This document shows, one piece after another, positions 1 to 64,000 of a stretch of DNA of 64,000 nucleotides. Position 1 is the stretch's first letter. Each line of letters begins with the position of its first letter. Source of the stretch: a virus. The stretch covers positions 1 through 64,000 of the IMG/VR virus record IMGVR_UViG_3300035180_000246; one strand, given 5' to 3'. A model generated the notes under the pieces. The model had not been told where the DNA came from, did no database searches, and saw only the letters and a program-made list of their open reading frames with translations. The translations under genes were made by a program, and so were the position numbers.

Positions 1-51
1 TATTAACAATATGAGTAGTATACCTATAAACCACAATATTGACTTAATCAT
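1..51 (-). CDS. Start of a small membrane protein, cut by the left window edge
   Basis: An ATG at 51-49 opens a frame that runs off the left edge. The 17 visible residues begin MIKSILWFIGILLILLI, a basic start followed by a strongly hydrophobic stretch, as in a signal anchor or first membrane helix. The ATG lies 2 nt after the stop of the next gene, so it would be the next gene of the same operon. Only the start is visible, so function cannot be assigned. Confidence 0.4.
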   Translation of the reverse strand, partial: MIKSILWFIGILLILLI

Positions 52-53
52 TA

Positions 54-461
54 TCACACCTCGATATATGGTGTAATCTTGATTTCTACTCTTGGATTTA
101 GCTTATCTTGTCCTCCTACTGTTGCAGACTCTTTAATACAATATTGGACATTATCATTTACAACTGCACCATAGTTTTGTAAAGCATCATTAGTAAATTT
201 ACTAATTAAGCTTACTACGTTCATCAGATCACTAACTGTACTTTTATAGTAATAGACATATTCAATCTGGTATTTGCCTACTATTTTAGGAGGATCAAGA
301 TTAAGTAGTTGGTGAACTATTAACCGTTCAAAATGGACTTTAACCTTATTTTTAAGATGAAAGTGTATATTTCTATACACATTCATACCTAATAGGAAAG
401 TTTTACTTGGCTTAGTCTTGAATGTTTCTTCATAGTAGACAGGAAGTGTTAAGTTAATCAT
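54..461 (-). CDS. Possible RusA-like Holliday junction resolvase
   Basis: A 135-residue protein of about the size of RusA-type endonucleases, which cut four-way DNA junctions. The middle has a stretch SDLMNVVSLISKFTNDAL followed by GAVVNDNVQYC, which resembles the D-L-D-N...DAL and G-x-x-x-D-D/N-x-x-V pattern of RusA. Several acidic positions of that pattern are replaced, so the match is partial. It overlaps the upstream gene by 4 nt and is co-transcribed with the replication genes, which would suit a DNA-processing enzyme. Function is inferred from weak motif similarity only. Confidence 0.35.
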   Translation of the reverse strand: MINLTLPVYYEETFKTKPSKTFLLGMNVYRNIHFHLKNKVKVHFERLIVHQLLNLDPPKIVGKYQIEYVYYYKSTVSDLMNVVSLISKFTNDALQNYGAVVNDNVQYCIKESATVGGQDKLNPRVEIKITPYIEV

Positions 462-739
462 ACGAAATACAGATCGTAAAATAAATCACGTACAGGTGTA
501 GATTGTGAATCTATATCGATAATATTATCAACTGCATCCATAACTGCTGCTGCACGTAATTTTTTATAAGCTTCTTCGTCAGGTTCTACAATACTTACAG
601 CAAATTGTGCTGAACCTACCATCTCAAAACCAGTGTTAAGTAACACAACAGCTGTAGCTGTATTCTTACTCGGTGATAGTTTTGTATGAATTTGTACAAT
701 ATCTACATTATAATTTGAATTAGTAGTTATGCTAATCAT
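458..739 (-). CDS. Hypothetical protein, 93 aa
   Basis: An acidic protein of 93 residues without a motif I recognise. It contains NTATAVVLLNTGFEMVGSAQ in the first half and an acidic, Asp-rich tail near DAVDNIIDIDS. It overlaps the next gene by an ATGA junction, so the two are translationally coupled. It lies just downstream of the two immune-signal sponges on the same transcript, and could belong to the same accessory group, but nothing in the sequence shows that directly. Confidence 0.6.
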   Translation of the reverse strand: MISITTNSNYNVDIVQIHTKLSPSKNTATAVVLLNTGFEMVGSAQFAVSIVEPDEEAYKKLRAAAVMDAVDNIIDIDSQSTPVRDLFYDLYFV

Positions 740-789
740 AAATTCTCACCAGTAAATTAAATTTATCCATGCATGTATCCTTTTGATAA

Positions 790-1014
790 TTAAAAAGAAG
801 TTGGTTTAGCAACACTACGGACTAATGCCATAATGCCAGTTTGTAAGTCAGTTCGTCCGATACTTACCCAACGTTTATCAGTCGAGTCTGTATCTAATAA
901 ATACTGAACTAACGTTTCAAGTGTTTGACCTGCTTGCTTAATAGCGTTCATTAAGTTAATTTCTTCTTGACTTAATTCTCGATAACCAGTGATTAAACGA
1001 TGTTGATTTTCCAT
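790..1014 (-). CDS. acb2: Acb2-family anti-CBASS cyclic nucleotide sponge
   Basis: A 74-residue protein with the hallmarks of the Acb2 family (T4 Vs.4, PaMx33 Acb2), small helical proteins that form hexamers and sequester cyclic di- and trinucleotides so that CBASS effectors are not activated. The family pattern is visible at both ends: an N-terminal HRLITGYRELSQEEINLMNA and a C-terminal RWVSIGRTDLQTGIMALVRS followed by VAKPTSF. Tyr11 and Lys26, positions known in Acb2 to contact ligand, are both present at exactly those numbers. The ATG directly follows the stop of the Tad2-like gene, with the ribosome site inside that gene's end, so the two are coupled. It acts in the host cytoplasm. The identification is strong; ligand preference is not predictable. 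Confidence 0.9.
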   Translation of the reverse strand: MENQHRLITGYRELSQEEINLMNAIKQAGQTLETLVQYLLDTDSTDKRWVSIGRTDLQTGIMALVRSVAKPTSF

Positions 1015-1515
1015 TTAGTTCTCCTCTACTACATACCAGTCAGAACTTAGAAGGTCTGTCTGGCTCGCCAACCAAGGTACTTTTGCGTTAATGTGTGAGC
1101 TGGGCGCACTGTCACTTGCAGGGGTAGTCGGATACTGCATATACAGGTAAGGTAGACTCATGTCTGAGCCTTCTAAAGGCTGTTGCACAGAGATTTTTAA
1201 GCCTTTACCGTTCCAGCCGCGTCGTGCGATGGCGAAGCCTTGCTTTGCCAGCTCTAACGCTAGTCCGAATGGTAGATTACTATGTACGTTATGGTATGCA
1301 TCGTCGAATACTTGTTCTGGAGACCAAGATACATAGCCTTCGTGTCCCTGAACATTCGATTCTTCCCCTTGACGAGGTTCGTACTCGATTAGATACCCTT
1401 CGTCATCGAATTTCTCATCTGAAGGTAATGACCACCCTCTGTATGTGTTGTAGTCTCCACGTGTCATAGGCGTAGCTTTAACACTCTTTAACCCAATATG
1501 TGTTGTGGTATACAT
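1015..1515 (-). CDS. tad2: Tad2-like (DUF2829) anti-Thoeris protein with N-terminal extension
   Basis: Residues 81-166 match the DUF2829/Tad2 family: PFGLALELAKQG, RRGWNGKG (about 98-105) and the family's closing VPWLASQTDLLSSDW (146-160). Tad2 proteins bind the gcADPR signal made by Thoeris ThsB, and some bind CBASS nucleotides, blocking the immune effector. Residues 1-80 form an extension (around TPMTRGDYNTYRGW, DDEGYLIEY, GYVSWSPEQVF) of a kind seen before DUF2829 in some phage proteins; its role is unknown. Base composition looks richer in GC than the flanks, suggesting more recent acquisition. It lies just after tRNA-Met in transcription order and directly before the Acb2 gene. Confidence 0.87.
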   Translation of the reverse strand: MYTTTHIGLKSVKATPMTRGDYNTYRGWSLPSDEKFDDEGYLIEYEPRQGEESNVQGHEGYVSWSPEQVFDDAYHNVHSNLPFGLALELAKQGFAIARRGWNGKGLKISVQQPLEGSDMSLPYLYMQYPTTPASDSAPSSHINAKVPWLASQTDLLSSDWYVVEEN

Positions 1516-1541
1516 TCTGTATTTCCTTTATATGGTTTATA

Positions 1542-1616
1542 TGGTAGGACCGCAGGGACTTGAACCCTGATTGAACGATTATGAGTCGCCTATTCTAACC
1601 TTTGAATTACAGTCCT
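1542..1616 (-). tRNA. tRNA-Met (anticodon CAT)
   Basis: Folds as a cloverleaf: 7-bp acceptor AGGACTG/CGGTCCT, T8-A9, D stem ATTC/GAAT, a 5-bp anticodon stem with loop CTCATAA, and T arm CAGGG-TTCAAGT-CCCTG. The discriminator A is followed by an encoded CCA. Anticodon CAT is at 1583-1581. It could be elongator Met or, if lysidinylated, Ile (AUA); the phage's AT-rich codons would make the latter useful. It lies between the dCMP deaminase and Tad2-like genes and may be processed from their mRNA. Confidence 0.93.
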
Positions 1617-1619
1617 ATA

Positions 1620-2036
1620 TTAGTTACCGACAAACTTAGTTTTAATACCACTATCTTGTAGTAGTTTTAAACCAAGAGTATCTTTATAGTACTCGTTAAA
1701 GTACACAGTTTTAATTCCTGCCTGAATAATCAACAGAGCACAGTTTATGCATGGACTTAGGGTCACAAACATAATAGCTCTATCTGTTGAATGACCTAAC
1801 TTAGCTGCTTTAGAAATAGCATTAAGTTCTGCATGTATTGTTGTAGACTTAGTAATACCTTCCAGGTCTTCACAACAGTTATCCATACCTCTAGGACTTC
1901 CGTTAAAGCCATATGCAAGGATGTTACTAGCATCTTCTGAAACTAGTACTGCTCCGACTTTACGCCTTCTACAGTGACTTCTAGAAGCCACTAATGTAGC
2001 CATACTAGAATAGAAAGTTACGTCTGCTGGTTTCAT
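1620..2036 (-). CDS. dcd: Deoxycytidylate deaminase
   Basis: Converts dCMP to dUMP, the substrate for thymidylate synthase (ThyX is encoded at 14.2 kb). The 138-residue protein has the cytidine/dCMP deaminase zinc site: HAE at 68-70 (His ligand and catalytic Glu) and PCINC at 95-99 (two Cys ligands). GFNGSPRGMDNC near residue 43 is typical of dCMP deaminases. The length is slightly short for the family (about 150-190 in T-even phages). It is transcribed apart from the SSB-like gene, which ends in a strong terminator just upstream. Gene symbol by function only. Confidence 0.9.
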   Translation of the reverse strand: MKPADVTFYSSMATLVASRSHCRRRKVGAVLVSEDASNILAYGFNGSPRGMDNCCEDLEGITKSTTIHAELNAISKAAKLGHSTDRAIMFVTLSPCINCALLIIQAGIKTVYFNEYYKDTLGLKLLQDSGIKTKFVGN

Positions 2037-2050
2037 ATCTGTTCCTTAGC

Positions 2051-2084
2051 TAAATATCCTAAAATATCCTAGAAAAGATATTTA
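2051..2084 (-). promoter_or_regulatory. Inverted and direct repeat upstream of the dCMP deaminase gene
   Basis: An interrupted palindrome, taaatatc ... gatattta, encloses two direct copies of the octamer aatatcct on the + strand. On the - strand it reads AGGATATTTTAGGATATTTA about 15 nt before the deaminase ATG and just after the SSB terminator. The position suits a promoter or operator for the deaminase-sponge transcript, but no sigma-70 pair is evident. Confidence 0.3.
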
Positions 2085-2087
2085 AAT

Positions 2088-2116
2088 AAAAAAGCTCTCT
2101 GTTATGAGCAGAGAGC
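2088..2116 (-). terminator. Rho-independent terminator after the SSB-like gene
   Basis: On the - strand an 8-bp perfect stem GCTCTCTG/CAGAGAGC with a 7-nt loop is followed by a run of six T. It lies 25 nt past the stop of the SSB-like gene and should end the replication transcript before the deaminase gene. Confidence 0.85.
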
Positions 2117-2141
2117 AAGGCACACTTATGGCAAGTGTTAG

Positions 2142-2870
2142 TTAAACTTTTTTACCGAACTTACTACTAATAGAAGTTCCGCCTACAGAAGGTGCAACTG
2201 TAGTTGAAGCACCTGTACCACCTTTAGACTGTACACGCTTATCTTTAGTACCTAAGTTAGGATTCTCAGTGGTAGGTGTGTTACGTTCAGCCCATGACTT
2301 AATATAAACACCTTCTGTTAAACCAGATTCGAGTTCTACTACAGTACAGCCTGTTTCTGTATGGAATACTTTATCAATACTAAAGACTGTACGTGATTTT
2401 GTAGGATCTTTGAATTGATCTTCCAAAGTAGCTGTAACACCTACAGTAATCTCTTTACCAATTAGATCGGTAAGAACTTGCTTAGTAGTAGGTACATCTT
2501 TATTAAGATCGTAGTTACGCACCATAACTGTTTTTTCTTCTGGTTCTAGCTCAAACAATTCTTGATCAGCAGTCAATCGAGACATATCGTTCATGGTAGT
2601 AAAGCTAGGTAAGTACTTCTGAGCACCTGATTGCTTGTCGATATAGTAATGTTTCTTACCTTTTTCACGACCAGATGTTACATACTCTTTAGTATTGAGT
2701 GTAACACCTGCTGGTGATACTAATTTTAATACTACTGCCAAAGCTTCACTAGCAGATTCTTCTAAATAAGCCATTTCGATAGTCATGTTATGAATACCTG
2801 TAGTCATTTTAGGACGATCAGTTGCAACTTCGATATCTGCGCTGCGTTTTAAATTAGCTAATAGTGACAT
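2142..2870 (-). CDS. Probable single-stranded DNA-binding protein (N4 gp45-like)
   Basis: A 242-residue protein at the position of N4 gp45, the phage SSB that also helps the host polymerase start late transcription. Visible features are a globular first ~190 residues with alternating strands (for example EALAVVLKLVSPAGV and KYLPSFTTMNDMSRL) and a Gly/Ser/Thr-rich flexible tail from about residue 200 ending in SSKFGKKV. The tail is basic rather than acidic, unlike bacterial SSB. No sequence motif proves the OB fold; the call rests on size, location next to the RecA-like and primase genes, and N4 synteny. Confidence 0.6.
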   Translation of the reverse strand: MSLLANLKRSADIEVATDRPKMTTGIHNMTIEMAYLEESASEALAVVLKLVSPAGVTLNTKEYVTSGREKGKKHYYIDKQSGAQKYLPSFTTMNDMSRLTADQELFELEPEEKTVMVRNYDLNKDVPTTKQVLTDLIGKEITVGVTATLEDQFKDPTKSRTVFSIDKVFHTETGCTVVELESGLTEGVYIKSWAERNTPTTENPNLGTKDKRVQSKGGTGASTTVAPSVGGTSISSKFGKKV

Positions 2871-2926
2871 AATGGGATTCCTTATAATTGATAGAGTTTG
2901 GTTTGTTAAATTGTTGAGAGTTAAAG

Positions 2927-3673
2927 TTAATCGTAATATTCATGTAAACGATCAATAACGTGTTGAAGATTGTTATCAATAAATGTTTCGTCGATAGACC
3001 ACATCTTCATAGGACTACGAATGCGTTCATTTACAGTTTCTTTAGTTAAGCGTGTTTGAAATACATACTTAAATCCTAAAGCTTCTTCTTCTGGTGTAAT
3101 CTCTAATAAAGGGTTAGTAGCTTTTAACTGTTTCATAGATACTTTTTTAGTACTAATTACAGTAGAAAAGAAAGCTTCTACACCAGCATTAGCTAACGAA
3201 CCTTTAACAGGTACTTTAGTTTCTAACACCATTTCAGATTCATTCATAATCTGACGTGTATGTGCTAAAAAGATTACATTCTTAGTAGATTTAGCTACAG
3301 TTTGTAGCATCAAATTTCTCAAGAATTGTGCGTAATCTCCCCATGCTTTCATAGTATTTGCACTATTAATAACATAAGTAGATTCAAACATATCCATTAG
3401 AAACGTTAAAGTATCCACTACGATAGTGTGAATGTGAGGCATACCTTCAGCAGCTGCAAATCCTTGTACTATCTCCAATGGATCTGTAATTTGATATTCC
3501 TCAAATTTACTTTTAAAGGGTAATTTTTTAGATTCACAGTTTAAGTACATTACACCTTCTGGATTTTTAAGATCCATAAGACATGCGCTCTTACCTGTTG
3601 CAGAAGCACCGCTAATCAATACTAAGTGGTCATTCTGGATAGTATCTTCTTCTGAATTTGAGTTGTCACTCAC
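2927..3673 (-). CDS. RecA-like P-loop ATPase (Sak4 type)
   Basis: Walker A is GASATGKS at residues 22-29 and a Walker-B-like strand HIHTIVVDTLTFLMDM is near residue 100; NVIFLAHTRQ resembles the sensor strand of RecA-fold proteins. The 248-residue length fits the Sak4/AAA_24 group of single-domain RecA-like phage recombinases that work with an SSB in strand annealing or replication repair. It overlaps the primase/helicase start by 4 nt and precedes the SSB-like gene, as in N4 (gp44 position). An alternative is a replication helicase loader. Confidence 0.75.
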   Translation of the reverse strand: MSDNSNSEEDTIQNDHLVLISGASATGKSACLMDLKNPEGVMYLNCESKKLPFKSKFEEYQITDPLEIVQGFAAAEGMPHIHTIVVDTLTFLMDMFESTYVINSANTMKAWGDYAQFLRNLMLQTVAKSTKNVIFLAHTRQIMNESEMVLETKVPVKGSLANAGVEAFFSTVISTKKVSMKQLKATNPLLEITPEEEALGFKYVFQTRLTKETVNERIRSPMKMWSIDETFIDNNLQHVIDRLHEYYD

Positions 3674-5796
3674 GAACGTTTCTCCATATATTTACGATGT
3701 ACACTAATCATCACTGTTGTATCTAGTTCAGATACGGGTAATGGTTTAGGTAATTTGCTGTTAAACTCATTGATAGCAGACTTGATTACATCTAGGTCGT
3801 AACCTTTATCTACTAAAGCATAAGCATATTTAATGAGGGTATTACTTCTACTGCCTTCTGTGGCTTTAGATGCGAACCAGCGTTCTAAGTTATTTAGATT
3901 ACTATGTTCATTAATAAAAGTAGCTTGTTCATCGGCTTTCTTCGTCTTAGGAATAAACAAAGTATCGTCGAATAACATACCATCATTATAATAATGTGTA
4001 CCTGCGTTAGTAGCCCATTTACGAGCATAGTCAGCAGTAGCTTCATCTACCTTAAATGGTAACCAATCAAATACATTAGCCATAAAAGCTTTGTAGGCTT
4101 CTTGGTCAAGTAAAAGCTTGTGTGTCATAGGTAGAATAATTCTGAATCTGTTAGCAGCATCTGTATGTCGTTTAGTTGTATAAATTAGGTACTTGTAATC
4201 TTGTAATAAGATTCTAACTGTATCAATGGATGTACCACCATCTACATCTAAAACTACCATATCAAACCCTGGCATAACACTTTCAGAATTTCTATAGCCA
4301 TTACGTAAGTGGTGTGCTGTGAAATGTAAGTTATCACTACATACCAACTTATGTAAGTCATCCCAGTTAGCTAGTATATTCTCATAACCAGTAGTAATAT
4401 TATCACTATAGGCTATAGTAACTTCTTCTAGATTAGTCTCTTTCAGAGATTCACCTTTAAAGAACTCAACTGTACTATCAAAACTTTTAGTAATAACGAT
4501 GTTATGTTTATATCCATAAGCAATCGCTAAGTTCATAAGATCACGTCTACGAGATTCAGTACCGTTATAAAACTGCAAGTCTTCAAGTAGATCGGCATGT
4601 GTTACTGGATGCTCTACGTTAGCTAAATACTTAGCCAATTTAATGTAAGGCTTTTCACGATACATGATCGAATTGAATGCTGCACCTGAGTCTTCCGCTA
4701 ACTGAATTGCACAATCTAGATGATGTTGACTAATAGACTTAGCCTTATCAACAAATGCATATGCACCAGCTAATTTAAGTGCCTTATAATAACGATGAGT
4801 TACCTCAGCTTTTAAAGCTTCTTTATGATCTGGAATATTCTCTGCTAAACGTTCACAGTTAATCTTATACTCAATGAGTTTAAGACTAGTAGCTTTGTCC
4901 ATACTGAGAGCTACACTATAGTACTGAGAGTCTGCTAACTCATTAAACCAGTCTGAGATGTCTTGTACAGACGTAACCATAGCAGATGATGTCATTGCAT
5001 CATAGACTTCATCAGGTGTACGTGTATCGGCTTTACGGGCTGATTGAGTATACGCAAAATACATACGTCTAGCGTAACCAGTACGAAGTAAATCATCAAA
5101 GTCTTCTTCAGTTTTAGACGCATTTAACAACTTACTAGGAGTCCCAAACATAAGTAGATTGGCTGGACTTGCGCCATTCATTTCTACAGAACGTTTGTTC
5201 TCTGCAGTACTTTTAGTAATTTTTTGCTTAATAAGACCTTTATCAAATAATGATAGGTAGTCTACTAAAGCTTCAATATTGCCAGCTAAGTTAGAGCCTA
5301 CTTCATCAACAATTAAGTTTAATGAACCAGTGCGAGCCATTAGAAGCTTTCTGCGTAACTGCTTAATGGCAGCACTAGTAGCACTGTCAAAAGTAAATGG
5401 TAGAGTCCCTAGACCTTCATACTCAGCGGTTAATTGTTCCAGGATACGATCTGGATCATTACCAGTAGCTGATGCCGTCTTTAATGCAATAGCATTAAGA
5501 TTCTTGGCAGCATTTACGTTAAAGACCTCATCCATGAAATCATCTTTAAATGGATCTACAAGCAACTCTTCAAGAGTAGTCATGGTAAATGTTTTACCTG
5601 CTCCTGAAGGTTGTAGAGCCAATGCGTAAAGGTTTACTGGAATAGTACCTCTATCATGTGTCTTGATCTCTGTACGCATCATAGAAGCAATTAAGGACAT
5701 ATAATAAGCTGTCATGATACGGAAGAAGTGTCTATCTTCTCCACCAGTACGTCCTGCCAGCACATCTACGATCTGTTCTGAACGTGCATGGTACAT
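3670..5796 (-). CDS. Primase/helicase-like replication protein (N4 gp43-like)
   Basis: A 708-residue protein. The N-terminal half is a DUF3987-like ATPase: Walker A PSGAGKTF at 63-70 and a Walker-B-like NLIVDEVGSN near residue 160. The C-terminal part has a primase-polymerase-like segment, PGFDMVVLDVDGG near residue 507 followed by LIYTTKRHT and FRIILP, the layout of AEP-type priming domains (acidic metal site, then a conserved Arg strand). N4 gp43, of similar length, holds the same place. It probably primes and/or unwinds DNA at the phage fork with the family-A polymerase. Order of domains (ATPase first) is the reverse of many D5-type primases. Confidence 0.7.
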   Translation of the reverse strand: MYHARSEQIVDVLAGRTGGEDRHFFRIMTAYYMSLIASMMRTEIKTHDRGTIPVNLYALALQPSGAGKTFTMTTLEELLVDPFKDDFMDEVFNVNAAKNLNAIALKTASATGNDPDRILEQLTAEYEGLGTLPFTFDSATSAAIKQLRRKLLMARTGSLNLIVDEVGSNLAGNIEALVDYLSLFDKGLIKQKITKSTAENKRSVEMNGASPANLLMFGTPSKLLNASKTEEDFDDLLRTGYARRMYFAYTQSARKADTRTPDEVYDAMTSSAMVTSVQDISDWFNELADSQYYSVALSMDKATSLKLIEYKINCERLAENIPDHKEALKAEVTHRYYKALKLAGAYAFVDKAKSISQHHLDCAIQLAEDSGAAFNSIMYREKPYIKLAKYLANVEHPVTHADLLEDLQFYNGTESRRRDLMNLAIAYGYKHNIVITKSFDSTVEFFKGESLKETNLEEVTIAYSDNITTGYENILANWDDLHKLVCSDNLHFTAHHLRNGYRNSESVMPGFDMVVLDVDGGTSIDTVRILLQDYKYLIYTTKRHTDAANRFRIILPMTHKLLLDQEAYKAFMANVFDWLPFKVDEATADYARKWATNAGTHYYNDGMLFDDTLFIPKTKKADEQATFINEHSNLNNLERWFASKATEGSRSNTLIKYAYALVDKGYDLDVIKSAINEFNSKLPKPLPVSELDTTVMISVHRKYMEKRS

Positions 5797-5797
5797 A

Positions 5798-6124
5798 CTA
5801 ATCTCCCATATACTGAATAGTGTTCATATAGTTTTTAATAGCTACAGTCCAAGCAGATCTTGATTTATTAGTACCTAGACGTTGATTAAGCTCGGCATAC
5901 ATATCATCTAAAGTATCATAAATAGCTTTACCTAGTAGTTTATCTTGCTGATATTTCATAAGAGCTGCGTACCCTGCAGCAACTTGAAAGCTAGTAAGTG
6001 TTGATCTATCTACTTCTTTACGTGTTTTATAAGCAGTAGTCATAGTAATAGGTGTTTCAGTACTTACTACTTCTGGTTCTTTAGAGAATACTGATTTAAT
6101 TGATTTAACGAATCTATGTAACAT
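5798..6124 (-). CDS. Hypothetical protein, 108 aa
   Basis: The start is placed at the ATG at 6124, which overlaps the stop of the upstream nuclease gene as TAATG; an upstream start is possible but would lie inside that gene. The protein starts with a basic stretch (MLHRFVKSIKSVFSK) and has a helical middle (SFQVAAGYAALMKYQQDKLL). No family recognised. Its place between nuclease and primase suggests a replication accessory factor. Confidence 0.55.
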   Translation of the reverse strand: MLHRFVKSIKSVFSKEPEVVSTETPITMTTAYKTRKEVDRSTLTSFQVAAGYAALMKYQQDKLLGKAIYDTLDDMYAELNQRLGTNKSRSAWTVAIKNYMNTIQYMGD

Positions 6125-7104
6125 TATAGTAGTCCTTGTTGTCTTAATGATTCTGCCTGTAGGCACATTGGGTTAGCTGAGCAGTAGTTACATGCTTTAG
6201 CTTTACCTTTAACTTCTAACACAATACCTTTACCCATATTTGCTAAATGAGTATGAGCACTGAGATAGTCATCAAAGTTTTTAGTAGATCTTCCTAACTT
6301 ATTTGGATCAGCATAATATTTATATACTGGTTCACTACGCCATAACTCATCATCAGTACAATCTGGCAACTCTTCTTGAGTCATAGATTTTGCTTGAGTT
6401 AGGCTATTTAGGCGGTCTTTGATAAAACGCTCTGTATCTCTAAGTGACATAAGCTCATACTTAACAGTCATAAGCTTACTTTGTGGATACCCTTTGTCTT
6501 TCTGAGTTTGAGCATTTAGTGCTGACCAATCAGTAAACTGATGATAAATCTCCATATAATCTTGAGTAATGATTGAAGGATTCAACCAACGATAGATACT
6601 TCCTTGTTGGATATATTTCTCTGCATTGGTTTGGTTCATGTAAGTAAATACAGAGGTATTTTTAAAGTCGCCTAGTGTACCATCAATTACAATATCAAAC
6701 TTACCTGACAATGTATATCCAAGAAATTCCTTATCAACACGTTGTTCTATATATACAGGAAGTTTATCCGTTAAATCTATATCAGCAGCAGGATTGACTA
6801 CTACTGAGTTGGTTATTTTTGAAGGATAGCCAGCTAATTTGAATGCTTTTTGCACAGATTCTGGAGTCATCCATGCACGTTCAATAGCATCATGAATAGC
6901 AGTACCGATACGAGAAGCTGTAAGTGTGCTAACCTCTACAGCTGCATCAGCAATTCTAGAAGTTAGTACAGCTTGCTTAATAGGTTTTAAAAGACCTGTA
7001 GCACTTATCTGATTTGGATTAGCCGAATGATCATAGGTATCATGTACTAACCAAGGTAGCATAGCTAAAGGTACGCCACCTGTATTTGTGTATTTTATGT
7101 TCAT
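6124..7104 (-). CDS. Cas4/RecB-like PD-(D/E)XK nuclease with iron-sulfur cysteines
   Basis: The 326-residue protein carries the Cas4/RecB nuclease signature: GTAIHDAIE near residue 66, GKFDIVIDGTLGDFKNTS around 138-150 (Asp, then Asp-x-Lys catalytic core) and QGSIYRWL (the conserved Gln). A C-terminal CNYCSANPMC near 307-316 supplies cysteines for an iron-sulfur cluster. It should be a single-strand exonuclease for replication or recombination, or for host DNA breakdown. It sits directly behind the polymerase (ATGA overlap), the position of N4 gp42. Confidence 0.8.
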   Translation of the reverse strand: MNIKYTNTGGVPLAMLPWLVHDTYDHSANPNQISATGLLKPIKQAVLTSRIADAAVEVSTLTASRIGTAIHDAIERAWMTPESVQKAFKLAGYPSKITNSVVVNPAADIDLTDKLPVYIEQRVDKEFLGYTLSGKFDIVIDGTLGDFKNTSVFTYMNQTNAEKYIQQGSIYRWLNPSIITQDYMEIYHQFTDWSALNAQTQKDKGYPQSKLMTVKYELMSLRDTERFIKDRLNSLTQAKSMTQEELPDCTDDELWRSEPVYKYYADPNKLGRSTKNFDDYLSAHTHLANMGKGIVLEVKGKAKACNYCSANPMCLQAESLRQQGLL

Positions 7105-9671
7105 AAATTTTCCAAGAAATCTGTTATATATTCAATCGAAGCATTGTTAGGAATAGTCTTACCATTAGCCCATGTAGTGCCAATATCTAACTCTGCGCCT
7201 AATAGTACTTCTGTACTTTGGATTGCGGGATCTTCTTGCCAACTCATAACCTCAATAAGGTTCTGGTTAAGCCAGTAGATAGTCTCAGGATCTTTCTTAA
7301 CAATAAAGTAAGCTGCATCGTGAATACAGTTAGACATTAGAATCTCATTGGTTAAGTTATCTCTACGTAAACGTTGATCTAACTCAATGAGTGCTCTATT
7401 TAATAACATGCCATAAGACTGACTTTCAGCATTGTTAATAGTCCTACCTTCAGCAGCAGCTAATGCAGGTAAGTTCTTTACATTCATTACTGTGTTTTTG
7501 AGAATAGGAGTTCTTAAACGTAAACCAAAGGCTAGATCTGTGTATCCTTTGCGTGAAGCTTGTAGATTTACATAAGCAGCATGGTTGTTAGATACCTCGT
7601 ACATACGATGATACCTAGCTTCGGTACTTTCAGCTTCTTCTCTACTAAAACCTAGGTTCTTTACTAAAGTTTTCCAGCTACCACCATATTGCAAGGCAAA
7701 GGTTGGAGACTTACTTCTAGAGCGTAAAGACTTATACTTTTCAGCAATAGCGTTAATACTCTCTGGATCTGTTGGATCAATACCTTCCATCTGATCACCA
7801 TAATAGGTATAGGCATTTAAGCTATGAGAATCATAACCTTCAGCAAATACTTTAATCTTATTTGGATCAGCTGTAAGTAATGCATTAATCTTAGCTTCTA
7901 AAGCTGCAAAGTCTGCATATACAAATAAATAACCTTCTGGAGCTACAAAGCATTCTTTTACAGGTTTACCCCATGCAGAGTTGCTAGGTAAGTTTTGAAG
8001 GTTAGGTTCTCCACTACTGTATCTACCTGAGACAGTTCCTGTAGACTTGAGGTTACCATTAAGCCAAACAGTACCATTAAACTCTGTAGGAGACTTCCTA
8101 GTAAACGCATACGATTCAAATGCACTAATGAACGTATTCATGATAGTACTTGTCTCAGATACACCAATAATACTATCTAATAGATGTATATGAGGTTGCG
8201 CTAACTCATGGTCCTTGAGACGCTTAATTACTTTAGATGAGGTACTAGGAGCACCTGACTTAGTAGTATCAATTACAGGAAGTTTTAGTACGTCATAAAG
8301 CAGTACACTCAGTTGATCACCTGAATTAGGGTTAAATGGTTCATTAAACTCAGATAAAGGTCTGATTTTCTTTTTGAGTTTAGAATTTGCTTTACTCCAT
8401 CTAGCTACGTTATTTATGTGTCTAGCGTGCTTAACATAAGTGTTATTAGTGATTTGAGATGCATATCTAAGATTAAGTAAAAGAAGTTTACTCTTAGTCT
8501 TAGCTACTTGTTGCATATTCATTGGTAAACCTACAAGCATCATCTTTAATGATACTCTAAGAGTAGGGATAGCCATAGAATAGTAAAAATCTATCTGATT
8601 ATCATTCACCATCACAGGATAGTACTTGTTATAAACATACCAAGTAGCTAGACAGTCTGTTAGGTTATATTCCAACAAGTTTGCTTTATCTACTAAGCGA
8701 ATGTCTTTAACATCTTCTGCGTAATCACCTACATAGTCATATGCAAGCTCTTTTAGACCTATAGGAGCATCTGCAGTAGAGTTGGTAGCTAGGAATGCCA
8801 CAATCATTGAATCATGTATGTCGCTAAAGATCTCAAGACCTTTTTCTAAACCTTCCCAGTCTGCATCATGTTCCATGTACAATTGATAGATTAAAATCTT
8901 TGCATCGAATAGAGCATTATGAAAGATAAGCTTACCTTGGTAGGTATCAAAGAAGTCTTTTAACATACCTCTAATAATATGATTCTCTTGCATAGACTTT
9001 AAACAGTCTACTTCAAAAGCTATACCACTATGTAAGTCCCATGCAAATGCAATAGTACCAATACCTGCCTTCTCAAAGCGTAATGAGAAAGTCTCAATAT
9101 CACATGTGAGCATAGGTTGTAAGTGCAATCTTTGAAGTTGTGTGTATACATCGAGAAGGTTACTCGGGTAGTTACTACTCTGAATCACTTTATGATTGAA
9201 GTTACTTCCTTGGTTTGATAATACTAAACCAGTATAAGTAACTAGAGAACGTTCTAGATCAATAATAGCACTATCATTATGATAGATAACACCATAGTTC
9301 ATAGACAGAACTACATTCATATCCTTGTAGGGATAGATACTACATTTATGTACATATCCTCTAGCTGTAGTAGTCTTTTGGATTCCTGTTAAGAACTTAA
9401 AGTAGTTACTATCAGCAACAATGATGTGTTGGATACCCATAAAGTTAAGCATCTTTAAAAGATCTACTGCGTAAGCTTTACCGTCTTTAGCACTCACTTT
9501 ACCGTTAGTGTAAGCTAACTCGAATGCAATTATAGTCTTTGGATCAATACCTAATTTAGCTAAAGGCTTGATGTAGAAGTACTCTAACTGCTGCTTAATC
9601 ATGTTATCTGACTTGATTAAAATAGCGGTAGTGATACCTGACGTATCAACATCAAATGTTATCTGTTTCAT
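7101..9671 (-). CDS. Family A DNA polymerase with 3'-5' exonuclease
   Basis: An 856-residue replicative polymerase. The proofreading domain is intact: CDIETFSLRF near 188 (Exo I Asp-x-Glu), IFHNALFDAK near 250 (Exo II) and YNLTDCLATWY near 338 (Exo III). Polymerase motifs follow: A, YADFAALEAKI near 585; B, RSRSKSPTFALQYGG near 650; C, NCIHDAAYF near 787. Length matches N4 gp39 (about 870). The first ~180 residues resemble no domain I know. It ends in a 4-nt overlap with the nuclease gene. Confidence 0.95.
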   Translation of the reverse strand: MKQITFDVDTSGITTAILIKSDNMIKQQLEYFYIKPLAKLGIDPKTIIAFELAYTNGKVSAKDGKAYAVDLLKMLNFMGIQHIIVADSNYFKFLTGIQKTTTARGYVHKCSIYPYKDMNVVLSMNYGVIYHNDSAIIDLERSLVTYTGLVLSNQGSNFNHKVIQSSNYPSNLLDVYTQLQRLHLQPMLTCDIETFSLRFEKAGIGTIAFAWDLHSGIAFEVDCLKSMQENHIIRGMLKDFFDTYQGKLIFHNALFDAKILIYQLYMEHDADWEGLEKGLEIFSDIHDSMIVAFLATNSTADAPIGLKELAYDYVGDYAEDVKDIRLVDKANLLEYNLTDCLATWYVYNKYYPVMVNDNQIDFYYSMAIPTLRVSLKMMLVGLPMNMQQVAKTKSKLLLLNLRYASQITNNTYVKHARHINNVARWSKANSKLKKKIRPLSEFNEPFNPNSGDQLSVLLYDVLKLPVIDTTKSGAPSTSSKVIKRLKDHELAQPHIHLLDSIIGVSETSTIMNTFISAFESYAFTRKSPTEFNGTVWLNGNLKSTGTVSGRYSSGEPNLQNLPSNSAWGKPVKECFVAPEGYLFVYADFAALEAKINALLTADPNKIKVFAEGYDSHSLNAYTYYGDQMEGIDPTDPESINAIAEKYKSLRSRSKSPTFALQYGGSWKTLVKNLGFSREEAESTEARYHRMYEVSNNHAAYVNLQASRKGYTDLAFGLRLRTPILKNTVMNVKNLPALAAAEGRTINNAESQSYGMLLNRALIELDQRLRRDNLTNEILMSNCIHDAAYFIVKKDPETIYWLNQNLIEVMSWQEDPAIQSTEVLLGAELDIGTTWANGKTIPNNASIEYITDFLENL

Positions 9672-9710
9672 AGCATACCTTAGATCTGTTTATGGTTATT
9701 AATTCAATTA

Positions 9711-9786
9711 TGGTGCGCTTGGAGGGAATCGAACCCCCAATCGACGGAGTAGAAATCCGTTGCAGTATCCGTTATGCTACAAGCGC
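9711..9786 (-). tRNA. tRNA-Arg (anticodon TCT)
   Basis: A 76-nt cloverleaf: acceptor GCGCTTG/CAAGCGC with discriminator A and encoded CCA, anticodon stem ACGGA/TCCGT with loop TTTCTAC, T arm GGGGG-TTCGATT-CCCTC. Anticodon TCT (9753-9751) reads AGA. The late + strand genes use AGA heavily for arginine (for example the small terminase gene), so this tRNA probably supplements a host pool that is poor in AGA decoding. Confidence 0.95.
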
Positions 9787-9801
9787 ATCATAATTAAATT
9801 G

Positions 9802-9904
9802 TGGAGGTAATTGGATTTGCACCAATATGTCTAGACCCGATATACGTTCCATATAGTACTGCGTGTCTCTTGGGACAAGATGCTTTACATTAAGCGATAC
9901 CCCC
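9802..9904 (-). ncRNA. Degenerate tRNA-like RNA without a normal anticodon loop
   Basis: Fifteen nt upstream of tRNA-Arg on the same strand is a 103-nt element that keeps tRNA landmarks: acceptor GGGGGTA/TACCTCC plus A-C-A, a D-like arm GCTT-AATGTA-AAGC, and a T-like arm ATTGG-TGCAAAT-CCAAT. The D loop lacks the G-G pair, the T loop has G for T at position 55, and the anticodon position is a 5-bp stem TCTTG/CAAGA with only three loop bases. A ~40-nt variable region with a small AT hairpin follows. It may be a decayed tRNA or a tRNA mimic; it is unlikely to decode. Confidence 0.45.
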
Positions 9905-9986
9905 GTAGGTAAGCTAGTTTGAGAAACCTAAACTAGCAAACGGTTATAGCAAAGCTATTTAACCCATAGCTGGGGGTACTAATAGA
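9905..9986 (-). other. Structured spacer downstream of nrdA
   Basis: No gene is seen. On the - strand, AGCTAT-(7)-ATAGCT is a perfect hairpin, overlapping an alternative GGTTA.TAGC-AAA-GCTA.TTTAACC pairing, and CTAGTTT-(9)-AAACTAG is a third stem. No T run follows, so these are not standard terminators. They may protect the nrdA mRNA end or guide processing of the tRNA cluster behind it. Confidence 0.4.
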
Positions 9987-12221
9987 TTACAATTTACATG
10001 CTCCACCAGCACAACCATCATCACTATCTTGGTTATTACCGTCACGAGTGTTATGGTAATAGAGGGCTTTGATACCTAGCTTGTAAGTAGTAATTAAATC
10101 ACGAATCAAGATGTTCATGGGAACTTTTTCCCCTTCAAACCGCATCGGATCATAGTTAGTATTAGCAGATACCGATTGATCGATAAATTTCTGCATAATA
10201 GCAACAATCTCCAAATAGCCTGTATTATCAGGAATATCCCATAAAAGCTCATAGTTAACAGTACCTACATCTGGAACTACTTGATTGTATGTACCAGACT
10301 TACTCGCTTTAACGGATACAAGACCTCTAGGAGGTTCTATACCGTTAGTTGAGTTAGTTACTGCAGAACTAGTCTCACAAGGCATCTGAGCAGTTACAGT
10401 AGAGTTACGTAAACCGTGAGTTGCAATATTCCTACGTAACAGCTCCCAATCCAATAAAAGTTCTTGTGTATGGACAGTATCTACATCTTTCTTGTAACGG
10501 TCAATAGGTAGAACGTTTTGCGAATATGATGTATTCCGATAGTATTCACAAGCACCTACTTCAAAAGCTAATGTATTACTAGCATCTAAAAGATAGTATT
10601 GGAGTGCTTCCATAGTTCTATGGACTAAGTTGTTAGCAGAACCGTTGGAATAGTAAACACCATTCTTTGCTAGATAGTAAGCAAAGTTAGTTACACCAAT
10701 ACCAAGTGATCTACGAGATTTAGCTTTTAAAGCCGCTTCTTCAGGATAATCTTGATAGTCTAATAGTGCATCTAAACCTCTAACTAGTAAGTCAGATAAG
10801 TGTGCTAATTCATGCAACTCATCAATAGCACCTAAATTAATAGCTGCTAATGTGCATAGAGCAATCTCTTCATCTTCTGTACCCATCGGTTTAGTAGGTA
10901 AAGTGATTTCCATACACAGATTGGATTGCTTAATTGGATCTACTTCAGCAATAAATGCACTGTTAGTATTGCAGTGATCTACGTTCTGAATATAGATACG
11001 TCCTGTCTGAGCACGTTCTTGCATAAGAGCAGCAAATAAAGCAGAAGCTTTAATTACATCTTTACGAATAGAAGTATCATGCTCATACTGAACATATAGA
11101 CGTTCAAACTCATCTTGGTCTTGGAAGAAAGCATCGTACAATCCAGGCACATCACTAGGACTAAATAAAGTAATAACACCATTTGTTAACAAACGTTGAT
11201 ACATAAGCTTATTTAGTTGCACACCATAGTCACTACCTCGAATACGCGTCTCTTCAGTACCTCTGTTATTTTTAAGTACTAACAGATCCATAATATCTAA
11301 TCGCCACAGTGGGTAGAACATAGTAGCACTACCTCCACGAATAGCTCCCTGTGAACAGCTTTTAACAGCTGAATGGAAGTGTTTCATGAATGGAATTACG
11401 CCAGTATGTCTAGCATCTCCATTACGGATCTTAGAACCTTCAGTACGAATACGTCCTACGTTAAGACCAATACCTGCCTTTTGAGAAATGTAGTTAATAA
11501 CGGCTGCTGCTGTAGCATTAATTGATTTCAGAGAATCATCCGATTCAATTAATACACATGAACTAAACTGACGTGTAGGAGTTCTTAAACCTCCCATAAT
11601 CGGTGTAGGTAAGCTAATCTTATGAAGTGATACTGCATCATAGAAAGCTTTAACATACATCATTCTAATAACTTTAGAGTACTTACCAAACAATGTTGCA
11701 GCAATCATCATATAAGCTGCTTGTGGAGTCTCATAATGTTGACCTGTAACACGATCTTGTACTAGATACTTAGTAAGTAGTTGGATTGTTGCAGCATAGC
11801 TGAATAAGAAATCTCGATCATAATCAATATGATCGGCTAACTCATTAAGCTCATCTGTAGAATACAATTCTAATACTTCTGGATCATACTTACCTAGATT
11901 AACGTTAGTTTTAACTACATCAGTAAAGTAAGTTGGGTTATTGCTGTTATGTACACGCTTTCTTAAAGCCATCATAGCAAGCTTAGCTGCCATATACTGA
12001 TAGTCAGGCTCATGAACACTAATAAGATCAGCAGCTGACTTAATAAGTAACTCATGAATGCTATCAGTACTGACACCATCAGCAAGCTGGATATGTGCTT
12101 TTAGAGCAACTTCGGATACAGATACATCTAATCCTTCTGCTGCCCATGAAAGTACATTTTCGATCTTCTTGATATCCAGTGGTTCTGATTCACCATTTCT
12201 TTTTAATACATTAATTATCAC
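9987..12221 (-). CDS. nrdA: Class I ribonucleotide reductase, large (alpha) subunit
   Basis: Reduces ribonucleoside diphosphates to deoxy forms with NrdB. The N-terminus (MIINVLKRNGESEPLDIKKI) is an ATP-cone allosteric domain. The active site is intact: FSSCVLIE (first redox Cys), NLCMEIT (catalytic Cys and Glu), MPCETSSAV (second redox Cys), and the mobile C-terminal pair CAGGAC that accepts electrons from thioredoxin or glutaredoxin. Length 744 is close to E. coli NrdA (761). It overlaps the end of nrdB by 4 nt, so nrdB-nrdA are translated together, in the order opposite to that of E. coli. Confidence 0.97.
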   Translation of the reverse strand: MIINVLKRNGESEPLDIKKIENVLSWAAEGLDVSVSEVALKAHIQLADGVSTDSIHELLIKSAADLISVHEPDYQYMAAKLAMMALRKRVHNSNNPTYFTDVVKTNVNLGKYDPEVLELYSTDELNELADHIDYDRDFLFSYAATIQLLTKYLVQDRVTGQHYETPQAAYMMIAATLFGKYSKVIRMMYVKAFYDAVSLHKISLPTPIMGGLRTPTRQFSSCVLIESDDSLKSINATAAAVINYISQKAGIGLNVGRIRTEGSKIRNGDARHTGVIPFMKHFHSAVKSCSQGAIRGGSATMFYPLWRLDIMDLLVLKNNRGTEETRIRGSDYGVQLNKLMYQRLLTNGVITLFSPSDVPGLYDAFFQDQDEFERLYVQYEHDTSIRKDVIKASALFAALMQERAQTGRIYIQNVDHCNTNSAFIAEVDPIKQSNLCMEITLPTKPMGTEDEEIALCTLAAINLGAIDELHELAHLSDLLVRGLDALLDYQDYPEEAALKAKSRRSLGIGVTNFAYYLAKNGVYYSNGSANNLVHRTMEALQYYLLDASNTLAFEVGACEYYRNTSYSQNVLPIDRYKKDVDTVHTQELLLDWELLRRNIATHGLRNSTVTAQMPCETSSAVTNSTNGIEPPRGLVSVKASKSGTYNQVVPDVGTVNYELLWDIPDNTGYLEIVAIMQKFIDQSVSANTNYDPMRFEGEKVPMNILIRDLITTYKLGIKALYYHNTRDGNNQDSDDGCAGGACKL

Positions 12222-13306
12222 AAACTCATACCTCCAAATAAAGAACTGTCGATTGTACTATCAACTGCACCTGTAAGGTAAGAGCTGATTTCTGTCTCTT
12301 GAGGAGCTACTTGTACTGTATCTGAATTTAAGTATTTGTTAATCCAGGGGATTGGATTCTTTTTCTTATCTCCAGAATAGTTTGTAACTACTCCGATAGC
12401 TTTCATACGGATGTCAGCTATATAACGGATATATTGTGTAAGAATTTCTGCATTAAGACCAAGAACTGGACCTCTACTAAACAAGTATTCAGCCCAAGCT
12501 GTTTCCTGCTTAATTACAGCGTCCATAGTTGTTTTAATCCAAGTAGAGTTACCATTTGCTACACTAGCCCACAACTCTCCTTCAGAGCCATTTGCAAGCG
12601 TTGTAAGGATATGCTGAACTGCACTCATATGAAGACTTTCGTCTCTAGCAATAAGAGTGATGATCTTAGAGTTACCTTCCATCAGAGATCTTTCATTGAA
12701 ACTAAATGAGCAGGCAAATGATACATAGAATCTAACTGATTCAAGTGCATACACACTGAACAAAGTTCTATATATTTGTGACATACATCTAATTGGACCA
12801 ATCTCAGGTGTTTGATTCATTTTAATTAATAAATCGTACTCTTCCCCAACACTAGCAGCTCTTTCTAAAATCTCCTCAATAGAGGTAATCTGATCAAGTA
12901 CTTCACTAGGATTAGGGTACACATTACGGATAATGTGGGTGTAACTCCTACTATGGATAGTTTCACTAAATGCCCATGTTTCAATCCAAGTCTCTAATTC
13001 AGGTAAACTAACGATAGGTAGAAATGCTAAATTAGGACTACGACCTTGTACCGAATCTAAGAGGATTTGGTACTTTAGATTGCTAGTAAACATATGCTGT
13101 TCAGCTTCTGTAAGCTTATTGAAGTCATGCTTATCTTTAGTCAGATCAATCTCTTCTGGTCTCCAAAAGAAGCTTAATTGACGTTCTGTAAACTTATCAA
13201 TCCAAGGATATTTCATGTCATCATATCGAGCTACATCTACACCTTCACCTAGAAACATTGGCTGCTCTAGGTGGGATACTGCTGTCGGTCTAAATACACT
13301 CATCAT
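12218..13306 (-). CDS. nrdB: Class I ribonucleotide reductase, small (beta) subunit
   Basis: Holds the di-iron/tyrosyl radical used by NrdA. Very like E. coli NrdB: QLSFFWRPEE near the start, YQILLDSVQGRSPN (first Asp ligand), ETWAFSETIHSRSYTHII (Glu and His ligands and the radical Tyr), RFYVSFACSF, and MEGNSKIITLIARDESLHMS (Glu and His ligands). The C-terminus NPIPWINKYL ... VQVAPQETEISSYL is also conserved. The start is put at the ATG at 13306, which overlaps the DUF3310 stop as ATGA; a GTG at 13312 is the only nearby alternative. Confidence 0.97.
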   Translation of the reverse strand: MMSVFRPTAVSHLEQPMFLGEGVDVARYDDMKYPWIDKFTERQLSFFWRPEEIDLTKDKHDFNKLTEAEQHMFTSNLKYQILLDSVQGRSPNLAFLPIVSLPELETWIETWAFSETIHSRSYTHIIRNVYPNPSEVLDQITSIEEILERAASVGEEYDLLIKMNQTPEIGPIRCMSQIYRTLFSVYALESVRFYVSFACSFSFNERSLMEGNSKIITLIARDESLHMSAVQHILTTLANGSEGELWASVANGNSTWIKTTMDAVIKQETAWAEYLFSRGPVLGLNAEILTQYIRYIADIRMKAIGVVTNYSGDKKKNPIPWINKYLNSDTVQVAPQETEISSYLTGAVDSTIDSSLFGGMSL

Positions 13307-13554
13307 GCCCACTCATCTGCATTGTGTTTTTGTATGTTAGAAGCTTTAGTTTGCTCTAACTCAATCAACAGTTGCACATAGTGGATGATCTTGTGTAAGT
13401 CTTGTGTACCATTCTTATTACGCCATCGAGTAATATACTTAATAACATTCCCTTCAATATAAGGGATATTATTAGCAGTAATATACTCTACAGGCTGAAT
13501 AACTAGATTTTTGTAGTGATCTCCACCTACTTGGTTACTGAATGCTGTTGTCAT
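13303..13554 (-). CDS. DUF3310-family protein (T7 gp1.7-like nucleotide kinase family)
   Basis: The 83 residues match the DUF3310 pattern closely: VGGDHYKNLVIQPVEYI, YIEGNVIKYITRWRNKNG and DLHKIIHYVQLLIELEQ. T7 gp1.7, which carries this domain, phosphorylates dTMP/dGMP in vitro. Its position among dNTP-synthesis genes, overlapping nrdB and the MazG-like gene, fits a role in nucleotide supply. Confidence 0.85.
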   Translation of the reverse strand: MTTAFSNQVGGDHYKNLVIQPVEYITANNIPYIEGNVIKYITRWRNKNGTQDLHKIIHYVQLLIELEQTKASNIQKHNADEWA

Positions 13555-14158
13555 TATTTGTATCCTTTAAAGCAAGACTGAAATCAGGTCCACGATAGTT
13601 AGTTACAGATTTAAGAATCTTACCTTTATGGTAAGTTTTACCGTTAATATCAGTACAATCTCTAGTAACTTTAACAAACCATAGACCTGATTTTGTATCG
13701 AATAGTGCTTCTGTTTTAATGTTTAGAGTAGCATAGTGAGCTACAGTATTAGATGCTTCAGTCATATCTTTATCAAATTTACTTAGATTTGATTCAACCA
13801 CTACATCTAAACAGTACTCGATGATATCTTGTGTAGTATCTACCAATGAGATTAGACCTTGTAAAGTGAAAAAAGCTTTCGTAGGGATACTTACATCTTG
13901 TAAGTGAGCTTTTAATAAGATTATTGTGACATACACAAATACACAGTCACCAATGCCGTCTAAAATTTCAACCTGATTGTGGGATACACAAGCAGAATAT
14001 AATTCTTCAACTTCTTCATCAAGCTGTCTGTACTGATTCTGTAATGCTTCTTCAGGATGATCATACATACCCGTAATCCGCATAAAAGTGTCAATTCTAT
14101 CCTCATCCTGTGCGTAATCAAAATCCGTAGTATTTTCTAGTTGTGGTTCGTGTGCCAT
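13535..14158 (-). CDS. MazG-like nucleotide pyrophosphohydrolase domain protein
   Basis: Residues about 25-100 show the all-alpha NTP pyrophosphohydrolase layout: RQLDEEVEELYSAC gives the E-E-x-x-E metal site and ILDGIGDCVFVYVTI the following Asp-rich helix. These enzymes hydrolyse (d)NTPs to monophosphates, as dUTPase or MazG, and are common in phage nucleotide clusters. The C-terminal ~60 residues (KTYHKGKILKSVTNY) look like a separate small beta domain I cannot identify. A good SD, AAAAAGGAAA, precedes the ATG. Substrate unknown. Confidence 0.75.
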   Translation of the reverse strand: MAHEPQLENTTDFDYAQDEDRIDTFMRITGMYDHPEEALQNQYRQLDEEVEELYSACVSHNQVEILDGIGDCVFVYVTIILLKAHLQDVSIPTKAFFTLQGLISLVDTTQDIIEYCLDVVVESNLSKFDKDMTEASNTVAHYATLNIKTEALFDTKSGLWFVKVTRDCTDINGKTYHKGKILKSVTNYRGPDFSLALKDTNNDNSIQ

Positions 14159-14173
14159 AAGCAGTTTCCTTTT

Positions 14174-15145
14174 TTAACAGTTGGTATAATCAAAGTTTTG
14201 TAAATATAGCTCAGCATATCGTTTATCAGTACTAAGAATATCGTGAATGTCGTTAGCTACATCTTGGATTTCAAGTTGAGCATGGGAATCTGTGCGGCTA
14301 ATTATCAATTTAGCCCAAGAAGCGATAGACCCAGTAAAGATAATACTAGTCTCCATAGCTTGAGGTAATACAAATCTGGCTTGCTCAGGTGCTACACCAT
14401 CAGCAATCATGTTATCATACAAAGCTAAATCTTCTTTATAGCTATACTGCATAGCATTGATCCACATAGTACTATTAGGATGCTCTCCAGCACTACCTTG
14501 TTTAACACTACCTTCTGGTTTAGAACGTAGCGAATCAAATAGATGTACTGTAGGACTAGCAGATACATATCTACGACTAATCTCATTAGTATCAAACATG
14601 CGGTGTGTAAATAGTTGTCGAGCTACAGGAATAGCACATGTAATACGTAAGCTTACATCTACCATTTCAGCTGTTAAAGATGAACTAGAATTAGGAATAT
14701 ATCTTTCACGCTGTGCTGGCAAAACCAAATCCGCATTATAAGTTAACTTATAAGCTTCATTTACATATTTCAAAGTACTCATATCTAAGAGTAATTTAGC
14801 AATACGATTACTGGCGAGATTGTTTAGTTGTCCTGATTGGATTAAACGAACCCATCCGTAATAAGAGGTACGAAACAGTAATGTCTGTTCTGCTTTAGAA
14901 TAATCCCATACAGCTCCTCTTAACAATGTTGGATCTGTGATAACTTTAAAGTCGATATCATTTTCATTAAGTAAGAATGTAAGCCTTACGTGGAAGAATG
15001 GACTAATGTGTTTATTAGTAGCAAGATATTTAATCAATCCTGCATCTCGTTCTTGAGGTTCTGTGCTCCACTTATCGAAACTAACTCTAGCTACATTTGC
15101 GATAAATGTATCATCTTGAGTATTTTCAAGTAATTCTACTTTCAT
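14174..15145 (-). CDS. thyX: Flavin-dependent thymidylate synthase ThyX
   Basis: Makes dTMP from dUMP using methylene-THF and FAD, completing the pathway from the dCMP deaminase. The segment RQLFTHRMFDTNEISRRY matches the ThyX signature, usually RHR-x7-S; here the first Arg is Thr, leaving T-H-R-x7-S. Other family segments are ARVSFDKWS near residue 20, HISPFFHVRLTF near 51 and QARFVLPQAMETSIIFTGS in the C-terminal half. The 323-residue length is longer than typical ThyX (about 230). No ThyA is seen. Confidence 0.9.
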   Translation of the reverse strand: MKVELLENTQDDTFIANVARVSFDKWSTEPQERDAGLIKYLATNKHISPFFHVRLTFLLNENDIDFKVITDPTLLRGAVWDYSKAEQTLLFRTSYYGWVRLIQSGQLNNLASNRIAKLLLDMSTLKYVNEAYKLTYNADLVLPAQRERYIPNSSSSLTAEMVDVSLRITCAIPVARQLFTHRMFDTNEISRRYVSASPTVHLFDSLRSKPEGSVKQGSAGEHPNSTMWINAMQYSYKEDLALYDNMIADGVAPEQARFVLPQAMETSIIFTGSIASWAKLIISRTDSHAQLEIQDVANDIHDILSTDKRYAELYLQNFDYTNC

Positions 15146-15903
15146 TTATTTTCCTTTAGTCTGTTAGCTCTGTATTGTTCAAGTTCTTCGTATGTATCAA
15201 AGTACGTATTAATGTGAGCACGATCATCACCAATAGATTTTAGATAGTGTGCTACAAGTTTTTTAAAGTCTGATGCTTCTAGTAATCTAGTTAACCTTAC
15301 ATCTATAATAGTGTTATCAAGATAAGCTTGTATGTCTGAAATGTAAGCAATCACACTATGATTACTAGTACTAGGATTTAACCTCTTATTATTACTACGC
15401 ATAGATACCAATTCTTGCATATTATTTTTAATCCAAGAATTGACATATTTGATGTCAATAACAGTATGTACCCATTTGTGTTCCAAAGGTGTTAGTAAAT
15501 TGCCTGAAATATCCCAAGTCATGTTTCCAGATCTGAGGTTTAAAGCAATATACGTTTTTGTTACATAATCTTTTTGTGTAACTGGATTTACGAATATAAG
15601 TCTGATAATTTTTTCGTTATTAAAACTGGCAATGTATTCAATACCCGCTGGAATATGGATAATATCTAATACACTTGGAAAATAGTTTTTAACTAGTGTA
15701 AAGGAATCCTGCGTAGAAATTGATACTAAACAGTCTCTGTAGTACTGTTTAATTAAGTCTGTATCTCTACTGTACTTAAATACACATCTGTCTTTTACAG
15801 TACTTGTTGTAGAAACCATCTCAGATACGTTTATACGATCCATAATACTATTATTATAGTTATTCAAATAACTTTCAAATGTATTTGTTATTTTTAATTG
15901 CAT
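15142..15903 (-). CDS. Hypothetical protein, 253 aa
   Basis: Not recognised. It has a mixed alpha/beta look with an N-terminal LKITNTFESYLNNYNNSIMD and several Lys/Arg-rich segments near the C-terminus. Its mRNA leader contains AATCTTAA followed by AGGAATC, as in several other - strand genes of this phage. It overlaps thyX by 4 nt and is probably made with the nucleotide enzymes. Confidence 0.6.
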   Translation of the reverse strand: MQLKITNTFESYLNNYNNSIMDRINVSEMVSTTSTVKDRCVFKYSRDTDLIKQYYRDCLVSISTQDSFTLVKNYFPSVLDIIHIPAGIEYIASFNNEKIIRLIFVNPVTQKDYVTKTYIALNLRSGNMTWDISGNLLTPLEHKWVHTVIDIKYVNSWIKNNMQELVSMRSNNKRLNPSTSNHSVIAYISDIQAYLDNTIIDVRLTRLLEASDFKKLVAHYLKSIGDDRAHINTYFDTYEELEQYRANRLKENK

Positions 15904-15953
15904 GTTTTGATTCCTGTTTATTAAGATTTATTTTAGAAATGATACTAACTGTT

Positions 15954-16091
15954 TTAAGAGAGTTTTCCTAAAACAAAACCGATTACTAATGCCAATGTAA
16001 TTGTAATTCTGTTAAAGACTATAGCCTGTTTTAGTTGGTTTTCTAAGTTAACTACTTTTTGTTTAAGAGTTGTTCTGGTTGCTCTGTACAT
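15954..16091 (-). CDS. Small single-pass membrane protein, 45 aa
   Basis: A short frame in an alternative register overlapping the 3' end of the zinc-ribbon gene. It begins MYRATRTTLKQKVVNLENQL, a basic, coiled-coil-like head, and continues into a hydrophobic helix ITITLALVIGFVLGKLS. An AAGGAAG ribosome site lies 8 nt before the ATG. The stop fills what would otherwise be an empty spacer. Charge pattern suggests a cytoplasmic N-terminus. Function unknown. Confidence 0.5.
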   Translation of the reverse strand: MYRATRTTLKQKVVNLENQLKQAIVFNRITITLALVIGFVLGKLS

Positions 16092-16306
16092 TCGGTTACT
16101 TCCTTTTCTTTACAGCTATCGCATTTCCAACCTTTAACCATATTTTTATCTGTTCTAGGTTGGTATGACTTGCAAGATTCACAATAGCGTAATGACCTAT
16201 TAAAATTAAGTGTGTACATTTTGATTACTGGTTTAGATTTGGTAATGATGTACTTATGTACGTCCATTTCATGTGCATACTTACGTTGCATATTAGTAAC
16301 GTTCAA
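16052..16306 (-). CDS. Small zinc-ribbon protein
   Basis: An 84-residue basic protein with two CxxC pairs, CESCKSYQ and CDSCKEKE, about 20 residues apart, the spacing of a zinc ribbon. The N-terminal half is basic (KYAHEMDVHKYIITKSKPV). Such proteins often bind nucleic acid or RNA polymerase. It overlaps the preceding gene by 14 nt. Confidence 0.65.
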   Translation of the reverse strand: MNVTNMQRKYAHEMDVHKYIITKSKPVIKMYTLNFNRSLRYCESCKSYQPRTDKNMVKGWKCDSCKEKEVTECTEQPEQLLNKK

Positions 16307-16682
16307 TATGTCGTGCTACATACCAACGGCAGTCAGAATTATCACTAGATATTGTTGTAATATCAGAGTAATCTTCACCTACAGTGATTAATTCATGAGC
16401 TATTTGTATACCCAATTTCTGTAATACCTCAAGTTCGGCAATTAAAGCATCTATAATTTCTTCACGCCAATGGTATTTAATACACCCTGAATAGAATAGT
16501 ATTGATTCACTTTCTAAGGATAGATCTGTATTTAGATCCAAATTACTACTTTCTAGCCTAATCGCAAACTTATCTATCGTGTCTTTGAGCGTTAGTGCAA
16601 TAGTTGCTTCTACAGCTGACTTTTCTTCCTCAGTTTTAGCTACTGAGTAGACGTCTAATACCACATCTGTGTAATATCCCAT
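16293..16682 (-). CDS. Conserved phage-type hypothetical protein, 129 aa
   Basis: Begins MGYYTDVVLDVYSV, an opening I associate with uncharacterised phage proteins, and has an acidic middle (LESSNLDLNTDLSLESESI) and a C-terminal DCRWYVARHIERY. No motif tells its function. It overlaps the zinc-ribbon gene downstream. Confidence 0.6.
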   Translation of the reverse strand: MGYYTDVVLDVYSVAKTEEEKSAVEATIALTLKDTIDKFAIRLESSNLDLNTDLSLESESILFYSGCIKYHWREEIIDALIAELEVLQKLGIQIAHELITVGEDYSDITTISSDNSDCRWYVARHIERY

Positions 16683-16701
16683 ATAATCACCTCAAGTGTA
16701 T

Positions 16702-16959
16702 TTAGTTGGTTTGTTTATTGGATACATACGGTGGTAAGTCTTCTAATAATCCAGATAAGAACTGAGAAGTCATAACGATCTCATATTCAGCATCTTCCAG
16801 GTATTCTTCATCTTCTTCGGACATATAAATAGCTTGTACTGTAGAGATAGCATTCTGTAATCGTGCAAAACGATTAGGTAAGAATTGGCGCATCTCTTGA
16901 AGTTCTAATTCGATAATCTGCTCTACTTGCAGTAAAGCTTTACGTTGTTCATTGTTCAT
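16702..16959 (-). CDS. Hypothetical protein, 85 aa
   Basis: Strongly acidic and likely helical, with a run SEEDEEYLEDAEYEIV in the second half and an N-terminal EQRKALLQVEQIIELELQEM that could form a coiled coil. A DNA-mimic or protein-binding role is possible but only inferred from charge. Confidence 0.6.
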   Translation of the reverse strand: MNNEQRKALLQVEQIIELELQEMRQFLPNRFARLQNAISTVQAIYMSEEDEEYLEDAEYEIVMTSQFLSGLLEDLPPYVSNKQTN

Positions 16960-16970
16960 GTTGATTCCAT

Positions 16971-17333
16971 TTAGGTTCTGGTTATTGATTTATGTAGGCT
17001 GATTATCATACCAACAGTTAAAATGTTGCTAGGACCCTCTACTTGATGTTCTGTTTCCGCAGTATACATTACGTTCTTAGAGTAGATAGTACAGTAACCA
17101 TGTAGTTTAAAAACTTGATCTCCTAACGAGTTTTCCAGCATAGTAAAAAACTCTAATAGAGGAGATTTCCATACTTCAGCTATACTAAAGTCTTTAAGTA
17201 ATGATCTGCGGATGTTATTAATAACACGAGTATCAAAATGTACTATATAAGTGTGTAAATCTACGGGTTGTCCTAAAGCTTTTAATACTTCAAAGTATTC
17301 GGTTAACTCTTTAACTTGCTGATTGTATTTCAA
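16971..17333 (-). CDS. Hypothetical protein, 120 aa
   Basis: Unrecognised. It opens with MKYNQQVKELTEYFEVLKAL, a probable amphipathic helix, and contains VDLHTYIVHFDTRVINNI. It overlaps the upstream gene by 23 nt and belongs to the operon leading to the VWA/ATPase module. Confidence 0.6.
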   Translation of the reverse strand: MKYNQQVKELTEYFEVLKALGQPVDLHTYIVHFDTRVINNIRRSLLKDFSIAEVWKSPLLEFFTMLENSLGDQVFKLHGYCTIYSKNVMYTAETEHQVEGPSNILTVGMIISLHKSITRT

Positions 17334-17751
17334 GGTTGTACTCCTTAACTGCTGTTATAAGTTGATTCCTTACTAAATCCTCATGTATTACAGTTTTAAG
17401 TTTATTCAGCAATACCAGTATAGTTATAAAGTGGTGGTATAAGAAGAAGTGTGTTGGTGCAGGTGCATCTGGTGTAGGTACTCCAAAAATAGAAGCTTCT
17501 ACTAATTCAGGTATAGACCTATCTAAATAGCACTCATCTTTGAATACCTGCCTAAGTCTGTGCATAGCTACAGTGGTGTACCCCATAATAGTAGATCCCT
17601 GCTTCATAGGTATGAGCAATTCGTACTGACTTCTGGATATGTTATAAAGTTCTCCGTGAGGTATTACACCCAACTTCACATAAACATCTAGATGCTGTAT
17701 GGTTTCAATATACAGCTCTGCAAATGTTTTAATCTTTGATTTACATTTCAA
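17311..17751 (-). CDS. Hypothetical protein, 146 aa
   Basis: Unrecognised; mostly helical, with a Pro/Ala linker PTPDAPAPTHFF near residue 90. It overlaps the VWA gene by 11 nt and the next gene by 23 nt, so it is part of the same translational unit and may assist that module. Confidence 0.6.
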   Translation of the reverse strand: MKCKSKIKTFAELYIETIQHLDVYVKLGVIPHGELYNISRSQYELLIPMKQGSTIMGYTTVAMHRLRQVFKDECYLDRSIPELVEASIFGVPTPDAPAPTHFFLYHHFITILVLLNKLKTVIHEDLVRNQLITAVKEYNLEIQSAS

Positions 17752-18850
17752 TAATAGTCCCCTTCTTAATATAACTACTTGTACCTCCTGGGATAATTAG
17801 GAAGATAGTATTATCTTGAGGGGGTGTGTAATTAGAAAAATAACCATCTGTAAGAATGATAGTGATACTTTCATCTTTCATGTACTCATCTAAACATGTA
17901 GGATCAGTACCTCCTCCTCCCATAGGCATTAAGTCCTCTTTAATAGAACTATAGTGGTTAGGGTCGATAGACTGCACATGAGATGCTGTATCCCACCAGA
18001 TAACATCTAAACTCTCTGGAGGCATTGAGGAAGCTAAATAAGCTACTTCACTAGCAGCTTCTGCAATAGTCTCTTCTGTAATAGATCCAGAAGTATCAAT
18101 ACAGAAATTGACATGCTTAGCAGCCATAGATACAGTTCCAGGTAAGTAGAAGCCCATAGATAGGTACACAGTGTTTACTCGTGACCAACTAGTATCATCT
18201 TTACCAGGTACTGTTGTAGACCACTCAGCTTGTAGTAGTTCCTTCCAATCTCGTTTAACTGCTAAAGCATTCTGTAAATCTCTAGCACGATTAGCTGGTA
18301 ACATTCCTGCAGCTTGTCGAATAGCTAAATCTAATTCATTAGAATCTTTAGCAGATAAAGCTGCACCATGTTGATGCTCATCAGCACCATTACCAGATCC
18401 TGGTTGATCATCATCATCACTCTCAGGATCTACTTCAATTACATGAAATACTTGAGGAGTGCTCATACCAGTATAATCAAAGTTAGTCTCATAGCCAGAA
18501 GGCAATTCTACTTTGAATGTGATAGAGTTCTGAACAATTTCGTTATTAACTACAAGATCCATAGCTTTATCAGCTTTCTTCTTATCTAGACGTACTAGAC
18601 CTTCCCATAAATGCATATGTTGATATGCTTTATGTAAGCCTTCGTGTAATAGGATAAAGTTGATCTCTTGATCTGAATGGCTATCTAACCATTCTGGATT
18701 ATAGAGTACATCTAAACCATCTGTTTTAATGGTTTTGGTATCTTCACTTGGTACTAATTTACCAGTTTTTAATACACCACCTAGAAATCCCCAATCAGGG
18801 GACATCATAATTCCTACCAATGACTTGGTAACACGTTGTTCAATCTTCAT
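17741..18850 (-). CDS. VWA-domain protein with metallopeptidase-like N-terminus (N4 gp25-like)
   Basis: The N-terminal part has an HExxH motif, LLHEGLHKAYQH (residues 69-73), as in the zinc-peptidase-like domain often fused to bacterial VWA proteins. The C-terminal VWA domain keeps the MIDAS metal site: CIDTSGS near 250, GGGGTDP near 305 and TDGYFS near 333. It pairs with the MoxR-type ATPase at 19.7-20.8 kb, as gp25 pairs with gp24 in N4. MoxR-VWA pairs act as chaperone-like remodelling systems that insert metals or assemble complexes; the client here is unknown. Confidence 0.85.
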   Translation of the reverse strand: MKIEQRVTKSLVGIMMSPDWGFLGGVLKTGKLVPSEDTKTIKTDGLDVLYNPEWLDSHSDQEINFILLHEGLHKAYQHMHLWEGLVRLDKKKADKAMDLVVNNEIVQNSITFKVELPSGYETNFDYTGMSTPQVFHVIEVDPESDDDDQPGSGNGADEHQHGAALSAKDSNELDLAIRQAAGMLPANRARDLQNALAVKRDWKELLQAEWSTTVPGKDDTSWSRVNTVYLSMGFYLPGTVSMAAKHVNFCIDTSGSITEETIAEAASEVAYLASSMPPESLDVIWWDTASHVQSIDPNHYSSIKEDLMPMGGGGTDPTCLDEYMKDESITIILTDGYFSNYTPPQDNTIFLIIPGGTSSYIKKGTIIEM

Positions 18851-19367
18851 GATTAATGATTCCTTTTTTCTTCTTTATGTAGTACAGATGCATCTGTCTT
18901 AACCTTTTTATATTTTTAGGTAAAACAGTACCTGCATTAACTAGATGAAGTACAGTATACGCAGCTAGTGCTGGAGATGGGGAATCTAACACTTTATTAA
19001 AGATAAATTCAGCAATATCGAAATTAACCAATTCTTCAAGACCATAACCATAGTGGAATATGTTGTATATCTGCTCCTCAGCTTCCCAAATAAACTTGTA
19101 ATAAGTTAAGTTATGTAGTTGAGTTATAGATAAGTCTTGCTGACTATAATAAGTTGAAGCTAGTAAATTCTGTGAAAATACGTCTTCATATCCTGCTAAC
19201 ACATCTTTAGTAATTGCAGCTATATCCATATCAGTTATATGTTTCTTACTCGTAACATATACCCATAGGTAGTATGTATTACGAGCTTGTGTATACGTTC
19301 CTGATAGTGATAGATAATTCTCTAAAGAATCTTTAAGCTTCTTTACTGTCTGAACTCTCTGAGTCAT
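18840..19367 (-). CDS. Hypothetical protein, 175 aa
   Basis: Unrecognised helical protein inside the ATPase/VWA operon. Tyr-rich segments (NTYYLWVYVTSKKH, IYNIFHYGYGLEEL) and a basic end (LYYIKKKKGIINHED) stand out. It overlaps the VWA gene by 11 nt and the zinc-finger gene by 35 nt. It may be an adaptor of the module. Confidence 0.6.
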   Translation of the reverse strand: MTQRVQTVKKLKDSLENYLSLSGTYTQARNTYYLWVYVTSKKHITDMDIAAITKDVLAGYEDVFSQNLLASTYYSQQDLSITQLHNLTYYKFIWEAEEQIYNIFHYGYGLEELVNFDIAEFIFNKVLDSPSPALAAYTVLHLVNAGTVLPKNIKRLRQMHLYYIKKKKGIINHED

Positions 19368-19713
19368 TTAATAAATCCTCAAGAATTCCAATAACACCTG
19401 GGGCTACAAACATGTACTCATACTTGGTAATATCTACTTTAAACATTCCTAGTACTGAGCTAGTACGTCCAACAGCAGCGTTAGTACCTGTAAGTGTGGC
19501 TGTCTTATCTGTGCTAGGATCACCAGTAGTACCAACTAGTAATACATGACTCTCAGCTAGTAACTTATGTTCATCACATAGCTTAAAACCAAGCATATTA
19601 TCACATTCTAAAGTATCTTTAAGACGCTTATCTAGTAGAACTACTTCACCATGCTCTTTACCGCAGTAGGGGCATACATAATGCCCCATACCTGCATGAG
19701 ATTTATCACTCAT
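19333..19713 (-). CDS. Zinc-finger protein, 126 aa
   Basis: The N-terminal part has YVCPYCGKEHG and later CDNMLGFKLCDEH, giving four Cys/His candidates for one zinc site. The rest is Gly/Thr-rich (TGDPSTDKTATLTGTNAAVG) and ends with an acidic tail. It sits between the MoxR-type ATPase and VWA genes. Function unknown; a substrate-recognition role for the module is possible. Confidence 0.65.
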   Translation of the reverse strand: MSDKSHAGMGHYVCPYCGKEHGEVVLLDKRLKDTLECDNMLGFKLCDEHKLLAESHVLLVGTTGDPSTDKTATLTGTNAAVGRTSSVLGMFKVDITKYEYMFVAPGVIGILEDLLNDSESSDSKEA

Positions 19714-19727
19714 AATAATTTCCTTAA

Positions 19728-20777
19728 TTAACCAGCTAAGTACATAGCGTTTTCTTTAACCCAAGTAGAGACTACAGGGTGACGTAGTACGTTACGCTTT
19801 ACATGCATAGGAGCATTACGAGCTAACGAACTAAATGCTACAGCACTAACCTCTAATGGGTAGCGAGATAGGTACTCTACGACTGCTGTACAGCTCTCTG
19901 TGTCATCATTAGCTGTAAGTGTCTGTAATGCACCATAAGCCATAATTAGCTGAGCAGCAACACTTGTAGGAACTGAAGTACCCTTAGGATCAGCCATTAC
20001 AACTTTCCAACTAGGCAATTGATCAGCTAATTGGATATAAGCCATAATATCTGCAGCCGCAGATGCACCAATAGTACCTACTAGAGCTTGATGCAATGTA
20101 TTACTATCCAACTTATCACGTTTAGAAATAATACGACTAGCTTTATCTAAACTACGAGGACTTACAAACTGCTTGTTATTAGTCTTTGGATTGAATGTGT
20201 ATGGGTTATCCTGCTCACCTTCACTAAGAGCATGAGGAAACTGATTAACCCAAGCCATAACGATAGGATCTACACCTGCACCAGAAGCCCAGTTACACCA
20301 AGCATCTACACCAGGTTTGTCCATATGTACTTCAGTAACACGGTTAAGCATATGTGCAGGAAAACTATCACCTACACCATCCTTAGATTGGTTACCTGTA
20401 GCGAATACAATAGATCCCTCTGGTAACTTATAAGCACCAATTTGTTTATTCAACAATAGGCGTGTAAATAGCAGACGAGTAGTAGCATTAGATTTACTTA
20501 ACTCATCTAACATAATTACTTTAGGACGTGGATCATTGACTCCCCAACTAGAGTTAGTAGCAAAGTAAGATACACCATCTTCTACATATGGTAACTGTAC
20601 ATCAGGAACATCATTTACTGGGCAATCAATGTAGATAAATTGATGATTGTTTAATTCTGGAGCTTCTTGTAAGTAGTCTAAAATAGAGCTTTTACCTGTT
20701 CCTGGCTCACCTACTACTAAGTAAGTAATGTCTGTACCAGTGTTTAGAATAGCGTTAGCAACTTGTTGGATGTTCAT
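19728..20777 (-). CDS. MoxR-type AAA+ ATPase (N4 gp24-like)
   Basis: A 349-residue AAA+ protein: Walker A VGEPGTGKSS near residues 22-31, Walker B VIMLDELSKS near 87, and the sensor-type GSIVFATGNQSKDG, whose ATGN is typical of the MoxR/CbbQ branch. The arginine-finger segment HMLNRVTEVHMD follows. Works with the VWA protein two genes downstream. The pair is a core feature of N4-like genomes; its exact role in infection is not established. Confidence 0.88.
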   Translation of the reverse strand: MNIQQVANAILNTGTDITYLVVGEPGTGKSSILDYLQEAPELNNHQFIYIDCPVNDVPDVQLPYVEDGVSYFATNSSWGVNDPRPKVIMLDELSKSNATTRLLFTRLLLNKQIGAYKLPEGSIVFATGNQSKDGVGDSFPAHMLNRVTEVHMDKPGVDAWCNWASGAGVDPIVMAWVNQFPHALSEGEQDNPYTFNPKTNNKQFVSPRSLDKASRIISKRDKLDSNTLHQALVGTIGASAAADIMAYIQLADQLPSWKVVMADPKGTSVPTSVAAQLIMAYGALQTLTANDDTESCTAVVEYLSRYPLEVSAVAFSSLARNAPMHVKRNVLRHPVVSTWVKENAMYLAG

Positions 20778-20863
20778 GGTTAAATACCTTTAATGATTGA
20801 TTGATTGATTTATGATTAGAATTAGATAGCACCTGTACAAGTAAACTCATACAGGGCATTATT

Positions 20864-21226
20864 TTAAGACTGCTGTAGTTCTACAAACTTACTATGCATA
20901 GCGCGTAAGAAAGAATTTTTGAATTTCTTTTTTAAAAAGTCTCCTGGAACTCCGTTTAGAGTTTCAAGACGAATCCCTTTAGACTCGTGCTTTTCAATTG
21001 CTACAAGTAATGAGATTTTATCGCAGAGTTCACCTTCATACAGATACATAGTAGTACTGTCTGCAGTTTTTACTGCTTTAACTAGTAAAAGTTTTAGACA
21101 ATCATCAGTAACTGTAGAATCTACATTACTATTATTTTTACTATTTTTACTATTATTTTCAGTACTGCTAGTAGCTGTTACTTCTTCAATAATACCTAAA
21201 ATTTCGAACAGTTCTTGCTTAGTCAT
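20864..21226 (-). CDS. Hypothetical protein, 120 aa
   Basis: A small protein with an Asn/Ser-rich spacer (SSTENNSKNSKNNSNVDST) between an N-terminal helix (TKQELFEILGIIEEV) and a C-terminal globular part with basic FLKKKFKNSFLRAMHSKF. No known family. Confidence 0.55.
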   Translation of the reverse strand: MTKQELFEILGIIEEVTATSSTENNSKNSKNNSNVDSTVTDDCLKLLLVKAVKTADSTTMYLYEGELCDKISLLVAIEKHESKGIRLETLNGVPGDFLKKKFKNSFLRAMHSKFVELQQS

Positions 21227-21282
21227 TTAAGACTCCTTGGTTTAGTTAAAATGATTAAAATGAATCCACAGAATAGTAAATA

Positions 21283-21468
21283 CTATCTGTTCTGTAATAC
21301 GAGTGTTTTCTTTACCTCTTTGGTTACTAACGAACTGAACTTCTGTCCAGCTTGTTGATCTCTACCATCAGAGTATGCAATCCAATATAGCTGCTCTAAG
21401 ATCTTAGTTTTTAGATCTTTGTCAGCCATCATGCGATCAATAGTCTTGATCACTTCCTGTTTATTCAT
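21283..21468 (-). CDS. Hypothetical protein, 61 aa
   Basis: A small basic helical protein (IDRMMADKDLKTKILEQLYW near the start, KEVKKTLVLQNR at the end). A GGAAT ribosome site precedes the ATG. Function unknown. Confidence 0.55.
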   Translation of the reverse strand: MNKQEVIKTIDRMMADKDLKTKILEQLYWIAYSDGRDQQAGQKFSSLVTKEVKKTLVLQNR

Positions 21469-21480
21469 GATTAGATTCCT

Positions 21481-21717
21481 TCAATTATCCTCTCTACTAT
21501 TCCTAACTGAATCAACATAAGCATATGCCTCCTCTTCTAACATGTCATAGTAACTCTGTTGAATTAGACTAGTAATACGTGTATCACCTACATAAATATT
21601 TAGGTAATCAATTTGATACTCTCCAGGAATACGAGTATCCATAGAAGTATTAGCCTCAATAAACAGTGTTACACCATGAAATACTGTTTTAAACTCGAAT
21701 GTCTCAGTGACTGTCAT
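21481..21717 (-). CDS. Hypothetical protein, 78 aa
   Basis: A short, beta-rich then acidic-helical protein. It overlaps the stop of the WGEI-family gene upstream as ATGA. No family recognised. Confidence 0.55.
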   Translation of the reverse strand: MTVTETFEFKTVFHGVTLFIEANTSMDTRIPGEYQIDYLNIYVGDTRITSLIQQSYYDMLEEEAYAYVDSVRNSREDN

Positions 21718-21974
21718 AACTCGGTTGCCTTTGGTTTGGTAGGAGCTTTAATAACTACTTTATTCCAGAATAAAGACTGGATCAAATCAGGGCAATAACA
21801 GCCCTTTAACGTATAATAACTATGAACATCATTATTGAAAAAACGTACATAAATAGGACGTCTACTAAACAAGTCTTCTATATACTCAATTTCACCCCAT
21901 CCGTATGTAGGAGAGTATACTTTATCGCCAATCTTGGCGGTTTCAAACGTTGTAATTGTTGACATGAATGCCAC
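21714..21974 (-). CDS. WGEI-family small protein (paralogue 1, short form)
   Basis: One of three paralogues in this region (with 22195-22674 and 24351-24818). Shared pattern: TFETAKIGDKVYSPTYGWGE, then a strand with R/YPI-x-VRFFN and a closing QSLFWNKVVIKAPTKP. The fold is probably a small SH3-like beta barrel of the KOW/CarD kind (GDKV-x-S-P-x-x-GWGEI-x-x-I), which suggests binding to nucleic acid or RNA polymerase; that is inference. This copy stops after the barrel and lacks the C-terminal half of the others. Confidence 0.65.
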   Translation of the reverse strand: MAFMSTITTFETAKIGDKVYSPTYGWGEIEYIEDLFSRRPIYVRFFNNDVHSYYTLKGCYCPDLIQSLFWNKVVIKAPTKPKATEL

Positions 21975-22009
21975 CTTTTAGTTATTGTTGATTTATAGAT
22001 TTATTGTTT

Positions 22010-22210
22010 TTACTTATTTGAGCATGATTTAATTAACATATCTTTAATTTTTTTATAATCAGTTTGAGCTGAGATTTTATATTCATATGCAATAGTAATC
22101 TCTGGCTCCTTATTAAAGTACTTTATCGTAATGTATAAACCATTATGGATACTAATAGCCTTAACTTGGTGTAGTGATATGATTGTTCTTGATGCTAATT
22201 CGATGAACAT
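22010..22210 (-). CDS. Hypothetical protein, 66 aa
   Basis: A small beta-rich protein (MFIELASRTIISLHQVKAIS) with a basic end. It overlaps the second WGEI-family gene by 16 nt, so it depends on its translation. Unknown function. Confidence 0.55.
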   Translation of the reverse strand: MFIELASRTIISLHQVKAISIHNGLYITIKYFNKEPEITIAYEYKISAQTDYKKIKDMLIKSCSNK

Positions 22211-22674
22211 TGCTTTACTCCTAGTAATGCTTTTGCATGTAAAATTGCTGCCGATTTACCTTCTTCTGTAAATGGATAACATAAGCAATTCTCGACAAGG
22301 TGACTAATGTCGTCAGGATTGTCACATTGTGTACCAATATATAGCTTCGGAATGATTGGTACGGGTAGGTAACAAAAGTCTCCATAAGAGGGAATAAAAG
22401 AAATATCTGGAACTTTAACACCGTTGATACTTTTCATAGGTGTAGGTTCTTTCTTAACATCAGAAATTACCTCACACCAAAATAAAGACTGTTCTTGCAA
22501 ATCTTCTGAGTATCCAGTAAATGTAAAGCTCCTAGTATTTTTATCAACATTATTGAAGAAACTTACTATGATAGGGTATTTACTATTCGCATCTATTTGT
22601 TCAATTTTTCCCCAACTGTAAATAGGTGAAAAAACTGTTTCCCCTACTTTAGAATTTTCAAATGTGGTTGTCAT
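22195..22674 (-). CDS. WGEI-family protein (paralogue 2, two-domain form)
   Basis: A 159-residue two-part protein. Residues 1-75 carry the shared barrel (TTFENSKVGETVFSPIYSWG, YPIIVSFFNN, LQEQSLFWCEV). Residues 80-159 carry a second conserved part (KSINGVKVPDISFIPSYGDF, SHLVENCLCYPFTEEGKSAA, ILHAKALLG) shared with the gene at 24351. Duplicated and diverging early genes of this kind often interact with host proteins. Confidence 0.65.
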   Translation of the reverse strand: MTTTFENSKVGETVFSPIYSWGKIEQIDANSKYPIIVSFFNNVDKNTRSFTFTGYSEDLQEQSLFWCEVISDVKKEPTPMKSINGVKVPDISFIPSYGDFCYLPVPIIPKLYIGTQCDNPDDISHLVENCLCYPFTEEGKSAAILHAKALLGVKQCSSN

Positions 22675-22682
22675 AACTGCCT

Positions 22683-23126
22683 CTAAAATAATTTCTTAAT
22701 AGCAGCTAGTTTAGACTCTAGTTGCTTATTGCGTTCTTGTAACTCTTCAACCTTCCTAGAAAGCTCTTGGTTAGCTTTATTACTATCTATTAGTAGATTG
22801 GCTTCATCTACTGTTCTAGTAAGCCTAGAAGGAACTATATGAACTTTAAACCCACATCTAGTACCATCTGCACGCTCAAAGCATAGTAATTTGGTATCAT
22901 TTTCTAGATTAACAAATATGTCATAGGTAAAGCCTGTATTAATAGCTGTAGCTACTAGAGTAAACTCATGTACTTTACCTGTATCTAATCTGATTGAAGA
23001 TTTAACTGTGAAGTCTGCATGATACTTACAGGACTTATGTTTACTCATAAGCTTCCCTAATATATCCATCCAGAACATAATATCTTCTGTCATGGTTAAG
23101 TTTCCTTGTTTGTATTTACTGCTCAA
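22683..23126 (-). CDS. Hypothetical protein with C-terminal coiled coil
   Basis: A 147-residue protein whose last ~40 residues (ELSRKVEELQERNKQLESKL) form a clear heptad coiled coil, so it probably oligomerises. The preceding ~100 residues look beta-rich, with two His and two Cys. Unknown function; it overlaps the gene upstream by 11 nt. Confidence 0.6.
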   Translation of the reverse strand: MSSKYKQGNLTMTEDIMFWMDILGKLMSKHKSCKYHADFTVKSSIRLDTGKVHEFTLVATAINTGFTYDIFVNLENDTKLLCFERADGTRCGFKVHIVPSRLTRTVDEANLLIDSNKANQELSRKVEELQERNKQLESKLAAIKKLF

Positions 23127-23490
23127 AAGGTACTAATAGTTTCTCATCAGATTGTAGGATACTGGGATTGTTTATAACATCTACTAATCTAGTAAGAATT
23201 GATTCATACGTACTGTCAGATACTTTTTCATTAGCTGCATGTAATGAACCAACTACTGCGTATACTTCACTAGCTAATTTAGCTACTAATGCGCTATGTA
23301 ACTTAAGCGGAATTGTAGGCTCCTGCTCAACAGCAGGTGCTGCTTTGTACATGGCTCTGTATGCTTCTCTGAATAGATCTATTCGGTACGACTTACAAAT
23401 ATCATGACCACTTAATACTAAGTACGTGTCACCAAATGTCCCAAGCATTTCATTGGTCGGTTCACTTGGTAGTAATTTGTGTTTATTCAT
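23116..23490 (-). CDS. Phage AMYKAAP-type protein, 124 aa
   Basis: Shows a pattern common in small phage proteins: P-T-N-E-M near the start and an A-M-Y-K-A-A-P run near residue 50 (FREAYRAMYKAAPAVEQE). Related copies occur at 25196 and 25606. The last part (NNPSILQSDEKLLVPFEQ) resembles a 25-codon remnant at 24831. Role unknown. Confidence 0.6.
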   Translation of the reverse strand: MNKHKLLPSEPTNEMLGTFGDTYLVLSGHDICKSYRIDLFREAYRAMYKAAPAVEQEPTIPLKLHSALVAKLASEVYAVVGSLHAANEKVSDSTYESILTRLVDVINNPSILQSDEKLLVPFEQ

Positions 23491-23779
23491 CTTTAGATAC
23501 TTCTACTGCTTGGATTGTTGTAATGTCTGCATCACATCTTACAAAGTTACCATGCTGTTCTAATGGTTCAGCTCTTGGCATAAAATTACGGTCTAGGTAT
23601 TTCGTATATACGTCTACAACTACACCATGCTGACACTCTAGCCAATTTGTTGCACCTCCATGTTGATCCCTAAGCACTTGTAACTCTGGCGACACTATAC
23701 TTCCAGCACTTTGCATTTCACAGCCTGATAGTAATATTGCAGCTCCAATAGTAAGCAGCCATTTGTATTGTGTTGTCAT
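23483..23779 (-). CDS. Small lipoprotein, 98 aa
   Basis: The N-terminus MTTQYKWLLTIGAAILLSGC is a lipoprotein signal with lipobox L-S-G-C (Cys20), so the mature protein of ~78 residues should be anchored in a membrane of the envelope. Candidates are superinfection exclusion or host-envelope change during infection; neither is shown by the sequence. It overlaps the next gene by 8 nt. Confidence 0.65.
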   Translation of the reverse strand: MTTQYKWLLTIGAAILLSGCEMQSAGSIVSPELQVLRDQHGGATNWLECQHGVVVDVYTKYLDRNFMPRAEPLEQHGNFVRCDADITTIQAVEVSKDE

Positions 23780-23781
23780 TG

Positions 23782-23952
23782 TTATTTTCTACCTTCACTT
23801 TGCTCAAATCTACGTAACTCTGCAATTAATGACGGGATAAGACTAGATTGGAGTACACACACCAATTCACCTTCTGGATTATTTGCTGGTGGTATCCAAA
23901 CCTCTACGCAGTCGTTATTACGGACAACGGTAAAGTTATTCCCTATTTTCAT
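23782..23952 (-). CDS. Hypothetical protein, 56 aa
   Basis: A short frame starting MKIGNNFTVVRNNDCVEVWI and ending SLIPSLIAELRRFEQSEGRK, with an AGAAGG ribosome site before the ATG and its stop 2 nt before the lipoprotein ATG. It fills a gap in an otherwise gap-free operon. Likely a small globular beta-alpha protein. Confidence 0.55.
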   Translation of the reverse strand: MKIGNNFTVVRNNDCVEVWIPPANNPEGELVCVLQSSLIPSLIAELRRFEQSEGRK

Positions 23953-24017
23953 ATGTAACTAGCCTTCTTTGTAATGTCAGTTGTACTACGTAGCTTTTAA
24001 AGTCAATTAGTCCACGA

Positions 24018-24329
24018 TTATTTCCCACATTCCGATGAATAGATTGCATGATTCAGTGTGATATACGCTTTCCAAATTTTAACGACGTCTGATGGGAGTT
24101 CTGCTGATACGTTATCAAACCTATCGTCATCAGAAACACTGGTTACGATGTACCCAACGCCAGTTTTATTATCGATACGAATCAACGAACCGATTCTGTA
24201 TCTACTGTCGGGTTGAATGTCACATTCTGTCAATCGCTCTAAAATAATCTTATCAACAATAGTAGATAAGATTTCTTGAGAATCAATCTCAACATCAACA
24301 GCTTGTTTTGCTTTGGTTTTGATGATCAT
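24018..24329 (-). CDS. Hypothetical protein, 103 aa
   Basis: A small alpha/beta protein (VDVEIDSQEILSTIVDKIIL, then IRIDNKTGVGYIVTSVSDDD). Base composition is a little richer in CG dinucleotides than nearby genes. No family recognised. Confidence 0.55.
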   Translation of the reverse strand: MIIKTKAKQAVDVEIDSQEILSTIVDKIILERLTECDIQPDSRYRIGSLIRIDNKTGVGYIVTSVSDDDRFDNVSAELPSDVVKIWKAYITLNHAIYSSECGK

Positions 24330-24350
24330 TTAGTATTACTCTTAAATGGG

Positions 24351-24818
24351 TTAACTGGTACCAAGCATCGCCTTAGCGTGCATGATAGCTGCTTGTTTTC
24401 CTTCTTCTGTATATGTATAGCACAGACCATTATTACTAAGATGATCGCTAGTTTCATTAGGATAGTAATATACGTGAATATATAACTCGGGAAGATTTGG
24501 GGAAGGTGAATAACAGTACTCACCTGGATTAGGCTTAAAAGAGATATTTGGAATCTCTATACCGTTAATTGTTTTAGTGGGAACTAGTTTCACAGGAGCT
24601 TCGATATATACTTCATCCCAGAACAAAGACTGAATATGCGCATCTTTATAAAAGTAACCTTCGGGTGTAAAACACCTAGGCTCTCCGTTAATACTAGAAA
24701 AGCGTACGCTAATAGGATAAGAATTACACCAGGTTATACTTTTAATTTCACCCCATCCAAAAATGAGCGAAAAAACCTTATCCCCTACTTCAGCGCTCTC
24801 GAATGTAGTAGTTGACAT
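24351..24818 (-). CDS. WGEI-family protein (paralogue 3, two-domain form)
   Basis: A 155-residue paralogue of the gene at 22195: TTFESAEVGDKVFSLIFGWG, YPISVRFSS, HIQSLFWDEVYIEAP in the barrel part, then KTINGIEIPNISFKPNPGEY and a closing CYTYTEEGKQAAIMHAKAML. The barrel resembles paralogue 1, the second half paralogue 2. See the findings for the family. Confidence 0.65.
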   Translation of the reverse strand: MSTTTFESAEVGDKVFSLIFGWGEIKSITWCNSYPISVRFSSINGEPRCFTPEGYFYKDAHIQSLFWDEVYIEAPVKLVPTKTINGIEIPNISFKPNPGEYCYSPSPNLPELYIHVYYYPNETSDHLSNNGLCYTYTEEGKQAAIMHAKAMLGTS

Positions 24819-24830
24819 AACTAATTCTCC

Positions 24831-24908
24831 TTATTTGTGTCTATTACTTAAAAGTACTAACGATTCTTCACTAAATTGTAAAATATCAGTATTGTTTACA
24901 GTAGTCAT
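24831..24908 (-). pseudogene. 25-codon remnant similar to the end of the 23116 gene
   Basis: The short frame (MTTVNNTDILQFSEESLVLL then SNRHK) resembles the last 18 residues of the protein at 23116-23490 (NNPSILQSDEKLLVPFEQ). It lies between paralogous genes, so it is best read as the stub of a duplicated gene after deletion. An AGAGGA precedes the ATG, so a short peptide could still be made. Confidence 0.35.
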
Positions 24909-24915
24909 TATTCTA

Positions 24916-25179
24916 CTATTCCTCTTGTTCGATCTTCATAATTTCTTCCTTCATACACACCTGTATTAGGTATTGGGCAGCTCGTAGTCGTGTCTTGAAC
25001 CCGTGCACTGTTTCAGCTACAGGTCTGCTCTTGAATGGGATAGCTGTGTATTCGCCATCCCAAGTTTTGTGGATTTGTCCTAGGAAGATATCACCAACAA
25101 AAAAATTAACAATATCTTTATTGTGTCTTTTGTAGTGGTAGTCCATTACTTGTTTATCCTTAGTTACGAATGAGTTCAT
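24916..25179 (-). CDS. Hypothetical protein, 87 aa
   Basis: Start placed at 25179 because AAAGGAGA lies just before that ATG and longer versions would run into the preceding gene. The protein has a basic N-terminal half (MDYHYKRHNKDIVNFF) and ends in a charged helix (KEEIMKIEQEE). GFKTRLRAAQYLIQ looks like a phage-type DUF helix. Unknown function. Confidence 0.6.
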   Translation of the reverse strand: MNSFVTKDKQVMDYHYKRHNKDIVNFFVGDIFLGQIHKTWDGEYTAIPFKSRPVAETVHGFKTRLRAAQYLIQVCMKEEIMKIEQEE

Positions 25180-25195
25180 GTCATTCTCCTTTAAA

Positions 25196-25477
25196 CTAGG
25201 TAGTGTGATTAACACATAATAGATTACCGATTGCACTAGCGAATTTGTATATGTCGGTAACTTCCACACCTTCATGGTTGGTTATCGTATATCTGTGGAA
25301 TAAGCCTAATACCACTTCTTCGCTTAGCGGCTCACTATCTGGTGCTGCTTCCCACATTGCGCTGAATACGCCATGTAGTTCTGTATTACTAAACTCTATG
25401 CTACGTAGGTAATCATTAGCTGCTTGTTTCATTGCCTTTGTAGGTTTTCTTGGTAACCATTTGTACTGCGTTGTCAT
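25196..25477 (-). CDS. Phage AMYKAAP-type protein, 93 aa
   Basis: The N-terminal half (PTKAMKQAANDYLRSIEFSN, then FSAMWEAAPDSEP) has the P-T-x-x-M ... A-M-x-x-A-A-P pattern seen at 23116. Its first residues MTTQYKWL are identical to those of the lipoprotein at 23483, which suggests reshuffling of gene starts among neighbours. Role unknown. Confidence 0.6.
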   Translation of the reverse strand: MTTQYKWLPRKPTKAMKQAANDYLRSIEFSNTELHGVFSAMWEAAPDSEPLSEEVVLGLFHRYTITNHEGVEVTDIYKFASAIGNLLCVNHTT

Positions 25478-25478
25478 T

Positions 25479-25604
25479 TCAAGTATCCTTTAATTCATGT
25501 ACTACCGTTCCAGCTGCAAACCATATCGTAGAGATAACTAATAAAACGTCATCCACATATATAATGTAGGCAGCCATAAACATTAATCCTATAAGTCCAT
25601 ACAT
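25479..25604 (-). CDS. Small membrane protein, 41 aa
   Basis: Short frame with a strong AAAGGAG site 5-6 nt before the ATG. The peptide (MYGLIGLMFMAAYIIYVDDV then LLVISTIWFAAGTVVHELKD) has two short hydrophobic segments split by two Asp, as in a hairpin membrane protein. Its TGA lies at the ATG of the next gene. Unknown function. Confidence 0.55.
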   Translation of the reverse strand: MYGLIGLMFMAAYIIYVDDVLLVISTIWFAAGTVVHELKDT

Positions 25605-25605
25605 T

Positions 25606-25917
25606 CTATTCTCCTTTATATTCAGGTAGGGGCATCCAATACAGCACGCAGTCTTTACACCCAGAAAACATCCATGTCTTCAGTACTGACCATTTATCAG
25701 AGCCTACTGTTCCTGTATGGTATAAGACGATTACATGCTGTAAATTCTTCGGATGTGTTGATTTATCATCAATGTCAAACTTAATCCATGCTGCTTGAGT
25801 TGCCGCCTCTAAGGCTCTATGCATATCTGTAATATTACCACTAGGTAAATTGTAGTCATGCTGTCGTCCTAGATACTCACATGCTGCAACTTGCACCATT
25901 TTATCAGTCACTTTCAT
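25606..25917 (-). CDS. Hypothetical protein, 103 aa (AMYKAAP-like start)
   Basis: Opens with KVTDKMVQVAACEYL and MHRALEAATQAAW, a variant of the small phage protein pattern above, and continues with a Cys-rich beta part (MFSGCKDCVLYWMPLPEYKG) resembling DUF551-type phage proteins. It overlaps the lipoprotein gene by 14 nt. Confidence 0.55.
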   Translation of the reverse strand: MKVTDKMVQVAACEYLGRQHDYNLPSGNITDMHRALEAATQAAWIKFDIDDKSTHPKNLQHVIVLYHTGTVGSDKWSVLKTWMFSGCKDCVLYWMPLPEYKGE

Positions 25918-26125
25918 TATTTAGTTTCCTACGTGTAAGTACACATGTAACACCATCTGGTATCTTATAAACAGAGGTTGGGTATCCCCATACAATAGTA
26001 CCCTTGTCTATATACAGACTTTCTACTTCTTTAGTGAATCCGTTATCACAAGTAGCTATGGTGGTATATGTACTCGTACAACCAACCATATTTAGTAAAA
26101 TCAACATGAAGATAATTAGTTTCAT
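25904..26125 (-). CDS. Small lipoprotein, 73 aa
   Basis: Start placed at 26125: that ATG overlaps the stop of the upstream membrane protein (ATGA) and gives a canonical signal peptide MKLIIFMLILLNMVGC with lipobox M-V-G-C. The mature part has a disulfide-capable Cys pair and a basic end (TCVLTRRKLNNESD). Probably exported and lipid-anchored; role unknown. Confidence 0.6.
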   Translation of the reverse strand: MKLIIFMLILLNMVGCTSTYTTIATCDNGFTKEVESLYIDKGTIVWGYPTSVYKIPDGVTCVLTRRKLNNESD

Positions 26126-26283
26126 TTCACTAGCTCGCATTTGTAGGTTTTATGATTTATATAAAAGCCTCCGAGTTTTTCACAATCCATAGTTATACTA
26201 GATGCAGATATTACCCATGTAAGTGGTAGTAGTATCGCTGTAACTACTATCCACATAATAAAAGCCGATAAATAGTCACTCAT
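26122..26283 (-). CDS. Small membrane protein, 53 aa
   Basis: A short frame linked at both ends by ATGA overlaps, to the 201-residue gene upstream and the lipoprotein downstream. It has one membrane helix (FIMWIVVTAILLPLTWVISA) and a tail with two Cys (TMDCEKLGGFYINHKTYKCE) that would lie outside the membrane. The tail type is common in small phage membrane proteins. Confidence 0.6.
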   Translation of the reverse strand: MSDYLSAFIMWIVVTAILLPLTWVISASSITMDCEKLGGFYINHKTYKCELVK

Positions 26284-26885
26284 ACTTCCACTTCCCATGA
26301 TCTGCCTGTTTTACGGTACTCATATTCGACATAGTGTACTTCAGCGTCGTCTTCGGTCATTAGTAATGTTGCAATCGTCCATTTTTGGTGTAACTTTGGT
26401 CTGAACATCCACTCGTACATGGTATTGGTGTCGGGTTTGGTACGATACTTCGTATCTTCATACCAGTCAGGGTTGGGTTCTTCTATCCAGTCACCGCAGA
26501 TATAGGCTTGAATCTTCACACCATCATGGTGCTTTTGGATTAACTCATTGTGTGGGTGTAAGCGATAGGTATTACACCCATCCCAGTTTGGGGTAATCCA
26601 ATTTCCAAACTGATCTGTGATGTTCTTAAACCCATACCCGTAATTAGATTGCCACGCTTGACCATCTTTATACGAATCAATAAGGTCTTGATGGGCGTGG
26701 CGAGGTGTGATTTCAGTCCAAATATCTTCGTTGTATAAAGCCCATAGAAAAAATATCTCGTTGGCATTATACATGAACGGGTTAGAGCGTTTTTCGTCGA
26801 AGTAAACCACTGACCCTAAGTTGTCTTTGAATCGCTTACCCGCAAGTAACTCTTGCACCATGTGTGATTTGCTGTCAAATTTCAT
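26280..26885 (-). CDS. Hypothetical protein, 201 aa, Trp/Tyr-rich
   Basis: An aromatic-rich soluble protein (YGYGFKNITDQFGNWITPNW, YICGDWIEEPNPDWYED). Its GC content and CG dinucleotides look higher than in the flanking genes, suggesting a different origin. The N-terminus (MVQELLAGKRFKDNLGSVVY) resembles small phage proteins that sense or bind nucleic acids, but I cannot assign it. Confidence 0.6.
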   Translation of the reverse strand: MKFDSKSHMVQELLAGKRFKDNLGSVVYFDEKRSNPFMYNANEIFFLWALYNEDIWTEITPRHAHQDLIDSYKDGQAWQSNYGYGFKNITDQFGNWITPNWDGCNTYRLHPHNELIQKHHDGVKIQAYICGDWIEEPNPDWYEDTKYRTKPDTNTMYEWMFRPKLHQKWTIATLLMTEDDAEVHYVEYEYRKTGRSWEVEV

Positions 26886-26969
26886 CTTAAAAGTTCCTTA
26901 ATAATTATTTAAGTGATGTGTATGAGGTATTCGTCTATTAATACTCTTCCCAGCCATCTTTCTTGTATG

Positions 26970-27233
26970 TCATTTTTCATCCCTATTTACATTAATTGGT
27001 GTGCTTGCAGAAATATTTAACACTGTTCCAGGAGTTGTTATAATAATTGTCTTATTTTTAGTAATTGCGTCAATAACAAAAGAAATACCAAAGAAAAATA
27101 GTGCTGTACTGACTAAGTACAAAGCACCAGATTCGTCATTTGTAGAAAAGTAAGTGTAGATAGTAAATATACTTAGTATGTATGCAATTACATCAGCCGA
27201 GTTGATATTTAATGCGAATTTTCGAGTATTCAT
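26970..27233 (-). CDS. Membrane protein with two predicted helices, 87 aa
   Basis: Two hydrophobic segments (VIAYILSIFTIYTYF and LYLVSTALFFFGISFVI) joined by an acidic-polar turn TNDESG. The C-terminal tail is polar. Topology would place both ends on the same side. It lies just before the wall hydrolase gene in the reverse sense of transcription (downstream of it). Confidence 0.6.
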   Translation of the reverse strand: MNTRKFALNINSADVIAYILSIFTIYTYFSTNDESGALYLVSTALFFFGISFVIDAITKNKTIIITTPGTVLNISASTPINVNRDEK

Positions 27234-27261
27234 CGATTTGTCCTTTATACTTGTTTATTGG

Positions 27262-27894
27262 TTAAGCTTTTTTAGATTTGCTTGTTGGTTTAGTCTTTGA
27301 ATTGCTGATAGGTTTAATACCTTTAGCTTTTACGTATGTTGGTTTATCCATAAAAGTATGCTTACCAACTTTAGCAACTGGAGTGTACTGCTTAACCCAT
27401 ACATGTCTCTTAGTGTCTACTTTATTGATGTTAGCGTAGTACCTAGCACCGTTAGCTAGATCAGGTAACTTACCTTTCAACTCTAGATCAGCAATGTGTA
27501 ATGCCTCCTTCCACTTGTCTTCTTCAACAATCTCGATTGGATCTTTATTCATAGTCCAAGAGAATTGTTTAGGTTGGAATATCACATCGTAGTACGTCTT
27601 AGGAAACTCAGGATCATGCAATCTATGTCTTACTGTATTGGTAACAGCAATCATACCTGCTTTACCTTCGCCTCTTGCTTCTTGATAAGCATTAAGTGCA
27701 ATAGCTATCTTCTGATCAGGTAACACAGGAGCTAACATATTAGGTTTATCTAGCTGACCTATCTCTAATCCGTACACTTCTGGATTAGATTCTAGCAGTC
27801 TATCCATGTAATCGTTATAAGCTAGTACCAGACTTACTGGTAGCATGATTATAAGAAGTACAAGCATAGTAGATTTCGTTGATTGATTGAACAT
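27262..27894 (-). CDS. Membrane-anchored SleB-type cell wall hydrolase
   Basis: Residues 9-25 form a hydrophobic anchor (TMLVLLIIMLPVSLVLAY). The rest is a Hydrolase_2/SleB domain: IALNAYQEARGEGKAGMIAV (catalytic Glu near 72), TVRHRLHDPEFP, DVIFQPKQFSW and ANGARYYAN. Such enzymes are lytic transglycosylases of peptidoglycan. It is in the early/middle - strand region, apart from the late lysis cassette at 49.5-51.2 kb, so it may act on the wall during takeover or be a secondary lysin with a signal-anchor. Its ATG directly follows the stop of the gene upstream. Confidence 0.85.
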   Translation of the reverse strand: MFNQSTKSTMLVLLIIMLPVSLVLAYNDYMDRLLESNPEVYGLEIGQLDKPNMLAPVLPDQKIAIALNAYQEARGEGKAGMIAVTNTVRHRLHDPEFPKTYYDVIFQPKQFSWTMNKDPIEIVEEDKWKEALHIADLELKGKLPDLANGARYYANINKVDTKRHVWVKQYTPVAKVGKHTFMDKPTYVKAKGIKPISNSKTKPTSKSKKA

Positions 27895-28101
27895 TTAAAT
27901 AACTCCTAAAAAGGTTATATCATCTACAGTTATGTAACCTAAGTTTTCTAGTAACTCATCAGTTAAAGATAATTCGTATTCAGCAACAACTGCTCTCTCA
28001 TAGAATATGTCAAAAGGACATAGAGTCTCTTTGCAGATTGTTTCGTAAGTGGTAGTTAGATTTTTCCAATTGCACGCAATAGTAATTCTATAGTTATACA
28101 T
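27895..28101 (-). CDS. Hypothetical protein, 68 aa
   Basis: Start at 28101 is chosen because AGGAAGT precedes it; an in-frame start at 28152 has no ribosome site. First gene after the strong sigma-70-like promoter at 28.3 kb. It contains three Cys (ACNW, ICKETLCPFD). Not recognised. Confidence 0.55.
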   Translation of the reverse strand: MYNYRITIACNWKNLTTTYETICKETLCPFDIFYERAVVAEYELSLTDELLENLGYITVDDITFLGVI

Positions 28102-28285
28102 GGATTTACTTCCTAATTCATGGTTAAGATTGCGGGTTAACATTAAGTACACCTTATACCTAACTTAAATAATTTAAGCTATTTAGTATTTAGGTCTATA
28201 GACGGATAATTGTATTAAGACTGTCTTTAGATATTAATTATATCTAGAAGAAGAGAAAACCAGGTAAAAGAGAAGAAGAGCACTT

Positions 28286-28314
28286 AGTATAGTAAGCACT
28301 CAAGTGTGTGTCAA
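28286..28314 (-). promoter_or_regulatory. Near-consensus host sigma-70 promoter
   Basis: On the - strand TTGACA (28314-28309) and TATACT (28291-28286) are separated by exactly 17 nt, five or six of six matches at each box. Transcription would start near 28280 and run left into the gene at 27895 and the wall hydrolase. A ~180-nt leader precedes the first gene. It lies in a 245-nt spacer (28102-28346) otherwise free of genes. Confidence 0.8.
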
Positions 28315-28346
28315 ATTGAATTTTTCGATGAGAACAAGCTTGTTAA

Positions 28347-28649
28347 TCAAAAATTTCGATAAGCTACCTGTAAGCTGCTCGACCAATTTATATCTTTAAT
28401 CAAGTTGTATCTCTCAGCTTTAGCTTCAGCTTTGTTCACACAGTACTCTAAGTAGTACCAATTCACAAATTCAGTATACCCTCCTACATGCAGCAGTCCT
28501 GGATTAACTCTCAAGATTGCATTAATGTCATATTCAGTCAGCGCCTCTGTATCCATCTTTATTAAAGTTCTTTTACTTAAAGCTCTTATCAAAGGCTCTT
28601 CGACAGCTAGATAGTCACCTAACGCTTTAGCTGTAAATGTATTACTCAT
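28347..28649 (-). CDS. FTAKALG-family early protein, copy 1
   Basis: A 100-residue protein paralogous to the one at 28943: shared FTAKALGDYL, a middle ALTE-x-x-I-x-x-x-L and WYYLEYCVNKAEA followed by RYNLIKD-x-NW. The first part resembles a small helix-turn-helix (YLAVEEPLIRALSKRTLI), so DNA or polymerase binding is possible. Unknown otherwise. Confidence 0.6.
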   Translation of the reverse strand: MSNTFTAKALGDYLAVEEPLIRALSKRTLIKMDTEALTEYDINAILRVNPGLLHVGGYTEFVNWYYLEYCVNKAEAKAERYNLIKDINWSSSLQVAYRNF

Positions 28650-28696
28650 TTGTTTATACCTCCATTAAAGTGTAAGCCTAGCATCTACGATTCAGC

Positions 28697-28939
28697 CTAG
28701 AAAGGTAACTCATCTGGATCAGTTACATACTTACCAGCAAGTAGATACCAGTTCTTAAATTCGACTATGTGATCATCTACAGATCCTTCACAAGTCCTAA
28801 ATATTTTCTTTAAAGTTTCTTCCCTAACTACATACGAACTGTTCCATTTCATGAGTAAATGTTTAGTATTCCATCCACATGTAGCACATTGGTTAACAAA
28901 AGCTTCTACATGATAGACCTTACACTTAATGTTATTCAT
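28697..28939 (-). CDS. Hypothetical Cys-containing protein, 80 aa
   Basis: Contains CATCGWNTKH and upstream Cys/His residues (KCKVYHVEAFVNQC), a possible zinc site, and EFKNWYLLAGKY, which resembles the WYYLEY segment of its two neighbours. It may be a diverged member of the same group. Confidence 0.55.
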   Translation of the reverse strand: MNNIKCKVYHVEAFVNQCATCGWNTKHLLMKWNSSYVVREETLKKIFRTCEGSVDDHIVEFKNWYLLAGKYVTDPDELPF

Positions 28940-28942
28940 AAC

Positions 28943-29221
28943 CTACCATCCCATTGCCTGTTTCCAGTTATGGTCTTGTATTAGAGCATAACGTTTATCA
29001 GCAGCTTCAATCTCATCTACGCTGTATTCTAGATAGTACCAAGATATAAACTCATCTAGATTACCTATAAACCTACTGTTCCTGGTAAAAAGTAATGAAA
29101 TATTCCCTTCAGTTAATGCAGCTGGATTCATAGGTGTAAAGGTTGAGGCAATTATATGCTTTACAACATCTTCACTAATGCAAAGGTACTCACCTAACGC
29201 TTTAGCTGTAAATGTACTCAT
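28943..29221 (-). CDS. FTAKALG-family early protein, copy 2
   Basis: A 92-residue paralogue of the gene at 28347 (STFTAKALGEYLCISEDVVK, EFISWYYLEYSVDEIEA, RYALIQDHNW). The start overlaps the stop of the small membrane protein upstream (ATGA). Tandem duplication with loss of similarity in the middle. Confidence 0.6.
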   Translation of the reverse strand: MSTFTAKALGEYLCISEDVVKHIIASTFTPMNPAALTEGNISLLFTRNSRFIGNLDEFISWYYLEYSVDEIEAADKRYALIQDHNWKQAMGW

Positions 29222-29328
29222 TGGCTTACACCTACAATTAGGTACATACCGACAGCAATGATAGTCATCAGTACACTAACAACCTCACAATGGTGGTTAA
29301 CTACTAATCGATTAATAAACTTACTCAT
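29218..29328 (-). CDS. Small membrane protein, 36 aa
   Basis: Short frame with an AAAGGA site 6 nt before the ATG and an ATGA overlap with the next gene. The peptide (MSKFINRLVVNHHCEVVSVL then MTIIAVGMYLIVGVSQ) has a basic head and one membrane helix. Function unknown. Confidence 0.55.
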   Translation of the reverse strand: MSKFINRLVVNHHCEVVSVLMTIIAVGMYLIVGVSQ

Positions 29329-29380
29329 ATAGCATCCTTTAATTATTCATTAGATAGTAATTATTGTAATTACTAGATAG

Positions 29381-29425
29381 AAAAAAAAAAATACTACACA
29401 ACCTACCTAAGTAGATCATGTAGTA
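29381..29425 (-). terminator. Terminator after the 29433 membrane protein gene
   Basis: On the - strand TACTACA ... TGTAGTA forms a 7-bp stem over a 20-nt inner region (with a further CTAC/GTAG pairing) followed by 11 T. Lies 7 nt after the gene's stop. Confidence 0.75.
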
Positions 29426-29432
29426 AATTAGA

Positions 29433-29678
29433 TTAAGCTGAAGCTAAATTAGAGTCTTCCTGTTCTGGTTTACTCATCTCTTTAGCATAAGCCAATAGAC
29501 CAATAAAGCCAGCAATCGCAGCCCATACTGCTACAACAGATAGCTTAACACTTGATACTAGATAGCTTGTAATACTTTGATTTTCAAGGACATCTAGTGT
29601 ATTACCTACACCATTTGCGTTATAAGCTTCGCTTGCAATTGAAGTAGTCTTAATACTTTTTACTTGTCGAGTCGCCAT
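29433..29678 (-). CDS. Early membrane protein, paralogue of the 33124 gene
   Basis: Start at 29678 (MATRQVKSIKTTSIASEAYN) by alignment with its paralogue and a GGTGA site; an ATG at 29690 is possible. The 81-residue protein has a soluble N-terminal half (NTLDVLENQSITSYLVSSV) and one membrane helix (VVAVWAAIAGFIGLLAYAKE) with a charged tail. It is transcribed as a single gene between two terminators, just downstream of the RNA polymerase gene. Confidence 0.7.
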   Translation of the reverse strand: MATRQVKSIKTTSIASEAYNANGVGNTLDVLENQSITSYLVSSVKLSVVAVWAAIAGFIGLLAYAKEMSKPEQEDSNLASA

Positions 29679-29700
29679 TTTATTCACCATAATTTAGATT

Positions 29701-29748
29701 AAAAAAAAAAAAACAGTAGAGACTAAGGCTTTCGCCCTAATCTCTACC
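29701..29748 (-). terminator. Strong terminator after the RNA polymerase gene
   Basis: On the - strand GTAGAGATTAGGGC ... GCCTTAGTCTCTAC forms a long stem (about 13 bp, one G-T pair) with a TTCG-like loop, followed by 13 T. Very likely efficient in ending RNA polymerase mRNA. Confidence 0.85.
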
Positions 29749-29799
29749 ATTAAATAGTACTCTATGTATAATCAGGTTATATCTAGTACATGTACTGTA

Positions 29800-31518
29800 C
29801 TAACTCAATGCATACTCTGAATTAAGAATATCAAGATGCAGATCGTTAGAGAGTTTATCAAGCTTAACAGGATACCCTGCTAGATCACTTATAATGCTCT
29901 CTAGTAGATTGCTCTGAGCTAAACGAGCTAACACCTCTTTAAAGATGTTGCGCATCGCCTTAGCGTTATTAGGATGACATACAAAGCTGTCATGAATATG
30001 AGCAACTTCGAAATCGCATGATCTAATTAACTCTCTTGCAACGTATGCATCCACAGAGTGAGTAACGTTAGCCCAAATATGCAATTTACTACCAGACGGT
30101 TTATTAACTAACTCTTGGTAGTCAAAGAACACATTCTCAGCCAAGTTAACTCGGGTAGTCTCAGATACTTGGGTTCTAACGCAAGCTGTATGACCATCTG
30201 GTAATGTCCATACAAACTCTGCTTTGTCTTCCCAAATGCTATCAATAACATTCATGAATGCTTCAGCACCCTTGAAGCCTACAGCTAGAGCCTTATAGAA
30301 AGCTTTTAACTGAGCATCGTTAAATGCCTTTCTTGGACTACCAATGCTACCGTACCAGTGAGTCATCAGCGGTTTCTTAACTAACTCACGATCTACATGA
30401 TCATTAGGAGCTAGTTGAGCATTCATTAACGCTACCAGATACGTATAAACGTCCTCACGTTTACCTGTATTGGTTAAGTTAACTTTAGTAGCTGTCTCTT
30501 TACAGCCTGTAAGTACAGCAAGGCACTGTAAGCCTGAAGCTGTGCAATCCCACATAGTAGGAATGCCAACAGGTAAACCATTAACAGCATCAAAGTATGC
30601 ATTAACAGCTTTCGTATAGAGGACAGGCTCAGCAATATCAGCAAGGTCAATAGACATATCGTCACCATTAAAGGTAACAGTTTTAGCTATTAACTGCTGT
30701 CCTTTAATTTTACGGTCAGCCCAAGACAATTTATCAAAACCTGCTGTATTAGCTACCCAGCATAAGAGTTCCTCTACAGCATCTTTGGTACATACTTCTT
30801 TGTTAGAGAAGCTTAATAGAGCTTTATGATATTCAGAGCTTTGAAGATTTACTTCATAACCCTTAGAGTACATTCTACCTCTGCTATCGTAGTTCCACAT
30901 AAAGTGAAATTTGTTACCTAAGAGTTGAGCAGTAATGTCCACAGATTTGTCCCAAGAATAACTAGTAGTATCTTTGAAATTACTAGCTATATCTAAGTCG
31001 ATCTCCCAAGAGATATCCTGCAATTTGTTAATTACATCAACACTTACAGGATACTCATGCTGGTTTTCATGACCTAATACTAAGTCATGTTTAATAGACA
31101 AGTAGCCTCCACTCTTTCCTAGTTTATTCCACTTACGTGGTTTAACAAGTAATGGTGGTAGTACTGTTGTGATACTGAATTGTCTTAATAACTCATTAGG
31201 TAACTTAACTAAAGGCTTTAACACGATGTTACCAGCACCGTGATTTACCAATGAGTAGTAGCCTGAAGATGTAAAGCTCATGATTACTTCTGTAGCAGAA
31301 GTTAAATCCATACCAGCATGGATCAGACTGTTTACTACAGACTGAATTGGGATGTTCTTACCTAGTCCAGACAGTACATTTACGAGTACTATCTCTTCTG
31401 GTTCAGTAATGCTTAGTTCCAACTCTTGAATGTACATCTTAACCTTATTCTTAATCAGTCTCTTAGAGTACTTGTCCTCTAAGTCTAATTGTCTAACATA
31501 GTTGTTATCGCTATTCAT
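29800..31518 (-). CDS. Single-subunit T7-type RNA polymerase
   Basis: A 572-residue DNA-dependent RNA polymerase. Motif A is MWDCTASGLQ near residue 321 (T7 D537 region), motif B KKPLMTHWYGS near 383 (T7 K631/Y639) and motif C HIHDSF near 507 (T7 D812). It is much shorter than T7 RNAP (883), with a reduced N-terminal domain. In N4 the comparable middle polymerase is split in two proteins (gp15, gp16); here one chain carries all motifs. Start set at the ATG at 31518, 9 nt after AGGA; a TTG at 31536 is in frame. It should transcribe phage middle genes. Confidence 0.93.
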   Translation of the reverse strand: MNSDNNYVRQLDLEDKYSKRLIKNKVKMYIQELELSITEPEEIVLVNVLSGLGKNIPIQSVVNSLIHAGMDLTSATEVIMSFTSSGYYSLVNHGAGNIVLKPLVKLPNELLRQFSITTVLPPLLVKPRKWNKLGKSGGYLSIKHDLVLGHENQHEYPVSVDVINKLQDISWEIDLDIASNFKDTTSYSWDKSVDITAQLLGNKFHFMWNYDSRGRMYSKGYEVNLQSSEYHKALLSFSNKEVCTKDAVEELLCWVANTAGFDKLSWADRKIKGQQLIAKTVTFNGDDMSIDLADIAEPVLYTKAVNAYFDAVNGLPVGIPTMWDCTASGLQCLAVLTGCKETATKVNLTNTGKREDVYTYLVALMNAQLAPNDHVDRELVKKPLMTHWYGSIGSPRKAFNDAQLKAFYKALAVGFKGAEAFMNVIDSIWEDKAEFVWTLPDGHTACVRTQVSETTRVNLAENVFFDYQELVNKPSGSKLHIWANVTHSVDAYVARELIRSCDFEVAHIHDSFVCHPNNAKAMRNIFKEVLARLAQSNLLESIISDLAGYPVKLDKLSNDLHLDILNSEYALS

Positions 31519-31547
31519 ATTAAGATTCCTGTTCAAATTAAAGGATT

Positions 31548-31578
31548 AAAAAATAGACATACCCTTAACAGGTATGCC
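31548..31578 (-). terminator. Terminator between the acidic peptide and RNA polymerase genes
   Basis: On the - strand GGCATACC-TGTTAA-GGGTATGTC gives an 8-bp stem (one G-T), then TATTTTTT. It separates the acidic 39-residue gene from the polymerase gene, so some transcripts would stop here and the polymerase would be expressed by read-through or a weak start in the leader. Confidence 0.8.
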
Positions 31579-31595
31579 TAAATATGTGAGAAGAA

Positions 31596-31715
31596 TTATA
31601 GACTTAACTGAGTCAAGTCAAATTCTTCCCACTCGAATTCATACTCAGATTCACATACTGAATCAGTATTAAAGTTCAGCTCTAACATGAGAGCATAAAT
31701 ATCATCGTAATCCAT
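31596..31715 (-). CDS. Very acidic 39-residue protein
   Basis: Short frame with AAGGAG 7 nt before the ATG. The peptide (MDYDDIYALMLELNFNTDSV then CESEYEFEWEEFDLTQLSL) has 12 Asp/Glu and not one Lys, Arg or His, so its net charge is about -12. Flanked by a terminator downstream and placed directly before the phage RNA polymerase gene. Small acidic early phage proteins often mimic DNA or block host enzymes (T7 Ocr, T7 gp2 as analogues, no sequence similarity). Function inferred only from charge and place. Confidence 0.6.
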   Translation of the reverse strand: MDYDDIYALMLELNFNTDSVCESEYEFEWEEFDLTQLSL

Positions 31716-31783
31716 TTGATTACTCCTTAATTAAGATTGAAATAACTATTGAACAGTTTTAAGACTTGTTCAGGTCTCAAGAG

Positions 31784-32110
31784 TTAAGATTTCTTAGCCA
31801 TTAGCTCCTTAATGCTAGGCTTAGAATTAATACGAGCTTGTTGCTCCTCTTTAGAGATTAACTCTTTAACAGTATCAAGGGTGCAGTTCTTTAGAAACCA
31901 CAACACTTCTTCTTCACTTTCAGCAGTGAAGTCACTGTTTTTGTTAAACTGTTCAAGATCAACACGCAATAACACGCCCATTACTGGACGGATAGACCCG
32001 TCTTCATGCGCTGTCGCCAGCGAAAAGGTCTTGAACTCAGACTTGGCATTGCTAACAGCTTGTAAGCCAGTAGTTGAAGCAGAAACAGAAGCTAAATTGA
32101 TTGTACGCAT
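31784..32110 (-). CDS. Hypothetical early protein, 108 aa
   Basis: Soluble protein (INLASVSASTTGLQAVSNAK near the start) with a C-terminal basic-acidic helix (KELISKEEQQARINSKPSI, ELMAKKS). An AAAGGA site precedes the ATG. GC-richer middle (AHEDGSIRPVMGVLLRVD). No family recognised. Confidence 0.6.
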   Translation of the reverse strand: MRTINLASVSASTTGLQAVSNAKSEFKTFSLATAHEDGSIRPVMGVLLRVDLEQFNKNSDFTAESEEEVLWFLKNCTLDTVKELISKEEQQARINSKPSIKELMAKKS

Positions 32111-32187
32111 GATGAAGTCCTTTGAGCATATTGCTCATTAATTAAGATTGAAACAAATAAAACAAATAGATACAGAGAATCTGCATC

Positions 32188-32225
32188 AAAAAAGAAAGAG
32201 CAACAGTTCAATACACACTGCTCTT
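32188..32225 (-). terminator. Leader hairpin or terminator upstream of the 31784 gene
   Basis: On the - strand AAGAGCA ... TGCTCTT (extended by an inner CAGT/ACTG pairing) is followed by TCTTTTTT. It lies between an extended -10 candidate at 32228-32236 and the gene at 32110, so it could be an attenuator-like hairpin at the 5' end of that mRNA rather than the end of a transcript. Confidence 0.5.
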
Positions 32226-32227
32226 GA

Positions 32228-32236
32228 GATATAACA
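32228..32236 (-). promoter_or_regulatory. Possible extended -10 promoter (TGTTATATC)
   Basis: On the - strand TGT-TATATC fits an extended -10 box; no clear -35 is seen. It would start a transcript just before the leader hairpin of the 31784 gene, immediately behind the terminator at 32262. Confidence 0.3.
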
Positions 32237-32261
32237 CAGTAAAGTGTGTAATTAGATGAGT

Positions 32262-32288
32262 AAAAAAGTAACTCCCCAAAGGGAGTTA
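32262..32288 (-). terminator. Terminator after the 32304 gene
   Basis: On the - strand TAACTCCC-TTTG-GGGAGTTA (8-bp stem) is followed by C and six T. Lies 15 nt past the stop of the 129-residue gene. Confidence 0.85.
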
Positions 32289-32303
32289 GCTTGGGAAAGG
32301 GAG

Positions 32304-32693
32304 TTAACAGATTTGCATCTTACTCCCTAATGTATGCATCATTTCGATATACTCTTCGAAGAAGCATCTTGGAATTTGCATATTACATACTACCATCTTG
32401 GTATGTAAAGCAAAGGCTTGATTGAACGCGCTAGAATACCTGTCAAGGTATCCTACAAGCCTTTTAATACGTATTTCTCTATACGGATCATTGAAATTAT
32501 TGACCCATGATAGGTCAAGAATAACTTTATGACTTAACCCTAAACGGGCTAAGGAATGAGGGCAGAACTCTGCCACATGTACTTCTTCAAATGTAGCTAG
32601 TGCATTTGAGTAGTATCCTGCATGATCGCCACAAAGAATATCACTTTTTAGGTGATGAGCTAAAGCCAATGGTACGAACACTTCGTATTTCAT
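32304..32693 (-). CDS. Hypothetical early protein, 129 aa
   Basis: A strong AGGAGG ribosome site is 5 nt before the ATG, so it should be highly translated. The protein has 5 Cys and several His (FVPLALAHHLKSDILCGDH, CPHSLARLGLSHK) and a helical end. It is a single-gene transcription unit with its own terminator. Not recognised. Confidence 0.65.
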   Translation of the reverse strand: MKYEVFVPLALAHHLKSDILCGDHAGYYSNALATFEEVHVAEFCPHSLARLGLSHKVILDLSWVNNFNDPYREIRIKRLVGYLDRYSSAFNQAFALHTKMVVCNMQIPRCFFEEYIEMMHTLGSKMQIC

Positions 32694-32828
32694 ATAACCT
32701 CCTAGGTTATTTTAAGATTTGAGAAAGAATTAGAGAATTAATACAGACTTGTTTATCTGCATCCAATAAAGAAAGAGCACTAGTACTATTTACGCTGATC
32801 TATGGGTATAGCTAAGTGTATAAATGAT

Positions 32829-32846
32829 TACCTATAGTTATAGGTA
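32829..32846. promoter_or_regulatory. 18-bp near-palindrome, possible operator
   Basis: TACCTATA and TATAGGTA are exact reverse complements around a 2-nt centre. It could be a protein-binding operator or a short hairpin in the 5' leader of the 32304 gene. Confidence 0.35.
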
Positions 32847-32937
32847 GTATTTAGGATTACTGAAAAGTGAATATGTGCTTTGTCTTAAGGGTGAGTTAAG
32901 GATAATTCTAGGTATAGTTAGTAACACTGATTAACAG

Positions 32938-32953
32938 TAACAATTAATTGTTA
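32938..32953. promoter_or_regulatory. 16-bp perfect palindrome, possible operator
   Basis: TAACAATT/AATTGTTA without a spacer; lacks a loop, so it suits a dimeric DNA-binding protein better than an RNA hairpin. Confidence 0.35.
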
Positions 32954-33086
32954 ACACTTGTAACACTTATAACAGTACTGACAGCAGTAGCAGTAGCCCT
33001 ACTAGCCCTAACAGTAGTAACAGTGATAGTACCCTCTCTCGATGTACTGGATTGTGTGTGTGTGTGTTGTGTGTGTTTTTGTTTGG

Positions 33087-33118
33087 AAAAAAAAAATACC
33101 CCACCCGAAGGTGAGGAT
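33087..33118 (-). terminator. Terminator after the 33124 gene
   Basis: On the - strand CCTCACC-TTCG-GGTGGGG (7 bp with one G-T and the stable TTCG loop), then TA and ten T. Confidence 0.88.
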
Positions 33119-33123
33119 TTAGA

Positions 33124-33351
33124 TTAGTCTTGCTTTTTGCTAAGCTCTTTGAGGTATACAACGGTTGCAATAGAGCCTGCGATTAAGGCCCAAAAACCTA
33201 CAATACTTAACTTAGCAGAGCTTACGATATAAGCCCAGATACTAGCTGACTCTAGAACGTCTAGCGTTGGAGCTACTCCGTCAGCTTGGTAAGCTTGAGA
33301 CGCAATGCTAGATGTTTTAACAGACTTGATAGTACGAGTTGTAGTAGCCAT
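33124..33351 (-). CDS. First leftward gene: early membrane protein, paralogue of the 29433 gene
   Basis: A 75-residue protein. The N-terminal half (RTIKSVKTSSIASQAYQADG, APTLDVLESASIWAYIVSSA) is highly similar to the 29433 product; a single helix (LSIVGFWALIAGSIATVVYL) and a short charged end (KELSKKQD) follow. AAGGA precedes the ATG. It is the first gene leftwards from the divergent control region and has its own terminator. Retention of two copies suggests a function in early host takeover or exclusion; not known. Confidence 0.7.
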   Translation of the reverse strand: MATTTRTIKSVKTSSIASQAYQADGVAPTLDVLESASIWAYIVSSAKLSIVGFWALIAGSIATVVYLKELSKKQD

Positions 33352-33470
33352 GATGATTGTCCTTAAGATTAATGCGGCAAGATTGCCAATAAAGAAAGTA
33401 ATGCTTAAGAATTACTCCATAAGTAAGATATGGGGGGGGGTATACCAGGCTAATCACTCTCAGAATGATA

Positions 33471-33531
33471 GTAATACACTCGTACCAAAATTATAAAAGT
33501 TGTAAAAACCTGTGATACACTCATACCAAAA
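33471..33531. repeat. Two 20-bp direct repeats in the divergent control region
   Basis: GTAATACACTCGTACCAAAA at 33471-33490 and GTGATACACTCATACCAAAA at 33512-33531 match at 18 of 20 bases with a 41-bp period (about four helical turns). The AATACACTC core faintly resembles the T7-type promoter start TAATACGACTC. They may be phage polymerase promoters, or binding sites for a regulator, between the two divergent operons. A run of nine G lies just to the left (33432-33440). Confidence 0.6.
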
Positions 33532-33559
33532 ATAAAAAATTCCAAAAAACCTGAAAAAG

Positions 33560-33589
33560 TTGACTATAACCTATCCTTAATGCTATCTT
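33560..33589 (+). promoter_or_regulatory. Sigma-70-like promoter of the rightward operon
   Basis: TTGACT at 33560-33565 and TATCTT at 33584-33589 are separated by 18 nt, with TGC directly before the -10 (extended -10). The start would be near 33596, 20 nt before the first gene. Confidence 0.6.
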
Positions 33590-33616
33590 ATAAACATCAG
33601 GTATAAAGGAACATTT

Positions 33617-34342
33617 ATGGAACAAGAAGTATTAGAGTCACAGGTAGCTACCACTACTATCAGTGACGATCTACTCAAGAACAGCTTACCTAAGCATCTA
33701 AGAGGGTTAGTTACTGACTCCTTGGTTTCTACTGTTAACAGTATTGCTAATACAGATGGAGTAATGAGAGAAAGCTTTAGAGATAATCTCATTGGTTACA
33801 TGCATGTATTGCAAGATGGTAAGTATAAGATTCAAGATTATATTAGTGCTGTAAGATACTGCAGCTATAGACTAATGGGTAGAGGTATTAGTGATAGTTA
33901 TCGTAGTACATTCCCAGATAGATATGCTAGACTAATTCAAGAAGGTGCTAGTGCTAATCATGTTAGTGGGTTTGCTAGTGCTTATAATAAGAATAAGTTA
34001 GTTAATCTTATTATGGAACAGAGTTTAATACCTACTTATGTATTGAACCAAGACATCTATCAAGAAGCTATTAATGTACAAGCAGAACTAATGAGATCAG
34101 CTACTAGCGAGAAGGTTAGGAGTGATGCTGCTAATAGTTTACTGACTCATCTTAAACAACCTGAGACTAGAAAGATTGAGATTGAGATGGGTGTTAAAGA
34201 GAGTAAGAGTATTGATGAATTAAGAGAAGCTACTAGAGCGTTAGCTCAAGCACAGTTAGTTGCTATTAATGCTGGCACAATGAGTGTAGTTGATGTAGCT
34301 CATAGTAAAATTATCCAAGGTACATGTGAGGAGCATGAGTGA
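33617..34342 (+). CDS. Probable small terminase subunit
   Basis: A 241-residue, mostly helical protein, first gene of the structural operon and two genes before the large terminase. A 100-residue core (IQDYISAVRYCSYRLMGRGI, FPDRYARLIQEGASANHVSG) looks like a helical DNA-recognition domain, and a C-terminal helix (ELREATRALAQAQLVAINAG) could oligomerise. Identity is inferred from place and size; N4-like phages have a similar gene here. AGA and AGT codons are very common, matching the tRNA-Arg(TCT). Confidence 0.5.
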   Translation: MEQEVLESQVATTTISDDLLKNSLPKHLRGLVTDSLVSTVNSIANTDGVMRESFRDNLIGYMHVLQDGKYKIQDYISAVRYCSYRLMGRGISDSYRSTFPDRYARLIQEGASANHVSGFASAYNKNKLVNLIMEQSLIPTYVLNQDIYQEAINVQAELMRSATSEKVRSDAANSLLTHLKQPETRKIEIEMGVKESKSIDELREATRALAQAQLVAINAGTMSVVDVAHSKIIQGTCEEHE

Positions 34343-34692
34343 TGTTAAAACATAAAGCTGTTAACTTATTTCTAGAAAAGTTTAGGAATACAAGTGAGGT
34401 TAGAGATATAGCTTCTAAGACTAGTAAAGTTATGTTAAAAGAAATTACTTTAGATAATCTAGAAGATATTACTAGGATCATGCGATATAACGCTAACGGT
34501 TCTGTGTATATGCCTATTGTAGAAGAGTTTGATTTAGAAGGTAAAGTTGCTAAATGCGGTATGGTACTGGTAAATTATAAAGAAGATCTTCTTGGTTTAT
34601 ATTTAGGTATTGGGTACTTTGATGTACCTGAAGAAGGTACAATATTAATAATCAATAAAGAAAATTTAGATCTACTGTATCCCTTGGTTTAA
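34342..34692 (+). CDS. Hypothetical protein, 116 aa
   Basis: The ATG at 34342 overlaps the stop of the gene before (TGATG), with GAGGAG 8 nt upstream. Mixed alpha/beta (VAKCGMVLVNYKEDLLGLYL). Placed between the terminase genes; unknown. Confidence 0.6.
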   Translation: MLKHKAVNLFLEKFRNTSEVRDIASKTSKVMLKEITLDNLEDITRIMRYNANGSVYMPIVEEFDLEGKVAKCGMVLVNYKEDLLGLYLGIGYFDVPEEGTILIINKENLDLLYPLV

Positions 34693-34721
34693 CTGTTCTT
34701 TTATGTGGAGACTGATGATTG

Positions 34722-36305
34722 ATGAATAAACCTATAAAGCAATCTGTAGAGCATTGGCTTAATCAAGTTGATTACGGTGATGATATTAACTACGTCCCTA
34801 GTGAGTTCTCACTAGAGTTTGTTAACTTTATTAAGTTGGTTAATGGTACTGAAGGGGAAGAGAACTTAACTCCTATCATCCATTATAAGATGTTGGATCA
34901 GATTGCTGGAGGTAAGTCTAACACACTTAACATGTTGTTTCGTGGTTCAGGTAAGACTACTGTATTTGGTGAGTATATGTTCTTATACCTTGCTACTTAT
35001 GGGGAATTACCTGACTTCGGGAGAATTGATCTAGCTATCTATGTTAGTGATAGTGTAGAGAACGGTGTAAAGAATATGAGGAAGAACTTAGAGTTTAGGT
35101 GGGAGAATAGTGAGTTTTTACAGCAGTATGTCCCTGAAGCTAAGTTTACTGATATTAGATGGGAGTTTATTAATAAAGACGGGAAGAGGCTTATCATCAA
35201 AGGGTATGGTGCATTAACTGGGGTTCGCGGTAGTAAAGAGATGGGTAAGAGACCTAACTTTGCACTACTAGATGACTTGGTTTCCGATGATGGTGCTAGA
35301 AGTCCTACAATTACAGCCAGTATTGAAGATACTGTATACAAGGCTATTGATTATGCATTACATCCCACAAGACGTAAAATTATTTGGAACGGTACTCCGT
35401 TCAACAGCAACGATCCTTTATACAAAGCTGCAGAATCTGGTGCATGGCATGTCAACGTGTTTCCTGTGTGTAACACTTTCCCGTGCAGTCCAGAAGAGTT
35501 TAGAGGAGCGTGGGAAGATCGATTTACATATGAGTATGTTAGAACTCAATATGATAAAGCAGTCCTTGCAGGGAAGGTAGATAGCTTCATGCAAGAGTTA
35601 ATGTTAAGAATTATTAGTGATGATGATAGGTTAGTCTTCGATCATGACTTAGTGTGGTACGATTCTAAGAGAGTTCAGCAGAATAAAGAAAGGTTTAACT
35701 TCTATATTACTACTGACTTTGCTACTAGTGAAGGTAAGGCTAGTGACTTTAGTGTTATAAGCGTATGGGCTTACAATAATAATGGTGACTGGTTACTAGT
35801 AGACGGTATCTGTGCTAGGCAGTTAATGGATAAGAATATTGATGATCTATTTAGATTGGCTCAGATGTATAGACCTCAACAGGTAGGTATTGAGGTATCT
35901 GGTCAGCAGGGAGGTTTTATCTCTTGGATCTATGATCAGATGGCTACTAGAAACATTTACTTTACTTTGGCTAGTGAAAATAATAATGGTAGAGCAGGTA
36001 TTAGACCAGCCACTAATAAGATGGAAAGATTCAACGTAGTACTTCCTTGGTTTAAAACTAAGAAGATTTGGCTACCAGAGGATATGCGTGAGCATCCTTT
36101 AGTGTTAGAATTATTGGAAGAATTGAAATATGCTTCACCTAAAGGGTTTAAGAGTAAACATGATGATGCTATCGATACGGTATCTATGTTAGCTAAACTA
36201 ACTCCTTGGAAGCCTACAGAAGAGACTGTAAATACAAAGACAGGTGATATGTTTGAAGATGAGCCTGAGTTGACTGGTGGAGCTTATAGCTCGTACATTG
36301 TATAA
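34722..36305 (+). CDS. terL: Terminase large subunit (N4 gp68-like)
   Basis: Packages DNA into the head: ATPase plus nuclease. Walker A FRGSGKTT near residue 74, Walker B FALLDDLV near 179, motif III-like WNGTPFNSND near 224; nuclease residues YITTDFATSEGKASDFSV near 328 and KHDDAIDTVSML near 478. Length 527 equals that of N4-type terminases. ATG at 34722 is preferred over a TTG one codon earlier; GGAGA is upstream. Confidence 0.93.
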   Translation: MNKPIKQSVEHWLNQVDYGDDINYVPSEFSLEFVNFIKLVNGTEGEENLTPIIHYKMLDQIAGGKSNTLNMLFRGSGKTTVFGEYMFLYLATYGELPDFGRIDLAIYVSDSVENGVKNMRKNLEFRWENSEFLQQYVPEAKFTDIRWEFINKDGKRLIIKGYGALTGVRGSKEMGKRPNFALLDDLVSDDGARSPTITASIEDTVYKAIDYALHPTRRKIIWNGTPFNSNDPLYKAAESGAWHVNVFPVCNTFPCSPEEFRGAWEDRFTYEYVRTQYDKAVLAGKVDSFMQELMLRIISDDDRLVFDHDLVWYDSKRVQQNKERFNFYITTDFATSEGKASDFSVISVWAYNNNGDWLLVDGICARQLMDKNIDDLFRLAQMYRPQQVGIEVSGQQGGFISWIYDQMATRNIYFTLASENNNGRAGIRPATNKMERFNVVLPWFKTKKIWLPEDMREHPLVLELLEELKYASPKGFKSKHDDAIDTVSMLAKLTPWKPTEETVNTKTGDMFEDEPELTGGAYSSYIV

Positions 36306-36323
36306 GTAAGGATTTTATATACT

Positions 36324-36611
36324 ATGAGCAATGTTTATTATGTAAAACTTAATGCACAAAATAGAGTACTGAAGAGTAAAGTATATCCTAATACTACATC
36401 AGATGCTGTTAAGTTCCCTCCTTCAGATATGATTGATATTACAGATCAAGTAAAAGATGGGGTATCACTTTCAAAAGTAGCAGCAAAAGTTGTGAATAAT
36501 GTCAATAAAGATATGTACTTCATCAATGGAGAATTTATCATTATTGATAGATACTCATTCAATGATGCTATAAAGTTAGAAAAATTACTAGAAAGTGGTA
36601 ATGCAAATTAA
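36324..36611 (+). CDS. Hypothetical protein, 95 aa (first gene of the cupin/PP-loop insert)
   Basis: An unrecognised small protein (VYYVKLNAQNRVLKSKVYPN; SKVAAKVVNNVNKDMYFING; EFIIIDRYSFNDAIKLEKLL). It is followed at 12 nt by the cupin gene. It might be the substrate or carrier of the two enzymes behind it, or a structural decoration protein. Nothing in its sequence decides this. Confidence 0.6.
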   Translation: MSNVYYVKLNAQNRVLKSKVYPNTTSDAVKFPPSDMIDITDQVKDGVSLSKVAAKVVNNVNKDMYFINGEFIIIDRYSFNDAIKLEKLLESGNAN

Positions 36612-36623
36612 GGGTACTGATCC

Positions 36624-37229
36624 ATGTTTAACATTGTAAAAATACCTGCAGGAGATACTGCTGTACTCCAGTCAAGCAGTTATGATTTATATACCTATAC
36701 TGTGTATGTAGGTGAACACGTAGTAGATATCCCTTTAGGCGATTCTTTATGGTTAATTGGTGATACCTGTGCCAGTGTACATAGAGGTGGTACTAAAGTT
36801 AGAAGTGAATCTTTAGCTGTATTAATCAGAGGTTACCAATGTGAAAGTAAAGCATCTAGTTATGAGAGTATGGTAAATTTACCGTATATTAATGGCTGTA
36901 GTTCACAACAAGTGTTCCCTCCTGTAAGACATGGTGATCCTACGCTACAGCTGCTGTATATGCCTAAAGGTACTAAAGAACAAGCTCACCATATCCACTC
37001 AACTGTTAGAGTGGTTAGGGTTATTGGTGGAAGTGGTTACAGTATTCAAGGTATGACAGATGAGTCTAAAGTTCCGTTAAATCCTGGCGATGTGCTAGTG
37101 CTTGATAAGATGACACCACACCACTTTATTACTGAAGATGCTTACTTACTTGTAGCACCTATGCATGTGTATAGCTCTACAGTATTAGAGAATAATCATC
37201 CAATGCGTAATGGTACATTTGAAATTTAG
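36624..37229 (+). CDS. Cupin-domain protein
   Basis: A 201-residue protein whose second half is a cupin barrel. Motif 1 is AHHIHSTVRVVRVIGG (His122, His123, His125; the usual Glu is missing) and motif 2 is PLNPGDVLVLDKMTPHHF (His166/167), which together can hold a metal. Residues 1-90 form a different domain (VDIPLGDSLWLIGDTCASVH). Cupins are oxygenases, isomerases or sugar/amino-acid modifying enzymes. The gene lies directly before an asparagine-synthetase-like gene, suggesting joint action on one small substrate. Confidence 0.8.
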   Translation: MFNIVKIPAGDTAVLQSSSYDLYTYTVYVGEHVVDIPLGDSLWLIGDTCASVHRGGTKVRSESLAVLIRGYQCESKASSYESMVNLPYINGCSSQQVFPPVRHGDPTLQLLYMPKGTKEQAHHIHSTVRVVRVIGGSGYSIQGMTDESKVPLNPGDVLVLDKMTPHHFITEDAYLLVAPMHVYSSTVLENNHPMRNGTFEI

Positions 37230-37242
37230 TAGGAGTATTCGT

Positions 37243-38130
37243 ATGTTAGGTTTAGAAAATTCAGCAGATTCTGTAAGATTCTTTCAGTTTTTTGGTGTAA
37301 TACCTTGCGATAGGACAGGTACATTAGAAGGTTTAATCAATACTGTAAATACTGCCCCTACTGCTGAAGATAGAGTTGAGTACGTAAATACCACTTTTCA
37401 AGAATGTATTGATATGCAGATTGAAAAAATTAAAGCACATCCAATTAAAGATGTAGTACTTCTTTGGAGTGGCGGTATAGATTCTACTTTAGTATTCTAT
37501 GCTTTAGTTGCTGCTGGAATTACATTTAGTGTAGGTATGTCTTTATCATCTGTTAAAGAGTATCCTATGCTTGCTGCACAAATACAACAAGATGTATCAA
37601 CAGTAGGTAGTAGAATGTTTCCTACACTTCTAGCCTATGAGTTTATTAGAGAAATGCCTGAAGGATTCTTAGACAATAAGCTAGTAATTACTGGGGAAAT
37701 CGGAGATCAGTTAGTAGGTAGTGTACAAATGTTGAACTACACTGACCAACAAAGGTGTATGCCTTACGATGAAGTATTGAATACTAGTGAGTATGGTTTA
37801 TTTGATAACGTTATAAAAACACTTGTTAATACCGACAGTTTAACGTTAGGTGAATTTCTATGGGGCATGAATTTTGTATTTAAGTATCATGATGTATTAG
37901 ATAGGATTTCTGATAAACCTTTCTTTGGTACTGGTAGCATTGCTTTTAACTTTTTTGACAGCATACCTTTACAAGTATGGAGTATAAATAATTACAAGCA
38001 AAATGCTAATTTTACTAAACAAACTGACTACAAAAAAGTATATAAGCAGTACATTTACGATGCTAATGGTGATGAAGTGTACTTCAAGTATAAACGTAAA
38101 GTAGTGTCTTTACCTCAAATTAATAGATAA
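37243..38130 (+). CDS. Asparagine-synthetase-like PP-loop ATP pyrophosphatase
   Basis: A 295-residue protein with the AsnB synthetase domain but no glutaminase domain. The PP-loop is LLWSGGIDST (SGGIDS at 76-81), and ITGEIGDQLVGS near 160 matches the GE-x-(A/G)-D-x-L-x-G motif that binds ATP/Mg in asparagine synthetases. Such domains adenylate a carboxylate and form an amide, as in asparagine, beta-lactam and lasso-peptide cyclases. ATG at 37243 is chosen since AGGAG is 8 nt upstream, over 37210 inside the cupin gene. Substrate unknown; ammonia or an amine would have to come from elsewhere. Confidence 0.85.
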   Translation: MLGLENSADSVRFFQFFGVIPCDRTGTLEGLINTVNTAPTAEDRVEYVNTTFQECIDMQIEKIKAHPIKDVVLLWSGGIDSTLVFYALVAAGITFSVGMSLSSVKEYPMLAAQIQQDVSTVGSRMFPTLLAYEFIREMPEGFLDNKLVITGEIGDQLVGSVQMLNYTDQQRCMPYDEVLNTSEYGLFDNVIKTLVNTDSLTLGEFLWGMNFVFKYHDVLDRISDKPFFGTGSIAFNFFDSIPLQVWSINNYKQNANFTKQTDYKKVYKQYIYDANGDEVYFKYKRKVVSLPQINR

Positions 38131-38145
38131 TGTAAGTAGTGTGTG

Positions 38146-38154
38146 TGTTATAAT
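38146..38154 (+). promoter_or_regulatory. Extended -10 promoter before the tail operon
   Basis: TGT-TATAAT is a perfect extended -10 box; the -35 region is weak. It lies in the 79-nt spacer after the PP-loop gene and would restart transcription for the adaptor and tail genes, which suggests that the three-gene insert is separately expressed. Confidence 0.5.
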
Positions 38155-38209
38155 TTACCGTAAATAGATAAATTGATAACTAACTCTCAGCTGTATTGGA
38201 GTTTACTTA

Positions 38210-38848
38210 ATGTTAGTAAGTACTGTGTTAAATGATGTAGCTTCTGGAGATATTTATAATATAGCTCTAGGAGAGTCATTTAGAAATAATCCTTATAATG
38301 CTGCTAACGCTGATGCTGCCAATACTCTGATTAGCTATCTAAATCTAGCACTTACAGAATTGAGCACTAGGTTTAATATAAAAACAACTGTAGTTACTGT
38401 ACCTACTTATGAAGGTATTCGATTATATACGCTTAGAGATCCTGACTTAATTAGGGTACTTGAAGTGTATGATGATTTTGGAGTGCCTTTAACATTTCCG
38501 AATACAGTTGATGATCTTGATTCTTTTGACATTAAAGAAGTTACATTCAACACTTTTTTAGTAAACAATCCTTTAAATGACCTACACCTTAATTTTGTAT
38601 GTAAGATGCTACTTCCTGAAGTAACAGATATTTCAGAAGATATAGCTATTTCTAGAATGTTTTTAGAACCTGTATGTAACTACATAGCGTATAAAGCTTA
38701 TAGTTCTTTAGGTGGACCTAATAATCAAAAAACAAGTGATAGTTATTTTGCACGTTTTGAGAACAATTGTACAAAATTGTTAGAACGAGGATTTACAAAT
38801 AATCAAGAAAGCTTGTTTAAAAATGTACGTAACAAAGGCTTTGTATAA
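38210..38848 (+). CDS. Head-tail adaptor-like protein
   Basis: A 212-residue protein with the feel of podovirus adaptor/tail-tube-A proteins: repeated helices with NTLISYLNLALTELSTRFNI, then a strand region (GIRLYTLRDPDLIRVLEVYD) that is typical, and a C-terminal helical part with two Cys. It precedes the fibre genes and follows the terminase group, the place of N4 gp67. Assigned by general resemblance. Confidence 0.55.
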   Translation: MLVSTVLNDVASGDIYNIALGESFRNNPYNAANADAANTLISYLNLALTELSTRFNIKTTVVTVPTYEGIRLYTLRDPDLIRVLEVYDDFGVPLTFPNTVDDLDSFDIKEVTFNTFLVNNPLNDLHLNFVCKMLLPEVTDISEDIAISRMFLEPVCNYIAYKAYSSLGGPNNQKTSDSYFARFENNCTKLLERGFTNNQESLFKNVRNKGFV

Positions 38849-38852
38849 CATT

Positions 38853-39281
38853 ATGGCTACAGAAAATAATAACATTTACACAGATGATGGTAGTGTCAGT
38901 ACAAATAATGGTACTATTGATGGGGAAAATGTAGCTTGCGTTTTTACAGAAAAGCCAACATGTATAGATGCTAATAGAAAATCTAGAAGCATATCAACTA
39001 CAAATTTAAGTAATAATAGGTACTCTAACTACAGGCAAGGTGTCTATTATACTGTAACAAAATTTCAAACAAGTGGTACTGATACTCTAGTAGATTACGA
39101 ATATAGTCGCTTATTTGCTAAAATTTTAGATGTGTTTTTTATCCATAAAAACTCAAATGTACTATCAGATGATCAGTTAAAATTATTATCAAAGTTTGCT
39201 GATACTAGTTACAATACTTTTACTATGCCGTTAGATGTTATACGTCTAGATCAATTCTTAGGAGCATTCCGTGAATACTAA
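38853..39281 (+). CDS. Hypothetical virion-associated protein, 142 aa
   Basis: The start at 38853 follows the stop of the gene before; an in-frame ATG at 38823 lies inside it. Asn/Thr/Ser-rich (NNNIYTDDGSVSTNNGTIDG) with a helical C-terminus. It overlaps the fibre gene by 11 nt. Likely a tail or neck part; not recognised. Confidence 0.55.
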   Translation: MATENNNIYTDDGSVSTNNGTIDGENVACVFTEKPTCIDANRKSRSISTTNLSNNRYSNYRQGVYYTVTKFQTSGTDTLVDYEYSRLFAKILDVFFIHKNSNVLSDDQLKLLSKFADTSYNTFTMPLDVIRLDQFLGAFREY

Positions 39282-40770
39282 TAGCTTTATTACCAATGTA
39301 AATATACTGGTAGATAATTTAGAAGAAATAGCATCTTTTAACTATTTGAGCAGTAACAAAAAAACTCTAGATGACTTTGTAGCAAGTGGTGTTTCAGAGT
39401 ACTTACCTTTAGTTGAAGATCTAGTTAAAGGAACTTATAAAGGCAATAGACAAATACAATTAAACATCTATCGTAACCTTCCTATAAATGTACAAACTGA
39501 CTTAGAAAGCTTTTTTAATCAGTATTTAGTCAACAATATAAATACTGAAATTGACTATAGTCACTATGTACCAGAGCTGACTCAATATAAAGCTGTCAAA
39601 TTTGTGCTACTTGATAACTCAATAGTTACTTATAACTTCGATAGTGTAAGTGCTAATACAAGTTCTATAGCTACAATATTCGACCAAATAGGTCTAGCTT
39701 TGACATCAAATTCCAATGTAATTATTAATACTAGTAAGGCTTTAATACGTAATTACACTTTAGATTTTAGTGCTGTACTCTATGATCATTTAAACCAATT
39801 TAGCAATATACAGCAAATTTTATTGATTACATCTGACAACTCTGTACAAACTTTTGATTGGAGTTCTTCGACTTCTTCTGTAGAATACTTGTCTGGTAAC
39901 CTCGATGAAATCATTAATGTAGTAGTACCTACAATCGTAAATACTAAAAATGAAATTCAAATTATTGCTGATAATGCCACTGCTGCGGTAAATGCTGCTG
40001 ATGCTTCAATTACTCAAAGTACTATTGCGCTAAATGCCTCTACTACTGCACTGAATGCCGCTGATGTCTTAATTAGTGAAAGTACTGCTGCAGTAAACTC
40101 TTCTAATGATTTATTAGCTGCTGCTAACACTTTAATTAATACAAGCACTACTACGCTTGCTTCCTACACTACTGTGTTAAATACCAGTACTACTGCATTA
40201 AGTACTGCTAATAGTGAATTAGCATCATCTACTACTGCAGTAAATACTGCTAATACTTTGATTGTTGAAAGCACTACTGCGGTAAATGCTTCTAACGTTT
40301 TAATCAGTGAGAGTACTGCTGCATTAGACGCTTATACTGCTGCGCTAAATGCTTCTAATACAACAGTAGATGCCTTAAATAGTAATATGGGTAATTTGGT
40401 TAACTATACTGCTACAAGTGTTACAGTGTCGTCTAACAGTTCTCATATAGTGTTAATCACTAATAGTGTTCCTTCTTGGTACATGGTTTACAGTTTGAGT
40501 GCAGTACCATCAGATGTCCAAGCTAACTATACTATAAGCATTTATAATGGTGATGCTTCTCAAAGTTCTGTAGTAAATGATACAAGTAATCTGTCATATC
40601 TATCGTCTAACAATTCAGGAGAATTGCTAGATAATATTCCTTTTGCAGTTATTGGATCTTCTGCCACTAAAAGTATCGTTATCAATAATAGTAGTGGTGT
40701 AAGTAATACTTTTAATATTGTTTTAGCTGCTACTAGATACGATGTACCATCAACGACAGTGGTAATTTAA
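39271..40770 (+). CDS. Tail fibre protein with repetitive coiled stalk
   Basis: Starts with GTG, 6 nt after AGGAG. The 499-residue protein has a globular N-terminal ~220 residues, then about 140 residues of imperfect repeats rich in Ala, Ser, Thr and Asn (SESTAAVNSSNDLLAAANTL, STTALSTANSELASSTTAVN), the sign of a trimeric stalk, and a beta-rich head (SHIVLITNSVPSWYMVYSLS). The repeated DNA at 39960-40380 could recombine and change the stalk length. Probably binds the cell surface or joins the spike encoded next. Confidence 0.75.
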   Translation: MNTNSFITNVNILVDNLEEIASFNYLSSNKKTLDDFVASGVSEYLPLVEDLVKGTYKGNRQIQLNIYRNLPINVQTDLESFFNQYLVNNINTEIDYSHYVPELTQYKAVKFVLLDNSIVTYNFDSVSANTSSIATIFDQIGLALTSNSNVIINTSKALIRNYTLDFSAVLYDHLNQFSNIQQILLITSDNSVQTFDWSSSTSSVEYLSGNLDEIINVVVPTIVNTKNEIQIIADNATAAVNAADASITQSTIALNASTTALNAADVLISESTAAVNSSNDLLAAANTLINTSTTTLASYTTVLNTSTTALSTANSELASSTTAVNTANTLIVESTTAVNASNVLISESTAALDAYTAALNASNTTVDALNSNMGNLVNYTATSVTVSSNSSHIVLITNSVPSWYMVYSLSAVPSDVQANYTISIYNGDASQSSVVNDTSNLSYLSSNNSGELLDNIPFAVIGSSATKSIVINNSSGVSNTFNIVLAATRYDVPSTTVVI

Positions 40771-40771
40771 T

Positions 40772-43700
40772 ATGAGTAGTTATTTAGATAAGTTATGCGT
40801 TTATAGTGATAAGTATAGAGCTGGACAGGATTTAATTAATTTAAGATTAGCGTATAAAGAGTTAATCGAAATAAGTTTTCCTGCAAACTTTAGCTATCCA
40901 AACACCACTGCCGTAGTTCAATCAGACTGGGTTACGGATGTAGATCAAACTTTGTCTGCTTCTATTCGAGAGAAAAGAACTTTCTGTACTAAAGGTAAAG
41001 CTATTGTAAATTTTACTGGTACTACATGTATTATTAGAGTAGGTATATCTTATGGTTGGGGGGATGCGGATGTCTATATTGATGGTGTAAAACCATCTAC
41101 AATTACTAACGTAGTTAGTCCCTTAGATACTGTATCTTCAAATGAGACTGTCAATGTCAATACTGGATATTACGATTACGTACTAGCAGACAATTTACTA
41201 TCAGGGCAGCATACACTTGAATTGTATGTTAATAACAGTGCAGGTGTTCCTTTCGTATTTACATGTGTAAAATACACGGATAATACTAGCAGTAGTTTAG
41301 TTTTGAACTTACCTTCACCTATGTATGTAAATCCTTATGTAAATTTAGATGCATATGGCAATACTCAACTTGCTACAGAACATGCTAAACAGTTGTATAA
41401 TTTGTGCAATTCTCATAGTAATAACGTAAATATAAAGATACAAAACCTAACTTCAAATAGTATTTATAATACAAACATAACTTTAATTAGTAATCCATCT
41501 ATAGATTATTTAAATTTTGGACTTGATGCCGTTTCTGGAGAAGTATTAAGTGTACAAGCTTACCCTACAAATACTTTAACTTTTGCTTCAGATAGTACTC
41601 TACTAAATGATACTACTATTACAACTGGCATTAGTGTTTTACCTCAGTATGTAACAACATTTAATAACCAATCTATATACCTTCAATTGTCTGCTGAATA
41701 TCCAGATCCTAATGGAAGTATTATACGAACTAATGCTACTATTGTACCTTTGGATTCAAGCCTTGTTACATATACAGGTAGTTGGAGTTATGATAATGAC
41801 TTTAGCGAAAAACGTTATTATGCTGATACCTCTAGTGCTAGATTCTCGTTTTCAGCTAAGGGTACTCTAACTATTAGAGTTCAGAAAGATTGGGGTTGGG
41901 GAAAATTTACTGTATATAAGGATGGTGTTTTATTTTCTAACGCATCAACTTTAACGTGTGGTGCTGATACAGATCCTTCACCATATTTTGAAGATATTGT
42001 TGTAGGAGATTTAGGGTCGAGTTTGTGTACTGTACAGGTAAGAAACGCAGCAAATAATACTGTTGTGTTTACAGGTGTTAAGTACGAATATAACGCTACA
42101 TTTACTAGTGTTATCGAGAATATAACAGTTAATGCAAATTTACTACATGTACCGAACTATACTCCTTACGAGTATTCTCAAGTATTGCCACACATAATCG
42201 ATGGTAAAGTTTCCATTGGTAGTGTTGATATGTCTAGCAAAACTACTGATTTAACTATACCAGCTATTAGTAATTACGAACAACCTTTAAAAACTTCTGT
42301 AGATGTTTACGTAAGATTTCCTTCATATAATATTTGTTATATGGGTGGTTTTGATAAAGAGTTAAGTACCTACGATTTAGTAGTAACAGATCCTTATGCT
42401 ACATCAAACAGTAAAGTTGATGCTTATCATAAAGCTGGCTGTAAGGTTATGTTGTATATATCTTTTGGTGAAGAAGATGCAGTAAATACTAAATTATATG
42501 ATTTTGCAAATACTAGCGTAGAACCTTGGAGTGTTTCTACAGCAGGATCTGATGTAGGTAATTCAGGTCCAGGTGGGTATGCTAGTTACTACTGTAAAGA
42601 TAACGATAATTTCTCAGAAATCAGTGAATGCACGCATGACAACTCTAGATCAGGTACAAAAACTTGCAGTATAAACAGAAGTGAATATTTTTCTGGTTTA
42701 GGCAGATGTTCTAAAATTTGCACCAAAGATTCTGTTAATGGTTACGTTACTTACAGTGCAGGAGGTAATTGTGGTGGAGGGTATAACTCAACCAATTACT
42801 GGAGTAGAGATGCTATGTCAGCATGTAGTAACTCTTCCTGCCCTCAATACATACCTAATAATCATAAATGTCCTGTATACGAAGGTGGTGCAGGTTGGGG
42901 TCAAGATTTTTCAGTTGTAACTGTAAACTTTCCAGATCAAAACGGTATTTGGGGTTCTAGTTTTATTAATGCAGGAAATATCAATTGGCACAATAGAATA
43001 CTAAAATACTATCTACCAATTATATTTGGTCCTAGACAAAGTCCTGTAACTTTTACAGCTACACTACTTTCTGTAGATTCAGGTGGTGGAGCTAATAGTG
43101 GGTTAGGTTTTAGAGTCCCATACATTAGTGAGAGTGCTAGTACTAGCTACCCTGATGGTAGACAGGGATATTTTCCTGTGGATACCGATGAACCCCTAGA
43201 AATTAAGTACGGTAATGTTGTTTTAGTAAAAGATTTAGATTATAGCTACAATACCAAATTAGGTACATTTGTAGTTCAATCTGGTGCCTCTGGTTTAACA
43301 CTAAAGGCAGGTGATCAATTAACTGTAACTTTAACTTATTTTTCTCCAAATGCAGATGGTGTATTTATGGATACTATGGATAGTGTAGATATATATCCTT
43401 CTACAAATTATCAGACTGGTATGGTAGATCTTGTAAGTAAAGTACGTATAAGTTGGTCTAACAAAGAAATTTGTTCTAATAGAGGATTCACCGTTCTAGG
43501 TAGTACTGTTAAAGATATTAATTACGTTATGGCAGAAAGTATTCGTTCTGAGTATAATTGGAGTACAGGTCAGTATTACACAATTACAGATCCTGAAACT
43601 GTTGCCTATAATCAAGGTATAATCGATCAGCTAAGAGCACTAAGACAAAATCATGTATTTGATGTACTATCTTTAAATTATGCAGCTGATGATTCTTCTG

Positions 43701-43867
43701 GTGATACAATAAGAGAATCAAATACATTAGCAGATTATCAAGATGGGTTTTTATCAGCTACTGCTAATATTTTACTAAATAATGTTTTACCTTTTAAACC
43801 AGTCAATTTAGCTAATTTAAGAATAAAAACTAACTTATTTACAAAAGTAGGTGAATATGAGCAGTAA
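40772..43867 (+). CDS. Tail spike with GH114/TM1410-like glycosidase barrel
   Basis: A 1031-residue multi-domain protein. Two related beta modules come first (VGISYGWGDADVYIDGVKPS near 90, VQKDWGWGKFTVYKDGVLFS near 375, each ending in FTCVKY/FTGVKY). From about 512 a TIM-barrel pattern like GH114 (endo-alpha-1,4-polygalactosaminidase): YDLVVTDPYA, KVMLYISFGEEDA, DGVFMDTMDSVD near 861, GFTVLG ... NYVMAESIRSEY, VFDVLSLNYAAD. A Cys-rich insertion (9 Cys, residues ~606-702) interrupts it. The enzyme probably cuts a galactosamine-containing surface polysaccharide of the host. Confidence 0.72.
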   Translation: MSSYLDKLCVYSDKYRAGQDLINLRLAYKELIEISFPANFSYPNTTAVVQSDWVTDVDQTLSASIREKRTFCTKGKAIVNFTGTTCIIRVGISYGWGDADVYIDGVKPSTITNVVSPLDTVSSNETVNVNTGYYDYVLADNLLSGQHTLELYVNNSAGVPFVFTCVKYTDNTSSSLVLNLPSPMYVNPYVNLDAYGNTQLATEHAKQLYNLCNSHSNNVNIKIQNLTSNSIYNTNITLISNPSIDYLNFGLDAVSGEVLSVQAYPTNTLTFASDSTLLNDTTITTGISVLPQYVTTFNNQSIYLQLSAEYPDPNGSIIRTNATIVPLDSSLVTYTGSWSYDNDFSEKRYYADTSSARFSFSAKGTLTIRVQKDWGWGKFTVYKDGVLFSNASTLTCGADTDPSPYFEDIVVGDLGSSLCTVQVRNAANNTVVFTGVKYEYNATFTSVIENITVNANLLHVPNYTPYEYSQVLPHIIDGKVSIGSVDMSSKTTDLTIPAISNYEQPLKTSVDVYVRFPSYNICYMGGFDKELSTYDLVVTDPYATSNSKVDAYHKAGCKVMLYISFGEEDAVNTKLYDFANTSVEPWSVSTAGSDVGNSGPGGYASYYCKDNDNFSEISECTHDNSRSGTKTCSINRSEYFSGLGRCSKICTKDSVNGYVTYSAGGNCGGGYNSTNYWSRDAMSACSNSSCPQYIPNNHKCPVYEGGAGWGQDFSVVTVNFPDQNGIWGSSFINAGNINWHNRILKYYLPIIFGPRQSPVTFTATLLSVDSGGGANSGLGFRVPYISESASTSYPDGRQGYFPVDTDEPLEIKYGNVVLVKDLDYSYNTKLGTFVVQSGASGLTLKAGDQLTVTLTYFSPNADGVFMDTMDSVDIYPSTNYQTGMVDLVSKVRISWSNKEICSNRGFTVLGSTVKDINYVMAESIRSEYNWSTGQYYTITDPETVAYNQGIIDQLRALRQNHVFDVLSLNYAADDSSGDTIRESNTLADYQDGFLSATANILLNNVLPFKPVNLANLRIKTNLFTKVGEYEQ

Positions 43868-44132
43868 CTTTAATCCGTTTTTTACATCTGTACCTTTAGT
43901 AATTCAGTATGTTACTACAACTGTATTAGATAACGGTACTGCAAATCCTACTGTAGTTCAGACATCTTTTAACAATACTAACAGGGTATGGGTAAGGTTG
44001 CCTAATTCTAGACTGTATCCAAGCATTCCTAAAGATTTCGACATAATTGCGAGCATAAGTACACAAGGTAGGGGTAGCATACCTGATGTTATTCAGACTA
44101 ACAAACTTAAACCTTATATGGCTAATACCTAA
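43857..44132 (+). CDS. Hypothetical tail protein, 91 aa
   Basis: Overlaps the spike end by 11 nt; ATG at 43857 with AGGTG ahead (a GTG at 43851 is the alternative). Beta-rich, with PLVIQYVTTTVLDNGTANPT and RVWVRLPNSRLYPSIPKDFD. Probably a small tail or spike-accessory protein. Confidence 0.55.
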   Translation: MSSNFNPFFTSVPLVIQYVTTTVLDNGTANPTVVQTSFNNTNRVWVRLPNSRLYPSIPKDFDIIASISTQGRGSIPDVIQTNKLKPYMANT

Positions 44133-44134
44133 TT

Positions 44135-44449
44135 ATGGAAATAATTACACATAGAATAGGCAGTACTTTTGAATTGCAATGTCAATATACGGATACTAGT
44201 AATCTACCTATTGATATTACAAGCATTGCCATTAAGAGCCAGATTAGAGATTCTACTAATAAACTTATAGCAAACTGTACAGTAACTATAGTAGATCCAG
44301 CATTGGGTAAATTTACTATGAGAGTAAGTAATACTTCAAATTGGCCTGTAGCTAAGCTTTCTCAAGACATTCAATATGTACTATCTGATGGTAGAACTAT
44401 TATTACTACTCCTTTTACTATCTATACTGTAGCATCTGTAACAGTATGA
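44135..44449 (+). CDS. Ig-like tail accessory protein, 104 aa
   Basis: Pattern of a small immunoglobulin-like beta sandwich often found next to tail fibres (RIGSTFELQCQYTDTSNLPI, DITSIAIKSQIRD, GKFTMRVSN, DIQYVLSDGRTIITTPFTIY). Overlaps the next gene by 4 nt. Role probably structural. Confidence 0.6.
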   Translation: MEIITHRIGSTFELQCQYTDTSNLPIDITSIAIKSQIRDSTNKLIANCTVTIVDPALGKFTMRVSNTSNWPVAKLSQDIQYVLSDGRTIITTPFTIYTVASVTV

Positions 44450-44883
44450 GTGATTTACTTAGTCTTACTTCGGTATTCCATTCAGACAGTAATGTCAATT
44501 TAGTTGTTAGTACAAATAATACTGAAGTACATACCACAGAATACCCTACTAAACTAACTTTACTAGATACCGCTAAAACTTCTATACTAGTTGGTACTAC
44601 CAATATAGTAGTAACTTCAAGTCTTACGGGTTCTCAAGGCCCTAAAGGAGATAAAGGAGATAAAGGGGACAAAGGAGATAGTTCTGTAATTCCTCTACTA
44701 GATGCTGCTTTTATCTACGGTGGTGGTAGATTGATTAGAGTAAACTACGCAGATGGTTCTTATAGGAATTTTACGTATTTAGGTGATAAGTTAGTACAGG
44801 TAATCTATACTAAAGGTTCTATAAACGAAACAAGAACTCTAAATTACTTAGGTGATATTCTTGTTAGTGTAGTAAATACTTAA
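44446..44883 (+). CDS. Collagen-like tail protein, 145 aa
   Basis: A short collagen-type run GPKGDKGDKGDKGD (residues ~65-78) joins an N-terminal beta domain to a C-terminal repeat (YADGSYRNFTYLGDKLVQVI, NETRTLNYLGDILVSVV). The repeat of L-x-Y-L-G-D looks like a small beta-solenoid or trimer tip. Such Gly-x-y segments form triple helices in phage fibres. Confidence 0.65.
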   Translation: MSDLLSLTSVFHSDSNVNLVVSTNNTEVHTTEYPTKLTLLDTAKTSILVGTTNIVVTSSLTGSQGPKGDKGDKGDKGDSSVIPLLDAAFIYGGGRLIRVNYADGSYRNFTYLGDKLVQVIYTKGSINETRTLNYLGDILVSVVNT

Positions 44884-44898
44884 TAAAGGCTAATATAA

Positions 44899-47484
44899 AT
44901 GGCAACTTTTACCATCACATCTACTCAAAATATTGATGCTCTCACAAGCAAAGCTGGTGGTGATTTATACAATATTAATGGTGGCACTCTTACTATTGAT
45001 CAACATAGTAGATTTGGGTTAAACAATAATAACTCAAGTGCTACTGCTGCAACTTCAATGGGTAATATTACTATTTCCGCTACGTTAGGTGGTACATGTA
45101 ATATTGATGGTAGAAATGTAAGGTTAATTCCATTTAATAACGGTAGTGGTACTATACCAGCATTAAATTCTACAGTTACTCAAGGAAGTGCTAGTGGATT
45201 ATTAATGTGTGTTTATAGTTCATTAACTGCCGCACCGCTTGTAAACGGTGGTACTATGCCTACTACAGGCTGGATAATGATTAAACAATGGAATAGTACA
45301 GAGTATGTATCAGGAGTATTAACACTATCTGGGGTTACATCGAGTGCTACAGGGGCAAGTACCGTTGGATTCTTAGAGATCATGGGAGATGAGGCATCTA
45401 CGGTCACTGGTTATAGACTAGGATCGTTTAACGTCTATGGTGCTTGGTATTCTGTCGGTACTACTAACGGCACATCTAACCAAACTATGCAGATACCTAA
45501 CAATGGTACACTGAAACATATTGCTGGTGTTTTTATCGAGAAAACTGCTGGTGCTGGAGACTATGAGTTTTATCCTAATGCAGGTACTGCCACAACTGTT
45601 GGAACTGAAGCAGCCAGAGGTAAGGTAGTTTGGATTGATAACACAGGATTAGTGCGTATTGGTAACTCTGGTTCTGCTACAAATGGTTATACTCCACCTT
45701 CTGGACTTGCTGTTGTTGTAGGTAATGTGTTTTTCTGTAATTGTACAACAGCAGCAAGAAATGCAGTAGCGATTCCAAATGCTACATTAGCAACAAGATA
45801 TGACTTTACATCTACTGGTGGTGGTGTTGTTAATATAGATAAGTGTAATATGGAATGGTATCTATCGCTTACTCAACCTTACTCAGTGGCCTTATCAAAT
45901 AGTGGATTTGTAGATGCCATTTATCTTGATGAGATAGCCACACCAGTTTCATTTTCAAAAATTGGTGTGGGTAATAAGCCAACAACAGCATTATCAACTC
46001 CAGGTTTAACAATATTGTTTTGTTCTGCTGGTGGGACTATGTCTGATTGTGTGTTTGCTAGGGTGGATCTTGCCATTTCTGGTGCATATACTTCGGTAAT
46101 ACAAGATATTGCTGGATTTACTTTTAATAATTGTACAATTAGGGCAAATACCAACCAAGCAAATGCTACTGTTTACTCGATCTATGGAACTCGCATAACT
46201 AACTGCACATTTAATAATACAAATATTATAGAAGCATCAATTCAGTTAAGTATGTGCGATACTGCAACATTTAATAACACTTCATTCGTTAATGGAGTAT
46301 CAGGTACAACATCAACTACTTATACAACATACGTATGGTATTTAATGTCAACGACTAAAAATTGTACACTTAATGGGCTATCTTTACCCGTTGCAAATAA
46401 TCAACCATATACCGCAATATTGTATGGAAGTTATGGATGTTCTAATATAAAACTAAGAAATATAGGGACAAGAACATCGCCATTATCATTAGGTACAACA
46501 AATGCTTGTGGCTACATTTATAATACAACAAATAACTGTTCAAGTTTCAAAATACAAAGAGTTTATGTGAGTAACACCAGAACAGGTATTGGATCTAGTG
46601 ATAACTCGTGTCATGATTGTACCGAACAAAACGTGTTTGGAGATTATGCCGATGCTACAGATGTAATGGCAATACTTAATCAAACAAGAATGGGTATGGG
46701 TGGTACTGGTGCTTTAACTGCTCAGTTATCAGTATATGGTACACACTGGATGGATTGCTTTACATCTACTACTGCTGGTCGTATTGCGGTATTGATGAAT
46801 GAGCCAACAGCAAGTACAACAGGTCAGGTATCACTAACAGGTGGTGCAGCATTTACATCTGCTGGTGGATTGTATATGCCAACTGTAGGGCAAAGTGCTA
46901 CATTTACAATGCCAAACTATTTGCTCGGACATACTCAATATGCTAATAGTGCTTTAGTAATGGGAAATGCCACTGCTACCAACTACAATTATAATTTTGC
47001 TATTAATAAAAATGATGGTGCTGGTTGGTCTATAATGACTACTGCAAACTATACCTCGACTACATTAGGTACAGCACTTAACGCGATAGGTGCGCTTGAT
47101 CCTAGTAAAGGGCATAAACTACAACTGAAGATAACCACAATTACTACAAACACAATATCAATTGCTTCTGTGTACATGCCTACAATAAGTACAGCTTCTG
47201 CACAAGATTATCAGTATCCATTAGACATTATTACTTTAACTTTAACTGGGTTAGTTCCTAATAGTGATATTGTTATTCTAGATACTGGTACTATAAATGA
47301 ACGAGTTAATGTGGATAGTAACCCAACTAATACATATAACTATGTATATTCTAGTACTGGTGCAGTAGATATTAAAGTGTATAAACAAGGATATGTTCCA
47401 TTCAGTATCCTAAATTATAGCTTAGGTACAACAGATACAAGTTTACCGATTCAGCAGATTATTGATAGAAACTTTTTAGCATAG
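44899..47484 (+). CDS. Large beta-helical tail protein
   Basis: An 861-residue protein rich in Thr, Asn, Ser and Gly with many short strands and N-x-x-F-N-N-T type turns (FNNCTIRANTNQANATVYSI, TFNNTSFVNGV), suggesting a right-handed beta-helix in the middle. The N-terminal ~130 residues (NIDALTSKAGGDLYNINGG) may bind the tail. A C-terminal Ig-like part (IITLTLTGLVPNSDIVILDT) follows. Could bind or cut a surface polysaccharide; no catalytic residues identified. Confidence 0.65.
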   Translation: MATFTITSTQNIDALTSKAGGDLYNINGGTLTIDQHSRFGLNNNNSSATAATSMGNITISATLGGTCNIDGRNVRLIPFNNGSGTIPALNSTVTQGSASGLLMCVYSSLTAAPLVNGGTMPTTGWIMIKQWNSTEYVSGVLTLSGVTSSATGASTVGFLEIMGDEASTVTGYRLGSFNVYGAWYSVGTTNGTSNQTMQIPNNGTLKHIAGVFIEKTAGAGDYEFYPNAGTATTVGTEAARGKVVWIDNTGLVRIGNSGSATNGYTPPSGLAVVVGNVFFCNCTTAARNAVAIPNATLATRYDFTSTGGGVVNIDKCNMEWYLSLTQPYSVALSNSGFVDAIYLDEIATPVSFSKIGVGNKPTTALSTPGLTILFCSAGGTMSDCVFARVDLAISGAYTSVIQDIAGFTFNNCTIRANTNQANATVYSIYGTRITNCTFNNTNIIEASIQLSMCDTATFNNTSFVNGVSGTTSTTYTTYVWYLMSTTKNCTLNGLSLPVANNQPYTAILYGSYGCSNIKLRNIGTRTSPLSLGTTNACGYIYNTTNNCSSFKIQRVYVSNTRTGIGSSDNSCHDCTEQNVFGDYADATDVMAILNQTRMGMGGTGALTAQLSVYGTHWMDCFTSTTAGRIAVLMNEPTASTTGQVSLTGGAAFTSAGGLYMPTVGQSATFTMPNYLLGHTQYANSALVMGNATATNYNYNFAINKNDGAGWSIMTTANYTSTTLGTALNAIGALDPSKGHKLQLKITTITTNTISIASVYMPTISTASAQDYQYPLDIITLTLTGLVPNSDIVILDTGTINERVNVDSNPTNTYNYVYSSTGAVDIKVYKQGYVPFSILNYSLGTTDTSLPIQQIIDRNFLA

Positions 47485-47497
47485 GGGATACATTTAA

Positions 47498-48844
47498 ATG
47501 GCAAAAATTACTGATGGTAATTTGTTAGTAGTAGGTACAGAAATTACCATTGATACTACTGCAAAAACTTTTACATTGAATCAATCAGGAAACTTGATTT
47601 ATAAAGACGGTGTAACATTGCAGGCACTCTACTCAAAGTTTATTAAACTTTGGGAAACAAGTTCTTATAACAAATACCCATTTCCAATGTATGTAATTGA
47701 TGCTAAATCAGGTCAGTTCCAGTTTGGTACAGATGGTGGTAGCTATAATGGTTGGAAGCCTGCTAATGATACAACACGTCAAGCATTGCGTGATGGTGGT
47801 TGGTCTGAATACGATAGTACTGGTAATCTAAATCGTCAACATGTAGGTATCGTATCGTTAGGTGATGTAAATACTGGTGCTCAATTGTACTATCAAAAAG
47901 TACAAAGTGGCGCACCTACTAACTTTACATTTACAGACGAAGTTAACGAGGGTATCCAGGTATTTGGTGATACCAATAATGGTAATTTTGATAGTCGTGT
48001 ATATTTCAAAGCATTTGCTAGAGAGTATGCTAAAAAGTATAAATCATCTACACTTGCCGATACAGCTCAATCAGGTACTGGTGCTTATACTGTAAACGTA
48101 CTTTTATCTAATGAAGACGATTTAAAAATTCAAGCACCTGATAATTCAATGACATCAGCACCATATAATAACGTTACTGTGACTTATTATACTACTGACC
48201 AGAATAAAGCAATCGGATCAGGCTCATATCCATTTAGAGTAGTTATTGATGGTAATGGGGCAACACTAGAGCAGATCTATACAAAAGCACAATACCTATT
48301 ACGCCAAACTACAGATATTGATTCTGGTACTGGTACAGTAATTGGTAAAACTGCTGATGAGTTATGCTATTTTGTAGGGGATACACTCGTTACTACTGCA
48401 GGTGTGTTTATTACTAACATCCAAGCAGCTGATATTAACAGAATTCAATTTACAGATTATACTGGCGTAGTCCGTACATACCCATTCAGTTCTGCTGGTA
48501 CAACTACATTTAATACACCATTAACTACTGCTGCTGCTGGTTATTACATTATGTATTTCTTGGATACTGTTACTGGTGATTATGGTACTTCTACTGCTAT
48601 CACTGTTAATGATGAAGATGGTATACCTATCCAAGGTACAATTACAGGTAGTTCATTACCATTTACATTTGATTATGATGGTAATACTCAAGGTGGTCGT
48701 ACTGCGGGTACTGATGCTCAAATTGTAATTGTAGCAGGTAACAAAGGTTATGCTAAACCTGTAGTTGTTCAGGGTACTATTACTCGTGCTAAAGGTATCA
48801 GTTTTGGTGCAGTAGCAGAAGCAGACCGTGCTTATATTGGGTAA
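47498..48844 (+). CDS. Tail structural protein, 448 aa
   Basis: Begins with short strands (NLLVVGTEITIDTTAKTFTL), has a Tyr/Trp-rich middle (DGGWSEYDSTGNLNRQHVGI, SRVYFKAFAREYAKKY), then an Ig-like C-terminal part. It belongs with the proteins before and after as a tail group of ordinary phage type. Similar length to N4 gp65 (tail sheath), but the similarity is not shown. Confidence 0.6.
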   Translation: MAKITDGNLLVVGTEITIDTTAKTFTLNQSGNLIYKDGVTLQALYSKFIKLWETSSYNKYPFPMYVIDAKSGQFQFGTDGGSYNGWKPANDTTRQALRDGGWSEYDSTGNLNRQHVGIVSLGDVNTGAQLYYQKVQSGAPTNFTFTDEVNEGIQVFGDTNNGNFDSRVYFKAFAREYAKKYKSSTLADTAQSGTGAYTVNVLLSNEDDLKIQAPDNSMTSAPYNNVTVTYYTTDQNKAIGSGSYPFRVVIDGNGATLEQIYTKAQYLLRQTTDIDSGTGTVIGKTADELCYFVGDTLVTTAGVFITNIQAADINRIQFTDYTGVVRTYPFSSAGTTTFNTPLTTAAAGYYIMYFLDTVTGDYGTSTAITVNDEDGIPIQGTITGSSLPFTFDYDGNTQGGRTAGTDAQIVIVAGNKGYAKPVVVQGTITRAKGISFGAVAEADRAYIG

Positions 48845-48853
48845 ATAAGTTAT

Positions 48854-49351
48854 ATGTCATATACATTTGATGGTGTTAGTAAAGTAATTGCTCTCGATGC
48901 GGGAGTAGTTACTATGTCTGTTAGGGATGTGTATAGTAGATGGGTAGATTGGTTTATCAGTACTGGTGGTAATCAAAAGTATTTACCAGCATTCTTAACA
49001 GTAGGTGGTGATGTAATTGATGCTACTGCTGGAACTAGTATTCCTGTCTATGGATTTTTAGTCAATGGTTGGCGAATTAGACCACAAGAAGCAGATCATA
49101 CATTGATAGTAAATGATGGCATCTTATTGGTTTCTGGTGGGGGTGATCCATTTCTTAATACATTAGGAAGTCATGTTGTAAGGATTAACTACCAACAACC
49201 AGTGCAAGCAATTACTGTTGATACTGGTGGTAGTGGTAATAGTTACACACTAGAACAGATTGCTAATGCTGTTTGGTCTAGTACTAGTAGAACACTCACA
49301 CAGAAAGTGGCAAGTCCTGGCGATGTTATTGCTGCTGTGTTTGCTAAATAG
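48854..49351 (+). CDS. Tail-associated protein, 165 aa
   Basis: Phage tail protein type: SVRDVYSRWVDWFISTGGNQ near the start, GWRIRPQEADHTLIVNDGIL in the middle, and a C-terminal LEQIANAVWSSTSRTLTQKV. Commonly found behind beta-helical tail proteins. Structural; exact role unknown. It ends the tail group before a 138-nt spacer and the lysis cassette. Confidence 0.65.
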   Translation: MSYTFDGVSKVIALDAGVVTMSVRDVYSRWVDWFISTGGNQKYLPAFLTVGGDVIDATAGTSIPVYGFLVNGWRIRPQEADHTLIVNDGILLVSGGGDPFLNTLGSHVVRINYQQPVQAITVDTGGSGNSYTLEQIANAVWSSTSRTLTQKVASPGDVIAAVFAK

Positions 49352-49489
49352 TTTTAATAATTGCAGTTAAGATGTTAAAATAAAGAAAGAAATAGCTAGA
49401 AAAGATTTATAGCATCGTAGGTGGTGTCTTAATAACACAGGCTATGTTAGCTGAATCAACTGCAAACACATTAACTAAAGGAAACATTG

Positions 49490-49825
49490 ATGGATGATAT
49501 AACTGAACGGGTCATGCGATTAGAGAATGATTTCGCTCATTTTGATAAAACTTTATCAAAGCTCGATACGACGATGGAAAAGCAAGTTCAAAGTAATTTA
49601 ACACTATCACACAGTATTTCTGAACTCACCAGAGAAATCTCACGGAATAGTATGGAAAATGAGCAAACGTTTACACGTATCCATAAAAATATCGATACGA
49701 TGGACACAATGATAAACAGTTTACGTGATGACTATCGAGAGACAAAAACACGCCTTTATGCGTATGGTGGCGTACTCACACTTATTGTCGCCCCAGCTAT
49801 GGCGCTGCTGGTCAAACATCTTTAA
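49490..49825 (+). CDS. Holin-accessory or XhlA-like protein, 111 aa
   Basis: Long amphipathic N-terminal helices (ERVMRLENDFAHFDKTLSKL, LSHSISELTREISRNSMENE) and one C-terminal membrane helix (YAYGGVLTLIVAPAMALLVK) give the haemolysin XhlA-like layout. ATG at 49490 with AAAGGAAA upstream. First gene of the lysis cassette, whose codon use differs from its neighbours. Likely helps the holin next to it. Confidence 0.65.
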   Translation: MDDITERVMRLENDFAHFDKTLSKLDTTMEKQVQSNLTLSHSISELTREISRNSMENEQTFTRIHKNIDTMDTMINSLRDDYRETKTRLYAYGGVLTLIVAPAMALLVKHL

Positions 49826-49848
49826 CTTAAACACAAGGAAACATACAG

Positions 49849-50142
49849 ATGAAACACTTTGATAAACGCCTGTTCTGGTTATTCGTGCCAGCAATTGCCT
49901 TTCTTTATGCCGTTAACGCCAGCTTGTTATTGGAATTTGTTAGCGTTCTGTCGCTAGGTATGTTGGTTGCTGGATTGACGCATATTATCCGCAAAATCTT
50001 ATTACCTTATGTTGATATGGGGGATATGGTAGAACAAGCATCATTATCATCTACAGGTAGTGGGTTGGTCTTTCTAGGTGCATCTGTGATGGTAGCCTCT
50101 TTTGCATTAATGATTAGTATGCTTATGTCAGCAGGGCATTAA
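49849..50142 (+). CDS. Holin
   Basis: A 97-residue membrane protein with three hydrophobic segments (LFWLFVPAIAFLYAVNASLL, FVSVLSLGMLVAGLTHII, SGLVFLGASVMVASFALMIS) and a charged link. Directly before the endolysin, with which it probably forms the lysis holes. Size and topology fit class I holins. Confidence 0.75.
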   Translation: MKHFDKRLFWLFVPAIAFLYAVNASLLLEFVSVLSLGMLVAGLTHIIRKILLPYVDMGDMVEQASLSSTGSGLVFLGASVMVASFALMISMLMSAGH

Positions 50143-50143
50143 T

Positions 50144-50761
50144 ATGGATGCCTTGCCAGTCAATGCGCTTACCTATTTGCCAGTTCTTAAACAAGAGCAA
50201 GTATCATATTGGCATGAACACTATAAGCCCAGCCTATTAGCTGGACAGGTTGAGCAAGAAAGTTGTACCTCACTTAAATCCCCCAAATGTTGGTCACCCA
50301 ATGCAGAGCTTAAGACTGACAGAGAATGGGGAGTAGGCTTGAGCCAATTCACCAAGACACAGTCTTTTGATGCTATTGAGGAGATCAAAGCCAAACATCC
50401 AGAAATTAACTGGGGAAACTGGTCGTTTAATCATCCATATCAAGCTAACTATCAGTTGCGTGGGTTAGTTGTCTATATGCGAGATTTAAGTAGCGAGGTC
50501 AAAGGGGCAGAAACACCGAATGATAATTATCAAATGGCGTTATCCGCCTATAATGGCGGCATTGGTGGGCTACGTAAAGAACGATTAAAGTGTAGCTTAC
50601 TGCTAACCTGCAACCCCAATATATGGTTTGGCAATGTAGAGTTAAGCAGCATTAAAAGCCACAAACCATTCAAGGGATACGGTCAAAGTCCATATGATAT
50701 TAATCGTGGTTACATTGGATTAGTATATAGCCGTGCTGATAAATATGAAGGGCGATATTGA
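50144..50761 (+). CDS. Endolysin, lysozyme/transglycosylase-like
   Basis: A 205-residue SLT-type muramidase or transglycosylase: GQVEQESCTSLKSPKCWSPN has the catalytic Glu (E-S) near residue 41, GVGLSQFTK the following motif, and ALSAYNGGIGGLRKE the AYNAG-like motif. No signal peptide, so release depends on the holin. Coupled to the spanin by a TGATG overlap. Confidence 0.85.
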   Translation: MDALPVNALTYLPVLKQEQVSYWHEHYKPSLLAGQVEQESCTSLKSPKCWSPNAELKTDREWGVGLSQFTKTQSFDAIEEIKAKHPEINWGNWSFNHPYQANYQLRGLVVYMRDLSSEVKGAETPNDNYQMALSAYNGGIGGLRKERLKCSLLLTCNPNIWFGNVELSSIKSHKPFKGYGQSPYDINRGYIGLVYSRADKYEGRY

Positions 50762-51237
50762 TGTGGTTTTACCCAATGATTACAGCAGCGGCTATCAGTT
50801 TCTTTGCTGGATGGTATGTAAATGGATTAAAGCTTAACGCTGAAATTGCACAACTTCATGCTACTTGGAATGAAGCCTACAGCAATCAAGTTAAAGCGAC
50901 GCTAGACAAAGAACACAATATTAACCAGTTAAACACTACGATAGAGGTGAATAATGCTATCAAAGCAAGAGCAATCGATGATGCACATGCTGAAAATATC
51001 AAGCTTGCTGCTGATGTTAAGCGGTTGCAGCACGCAGCCAGTGGCAGTAACCGCACCATGCCCAAAACTAGTGCTGCCTGCCAGTGTACAAGCTCAACCG
51101 CCACAAGCGGATTTTCAGACGAGAGTATCAACATTCTTGTCGAACTGGCAAAAGAAGCTGATGACGCTGCAAGATACGCAAACACCTGCCATGAATGGGC
51201 AGTAGGCGTTACGCAAGAATTAGATAAATCTTACTAA
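50761..51237 (+). CDS. Rz: Inner-membrane spanin (Rz)
   Basis: An N-terminal membrane anchor (YPMITAAAISFFAGWYVNGL) and a long periplasmic helix (HNINQLNTTIEVNNAIKARA, ENIKLAADVKRLQHAA) give the Rz layout; a C-terminal part contains three Cys. Together with the lipoprotein in the other frame it joins inner and outer membrane in the last lysis step. ATG at 50761 overlaps the endolysin stop. Confidence 0.85.
   Translation: MWFYPMITAAAISFFAGWYVNGLKLNAEIAQLHATWNEAYSNQVKATLDKEHNINQLNTTIEVNNAIKARAIDDAHAENIKLAADVKRLQHAASGSNRTMPKTSAACQCTSSTATSGFSDESINILVELAKEADDAARYANTCHEWAVGVTQELDKSY
50981..51205 (+). CDS. Rz1: Outer-membrane spanin lipoprotein (Rz1), embedded in Rz
   Basis: In the +1 frame inside Rz, a 74-residue lipoprotein starts MHMLKISSLLLMLSGC with lipobox L-S-G-C and continues with a Pro-rich part (TAPCPKLVLPASVQAQPPQ), as in Rz1. 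ATG codons at 50954, 50978, 50981 and 50987 are all possible starts. Complete embedding in Rz is the lambda arrangement. Confidence 0.85.
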   Translation: MHMLKISSLLLMLSGCSTQPVAVTAPCPKLVLPASVQAQPPQADFQTRVSTFLSNWQKKLMTLQDTQTPAMNGQ

Positions 51238-51259
51238 AGATTGGACAATAAGGGTATGT

Positions 51260-51796
51260 ATGCTTAAAAAGTATATCGAAGAAGGTTATACATTTACTTA
51301 TGGTATTGCTTCAGATTATAGTGCTGTAGAGATAACCAATATTATAGATAAGCTTAAAATAGCTATGAATAAAATGAATGCAACTCTTACTGTAGATATT
51401 ATCAAAATTAATATAGATACGTATGTTAAGGAGATACTGAGCAATCGTTATCAAGTTTTAGCCATGTATGGAGAATCTGAATTAGTTGCTGCTTTTGTTT
51501 ACACCATTGGTAGCTCTGTAACTTACAATGGTGTAATACCTTGCTTCATATGTAACACTGTTTGGGTGTCTGATAGTGTTGTAGCTCATGATGTATTTGA
51601 CAGACTTAGAAATTTTTTATACAGTATAAACGTGTATTGTATAAAAGTGGTAGATGCTAGAAAAGGTTTTATAGATGTATTTGATAAAACTAGATTAAGG
51701 GAAGGTATGGTAGTAAATGAGTTAAATACATCCGATGTTATGGTATACTTTGATAAAAATGATAAAAATACAATAAATTTTATAGTACGAAGGTAG
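51260..51796 (+). CDS. Unknown protein, possible GNAT-like acyltransferase
   Basis: A 178-residue protein with AAGGG before the ATG. Alternating strands and helices (QVLAMYGESELVAAFVYTIG, then CFICNTVWVSDSVVAHDVFD and RLRNFLYSINVYCIKVVD) resemble the central part of the GNAT acyltransferase fold, but the acetyl-CoA loop (Q/R-x-x-G-x-G/A) is not visible. It stands directly before the ACP gene; if it is an acyltransferase, an acyl-ACP could be its donor. Treat the function as a hypothesis. Confidence 0.5.
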   Translation: MLKKYIEEGYTFTYGIASDYSAVEITNIIDKLKIAMNKMNATLTVDIIKINIDTYVKEILSNRYQVLAMYGESELVAAFVYTIGSSVTYNGVIPCFICNTVWVSDSVVAHDVFDRLRNFLYSINVYCIKVVDARKGFIDVFDKTRLREGMVVNELNTSDVMVYFDKNDKNTINFIVRR

Positions 51797-51801
51797 TAGT
51801 A

Positions 51802-52113
51802 ATGAATAAAGAAATCCCTCTACAAGAATTTTTAAATATCTTAAAAGAAACTATCGAATATGAATCTACAGGTTTAGACTTAGATTTTAGTAACTATTCT
51901 ACTAATTCTAAGTTAAAAGATCTAAATTTAGATAGCTTAGATACTGCATTAACTTTAACTGGTTTAGGTAATTATTTTAATATGCCTAGCGATGCTAATG
52001 TAGAAGGTTACTTTCCAGATGTAAAAGGTCCTAAAGCACATCTAACAGTTATGGATTTAGCTGTTTGGATTAATAAGTATAATAATAATGGAGTAAGTAT
52101 TGATGTATCTTAA
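51802..52113 (+). CDS. Acyl carrier protein
   Basis: A 103-residue acidic ACP-like protein. The phosphopantetheine site is DLNLDSLDTAL with Ser45 in the D-S-L motif; a helix ahead (LQEFLNILKETIEYES) and the helix after it complete the four-helix pattern. It overlaps the ketosynthase gene by 11 nt, so the pair is co-translated. A host phosphopantetheinyl transferase would be needed, since none is seen in this window. Confidence 0.87.
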   Translation: MNKEIPLQEFLNILKETIEYESTGLDLDFSNYSTNSKLKDLNLDSLDTALTLTGLGNYFNMPSDANVEGYFPDVKGPKAHLTVMDLAVWINKYNNNGVSIDVS

Positions 52114-52957
52114 TTCCTATTCTTATACTTTAGATCTTTTAGAATCACGTACTAGTGCATCTCCGCTAACTTTTACAGTTAGTAAACTGGTTTCAGATTT
52201 TAAGTATACACCTGTAGGTGATAAGGTAGGTACTCTACTTGCTGCAGGTAATAGTACTTGGGCAGGCACAGAGACTGTATATCTATCTACTATTAGTAAA
52301 GAAAGTGCTAGAGTATCTTTTATGCAGCAATCGCAAATAGTAGCAGGAAAGTGGGCTAAACAACTAAAAGCTACTGATTGGTTAAGTACAGATGGTTCTG
52401 CTTGTAGTTCTTTAATCATTACTTTAGATTGGGTTAAATATTTATTTGAATCAAGTAAGCTTACAGATGCTATTATTATTAGCGCAGATGATGGTACTAC
52501 TGAACTAGTAAAGCAAGCTTTTACTCAAGCAGGTGTTTTAGGTAAAGCATTTAACGTAGGTTTTGGTGCTAGTATATTTCACGTATCTGCTAAGCAAACT
52601 GCAAATAGTATATGTAAGATATCTAATGTAGTTAATAAATATGCAATTGCTAATACTTTGGTAGATGTGTGTGAAGAAGGGTATACTAGTGTTATTACTA
52701 AAGATTTACCTTTAAACTATGTAAAGATGCATGATACCAATACAGAATCAAATAAGGTAGAATTGGTAGCTGTTAATGTAGCGTATCCAGGATGTGATAC
52801 ATTAAGCTTTAAACAGGAAATAGGACACACTATGGGAAGTTCTACAGGTGTAGAATTATGCCTATGTTTAGATAGGTATCCAAATAGTAATATATTGCAT
52901 TTAAGTGCAGGTATGGGTGGAATGTACGGATCTTTTTTTACGGAGAAACTTAACTAA
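52103..52957 (+). CDS. Beta-ketoacyl-ACP synthase (KAS II-like), compact
   Basis: A 284-residue thiolase-fold condensing enzyme, short for the family (about 410). The active site is complete: Cys101 in DGSACSSLI, His210 in KMHDTNTESNKVEL (HGTGT-like), Lys237 and His242 in SFKQEIGHTMGSSTGVE (Lys to His 5 residues, as in FabF), and a C-terminal AGMGGMYGSFFTEKL like FabF GFGGTNGS. It should form C-C bonds on ACP-bound acyl chains or, as in KAS III-like relatives, transfer an acyl group. ATG at 52103 is preceded by GGAGT; a TTG one codon earlier is possible. Confidence 0.9.
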   Translation: MYLNSYSYTLDLLESRTSASPLTFTVSKLVSDFKYTPVGDKVGTLLAAGNSTWAGTETVYLSTISKESARVSFMQQSQIVAGKWAKQLKATDWLSTDGSACSSLIITLDWVKYLFESSKLTDAIIISADDGTTELVKQAFTQAGVLGKAFNVGFGASIFHVSAKQTANSICKISNVVNKYAIANTLVDVCEEGYTSVITKDLPLNYVKMHDTNTESNKVELVAVNVAYPGCDTLSFKQEIGHTMGSSTGVELCLCLDRYPNSNILHLSAGMGGMYGSFFTEKLN

Positions 52958-55074
52958 TGAAAGATAAATACCTTTCTGCAGATGACAACCTAATTGATGC
53001 AGTTTCTGAAGAACAGTTAGAAAATAATGTTACAGAGACATTTGAGGTTAAGTGGAAGAATCCTCCTAAAGTGTCTAACCTAAAAGGCGACTATATTGCA
53101 GCTTTACCTACACATTCATCACATATTACTAATGTGGGTAATTGGTTAGATTTACTAAGTGGTAAATCTAAAACTAAGTTTGCTAAGAACAGATCTAGCG
53201 TACAACCTAAACTTGCACGTAAACAGGCTGAATGGCGTTATGCTTCATTATCAGAACCTTTTTTAAGTTCTAGTAACATATTTGATGCGCAACCTGTTAC
53301 GTGGGAAGATACTAAGGCTGCTGAACAAAATACTTTAGTACTTAACCACCAATTTAATAACAAAATTAATAAAGTAAGATTTGTTGACGAGTATGTACGT
53401 ACAGCTGTTGATGAAGGTACTATCGTTGTTAAGGTAGGTTGGGAATACGAAGAAGCTGAGCAAATGGTAGAAGAGCCTGTAATGGGTCAGCTTCCTGTAC
53501 AAGATCCTGCTCAAGCTCAACAAATGATTTCTCAAGGTATTCCTCCATTCCAAGAAGCTCAAGTAGGTACTAAACTTGTTAAAAAGATGGTTGCTGTTGA
53601 GAATCATCCTACTACTGAAATTTGTGAATTCGAAAACGTAATCATTGATCCTACATGTAAAGGTGACATTTCAAAAGCGAAGTTTGTCATACATAGATAC
53701 AATGTATCTATGGATGTATTGAAAGCTGATAAGCGTTATAAAAACTTAGACAATATTCAATTTACTGGTGAAGATCCTAGTACTTATCCAGACTACAATG
53801 ATAAAGATGCTGGTAACCTATTTACGTTTAAAGATAAAACTCGCAAGAAAGTAGTAATGTATGAGTATTGGGGATACTGGGATGTTAATAATGATGGTTC
53901 ATTAACTTCTATTTTAGTGTGCTATATTGGTAACACTATTGTTCGTATGGAAGAGAATCCATACCCAGATAAGAAATTGCCTTTTGTAGTAGTTCAATAT
54001 TTACCTGTACGTAAATCTATTTATGGTGAACCTGACAGTGTATTGTTAGAAGATAACCAAGCAATTATTGGAGCTATTACTAGGGGTATGATTGACCTTA
54101 TGGGTAGATCTGCCAATGCTCAACAAGGTATTAGAAAAGATGCTTTAGATGTAATTAATAAGCGTAAATTTGATCTAGGTGAAGATTACCAATTTAGCCC
54201 TAATATCATGAATCCTGAGCAAGCAGTATTTATGCATAGATACCCTGAAATTCCTCAATCAGCTATGATGATGATTCAGTATATGAATAATGAAGCTGAG
54301 TCTATTACAGGCGTTAAAGCTTATAATACAGGCATTGGTGGTCAAGGTTTAGGTAATACAGCTACAGGTGTTAGAGGAGCTTTAGATGCAGCTTCTAAGC
54401 GTGAACTAGGTATTCTTCGCAGATTAGCTGACGGTATTATTCAAATAGGTCGTAAATTCATTTCAATGAATGCTGAATTTTTATCTGATACTGAAGTAGT
54501 TAGAATTACAAATGATGAATTTGTTCCAGTTAAGAGAGATGATTTAGCAGGTAATATTGACTTACGCTTGACAATTAGTACTGCAGAGACAGATAATGAA
54601 AAAGCTCAGGAATTAGCGTTTATGCTACAGACATTAGGTAATAGTGTACCAATGGATGTAACTATGATGATTATGTCTGATATTGCTAAGCTTCGTAAGA
54701 TGCCTGAATTAGCTAAGAGACTTAAAGACTATCAACCCCCTGCTCCAGATCCTATGCAACAACAGATGCAACAATTGCAGTTACAGATGTTACAAGCAGA
54801 GGTTGTAAATGAACAGGCTAAGGGTCAAGATAGACAAGTTGATGCTAAATTGAAATTAGCTAAAGCAGGTGTAGCACAGGCTCAAACTCGTAAGATGAGT
54901 AGTGATGCAGATATGACTGACTTAGATTTTGTAAATAAATCTACAGGTGTTGATCATCAACAGACTCAGGAATTAGCTGCACAAAATCATCAACAAAACA
55001 TTGATGAACATGCAGCAAAAGCATTGCTTGAATTTCATAAAGAAAAAGCAATGCCTAAAGAAGACGCAAAATAA
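52957..55074 (+). CDS. Portal protein (N4 gp59-like)
   Basis: A 705-residue portal that forms the ring through which DNA passes. The first part has a conserved N-terminal region (GDYIAALPTHSSHI, NWLDLLSGKSKTKFAKNR, WRYASLSEPFLSSSNIFDAQ), as in N4-like portals; the middle has a clip/stem part with RGMIDLMGRSANAQQGIRKD. The end is Gln-rich and helical (QQQMQQLQLQMLQAEV). Follows the ketosynthase gene with a 1-nt overlap. Confidence 0.88.
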   Translation: MKDKYLSADDNLIDAVSEEQLENNVTETFEVKWKNPPKVSNLKGDYIAALPTHSSHITNVGNWLDLLSGKSKTKFAKNRSSVQPKLARKQAEWRYASLSEPFLSSSNIFDAQPVTWEDTKAAEQNTLVLNHQFNNKINKVRFVDEYVRTAVDEGTIVVKVGWEYEEAEQMVEEPVMGQLPVQDPAQAQQMISQGIPPFQEAQVGTKLVKKMVAVENHPTTEICEFENVIIDPTCKGDISKAKFVIHRYNVSMDVLKADKRYKNLDNIQFTGEDPSTYPDYNDKDAGNLFTFKDKTRKKVVMYEYWGYWDVNNDGSLTSILVCYIGNTIVRMEENPYPDKKLPFVVVQYLPVRKSIYGEPDSVLLEDNQAIIGAITRGMIDLMGRSANAQQGIRKDALDVINKRKFDLGEDYQFSPNIMNPEQAVFMHRYPEIPQSAMMMIQYMNNEAESITGVKAYNTGIGGQGLGNTATGVRGALDAASKRELGILRRLADGIIQIGRKFISMNAEFLSDTEVVRITNDEFVPVKRDDLAGNIDLRLTISTAETDNEKAQELAFMLQTLGNSVPMDVTMMIMSDIAKLRKMPELAKRLKDYQPPAPDPMQQQMQQLQLQMLQAEVVNEQAKGQDRQVDAKLKLAKAGVAQAQTRKMSSDADMTDLDFVNKSTGVDHQQTQELAAQNHQQNIDEHAAKALLEFHKEKAMPKEDAK

Positions 55075-55111
55075 CTAGGGTAGGCGTACCCATAACTAAA
55101 GGTAAATAGAA

Positions 55112-55462
55112 ATGACTGAATTAAACCAAGAAGCTCAACTAGCTGAAATTGAAATCTCATTAGAGCAAGCAAAAGAAGTAGTAGCCGCAGGATTAGCATT
55201 ACAACGACTTTATGCAAACCAAGACTTTATTAAAGTACTTGCAGATGGTTACTTTAAAGATGAAGCATTACGTTTAGTATACCTTAAAGGTGATAGTGTA
55301 CTTGATGTTGAAGCCATGAAAGATGTTGATAATCAAATTACTGCTATTGGATTGCTGCGAACTTATTTCCGCAGAGTTATGGGTCAAGCTCAACAAGCTC
55401 AACAAGCTATTCAAGATATGCAAGATATGCAGCATGAGATTCTGAATGGTGAAGATGTATGA
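55112..55462 (+). CDS. Hypothetical protein, 116 aa
   Basis: A helical, Gln/Ala-rich protein (EAQLAEIEISLEQAKEVVAA, QAQQAQQAIQDMQDMQHEIL) between portal and scaffold, the place of N4 gp58. Overlaps the scaffold gene by 4 nt. Probably an assembly factor. Confidence 0.65.
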   Translation: MTELNQEAQLAEIEISLEQAKEVVAAGLALQRLYANQDFIKVLADGYFKDEALRLVYLKGDSVLDVEAMKDVDNQITAIGLLRTYFRRVMGQAQQAQQAIQDMQDMQHEILNGEDV

Positions 55463-56568
55463 GTGATGAAGTTAACTATTTAGGAATGTCTGATGAAGAC
55501 ATTCTAGCAATGGATCTAGAAGACTTAAAAGAGTCTTCTAGCGATACAACGAATTCTGATGAAGCAGATAGTACACCTAAAGAAGATAATACTGTAGAAG
55601 GCTCTACAGAAGCTTCTGAAGCTAGTACTTCTGAAACTGAGGGTGAAGCAGAGCAAACTACAGATACCAATCCAGTTGACGGACAGGAAGTATCTGGCGA
55701 ATCTCAGCAAAAAGATGTCTCTACCAAAGATGTCAAAGATGTTTCTGAACCAGAAACTGTAGACTACAAAGCAGCTTATGAACGGTTACTAGCACCGTTT
55801 AAAGCTAATGGTAAGACTGTGCAAGTGGATAGCGTTGAGGACGCTGTATCGCTTATGCAAATGGGTGCAAATTACAACAAACGTATGCAGGAATTAAAAC
55901 CTAACTTACGTATTGTGAAGATGCTAGGGGATAACGGACTATTAGATGAAGCTAAACTTAATATGCTTATTGAAGTTGCTCAAGGTAAACCTGAAGCAAT
56001 TAAGAAGCTGGTAGCTGATAATCAGTTAGATGCATACTCCCTAGATGCTGAAACAGACTCTAAGTATATGCCCAATGATTACCGCGTAAATGACTCACAA
56101 CTTGAGTTAGACGAAGTAATTACGGAATTACGTGAATCACCAGCATTTACACGTACTGCAGATATTGTAGGAAATAGGTGGGATGCTGCAAGCAAAGCTA
56201 CCATTGCTGCCAATCCAAGACTACTTCGTGACATTAATGCTCATATGGAATCAGGTGCTTATGACGCAATTGCAGCTGAAATTGAAAAGCAAAGAATGTT
56301 AGGAAGAACTCCTGCAGGAGTATCTGATTTACAGTTATATGAGCTTACCGCTAAGTACATGTTAGAAATGTACAACAAAGCTCAACAAACTCAAAATAAG
56401 ACACCTATGGATAATGTTAAAGAACAACAACGGAATGCTAAAAAGCAGGCCCTAGCTCCTACAAAAAGTATGTCTTCTACAAAAAGTCAGGCAGTTCCAG
56501 ATTTTTTATCTATGTCAGATGAAGAGTTTGAGAAGTATGCTAAAGCTGATTTGTTTAAGACAGTTTAA
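55459..56568 (+). CDS. Scaffolding protein
   Basis: A 369-residue acidic protein with a Ser/Glu/Thr-rich, unstructured N-terminal ~110 residues (STPKEDNTVEGSTEASEAST), then helices and a basic C-terminal helix with Lys-rich NAKKQALAPTKSMSSTKSQA. This composition and position before the capsid gene are typical of scaffolds. The same DNA is also open in other frames; these are shadows. Confidence 0.8.
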   Translation: MSDEVNYLGMSDEDILAMDLEDLKESSSDTTNSDEADSTPKEDNTVEGSTEASEASTSETEGEAEQTTDTNPVDGQEVSGESQQKDVSTKDVKDVSEPETVDYKAAYERLLAPFKANGKTVQVDSVEDAVSLMQMGANYNKRMQELKPNLRIVKMLGDNGLLDEAKLNMLIEVAQGKPEAIKKLVADNQLDAYSLDAETDSKYMPNDYRVNDSQLELDEVITELRESPAFTRTADIVGNRWDAASKATIAANPRLLRDINAHMESGAYDAIAAEIEKQRMLGRTPAGVSDLQLYELTAKYMLEMYNKAQQTQNKTPMDNVKEQQRNAKKQALAPTKSMSSTKSQAVPDFLSMSDEEFEKYAKADLFKTV

Positions 56569-56595
56569 GTCTATTTAGGTTGAAGGAATATTATT

Positions 56596-57780
56596 ATGGC
56601 TCAAATTTTTGGTACAGGCGATAATGCCACGATTAACGGTACTGGTGCTACTCAGATCCAGCAACAGTATTACTATAAGAAAGCTCTTATTGATCTTGTC
56701 AAAGATCAGCACTTTATGCCATTGGCTGATGTGCGCTCTATGCCTAAGAACTTTGGTAAAACAATTAAACAATACCACTATCTACCTTTACTAGATGATC
56801 GTAACGTAAACGACCAAGGTCTTGATGCTAACGGTGCTACTATTGCGAACGGTAACTTATATGGTTCATCTAAAGACATCGGTACTATCTCAGGTAAGTT
56901 ACCTGCATTGTCTGAAACTGGTGGACGTGTAAACCGTGTTGGTTTCAAACGTTTAGAATTGCAAGGCTCTTTTAATAAGTTTGGTTTCTTTGATGAGTAC
57001 ACTCAAGAGTCTTTAGACTTTGACACTGATGCAGAATTGGAAATGCATGTTACTCGTGAAGCTTTACGTGGTGCTAACTACATGACTGAAGCTGCTTTAC
57101 AGATCGACTTGTTAAATGCTGCTGGTGTAGTTCGTTATGCTGGTGTAGCTACTTCAAACGCTACTATTACAGGTGAAGGTGCTACGCCTTCTGTAGTTTC
57201 TTATACTGACTTAATGAAGTTAGGTATTACTTTAGATAACAACCGTTGTCCTAAGCAGACTACATACATGAAAGGTTCAACAATGTTTGATACTGCAACT
57301 ATTCCTAGTGCACGTAGTCTATTCGTTGGTACTGAGCTGATCCCTACAATCCGTGGAATGAAAGATCTGTTTGGTAATCAAGCATTTATTCCTGTACAGC
57401 GTTATGCTGCTGCTGGTGCGATTCTTCCTCATGAATATGGTACTATTGATCAGTTCCGTATTATTGTTAACTTAGACATGGCTAAATGGGCAGGTGCTGG
57501 TGCATCAGCTACTTCTGCTAATTTAGGTTACCAAACTACTTCTGGTAAATATGATGTGTTCCCAATGTTAACTGTTGGTTCTGGTTCATTTACTGCTATT
57601 GGTTTCCAAACTGATGGTAAGACTGTTAAGTTTGTGATTAAGCATAGAAAACCAAGTGATAATATCACTACTCAAGATCCTTACGGTGAAGTTGGTTTCC
57701 ACTCTATTAAATGGTACTACGGCTTTATGGCTTTACGTCCAGAATGGATTGGTCTTGTTAAAACTGTAGCTCCAGTTTAA
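56596..57780 (+). CDS. Major capsid protein (N4 gp56 family)
   Basis: A 394-residue HK97-fold capsid protein of the N4-gp56 type: [20 protein letters not shown] near the start, [40 protein letters not shown] and [15 protein letters not shown], then [20 protein letters not shown]. Codon use is more GC-rich and regular than in neighbours, as for a highly expressed gene. A hairpin follows (57792-57815). Confidence 0.95.
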
Positions 57781-57791
57781 TTGAGCTAATT

Positions 57792-57815
57792 AAGTAGAGG
57801 GGTAACCCTCTACTT
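57792..57815 (+). terminator. Strong 10-bp hairpin after the capsid gene
   Basis: AAGTAGAGGG-GTAA-CCCTCTACTT is a perfect 10-bp stem with a GNRA loop, 11 nt after the stop; no T run follows. It may protect the capsid mRNA end or lower read-through to later genes. Confidence 0.6.
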
Positions 57816-57860
57816 ATCAATTCTTATTAATATAATAAATTAATTTAAAGGTACAAGAAT

Positions 57861-58418
57861 ATGTCTGATGAAATGCTAAATGATGTACAAGAAGAGAGTA
57901 CACTGGATGAGCTTACTATGCTTAAAGCTAGAGCTGACCAACTAGGTATTAACTACCACCACAAAGTAGGTTTAGAGAAGTTACGTAAAATGGTTAATGA
58001 TGCTATTAACGGTGATTCTGAAGAAGTAGAGGAAGCTTCTGATGCACTTACAGAGCATCAACAACGTATGAAAATTCGTGAAGATATGATGGCTCTAGTA
58101 CGTGTCAACATCCATTGTAATGATCCAGCTAAGAAAGAATGGCCTGGTGAGATTATCACTGTATCCAACTCTGTACTTGAAGCTAAAAAGTATGTTAAAT
58201 ATGATACCACTGAAGGTTATCACATTCCTTACATTATCTATCTTGCCCTTAAAGACAAAGAGATTCAATTGTTCCGCACAATTAAGTCAGATAAGGGTAT
58301 AGATATCAAAGAACCTTATCTAGCTAAAGCATATGCTATTGAAGTTATGCCTCCACTTACTCAGAAAGAATTGGAGCAATTAGCTGCTGATCAACGTGCT
58401 CGACATGCTATTGATTAA
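57861..58418 (+). CDS. Capsid-associated hypothetical protein, 185 aa (N4 gp55-like position)
   Basis: Acidic N-terminus (DEMLNDVQEESTLDELTMLK), a KARADQLGINYHHKVGLEKLRK segment near 25-45 that looks like a SAP/LEM-type helix, and a mixed C-terminal part (PYIIYLALKDKEIQLFRTIK). Located as N4 gp55 behind the capsid gene and before a terminator. Probably a virion or assembly protein. Confidence 0.65.
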   Translation: MSDEMLNDVQEESTLDELTMLKARADQLGINYHHKVGLEKLRKMVNDAINGDSEEVEEASDALTEHQQRMKIREDMMALVRVNIHCNDPAKKEWPGEIITVSNSVLEAKKYVKYDTTEGYHIPYIIYLALKDKEIQLFRTIKSDKGIDIKEPYLAKAYAIEVMPPLTQKELEQLAADQRARHAID

Positions 58419-58443
58419 TTAATAATAAAGTAACATACCTTTT

Positions 58444-58469
58444 CACCTCCTGCTGAGGAGGTGCTTTTT
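58444..58469 (+). terminator. Terminator behind the capsid group
   Basis: CACCTCC-TGCTGA-GGAGGTG (7-bp G/C-rich stem) followed by C and five T; 26 nt after the stop of the 185-residue gene. Confidence 0.85.
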
Positions 58470-58490
58470 ACATAAGATTTAGGAAATACT

Positions 58491-59150
58491 ATGCCAATTA
58501 CGATAAATACAGATGATTTTAAAGCTATTGTAGATAATGATCCAGTAGCAAATACCTCTGGATTTTTTACTGAATTGATGACTAGTATTAATGCTTATGT
58601 AAAAGGTGAATTCAGTTCTGGACGTATTACAGGTACAGAATATGCTACTGTATACTTAGGAGCTATGCAGAGTGCTATTGCTCAGTCAGTACAATATGCT
58701 TCACAAAAAGCTACTAGTGATGCTCAAGTAGCTTTACTTGGTGCTCAAAAATTACAAGTAGAAGCCGAGATTGCTAAAATAGATGCTGAAACTTTAAATG
58801 TACCTAAACAAGGTGCTTTATTAGATGCACAAGTATTAGAGGCTTATAAAGATATCGATTTAAAAGGTGCTGAAATTGGTAAGACAGATGCTGAAACAGC
58901 TTTATTACCTAAACAAGGTGATTTACTAGACGCAAAAATAGCAAGTGAACGGAAGTCTCTAGACGTAGCTGACCAGCAGATAGCACTATACAGTGCTCAA
59001 GCAAAAGGCTTTGCTGATAAATCTAAAGTAGATTCAGCTAAAGTATTGTCTGATATTTTGAGTATGCGTATGTCTTTAAGTAATGATGTCTCTACTGGTC
59101 AAAGTATTTCAGATGCTTTCAACAGTACTCAAAGTAAACTACCTTACTAA
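58491..59150 (+). CDS. Internal virion-type protein with repeat, 219 aa
   Basis: A long helical protein with an internal repeat of about 40 residues: AKIDAETLNVPKQGALLDAQ and GKTDAETALLPKQGDLLDAK. The N-terminus (INTDDFKAIVDNDPVANTSG) precedes QSAIAQSVQYASQKATSDAQ. At the position of N4's ejected virion proteins. Probably enters the host with DNA; inferred from N4. Confidence 0.65.
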   Translation: MPITINTDDFKAIVDNDPVANTSGFFTELMTSINAYVKGEFSSGRITGTEYATVYLGAMQSAIAQSVQYASQKATSDAQVALLGAQKLQVEAEIAKIDAETLNVPKQGALLDAQVLEAYKDIDLKGAEIGKTDAETALLPKQGDLLDAKIASERKSLDVADQQIALYSAQAKGFADKSKVDSAKVLSDILSMRMSLSNDVSTGQSISDAFNSTQSKLPY

Positions 59151-59174
59151 TTATCTATAACTTGAGTAGTTGAT

Positions 59175-61328
59175 ATGAGTGCAATCATAGATGCCATAGG
59201 AAGTGCTATTACAAGTGTTTCTAATGCATTAGGTATTAAAGATGTTTTAGATAGTGCATTTAGAGGTTCTGAAATTGTAGTTGCATCTGCTAGTTTTAGC
59301 AGACTTTATTCTATAAAGTTAGATATGCCTATAGTAAAACAGACAGCAATATCAGCTCTACTTGGTAATAGAAGTGTTGTAGATGAATTAATACTTACAA
59401 TTCAGAAATCTCCTGCACGTAATCTTGAAAAAGCTTATGCATATGCGATGAGTCAGCAGACAAGTGAAACTTACGCATACTCTGCATCTTATGTAGCAGC
59501 AATGGATATATATTCTCAAGACACTATTGATTATACCAATTCAGTAAATGATATTAAAAATAGTGTAACGTTCACTGTAGTAAACTCTAAGGGTAGTGTA
59601 GTAAAAACTTATGTAGGATATGATAATCTACTAAATGCTCTAAATGCCTCTGATGCAGATACCAAATTTCCGACAATAGCCACGGAAGTACTTCCTAGTA
59701 CTACACCTAAAACTTATACGTATAACTATCAGAAACAAAATGCATTAAATGCTTTAGCACAAGCTGATACTCAAATAGATGCTATATCTGCACCTACATT
59801 TAATCCACCTACCCAATTAGGTTATTATTACTACCGCTTACCTGATATCCAGTCTTCTGGATTTTTAGCAACTAATTTAGAAAGCTACCCTATCATCATT
59901 ATTAAAAGAGAAGGTGGGTATGCGGCAACAGACTCAGATGAATATAACAGTACACTAAAGTTAAGCAATTTTTATGGGTTTGACTACGATTCATTGAAAA
60001 AAAGTATCTTAAATATCGATACTCCAGATGTAAAAGCTGCTGGAGTAATGTTAGGTGTAGATTTGTTTTCAAATACAGTAGCAGCTAAACAATATATCTC
60101 AGGATTTTTTGATTCCATAATTCCTTATGGCACTACTCAGCCTATAGAAGAAATTTCATATGTAAATAGTTATCAAGAAAGTGGTACAACTCTTGAAGAA
60201 GTTATTACATATATAAACCCTTATATTAAAGTTTCAGAATCAAGTATAAACTTGTTTATTACTATAAAAACTTCTACAAAGTATACTACTAATACTTCTG
60301 ACTCGGAGTTCTTACAGCGTTTACATGATAGCCCTACTGTTGATGTAGTAAGAACTGATGATAATGGTAAATATAGTATAAACATAAATAAGTACGTAAA
60401 TGATTCTAGCTACTTATCTATATATGTTGAAGACTTTACTCTACAAACTTACGTAGCTACAGACACATCCTATCATGGTACAGAGATAGGTATGTTTACA
60501 TTCAAGTCTTCTGCAACAGTTGCTACAGATAGTACAGATCCACTCATCTTACCCCTATTGAGAGCACCTTACTTACTTCTAGGCCCATTAGATAGAATAG
60601 ATTTAAGTAGAGAGTCTGGATTTCTGATAATGATGTCTGCTCAAGTTGTTGCCCTAACTTGGGTACAAGAACATGCTGCGCTTATTCAAGTTATTGCAGT
60701 AGTTTTTGCTGTGTTTACTATGGGGCAATCTTTAGCTGTCGTAGGTACTGCTACAGCTACAACTGCAGCAGGAGTAGCCACTACTACAGTAACTTACAGT
60801 ATATCTGCTCTTGTTATAAATTTTGCAGTAAATGTAGTTATTATATTGGCAATAAAAGAACTTGCTATTAAGTTATTTCCTGACAATGAATTTGTACAAC
60901 TAGCCGCTACTGCACTCACTATGTACTACCTTAGTGATTCCGACTTTTCTAGTGGTAATAGTTTGGAAGATGTACTTAATGATCGTAGTTTAATTGACAA
61001 CATGTTAAAATATTCACAAGCAGCTATAGATGTTTATAATCAAGGTTTGCAAGAAAAACTTAAAAAAGATAAGGAACAGTATACTGTTGAGCTTAATAAG
61101 CTTACAGAAGAGTATAATGAAAATGCTGCAAAATTGGAAGCATTACCTCAACTCACTGATTTAGTTAGAGAAGATTTCAGAAATGGTGTTTTATTAAGAA
61201 ATAAAGTTAAACCGTCAGAAACAGTTGATATGTTTTATACTAGAACTTTAAATAGTAATTTAGCTGAAGTATCTACAAACCCTTCATATTACTACAATAG
61301 TAAATTGAGTTTAAATAACATAGCATAA
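59175..61328 (+). CDS. Large virion protein with membrane segments, 717 aa
   Basis: Mixed N-terminal ~450 residues; then a hydrophobic part at about 490-560 (AAGVATTTVTYSISALVINF, AVNVVIILAIKELAIKLF), and a charged coiled coil (KDKEQYTVELNKLTEEYNEN). This combination fits an ejected protein that makes a channel across the cell envelope. No motif for an enzyme seen. Confidence 0.65.
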   Translation: MSAIIDAIGSAITSVSNALGIKDVLDSAFRGSEIVVASASFSRLYSIKLDMPIVKQTAISALLGNRSVVDELILTIQKSPARNLEKAYAYAMSQQTSETYAYSASYVAAMDIYSQDTIDYTNSVNDIKNSVTFTVVNSKGSVVKTYVGYDNLLNALNASDADTKFPTIATEVLPSTTPKTYTYNYQKQNALNALAQADTQIDAISAPTFNPPTQLGYYYYRLPDIQSSGFLATNLESYPIIIIKREGGYAATDSDEYNSTLKLSNFYGFDYDSLKKSILNIDTPDVKAAGVMLGVDLFSNTVAAKQYISGFFDSIIPYGTTQPIEEISYVNSYQESGTTLEEVITYINPYIKVSESSINLFITIKTSTKYTTNTSDSEFLQRLHDSPTVDVVRTDDNGKYSININKYVNDSSYLSIYVEDFTLQTYVATDTSYHGTEIGMFTFKSSATVATDSTDPLILPLLRAPYLLLGPLDRIDLSRESGFLIMMSAQVVALTWVQEHAALIQVIAVVFAVFTMGQSLAVVGTATATTAAGVATTTVTYSISALVINFAVNVVIILAIKELAIKLFPDNEFVQLAATALTMYYLSDSDFSSGNSLEDVLNDRSLIDNMLKYSQAAIDVYNQGLQEKLKKDKEQYTVELNKLTEEYNENAAKLEALPQLTDLVREDFRNGVLLRNKVKPSETVDMFYTRTLNSNLAEVSTNPSYYYNSKLSLNNIA

Positions 61329-61339
61329 AGGAACACGAT

Positions 61340-61840
61340 ATGGCTGATAATCCTTACGATAGTGGTCTTAATTACAGTTTAGGTTCTCCTGTTAAAAAAC
61401 CTAATCCATACATTATGAACATGGGTGTATCAAGCAACTTTGGTACAGATAATACCCCTGTAACTGGTGCAGACACTAAGATTAATCCTTCACTAGATTT
61501 TGGTGGTGGTGGTAATCCTACTCCAGGTTCTGGCTCTGGTTTAGGAGGTTTATTAGATTCTTTAGGTGGAATGGATGGTCTTTCTAAGTTTGGTTCTGCT
61601 ATTGGCGGTATAATGACTGCTATGAATGGGCATGAACTTGGTAGTATCATGCGAGATCAGTATAATACAGCTAAAGCTAATACCAATATTGGTTTAGATA
61701 ACCAAGGACGTATTGCTAATACTACTAACGGTATCCAAGGATACTTAAGGGGTGGTGCTCAAGGTTTAACTGGTAATAGTTTAAATGCATTTAATGATAA
61801 ATATGTACAGGAACATGCACTAAGTAGTGCAAGAGTTTAA
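61340..61840 (+). CDS. Glycine-rich virion protein, 166 aa
   Basis: Gly/Asn-rich (GGGGNPTPGSGSGLGGLLDS then LGGMDGLSKFGSAIGGIMTA). Resembles internal virion proteins with a flexible hydrophobic middle; place similar to N4 gp52. Role unknown. Confidence 0.6.
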   Translation: MADNPYDSGLNYSLGSPVKKPNPYIMNMGVSSNFGTDNTPVTGADTKINPSLDFGGGGNPTPGSGSGLGGLLDSLGGMDGLSKFGSAIGGIMTAMNGHELGSIMRDQYNTAKANTNIGLDNQGRIANTTNGIQGYLRGGAQGLTGNSLNAFNDKYVQEHALSSARV

Positions 61841-61851
61841 GGAATAAGTAT

Positions 61852-63777
61852 ATGGCAGCGTATGTACCAACGTTTACACAAGTTAAAGCACCTGAGTTTG
61901 ATTCTAAAGGTATGTACCTTGCCAATAACATGTTTAGCCAAGGACTAAACAGTGTTGTAAATGTATTTAAAGATGAAGCAGCTAAGCAGAAGGAAGATAA
62001 TACTTATGCAGCTATAGGTAGGATTAAGCAAGCAGCTCAAGAGGGTATTACTAGAAACGATCAAGTACAGGCTGCTTATTCAGATCCAGGTATAGCTACA
62101 TTTGATGCTAATGATGCTGCTAATTTAAGAGCTTCACAAGCTAGTTCTGCTCCTACTCAATTAAGTGAAATGCTTAATCAGTATACTGAAAATAGGGGTA
62201 CTACTCCTATCGACTTGAGATTACTTAATCAACAGTACGATACTACCAATAAGGATATGCAGGATAGGTTTGATCATCGTGAAGATCTAAGTATGAAGTT
62301 ACATGATGCCTCTACTAAAGAAGATCAGTGGAATCAAACTTATTCGGCTGGTAGAACAGATGCTGCGAATACTCAAAGTAATGCTGAAGCAAGATTGAAG
62401 AATGATCAGGCAAGATTAGCTGGTGAAGCTACAGAAAGATCACAACGTATGAGGTATTCGACAGAAGATCATCAACGTAGTAAAGATATTTACGATGCTG
62501 GTTTAGCTCAAAATAGTATACTAAATGGTAGTAAAGTTTTTGAGAATGGTCTAGTAGGTGATTTATCTATACCTGCAGGAGATGGTAATGCAGTTACAGT
62601 AAGTAAAGCTGATCATGATTTAGTACTTCAAGATCCAACTAAAGTAAATGATATTGCTACTAAATACGGCGTAACTGCTGCACAATTTATGGATACGTTG
62701 GGTGCTGCTAAAGCTGATAGGGCAGCGCAAGTAAAGAACTTCATAAGTTCTGGTATAAATACTGGTAGCTACACCCCTAGAGCAAAGCAACTACTAGCTA
62801 ATACATTATCTGGTGAATTGACAAAGTATACAGGGCAGATTCCTAGTACTGTAGAAGCTGCGGCTAGTAATAATAATGGCCAATTAACTTCTGGATTTAA
62901 CAGTGTGGTAAATGCCACTAATAATGTATTCAAAGATAACATTGCACATGCTTTAACGTATACTAAAGGTAGTGATGGTAACTATGGTTTTAGTATTGAT
63001 CCTGAAGCGTTTACGCAAATTACAGGAATGTCTGTGAATGATCCTAGAGCTGCAGAAAGGGTACAAAAGATAACTGAGTATGCAAACAAAGCAGGGGTAG
63101 ATAGCAACTTTTCAGCTTTACTGAAAAATACTAAAGCATCTGGTATACCTAGTTTAATTGCACAACAAGCTAAAACACTTCAAGATAATGTAGCTGATGC
63201 AGCTAAAAAACAAAGTGCAGATTTAGATGCTCAGCTTAATGCTAAAAAAGCTCATGTACTGAATCCTAGTGAAATTTCTAGCTATTTTGAAAATACTGCT
63301 AAAGAGTTTGGATCTAGTCCCGAAGCAACTAATGGATCTAAGATTGCTGCGTCTTTATTACAGAATGTAGTTTTAGATCCAACCTTATCAAGGGTAGTAA
63401 ATGAAAAGTTCATAGATGACTTTAAGCAAAGATTGGCTAATACTGGTATTTTTGAAGATCGCAAAGGTAAGGTATTTAGTATAGATAGAGACTATAGTGA
63501 TATATACAGAACCTTTACTGATACTTTAGCAGATAATGGAGTAATTGATACAGACACTGCTGATAAAATGAGGGAAAAGGCAGGAACTAACTACAGCCTT
63601 TTACCTGGTTTTTCAGATTTAGATCAACCAGGTGTAGCATATAAGGAAAGTGTAGCAAAAGCTGCTTCAAATGTACGTACAGCTTTAAGTGATTATATGA
63701 AAACTAAACCTAATCCAGCTAACACTCTAAATGCTTTAGGAAACAATGCAACTCTAACGACGTACCCTAACAAATAA
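61852..63777 (+). CDS. Large helical virion protein, 641 aa
   Basis: Mostly helical and charged (DEAAKQKEDNTYAAIGRIKQ; STKEDQWNQTYSAGRTDAAN), without membrane segments. Several Gln/Asn/Asp-rich turns. Located just before the gene cut by the right edge, as N4 gp51 before the virion RNA polymerase. Probably an ejected internal protein. Confidence 0.65.
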   Translation: MAAYVPTFTQVKAPEFDSKGMYLANNMFSQGLNSVVNVFKDEAAKQKEDNTYAAIGRIKQAAQEGITRNDQVQAAYSDPGIATFDANDAANLRASQASSAPTQLSEMLNQYTENRGTTPIDLRLLNQQYDTTNKDMQDRFDHREDLSMKLHDASTKEDQWNQTYSAGRTDAANTQSNAEARLKNDQARLAGEATERSQRMRYSTEDHQRSKDIYDAGLAQNSILNGSKVFENGLVGDLSIPAGDGNAVTVSKADHDLVLQDPTKVNDIATKYGVTAAQFMDTLGAAKADRAAQVKNFISSGINTGSYTPRAKQLLANTLSGELTKYTGQIPSTVEAAASNNNGQLTSGFNSVVNATNNVFKDNIAHALTYTKGSDGNYGFSIDPEAFTQITGMSVNDPRAAERVQKITEYANKAGVDSNFSALLKNTKASGIPSLIAQQAKTLQDNVADAAKKQSADLDAQLNAKKAHVLNPSEISSYFENTAKEFGSSPEATNGSKIAASLLQNVVLDPTLSRVVNEKFIDDFKQRLANTGIFEDRKGKVFSIDRDYSDIYRTFTDTLADNGVIDTDTADKMREKAGTNYSLLPGFSDLDQPGVAYKESVAKAASNVRTALSDYMKTKPNPANTLNALGNNATLTTYPNK

Positions 63778-63845
63778 GGTAGTATAGCTCGGTAAAGTAG
63801 GTTATATTAATAACAATATTAGTAACAAATTTAAGGTAATTTTAC

Positions 63846-64000
63846 ATGTTAGCTACAGGTATTCTAGATGGTTCAGTAAATAGTGAAGCTTATGCTAATC
63901 TACTAGTAAGTAAACTAAGTTCAGTACAAGAAGCTTTGCAACAGAAACGGGCTGAAGGTATTGAACCTACTGCAACTGCATATAAACCTGAAGGCGATAC
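63846..64000 (+). CDS. Start of a late gene cut by the right edge, possibly the virion RNA polymerase
   Basis: The first 51 residues are MLATGILDGSVNSEAYANLL and onward to ATAYKPEGD; open to the window end. The fragment carries no motif. By N4 gene order the gene after the internal virion proteins is gp50, the ~3500-residue virion RNA polymerase. The identity is inference only. Confidence 0.5.
   Translation, partial: MLATGILDGSVNSEAYANLLVSKLSSVQEALQQKRAEGIEPTATAYKPEGD

Follow-up and report, generated by a model that had tools for sequence, protein, structure and literature searches.

ACP and ketosynthase genes in bacteria and phages

In bacteria, an acyl carrier protein (ACP) and a ketosynthase (KAS) constitute the pair that is used for building fatty acid chains, and individual genes of fatty acid metabolism are known from phages. 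Lipid desaturases of cyanophages have reportedly been described by Roitman et al. (as cited in PMC8224337); compared by description only, these resemble the genes considered here in acting on fatty acyl chains, although they concern another step of acyl metabolism. A lone ACP has been described as an auxiliary metabolic gene in Alteromonas phage R22Y (gp30; PMC11705849), Vibrio R16F (PMC10152775) and Erythrobacter R6L (ORF32; PMC5463345). The latter two, which are compared by their papers' descriptions, share a phage-encoded ACP with the phage of the window (the whole 64,000-nucleotide stretch of DNA analysed here), and R22Y shares with it also an affiliation to Schitoviridae and an ACP gene in the structural region. 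However, the R22Y gene is found after the major head protein (MCP) region rather than before the portal, its partner ORF is different, and no KAS was found in the R22Y genome. The genes fabG-acpP-fabF are present in three Roseobacter prophages (PMC8224337), where, by description, an ACP is likewise followed by a KAS in a region called prophage; as their order and content are those of a normal bacterial fab operon, these genes may be host-derived. In MW202545.1, a P22-like phage contig from Manatee Spring, a gene annotated as 3-oxoacyl-ACP synthase belongs to the same phage family as the KAS of the window (26% identity, 1e-14) and has an ACP upstream, but this contig was annotated gene by gene, its ACP is labelled hypothetical and the pair is undescribed. 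The main text of a 2023 survey of N4-like viruses makes no mention of acyl, fatty acid or ketoacyl (PMC10654107), and among the journal papers accessible without subscription our search found none that reports a conserved, catalytically intact pair of carrier and condensing enzyme as a phage module.

Of the cellular systems, FabF and FabB (KAS II and I) with AcpP provide the main comparison, and in the acpP-fabF arrangement of E. coli the ACP gene is directly before the KAS gene, as in the phage pair. The phage KAS appears to have the same fold as E. coli FabF/FabB and it retains the equivalents of C163, H303, K335 and H340. It differs from FabF in its length (284 to about 375 aa versus about 412 aa) and in having Met for the gatekeeper Phe400 and AGMG[NG] for GFGG, and it branches separately from the sampled cellular FabF/FabB (aLRT 87). 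In contrast to bacterial FAS-II, the phage ACP and KAS genes overlap and they have no fabD or fabG neighbours.

The late operon of the window phage

The virus record is 73,858 bases long (73.9 kb), of which the window covers positions 1-64000. Judged by its genes, the phage carrying it is Schitoviridae-like (N4-like). Its portal is 52% identical to those of Schitoviridae phages (Klebsiella phage Pylas and Salmonella phages FSL SP-058/076), its major head protein is a related one (phrog_1357, 5.5e-126) and an ORF of 3300 aa, comparable in size to the virion RNA polymerase (vRNAP), is present at the right end (record positions about 63846-73748). The late operon on the plus strand reads endolysin-like gene, Rz/Rz1 pair, ORF1, ACP, KAS and portal, and its features are as follows.

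50758..51237, plus strand: Rz-like inner spanin, upstream neighbour (phrog_2466 1.1e-8, phrog_456 3.7e-6)
50954-51205: Rz1-like lipoprotein frame, nested within the spanin gene above
51260..51796, plus strand: ORF1, 178 aa, an open frame, first gene of an apparent three-gene unit
51802..52113, plus strand: ACP, 103 aa, with a D-S-L motif
51934-51936, plus strand: codon of Ser45 in the D-S-L motif of the ACP
52103..52957, plus strand: FabF-type beta-ketoacyl-ACP synthase (KAS), 284 aa, shortened
52403..52405, plus strand: codon of catalytic Cys101 of the KAS (FabF C163)
52730..52732, plus strand: codon of catalytic His210 (FabF H303)
52811..52813, plus strand: codon of Lys237 (FabF K335)
52826..52828, plus strand: codon of catalytic His242 (FabF H340)
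52957..55074, plus strand: portal protein, syntenic marker directly 3' of the module (PF23899 7.4e-147, phrog_1216 2.5e-234)

An earlier sequence-only reading of this DNA had placed the three genes between the spanins and the portal and had described an ACP gene overlapping a KAS gene by 11 nt. Both descriptions hold, as the Rz/Rz1 set precedes the trio, the portal follows it, the frames are open and the first 11 nt of the KAS gene lie within the ACP gene. A GGAG is present at 52090-52093, 9 nt 5' of the KAS ATG, from which the length of 284 aa is counted; an alternative TTG start is possible at 52100. No second KAS or ACP was found elsewhere in the window phage.

The same reading had taken ORF1 for a possible acyltransferase, a suggestion that found no support. 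No family in Pfam, PHROGs or NCBIfam matches the protein significantly, and its AF2 model is unusable (pLDDT 36). By eye, the end halves of ORF1 resemble partner ORFs of related modules; hhalign gave no support for a relationship to the 147-aa protein that follows the KAS in P22-like phages, the 100-aa ORF that precedes the portal in contigs of the L177 type or the 167-aa ORF that follows the ACP in R22Y. With no family match, a failed model and negative hhalign results, a GNAT acyltransferase was dropped as a candidate. Relatives of ORF1 were detected only in the nearest relatives of the window phage, L002/L003 (75% identity), and a search for further ones gave none beyond the same four contigs.

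Identity and conservation of the ACP and KAS

Taken singly, the two proteins of the window fall below the Pfam cut-offs, and their assignment thus rests on the family and not on single sequences. The KAS alone scores 16.0 bits against PF02801 (cut-off 20.8) and 9e-5 against the NCBIfam KAS, whereas the KAS of L006, L002 and L181 reach the Pfam cut-off. The ACP alone does not match PF00550 and is below the cut-off for the NCBIfam acyl_carrier (E=0.009), and no single library would call it. However, profiles that exclude the window lineage find both genes among 1006 six-frame segments, the KAS with a profile of 39 other phage KAS (E=1.2e-38) and the ACP with a profile of 21 other phage ACPs (E=2e-7). 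A profile of 30 phage KAS matches solved FabF structures (5.9e-31 for 5sxo), and the window KAS matches PHROG 35856, a family of unknown function (2.9e-21). The phage ACP profile matches E. coli AcpP (1.4e-7) and ACPs in the PDB (4.2e-7), nearly all of the listed matches being ACPs. The window ACP is a small acidic protein (15 acidic and 7 basic residues), and its D44-S45 is invariant in 20 phage ACPs.

The proposal that the KAS is a thiolase-fold enzyme with an intact active site is supported by structure prediction and alignment. The AF2 model of the window KAS (pLDDT 69, pTM 0.74, with low confidence for residues 50-98) has E. coli FabF (1kas) as its top Foldseek match (E=9.5e-10, prob 1.00, TMq 0.68), and the predicted structure is of the thiolase fold. 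Cys101, His210, Lys237 and His242 align with C163, H303, K335 and H340 of E. coli FabF, and the complete Cys-His-Lys-His set is retained in 40 of 40 aligned representatives as well as in each of the 162 distinct phage KAS with a length of 260 aa or more, so that none of these homologues has lost it. A FabF-like C-terminal loop, which had also been claimed, is not present: the loop reads AGMGGMYGS where FabF has GFGGTN, and the gatekeeper Phe400 of FabF is replaced by Met in 40 of 40 phage representatives. The GFGGTN loop with its Phe gatekeeper is a trait of FabF/FabB and not of all KAS. Due to the absence of these characters, the phage KAS is regarded here as a FabF-related variant and not as FabF, and as the change is common to all phage KAS, their acyl pocket or chemistry may differ.

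Compared with FabF, the window KAS is short by about 130 residues. The sequence-only reading had noted a deficit of about 120 residues and had thought of a specialised or decoy enzyme; the shortening stands, but the latter interpretation is weakened, as relatives at the same locus before the portal are 335-360 residues long with the same catalytic set, and as the gene appears to be under purifying selection. The shortening is thus best viewed as a local derived state, with the short form derived from longer, intact relatives. In comparison with the nearest relative L002, dN/dS is 0.16 for the KAS, 0.19 for the ACP, 0.23 for ORF1 and 0.08 for the MCP. The short form may serve as a minimal KAS.

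Distribution of the ACP-KAS pair

KAS relatives are encoded by at least 561 viral contigs, confirmed among 599 pattern-matched contigs; as contig collections are redundant, the counts given here refer to distinct proteins where stated. Of 108 distinct KAS loci, 104 have an ACP-like gene with DS[LM] immediately 5' of the KAS, and the two usually overlap by 4 nt; the exceptions include contig-edge or truncated cases and also L078, where the ACP is one gene away. By these sequence criteria hundreds of uncultured phages carry ACP-KAS with a complete set of catalytic residues, and it is therefore probable that many phages build or remodel an acyl chain while infecting their hosts.

Among 50,697 phage records, the KAS of this module was found only in MW202545.1, and the other matches resemble ordinary FabF in unannotated fragments. 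The latter, which include records labelled as 'Listeria', 'Enterococcus', 'Staphylococcus' and Pseudomonas Y4 phages, were rejected as probable host contamination. The INPHARED entries OR846837, OR849884, PQ520154, OQ572406 and similar ones are likewise unannotated 'phage' fragments with an ordinary bacterial FabF, probably from hosts, and such fragments served only as cellular references. A search of 84,980 prokaryote species genomes identified a phage-type KAS in one contig (L154; JAGYJQ010000016.1), and as the search patterns were of the phage type, this result shows a viral clade and not that bacteria lack KAS. The contig is binned in a Balneolaceae MAG, carries phage-type genes and looks like a P22-like phage with the module; this could point to a host or result from faulty binning.

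In a quick tree, all phage KAS were on one side of the branch that separates them from FabF/FabB (aLRT 87, with 7 cellular rows), and a recent capture from a bacterium is unsupported by this branching. The window KAS formed a long branch near the KAS of the diiron type described below (aLRT 83), and its place inside the clade is unsure.

Genomic contexts and partner genes

Late operons of Schitoviridae-like, P22-like and T7-like phages contain the module, which in other phages is found at a replication-type locus, and the partner gene beside it is not constant between these phages. The Schitoviridae-like contexts are those of the window, L002/L003, L173, L176, L177-179, L181-183 and L192, and in these related contigs the pair is at the same site, just before the portal. 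The order is ACP-KAS-100 aa-portal in L173, L176 (where the ACP end is cut off) and L177-179, and ACP-DUF2269 membrane protein-KAS-portal in L181-183 and L192. As this order before the portal is maintained even though L177 and the window are only 56% identical in the portal and 30% in the KAS, the pair is inferred to be an old and positionally stable part of the Schitoviridae-like lineage, in agreement with the earlier suggestion that the genes are established there. Two of the partner genes are listed below.

L181, 4564-5007, and L192, 1179-1637: DUF2269 integral membrane protein between the ACP and the KAS (PF10027, best 1e-13)
L147, 4168-4632: FabA/FabZ-type dehydratase directly after ACP-KAS (PF07977, 1.2e-29), the only one found among an initial set of loci

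In P22-like phages, the order ACP-KAS-147 aa protein is found between a gp10-like gene and large genes, including a transglycosylase, which are putative ejection proteins. A conserved protein of 143-211 aa is present directly after the KAS in P22-like loci (e.g., L006, 10941-11381; 107 ORFs matched), with an invariant G-N and an F-x-A-x-N-x-D stretch and with no match to a known family. In phages with SNF2 helicase, DUF2800 and Enc34 ssDNA-binding genes the order is helicase-ACP-KAS, and the pair is away from the virion genes. The idea that the module is tied to ejection proteins everywhere was therefore rejected, as it is true for the P22-like phages but not for the SNF2/DUF2800 phages or the window.

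A diiron protein, desaturase- or ferritin-like, is tied to the pair in L076, L077, L078, L079, L081 and L175. The order ACP-KAS-diiron protein is observed in phages with a T7-like terminase and tail fibre (L081) and in others with collagen-like tail genes (L077), whereas in L078 the diiron gene is between the ACP and the KAS and in L175 two diiron genes are in tandem. Seven of the eight contigs retrieved with the diiron query are ACP-KAS carriers, and the eighth (L169) is a short fragment. The ligands follow the pattern E / ExxRH / E / ExxRH (L076-L082, L175), and E45, E85xxH88, E129 and E159xxH162 are invariant in five proteins. The protein matches the acyl-ACP desaturase 1za0 weakly and is below the cut-off for FA_desaturase_2 (PF03405; E=0.003, 16.9 bits, cut-off 22.7), and as Rubrerythrin is at least as good a match in L175, this partner is designated only as diiron and desaturase-like. 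The neighbourhood in L175 also contains radical-SAM-like and PP-loop-like genes on the other strand.

Possible function of the module

On balance, the pair probably represents a phage-dedicated condensing unit of the type II fatty acid synthase kind, which would rely on AcpS, FabD and FabG of the host. The support from sequence consists of the gene identities, the translational overlap, the conserved catalytic set and ACP serine, the syntenic inheritance, the purifying selection and the FAS-type partners in relatives. The strict retention of Cys-His-Lys-His argues for catalysis, and the FabZ-type gene and the diiron protein with its acyl-ACP-desaturase-like ligand spacing point to acyl-ACP chemistry in the relatives. 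The roles given to the host enzymes follow established knowledge of FAS-II. Weighing against this explanation are the altered loop and gatekeeper, the short window KAS with its partly low-confidence model, the inconstant partner gene and a search that identified no reductase, transacylase or phosphopantetheinyl transferase of the phage. Host AcpS would place 4'-phosphopantetheine on Ser45 of the phage ACP, and either malonyl would be loaded by host FabD or an acyl chain would be supplied from host acyl-ACP. The KAS would accept the acyl chain on Cys101, and His210, His242 and Lys237 would drive the decarboxylative condensation with malonyl on the phage ACP, after which host FabG, FabZ and FabI could complete the cycle, with at least one relative bringing its own FabZ-type gene. 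The variable partner (the desaturase-like diiron protein, the DUF2269 membrane protein or small ORFs such as ORF1) may then modify or deliver the acyl chain, which in the window phage would occur late in infection. As the carrier is made together with the enzyme, a private substrate line is suggested rather than a boost of the host FAS.

A narrower version of this proposal, which overlaps with it, is that the KAS supplies the host membrane with unsaturated or otherwise changed fatty acids and thereby aids late infection or lysis. FabB/FabF constitute the control point for chain length and unsaturation in E. coli. The desaturase-like diiron partner, the DUF2269 membrane protein encoded within the L181 and L192 operons and the position of the window module after the lysis genes are consistent with such a role. 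However, a dedicated ACP is unnecessary for feeding the general lipid pool and the diiron family match is below the Pfam cut-offs, and in this specific form the explanation seems rather unlikely, although it is still worth considering.

Somewhat more doubtful is a non-elongating acyl-transfer enzyme, which would take up a finished chain from host acyl-ACP on Cys101 and hand it on, with no C-C bond made, either to the phage ACP or to a target in the virion or membrane. The loop and gatekeeper changed in all members, the pair just before putative ejection proteins in P22-like phages, the two cultured Schitoviridae in which an ACP lacking an adjacent KAS is just before a large internal-virion-type gene, and R22Y, which lacks any KAS, would fit this explanation. 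Lys335 and both active-site histidines are needed for decarboxylation and condensation. Their retention in all 162 proteins, however, speaks against mere transfer, as do the FabZ-type partner of L147, which is sensible only downstream of condensation, and the SNF2/DUF2800 phages, whose pair is not beside virion genes.

The divergence of phage ACPs from AcpP, the shortened window KAS and the late-operon position could also indicate a decoy or takeover, by which the two proteins draw off AcpS, malonyl-ACP or host FAS partners and slow host lipid synthesis or redirect carbon with no product of their own. We consider this decidedly improbable, since a decoy would have no need of a complete four-residue catalytic set in phages as divergent as these, and the matched ACP-KAS pair with FabZ-type or diiron proteins argues for a product. 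Lastly, a catalytically idle leftover or a structural re-use of the fold, to which the shortening and the weak single-sequence Pfam scores might point, can be virtually dismissed in view of the dN/dS of 0.16 and the invariant catalytic set.

In regard to the target of a condensing unit, virion-protein acylation would suit the synteny with ejection proteins in P22-like phages and the placement of the lone ACPs in R22Y and PT11-V19, whereas a lipid role would suit the replication-region copies and the membrane-protein partner. A more speculative proposal, which we advance with considerable doubt, is that hundreds of uncultured phages, belonging to at least four unrelated types, share a virus-specific acyl-chain factory, in which FabZ-type, diiron or membrane partners can be exchanged around an ACP-KAS core. 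The product of this factory would be coupled to a phage-specific target, for instance ejection proteins or an envelope-modifying lipid, or would be delivered together with it. If true, this would constitute a previously unknown class of viral acyl modification. The question of which acyl product makes phages so often bring their own carrier and condensing enzyme is now testable, and any of the possible answers (acylated virion proteins, altered membranes at lysis, a small signal or inhibitor) would add something new to phage biology.

ACP genes of cultured Schitoviridae

In two cultured Alteromonas Schitoviridae, L155 (PP212876.1, 23774-24554) and L156 (OP751378.1, 3754-4504), a DSL ACP overlaps a conserved 167-aa ORF. 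These two genes belong to the structural region, where they follow the MCP and precede a large internal-virion-type gene, and no KAS is adjacent to them. In the cultured Alteromonas phages R22Y and PT11-V19, the lone ACP is just before an internal-virion-type gene. A pattern search of viral contigs for ORFs related to the 167-aa one of R22Y gave no match. The L155 and L156 phages provide a cultivable system for studying phage ACPs.
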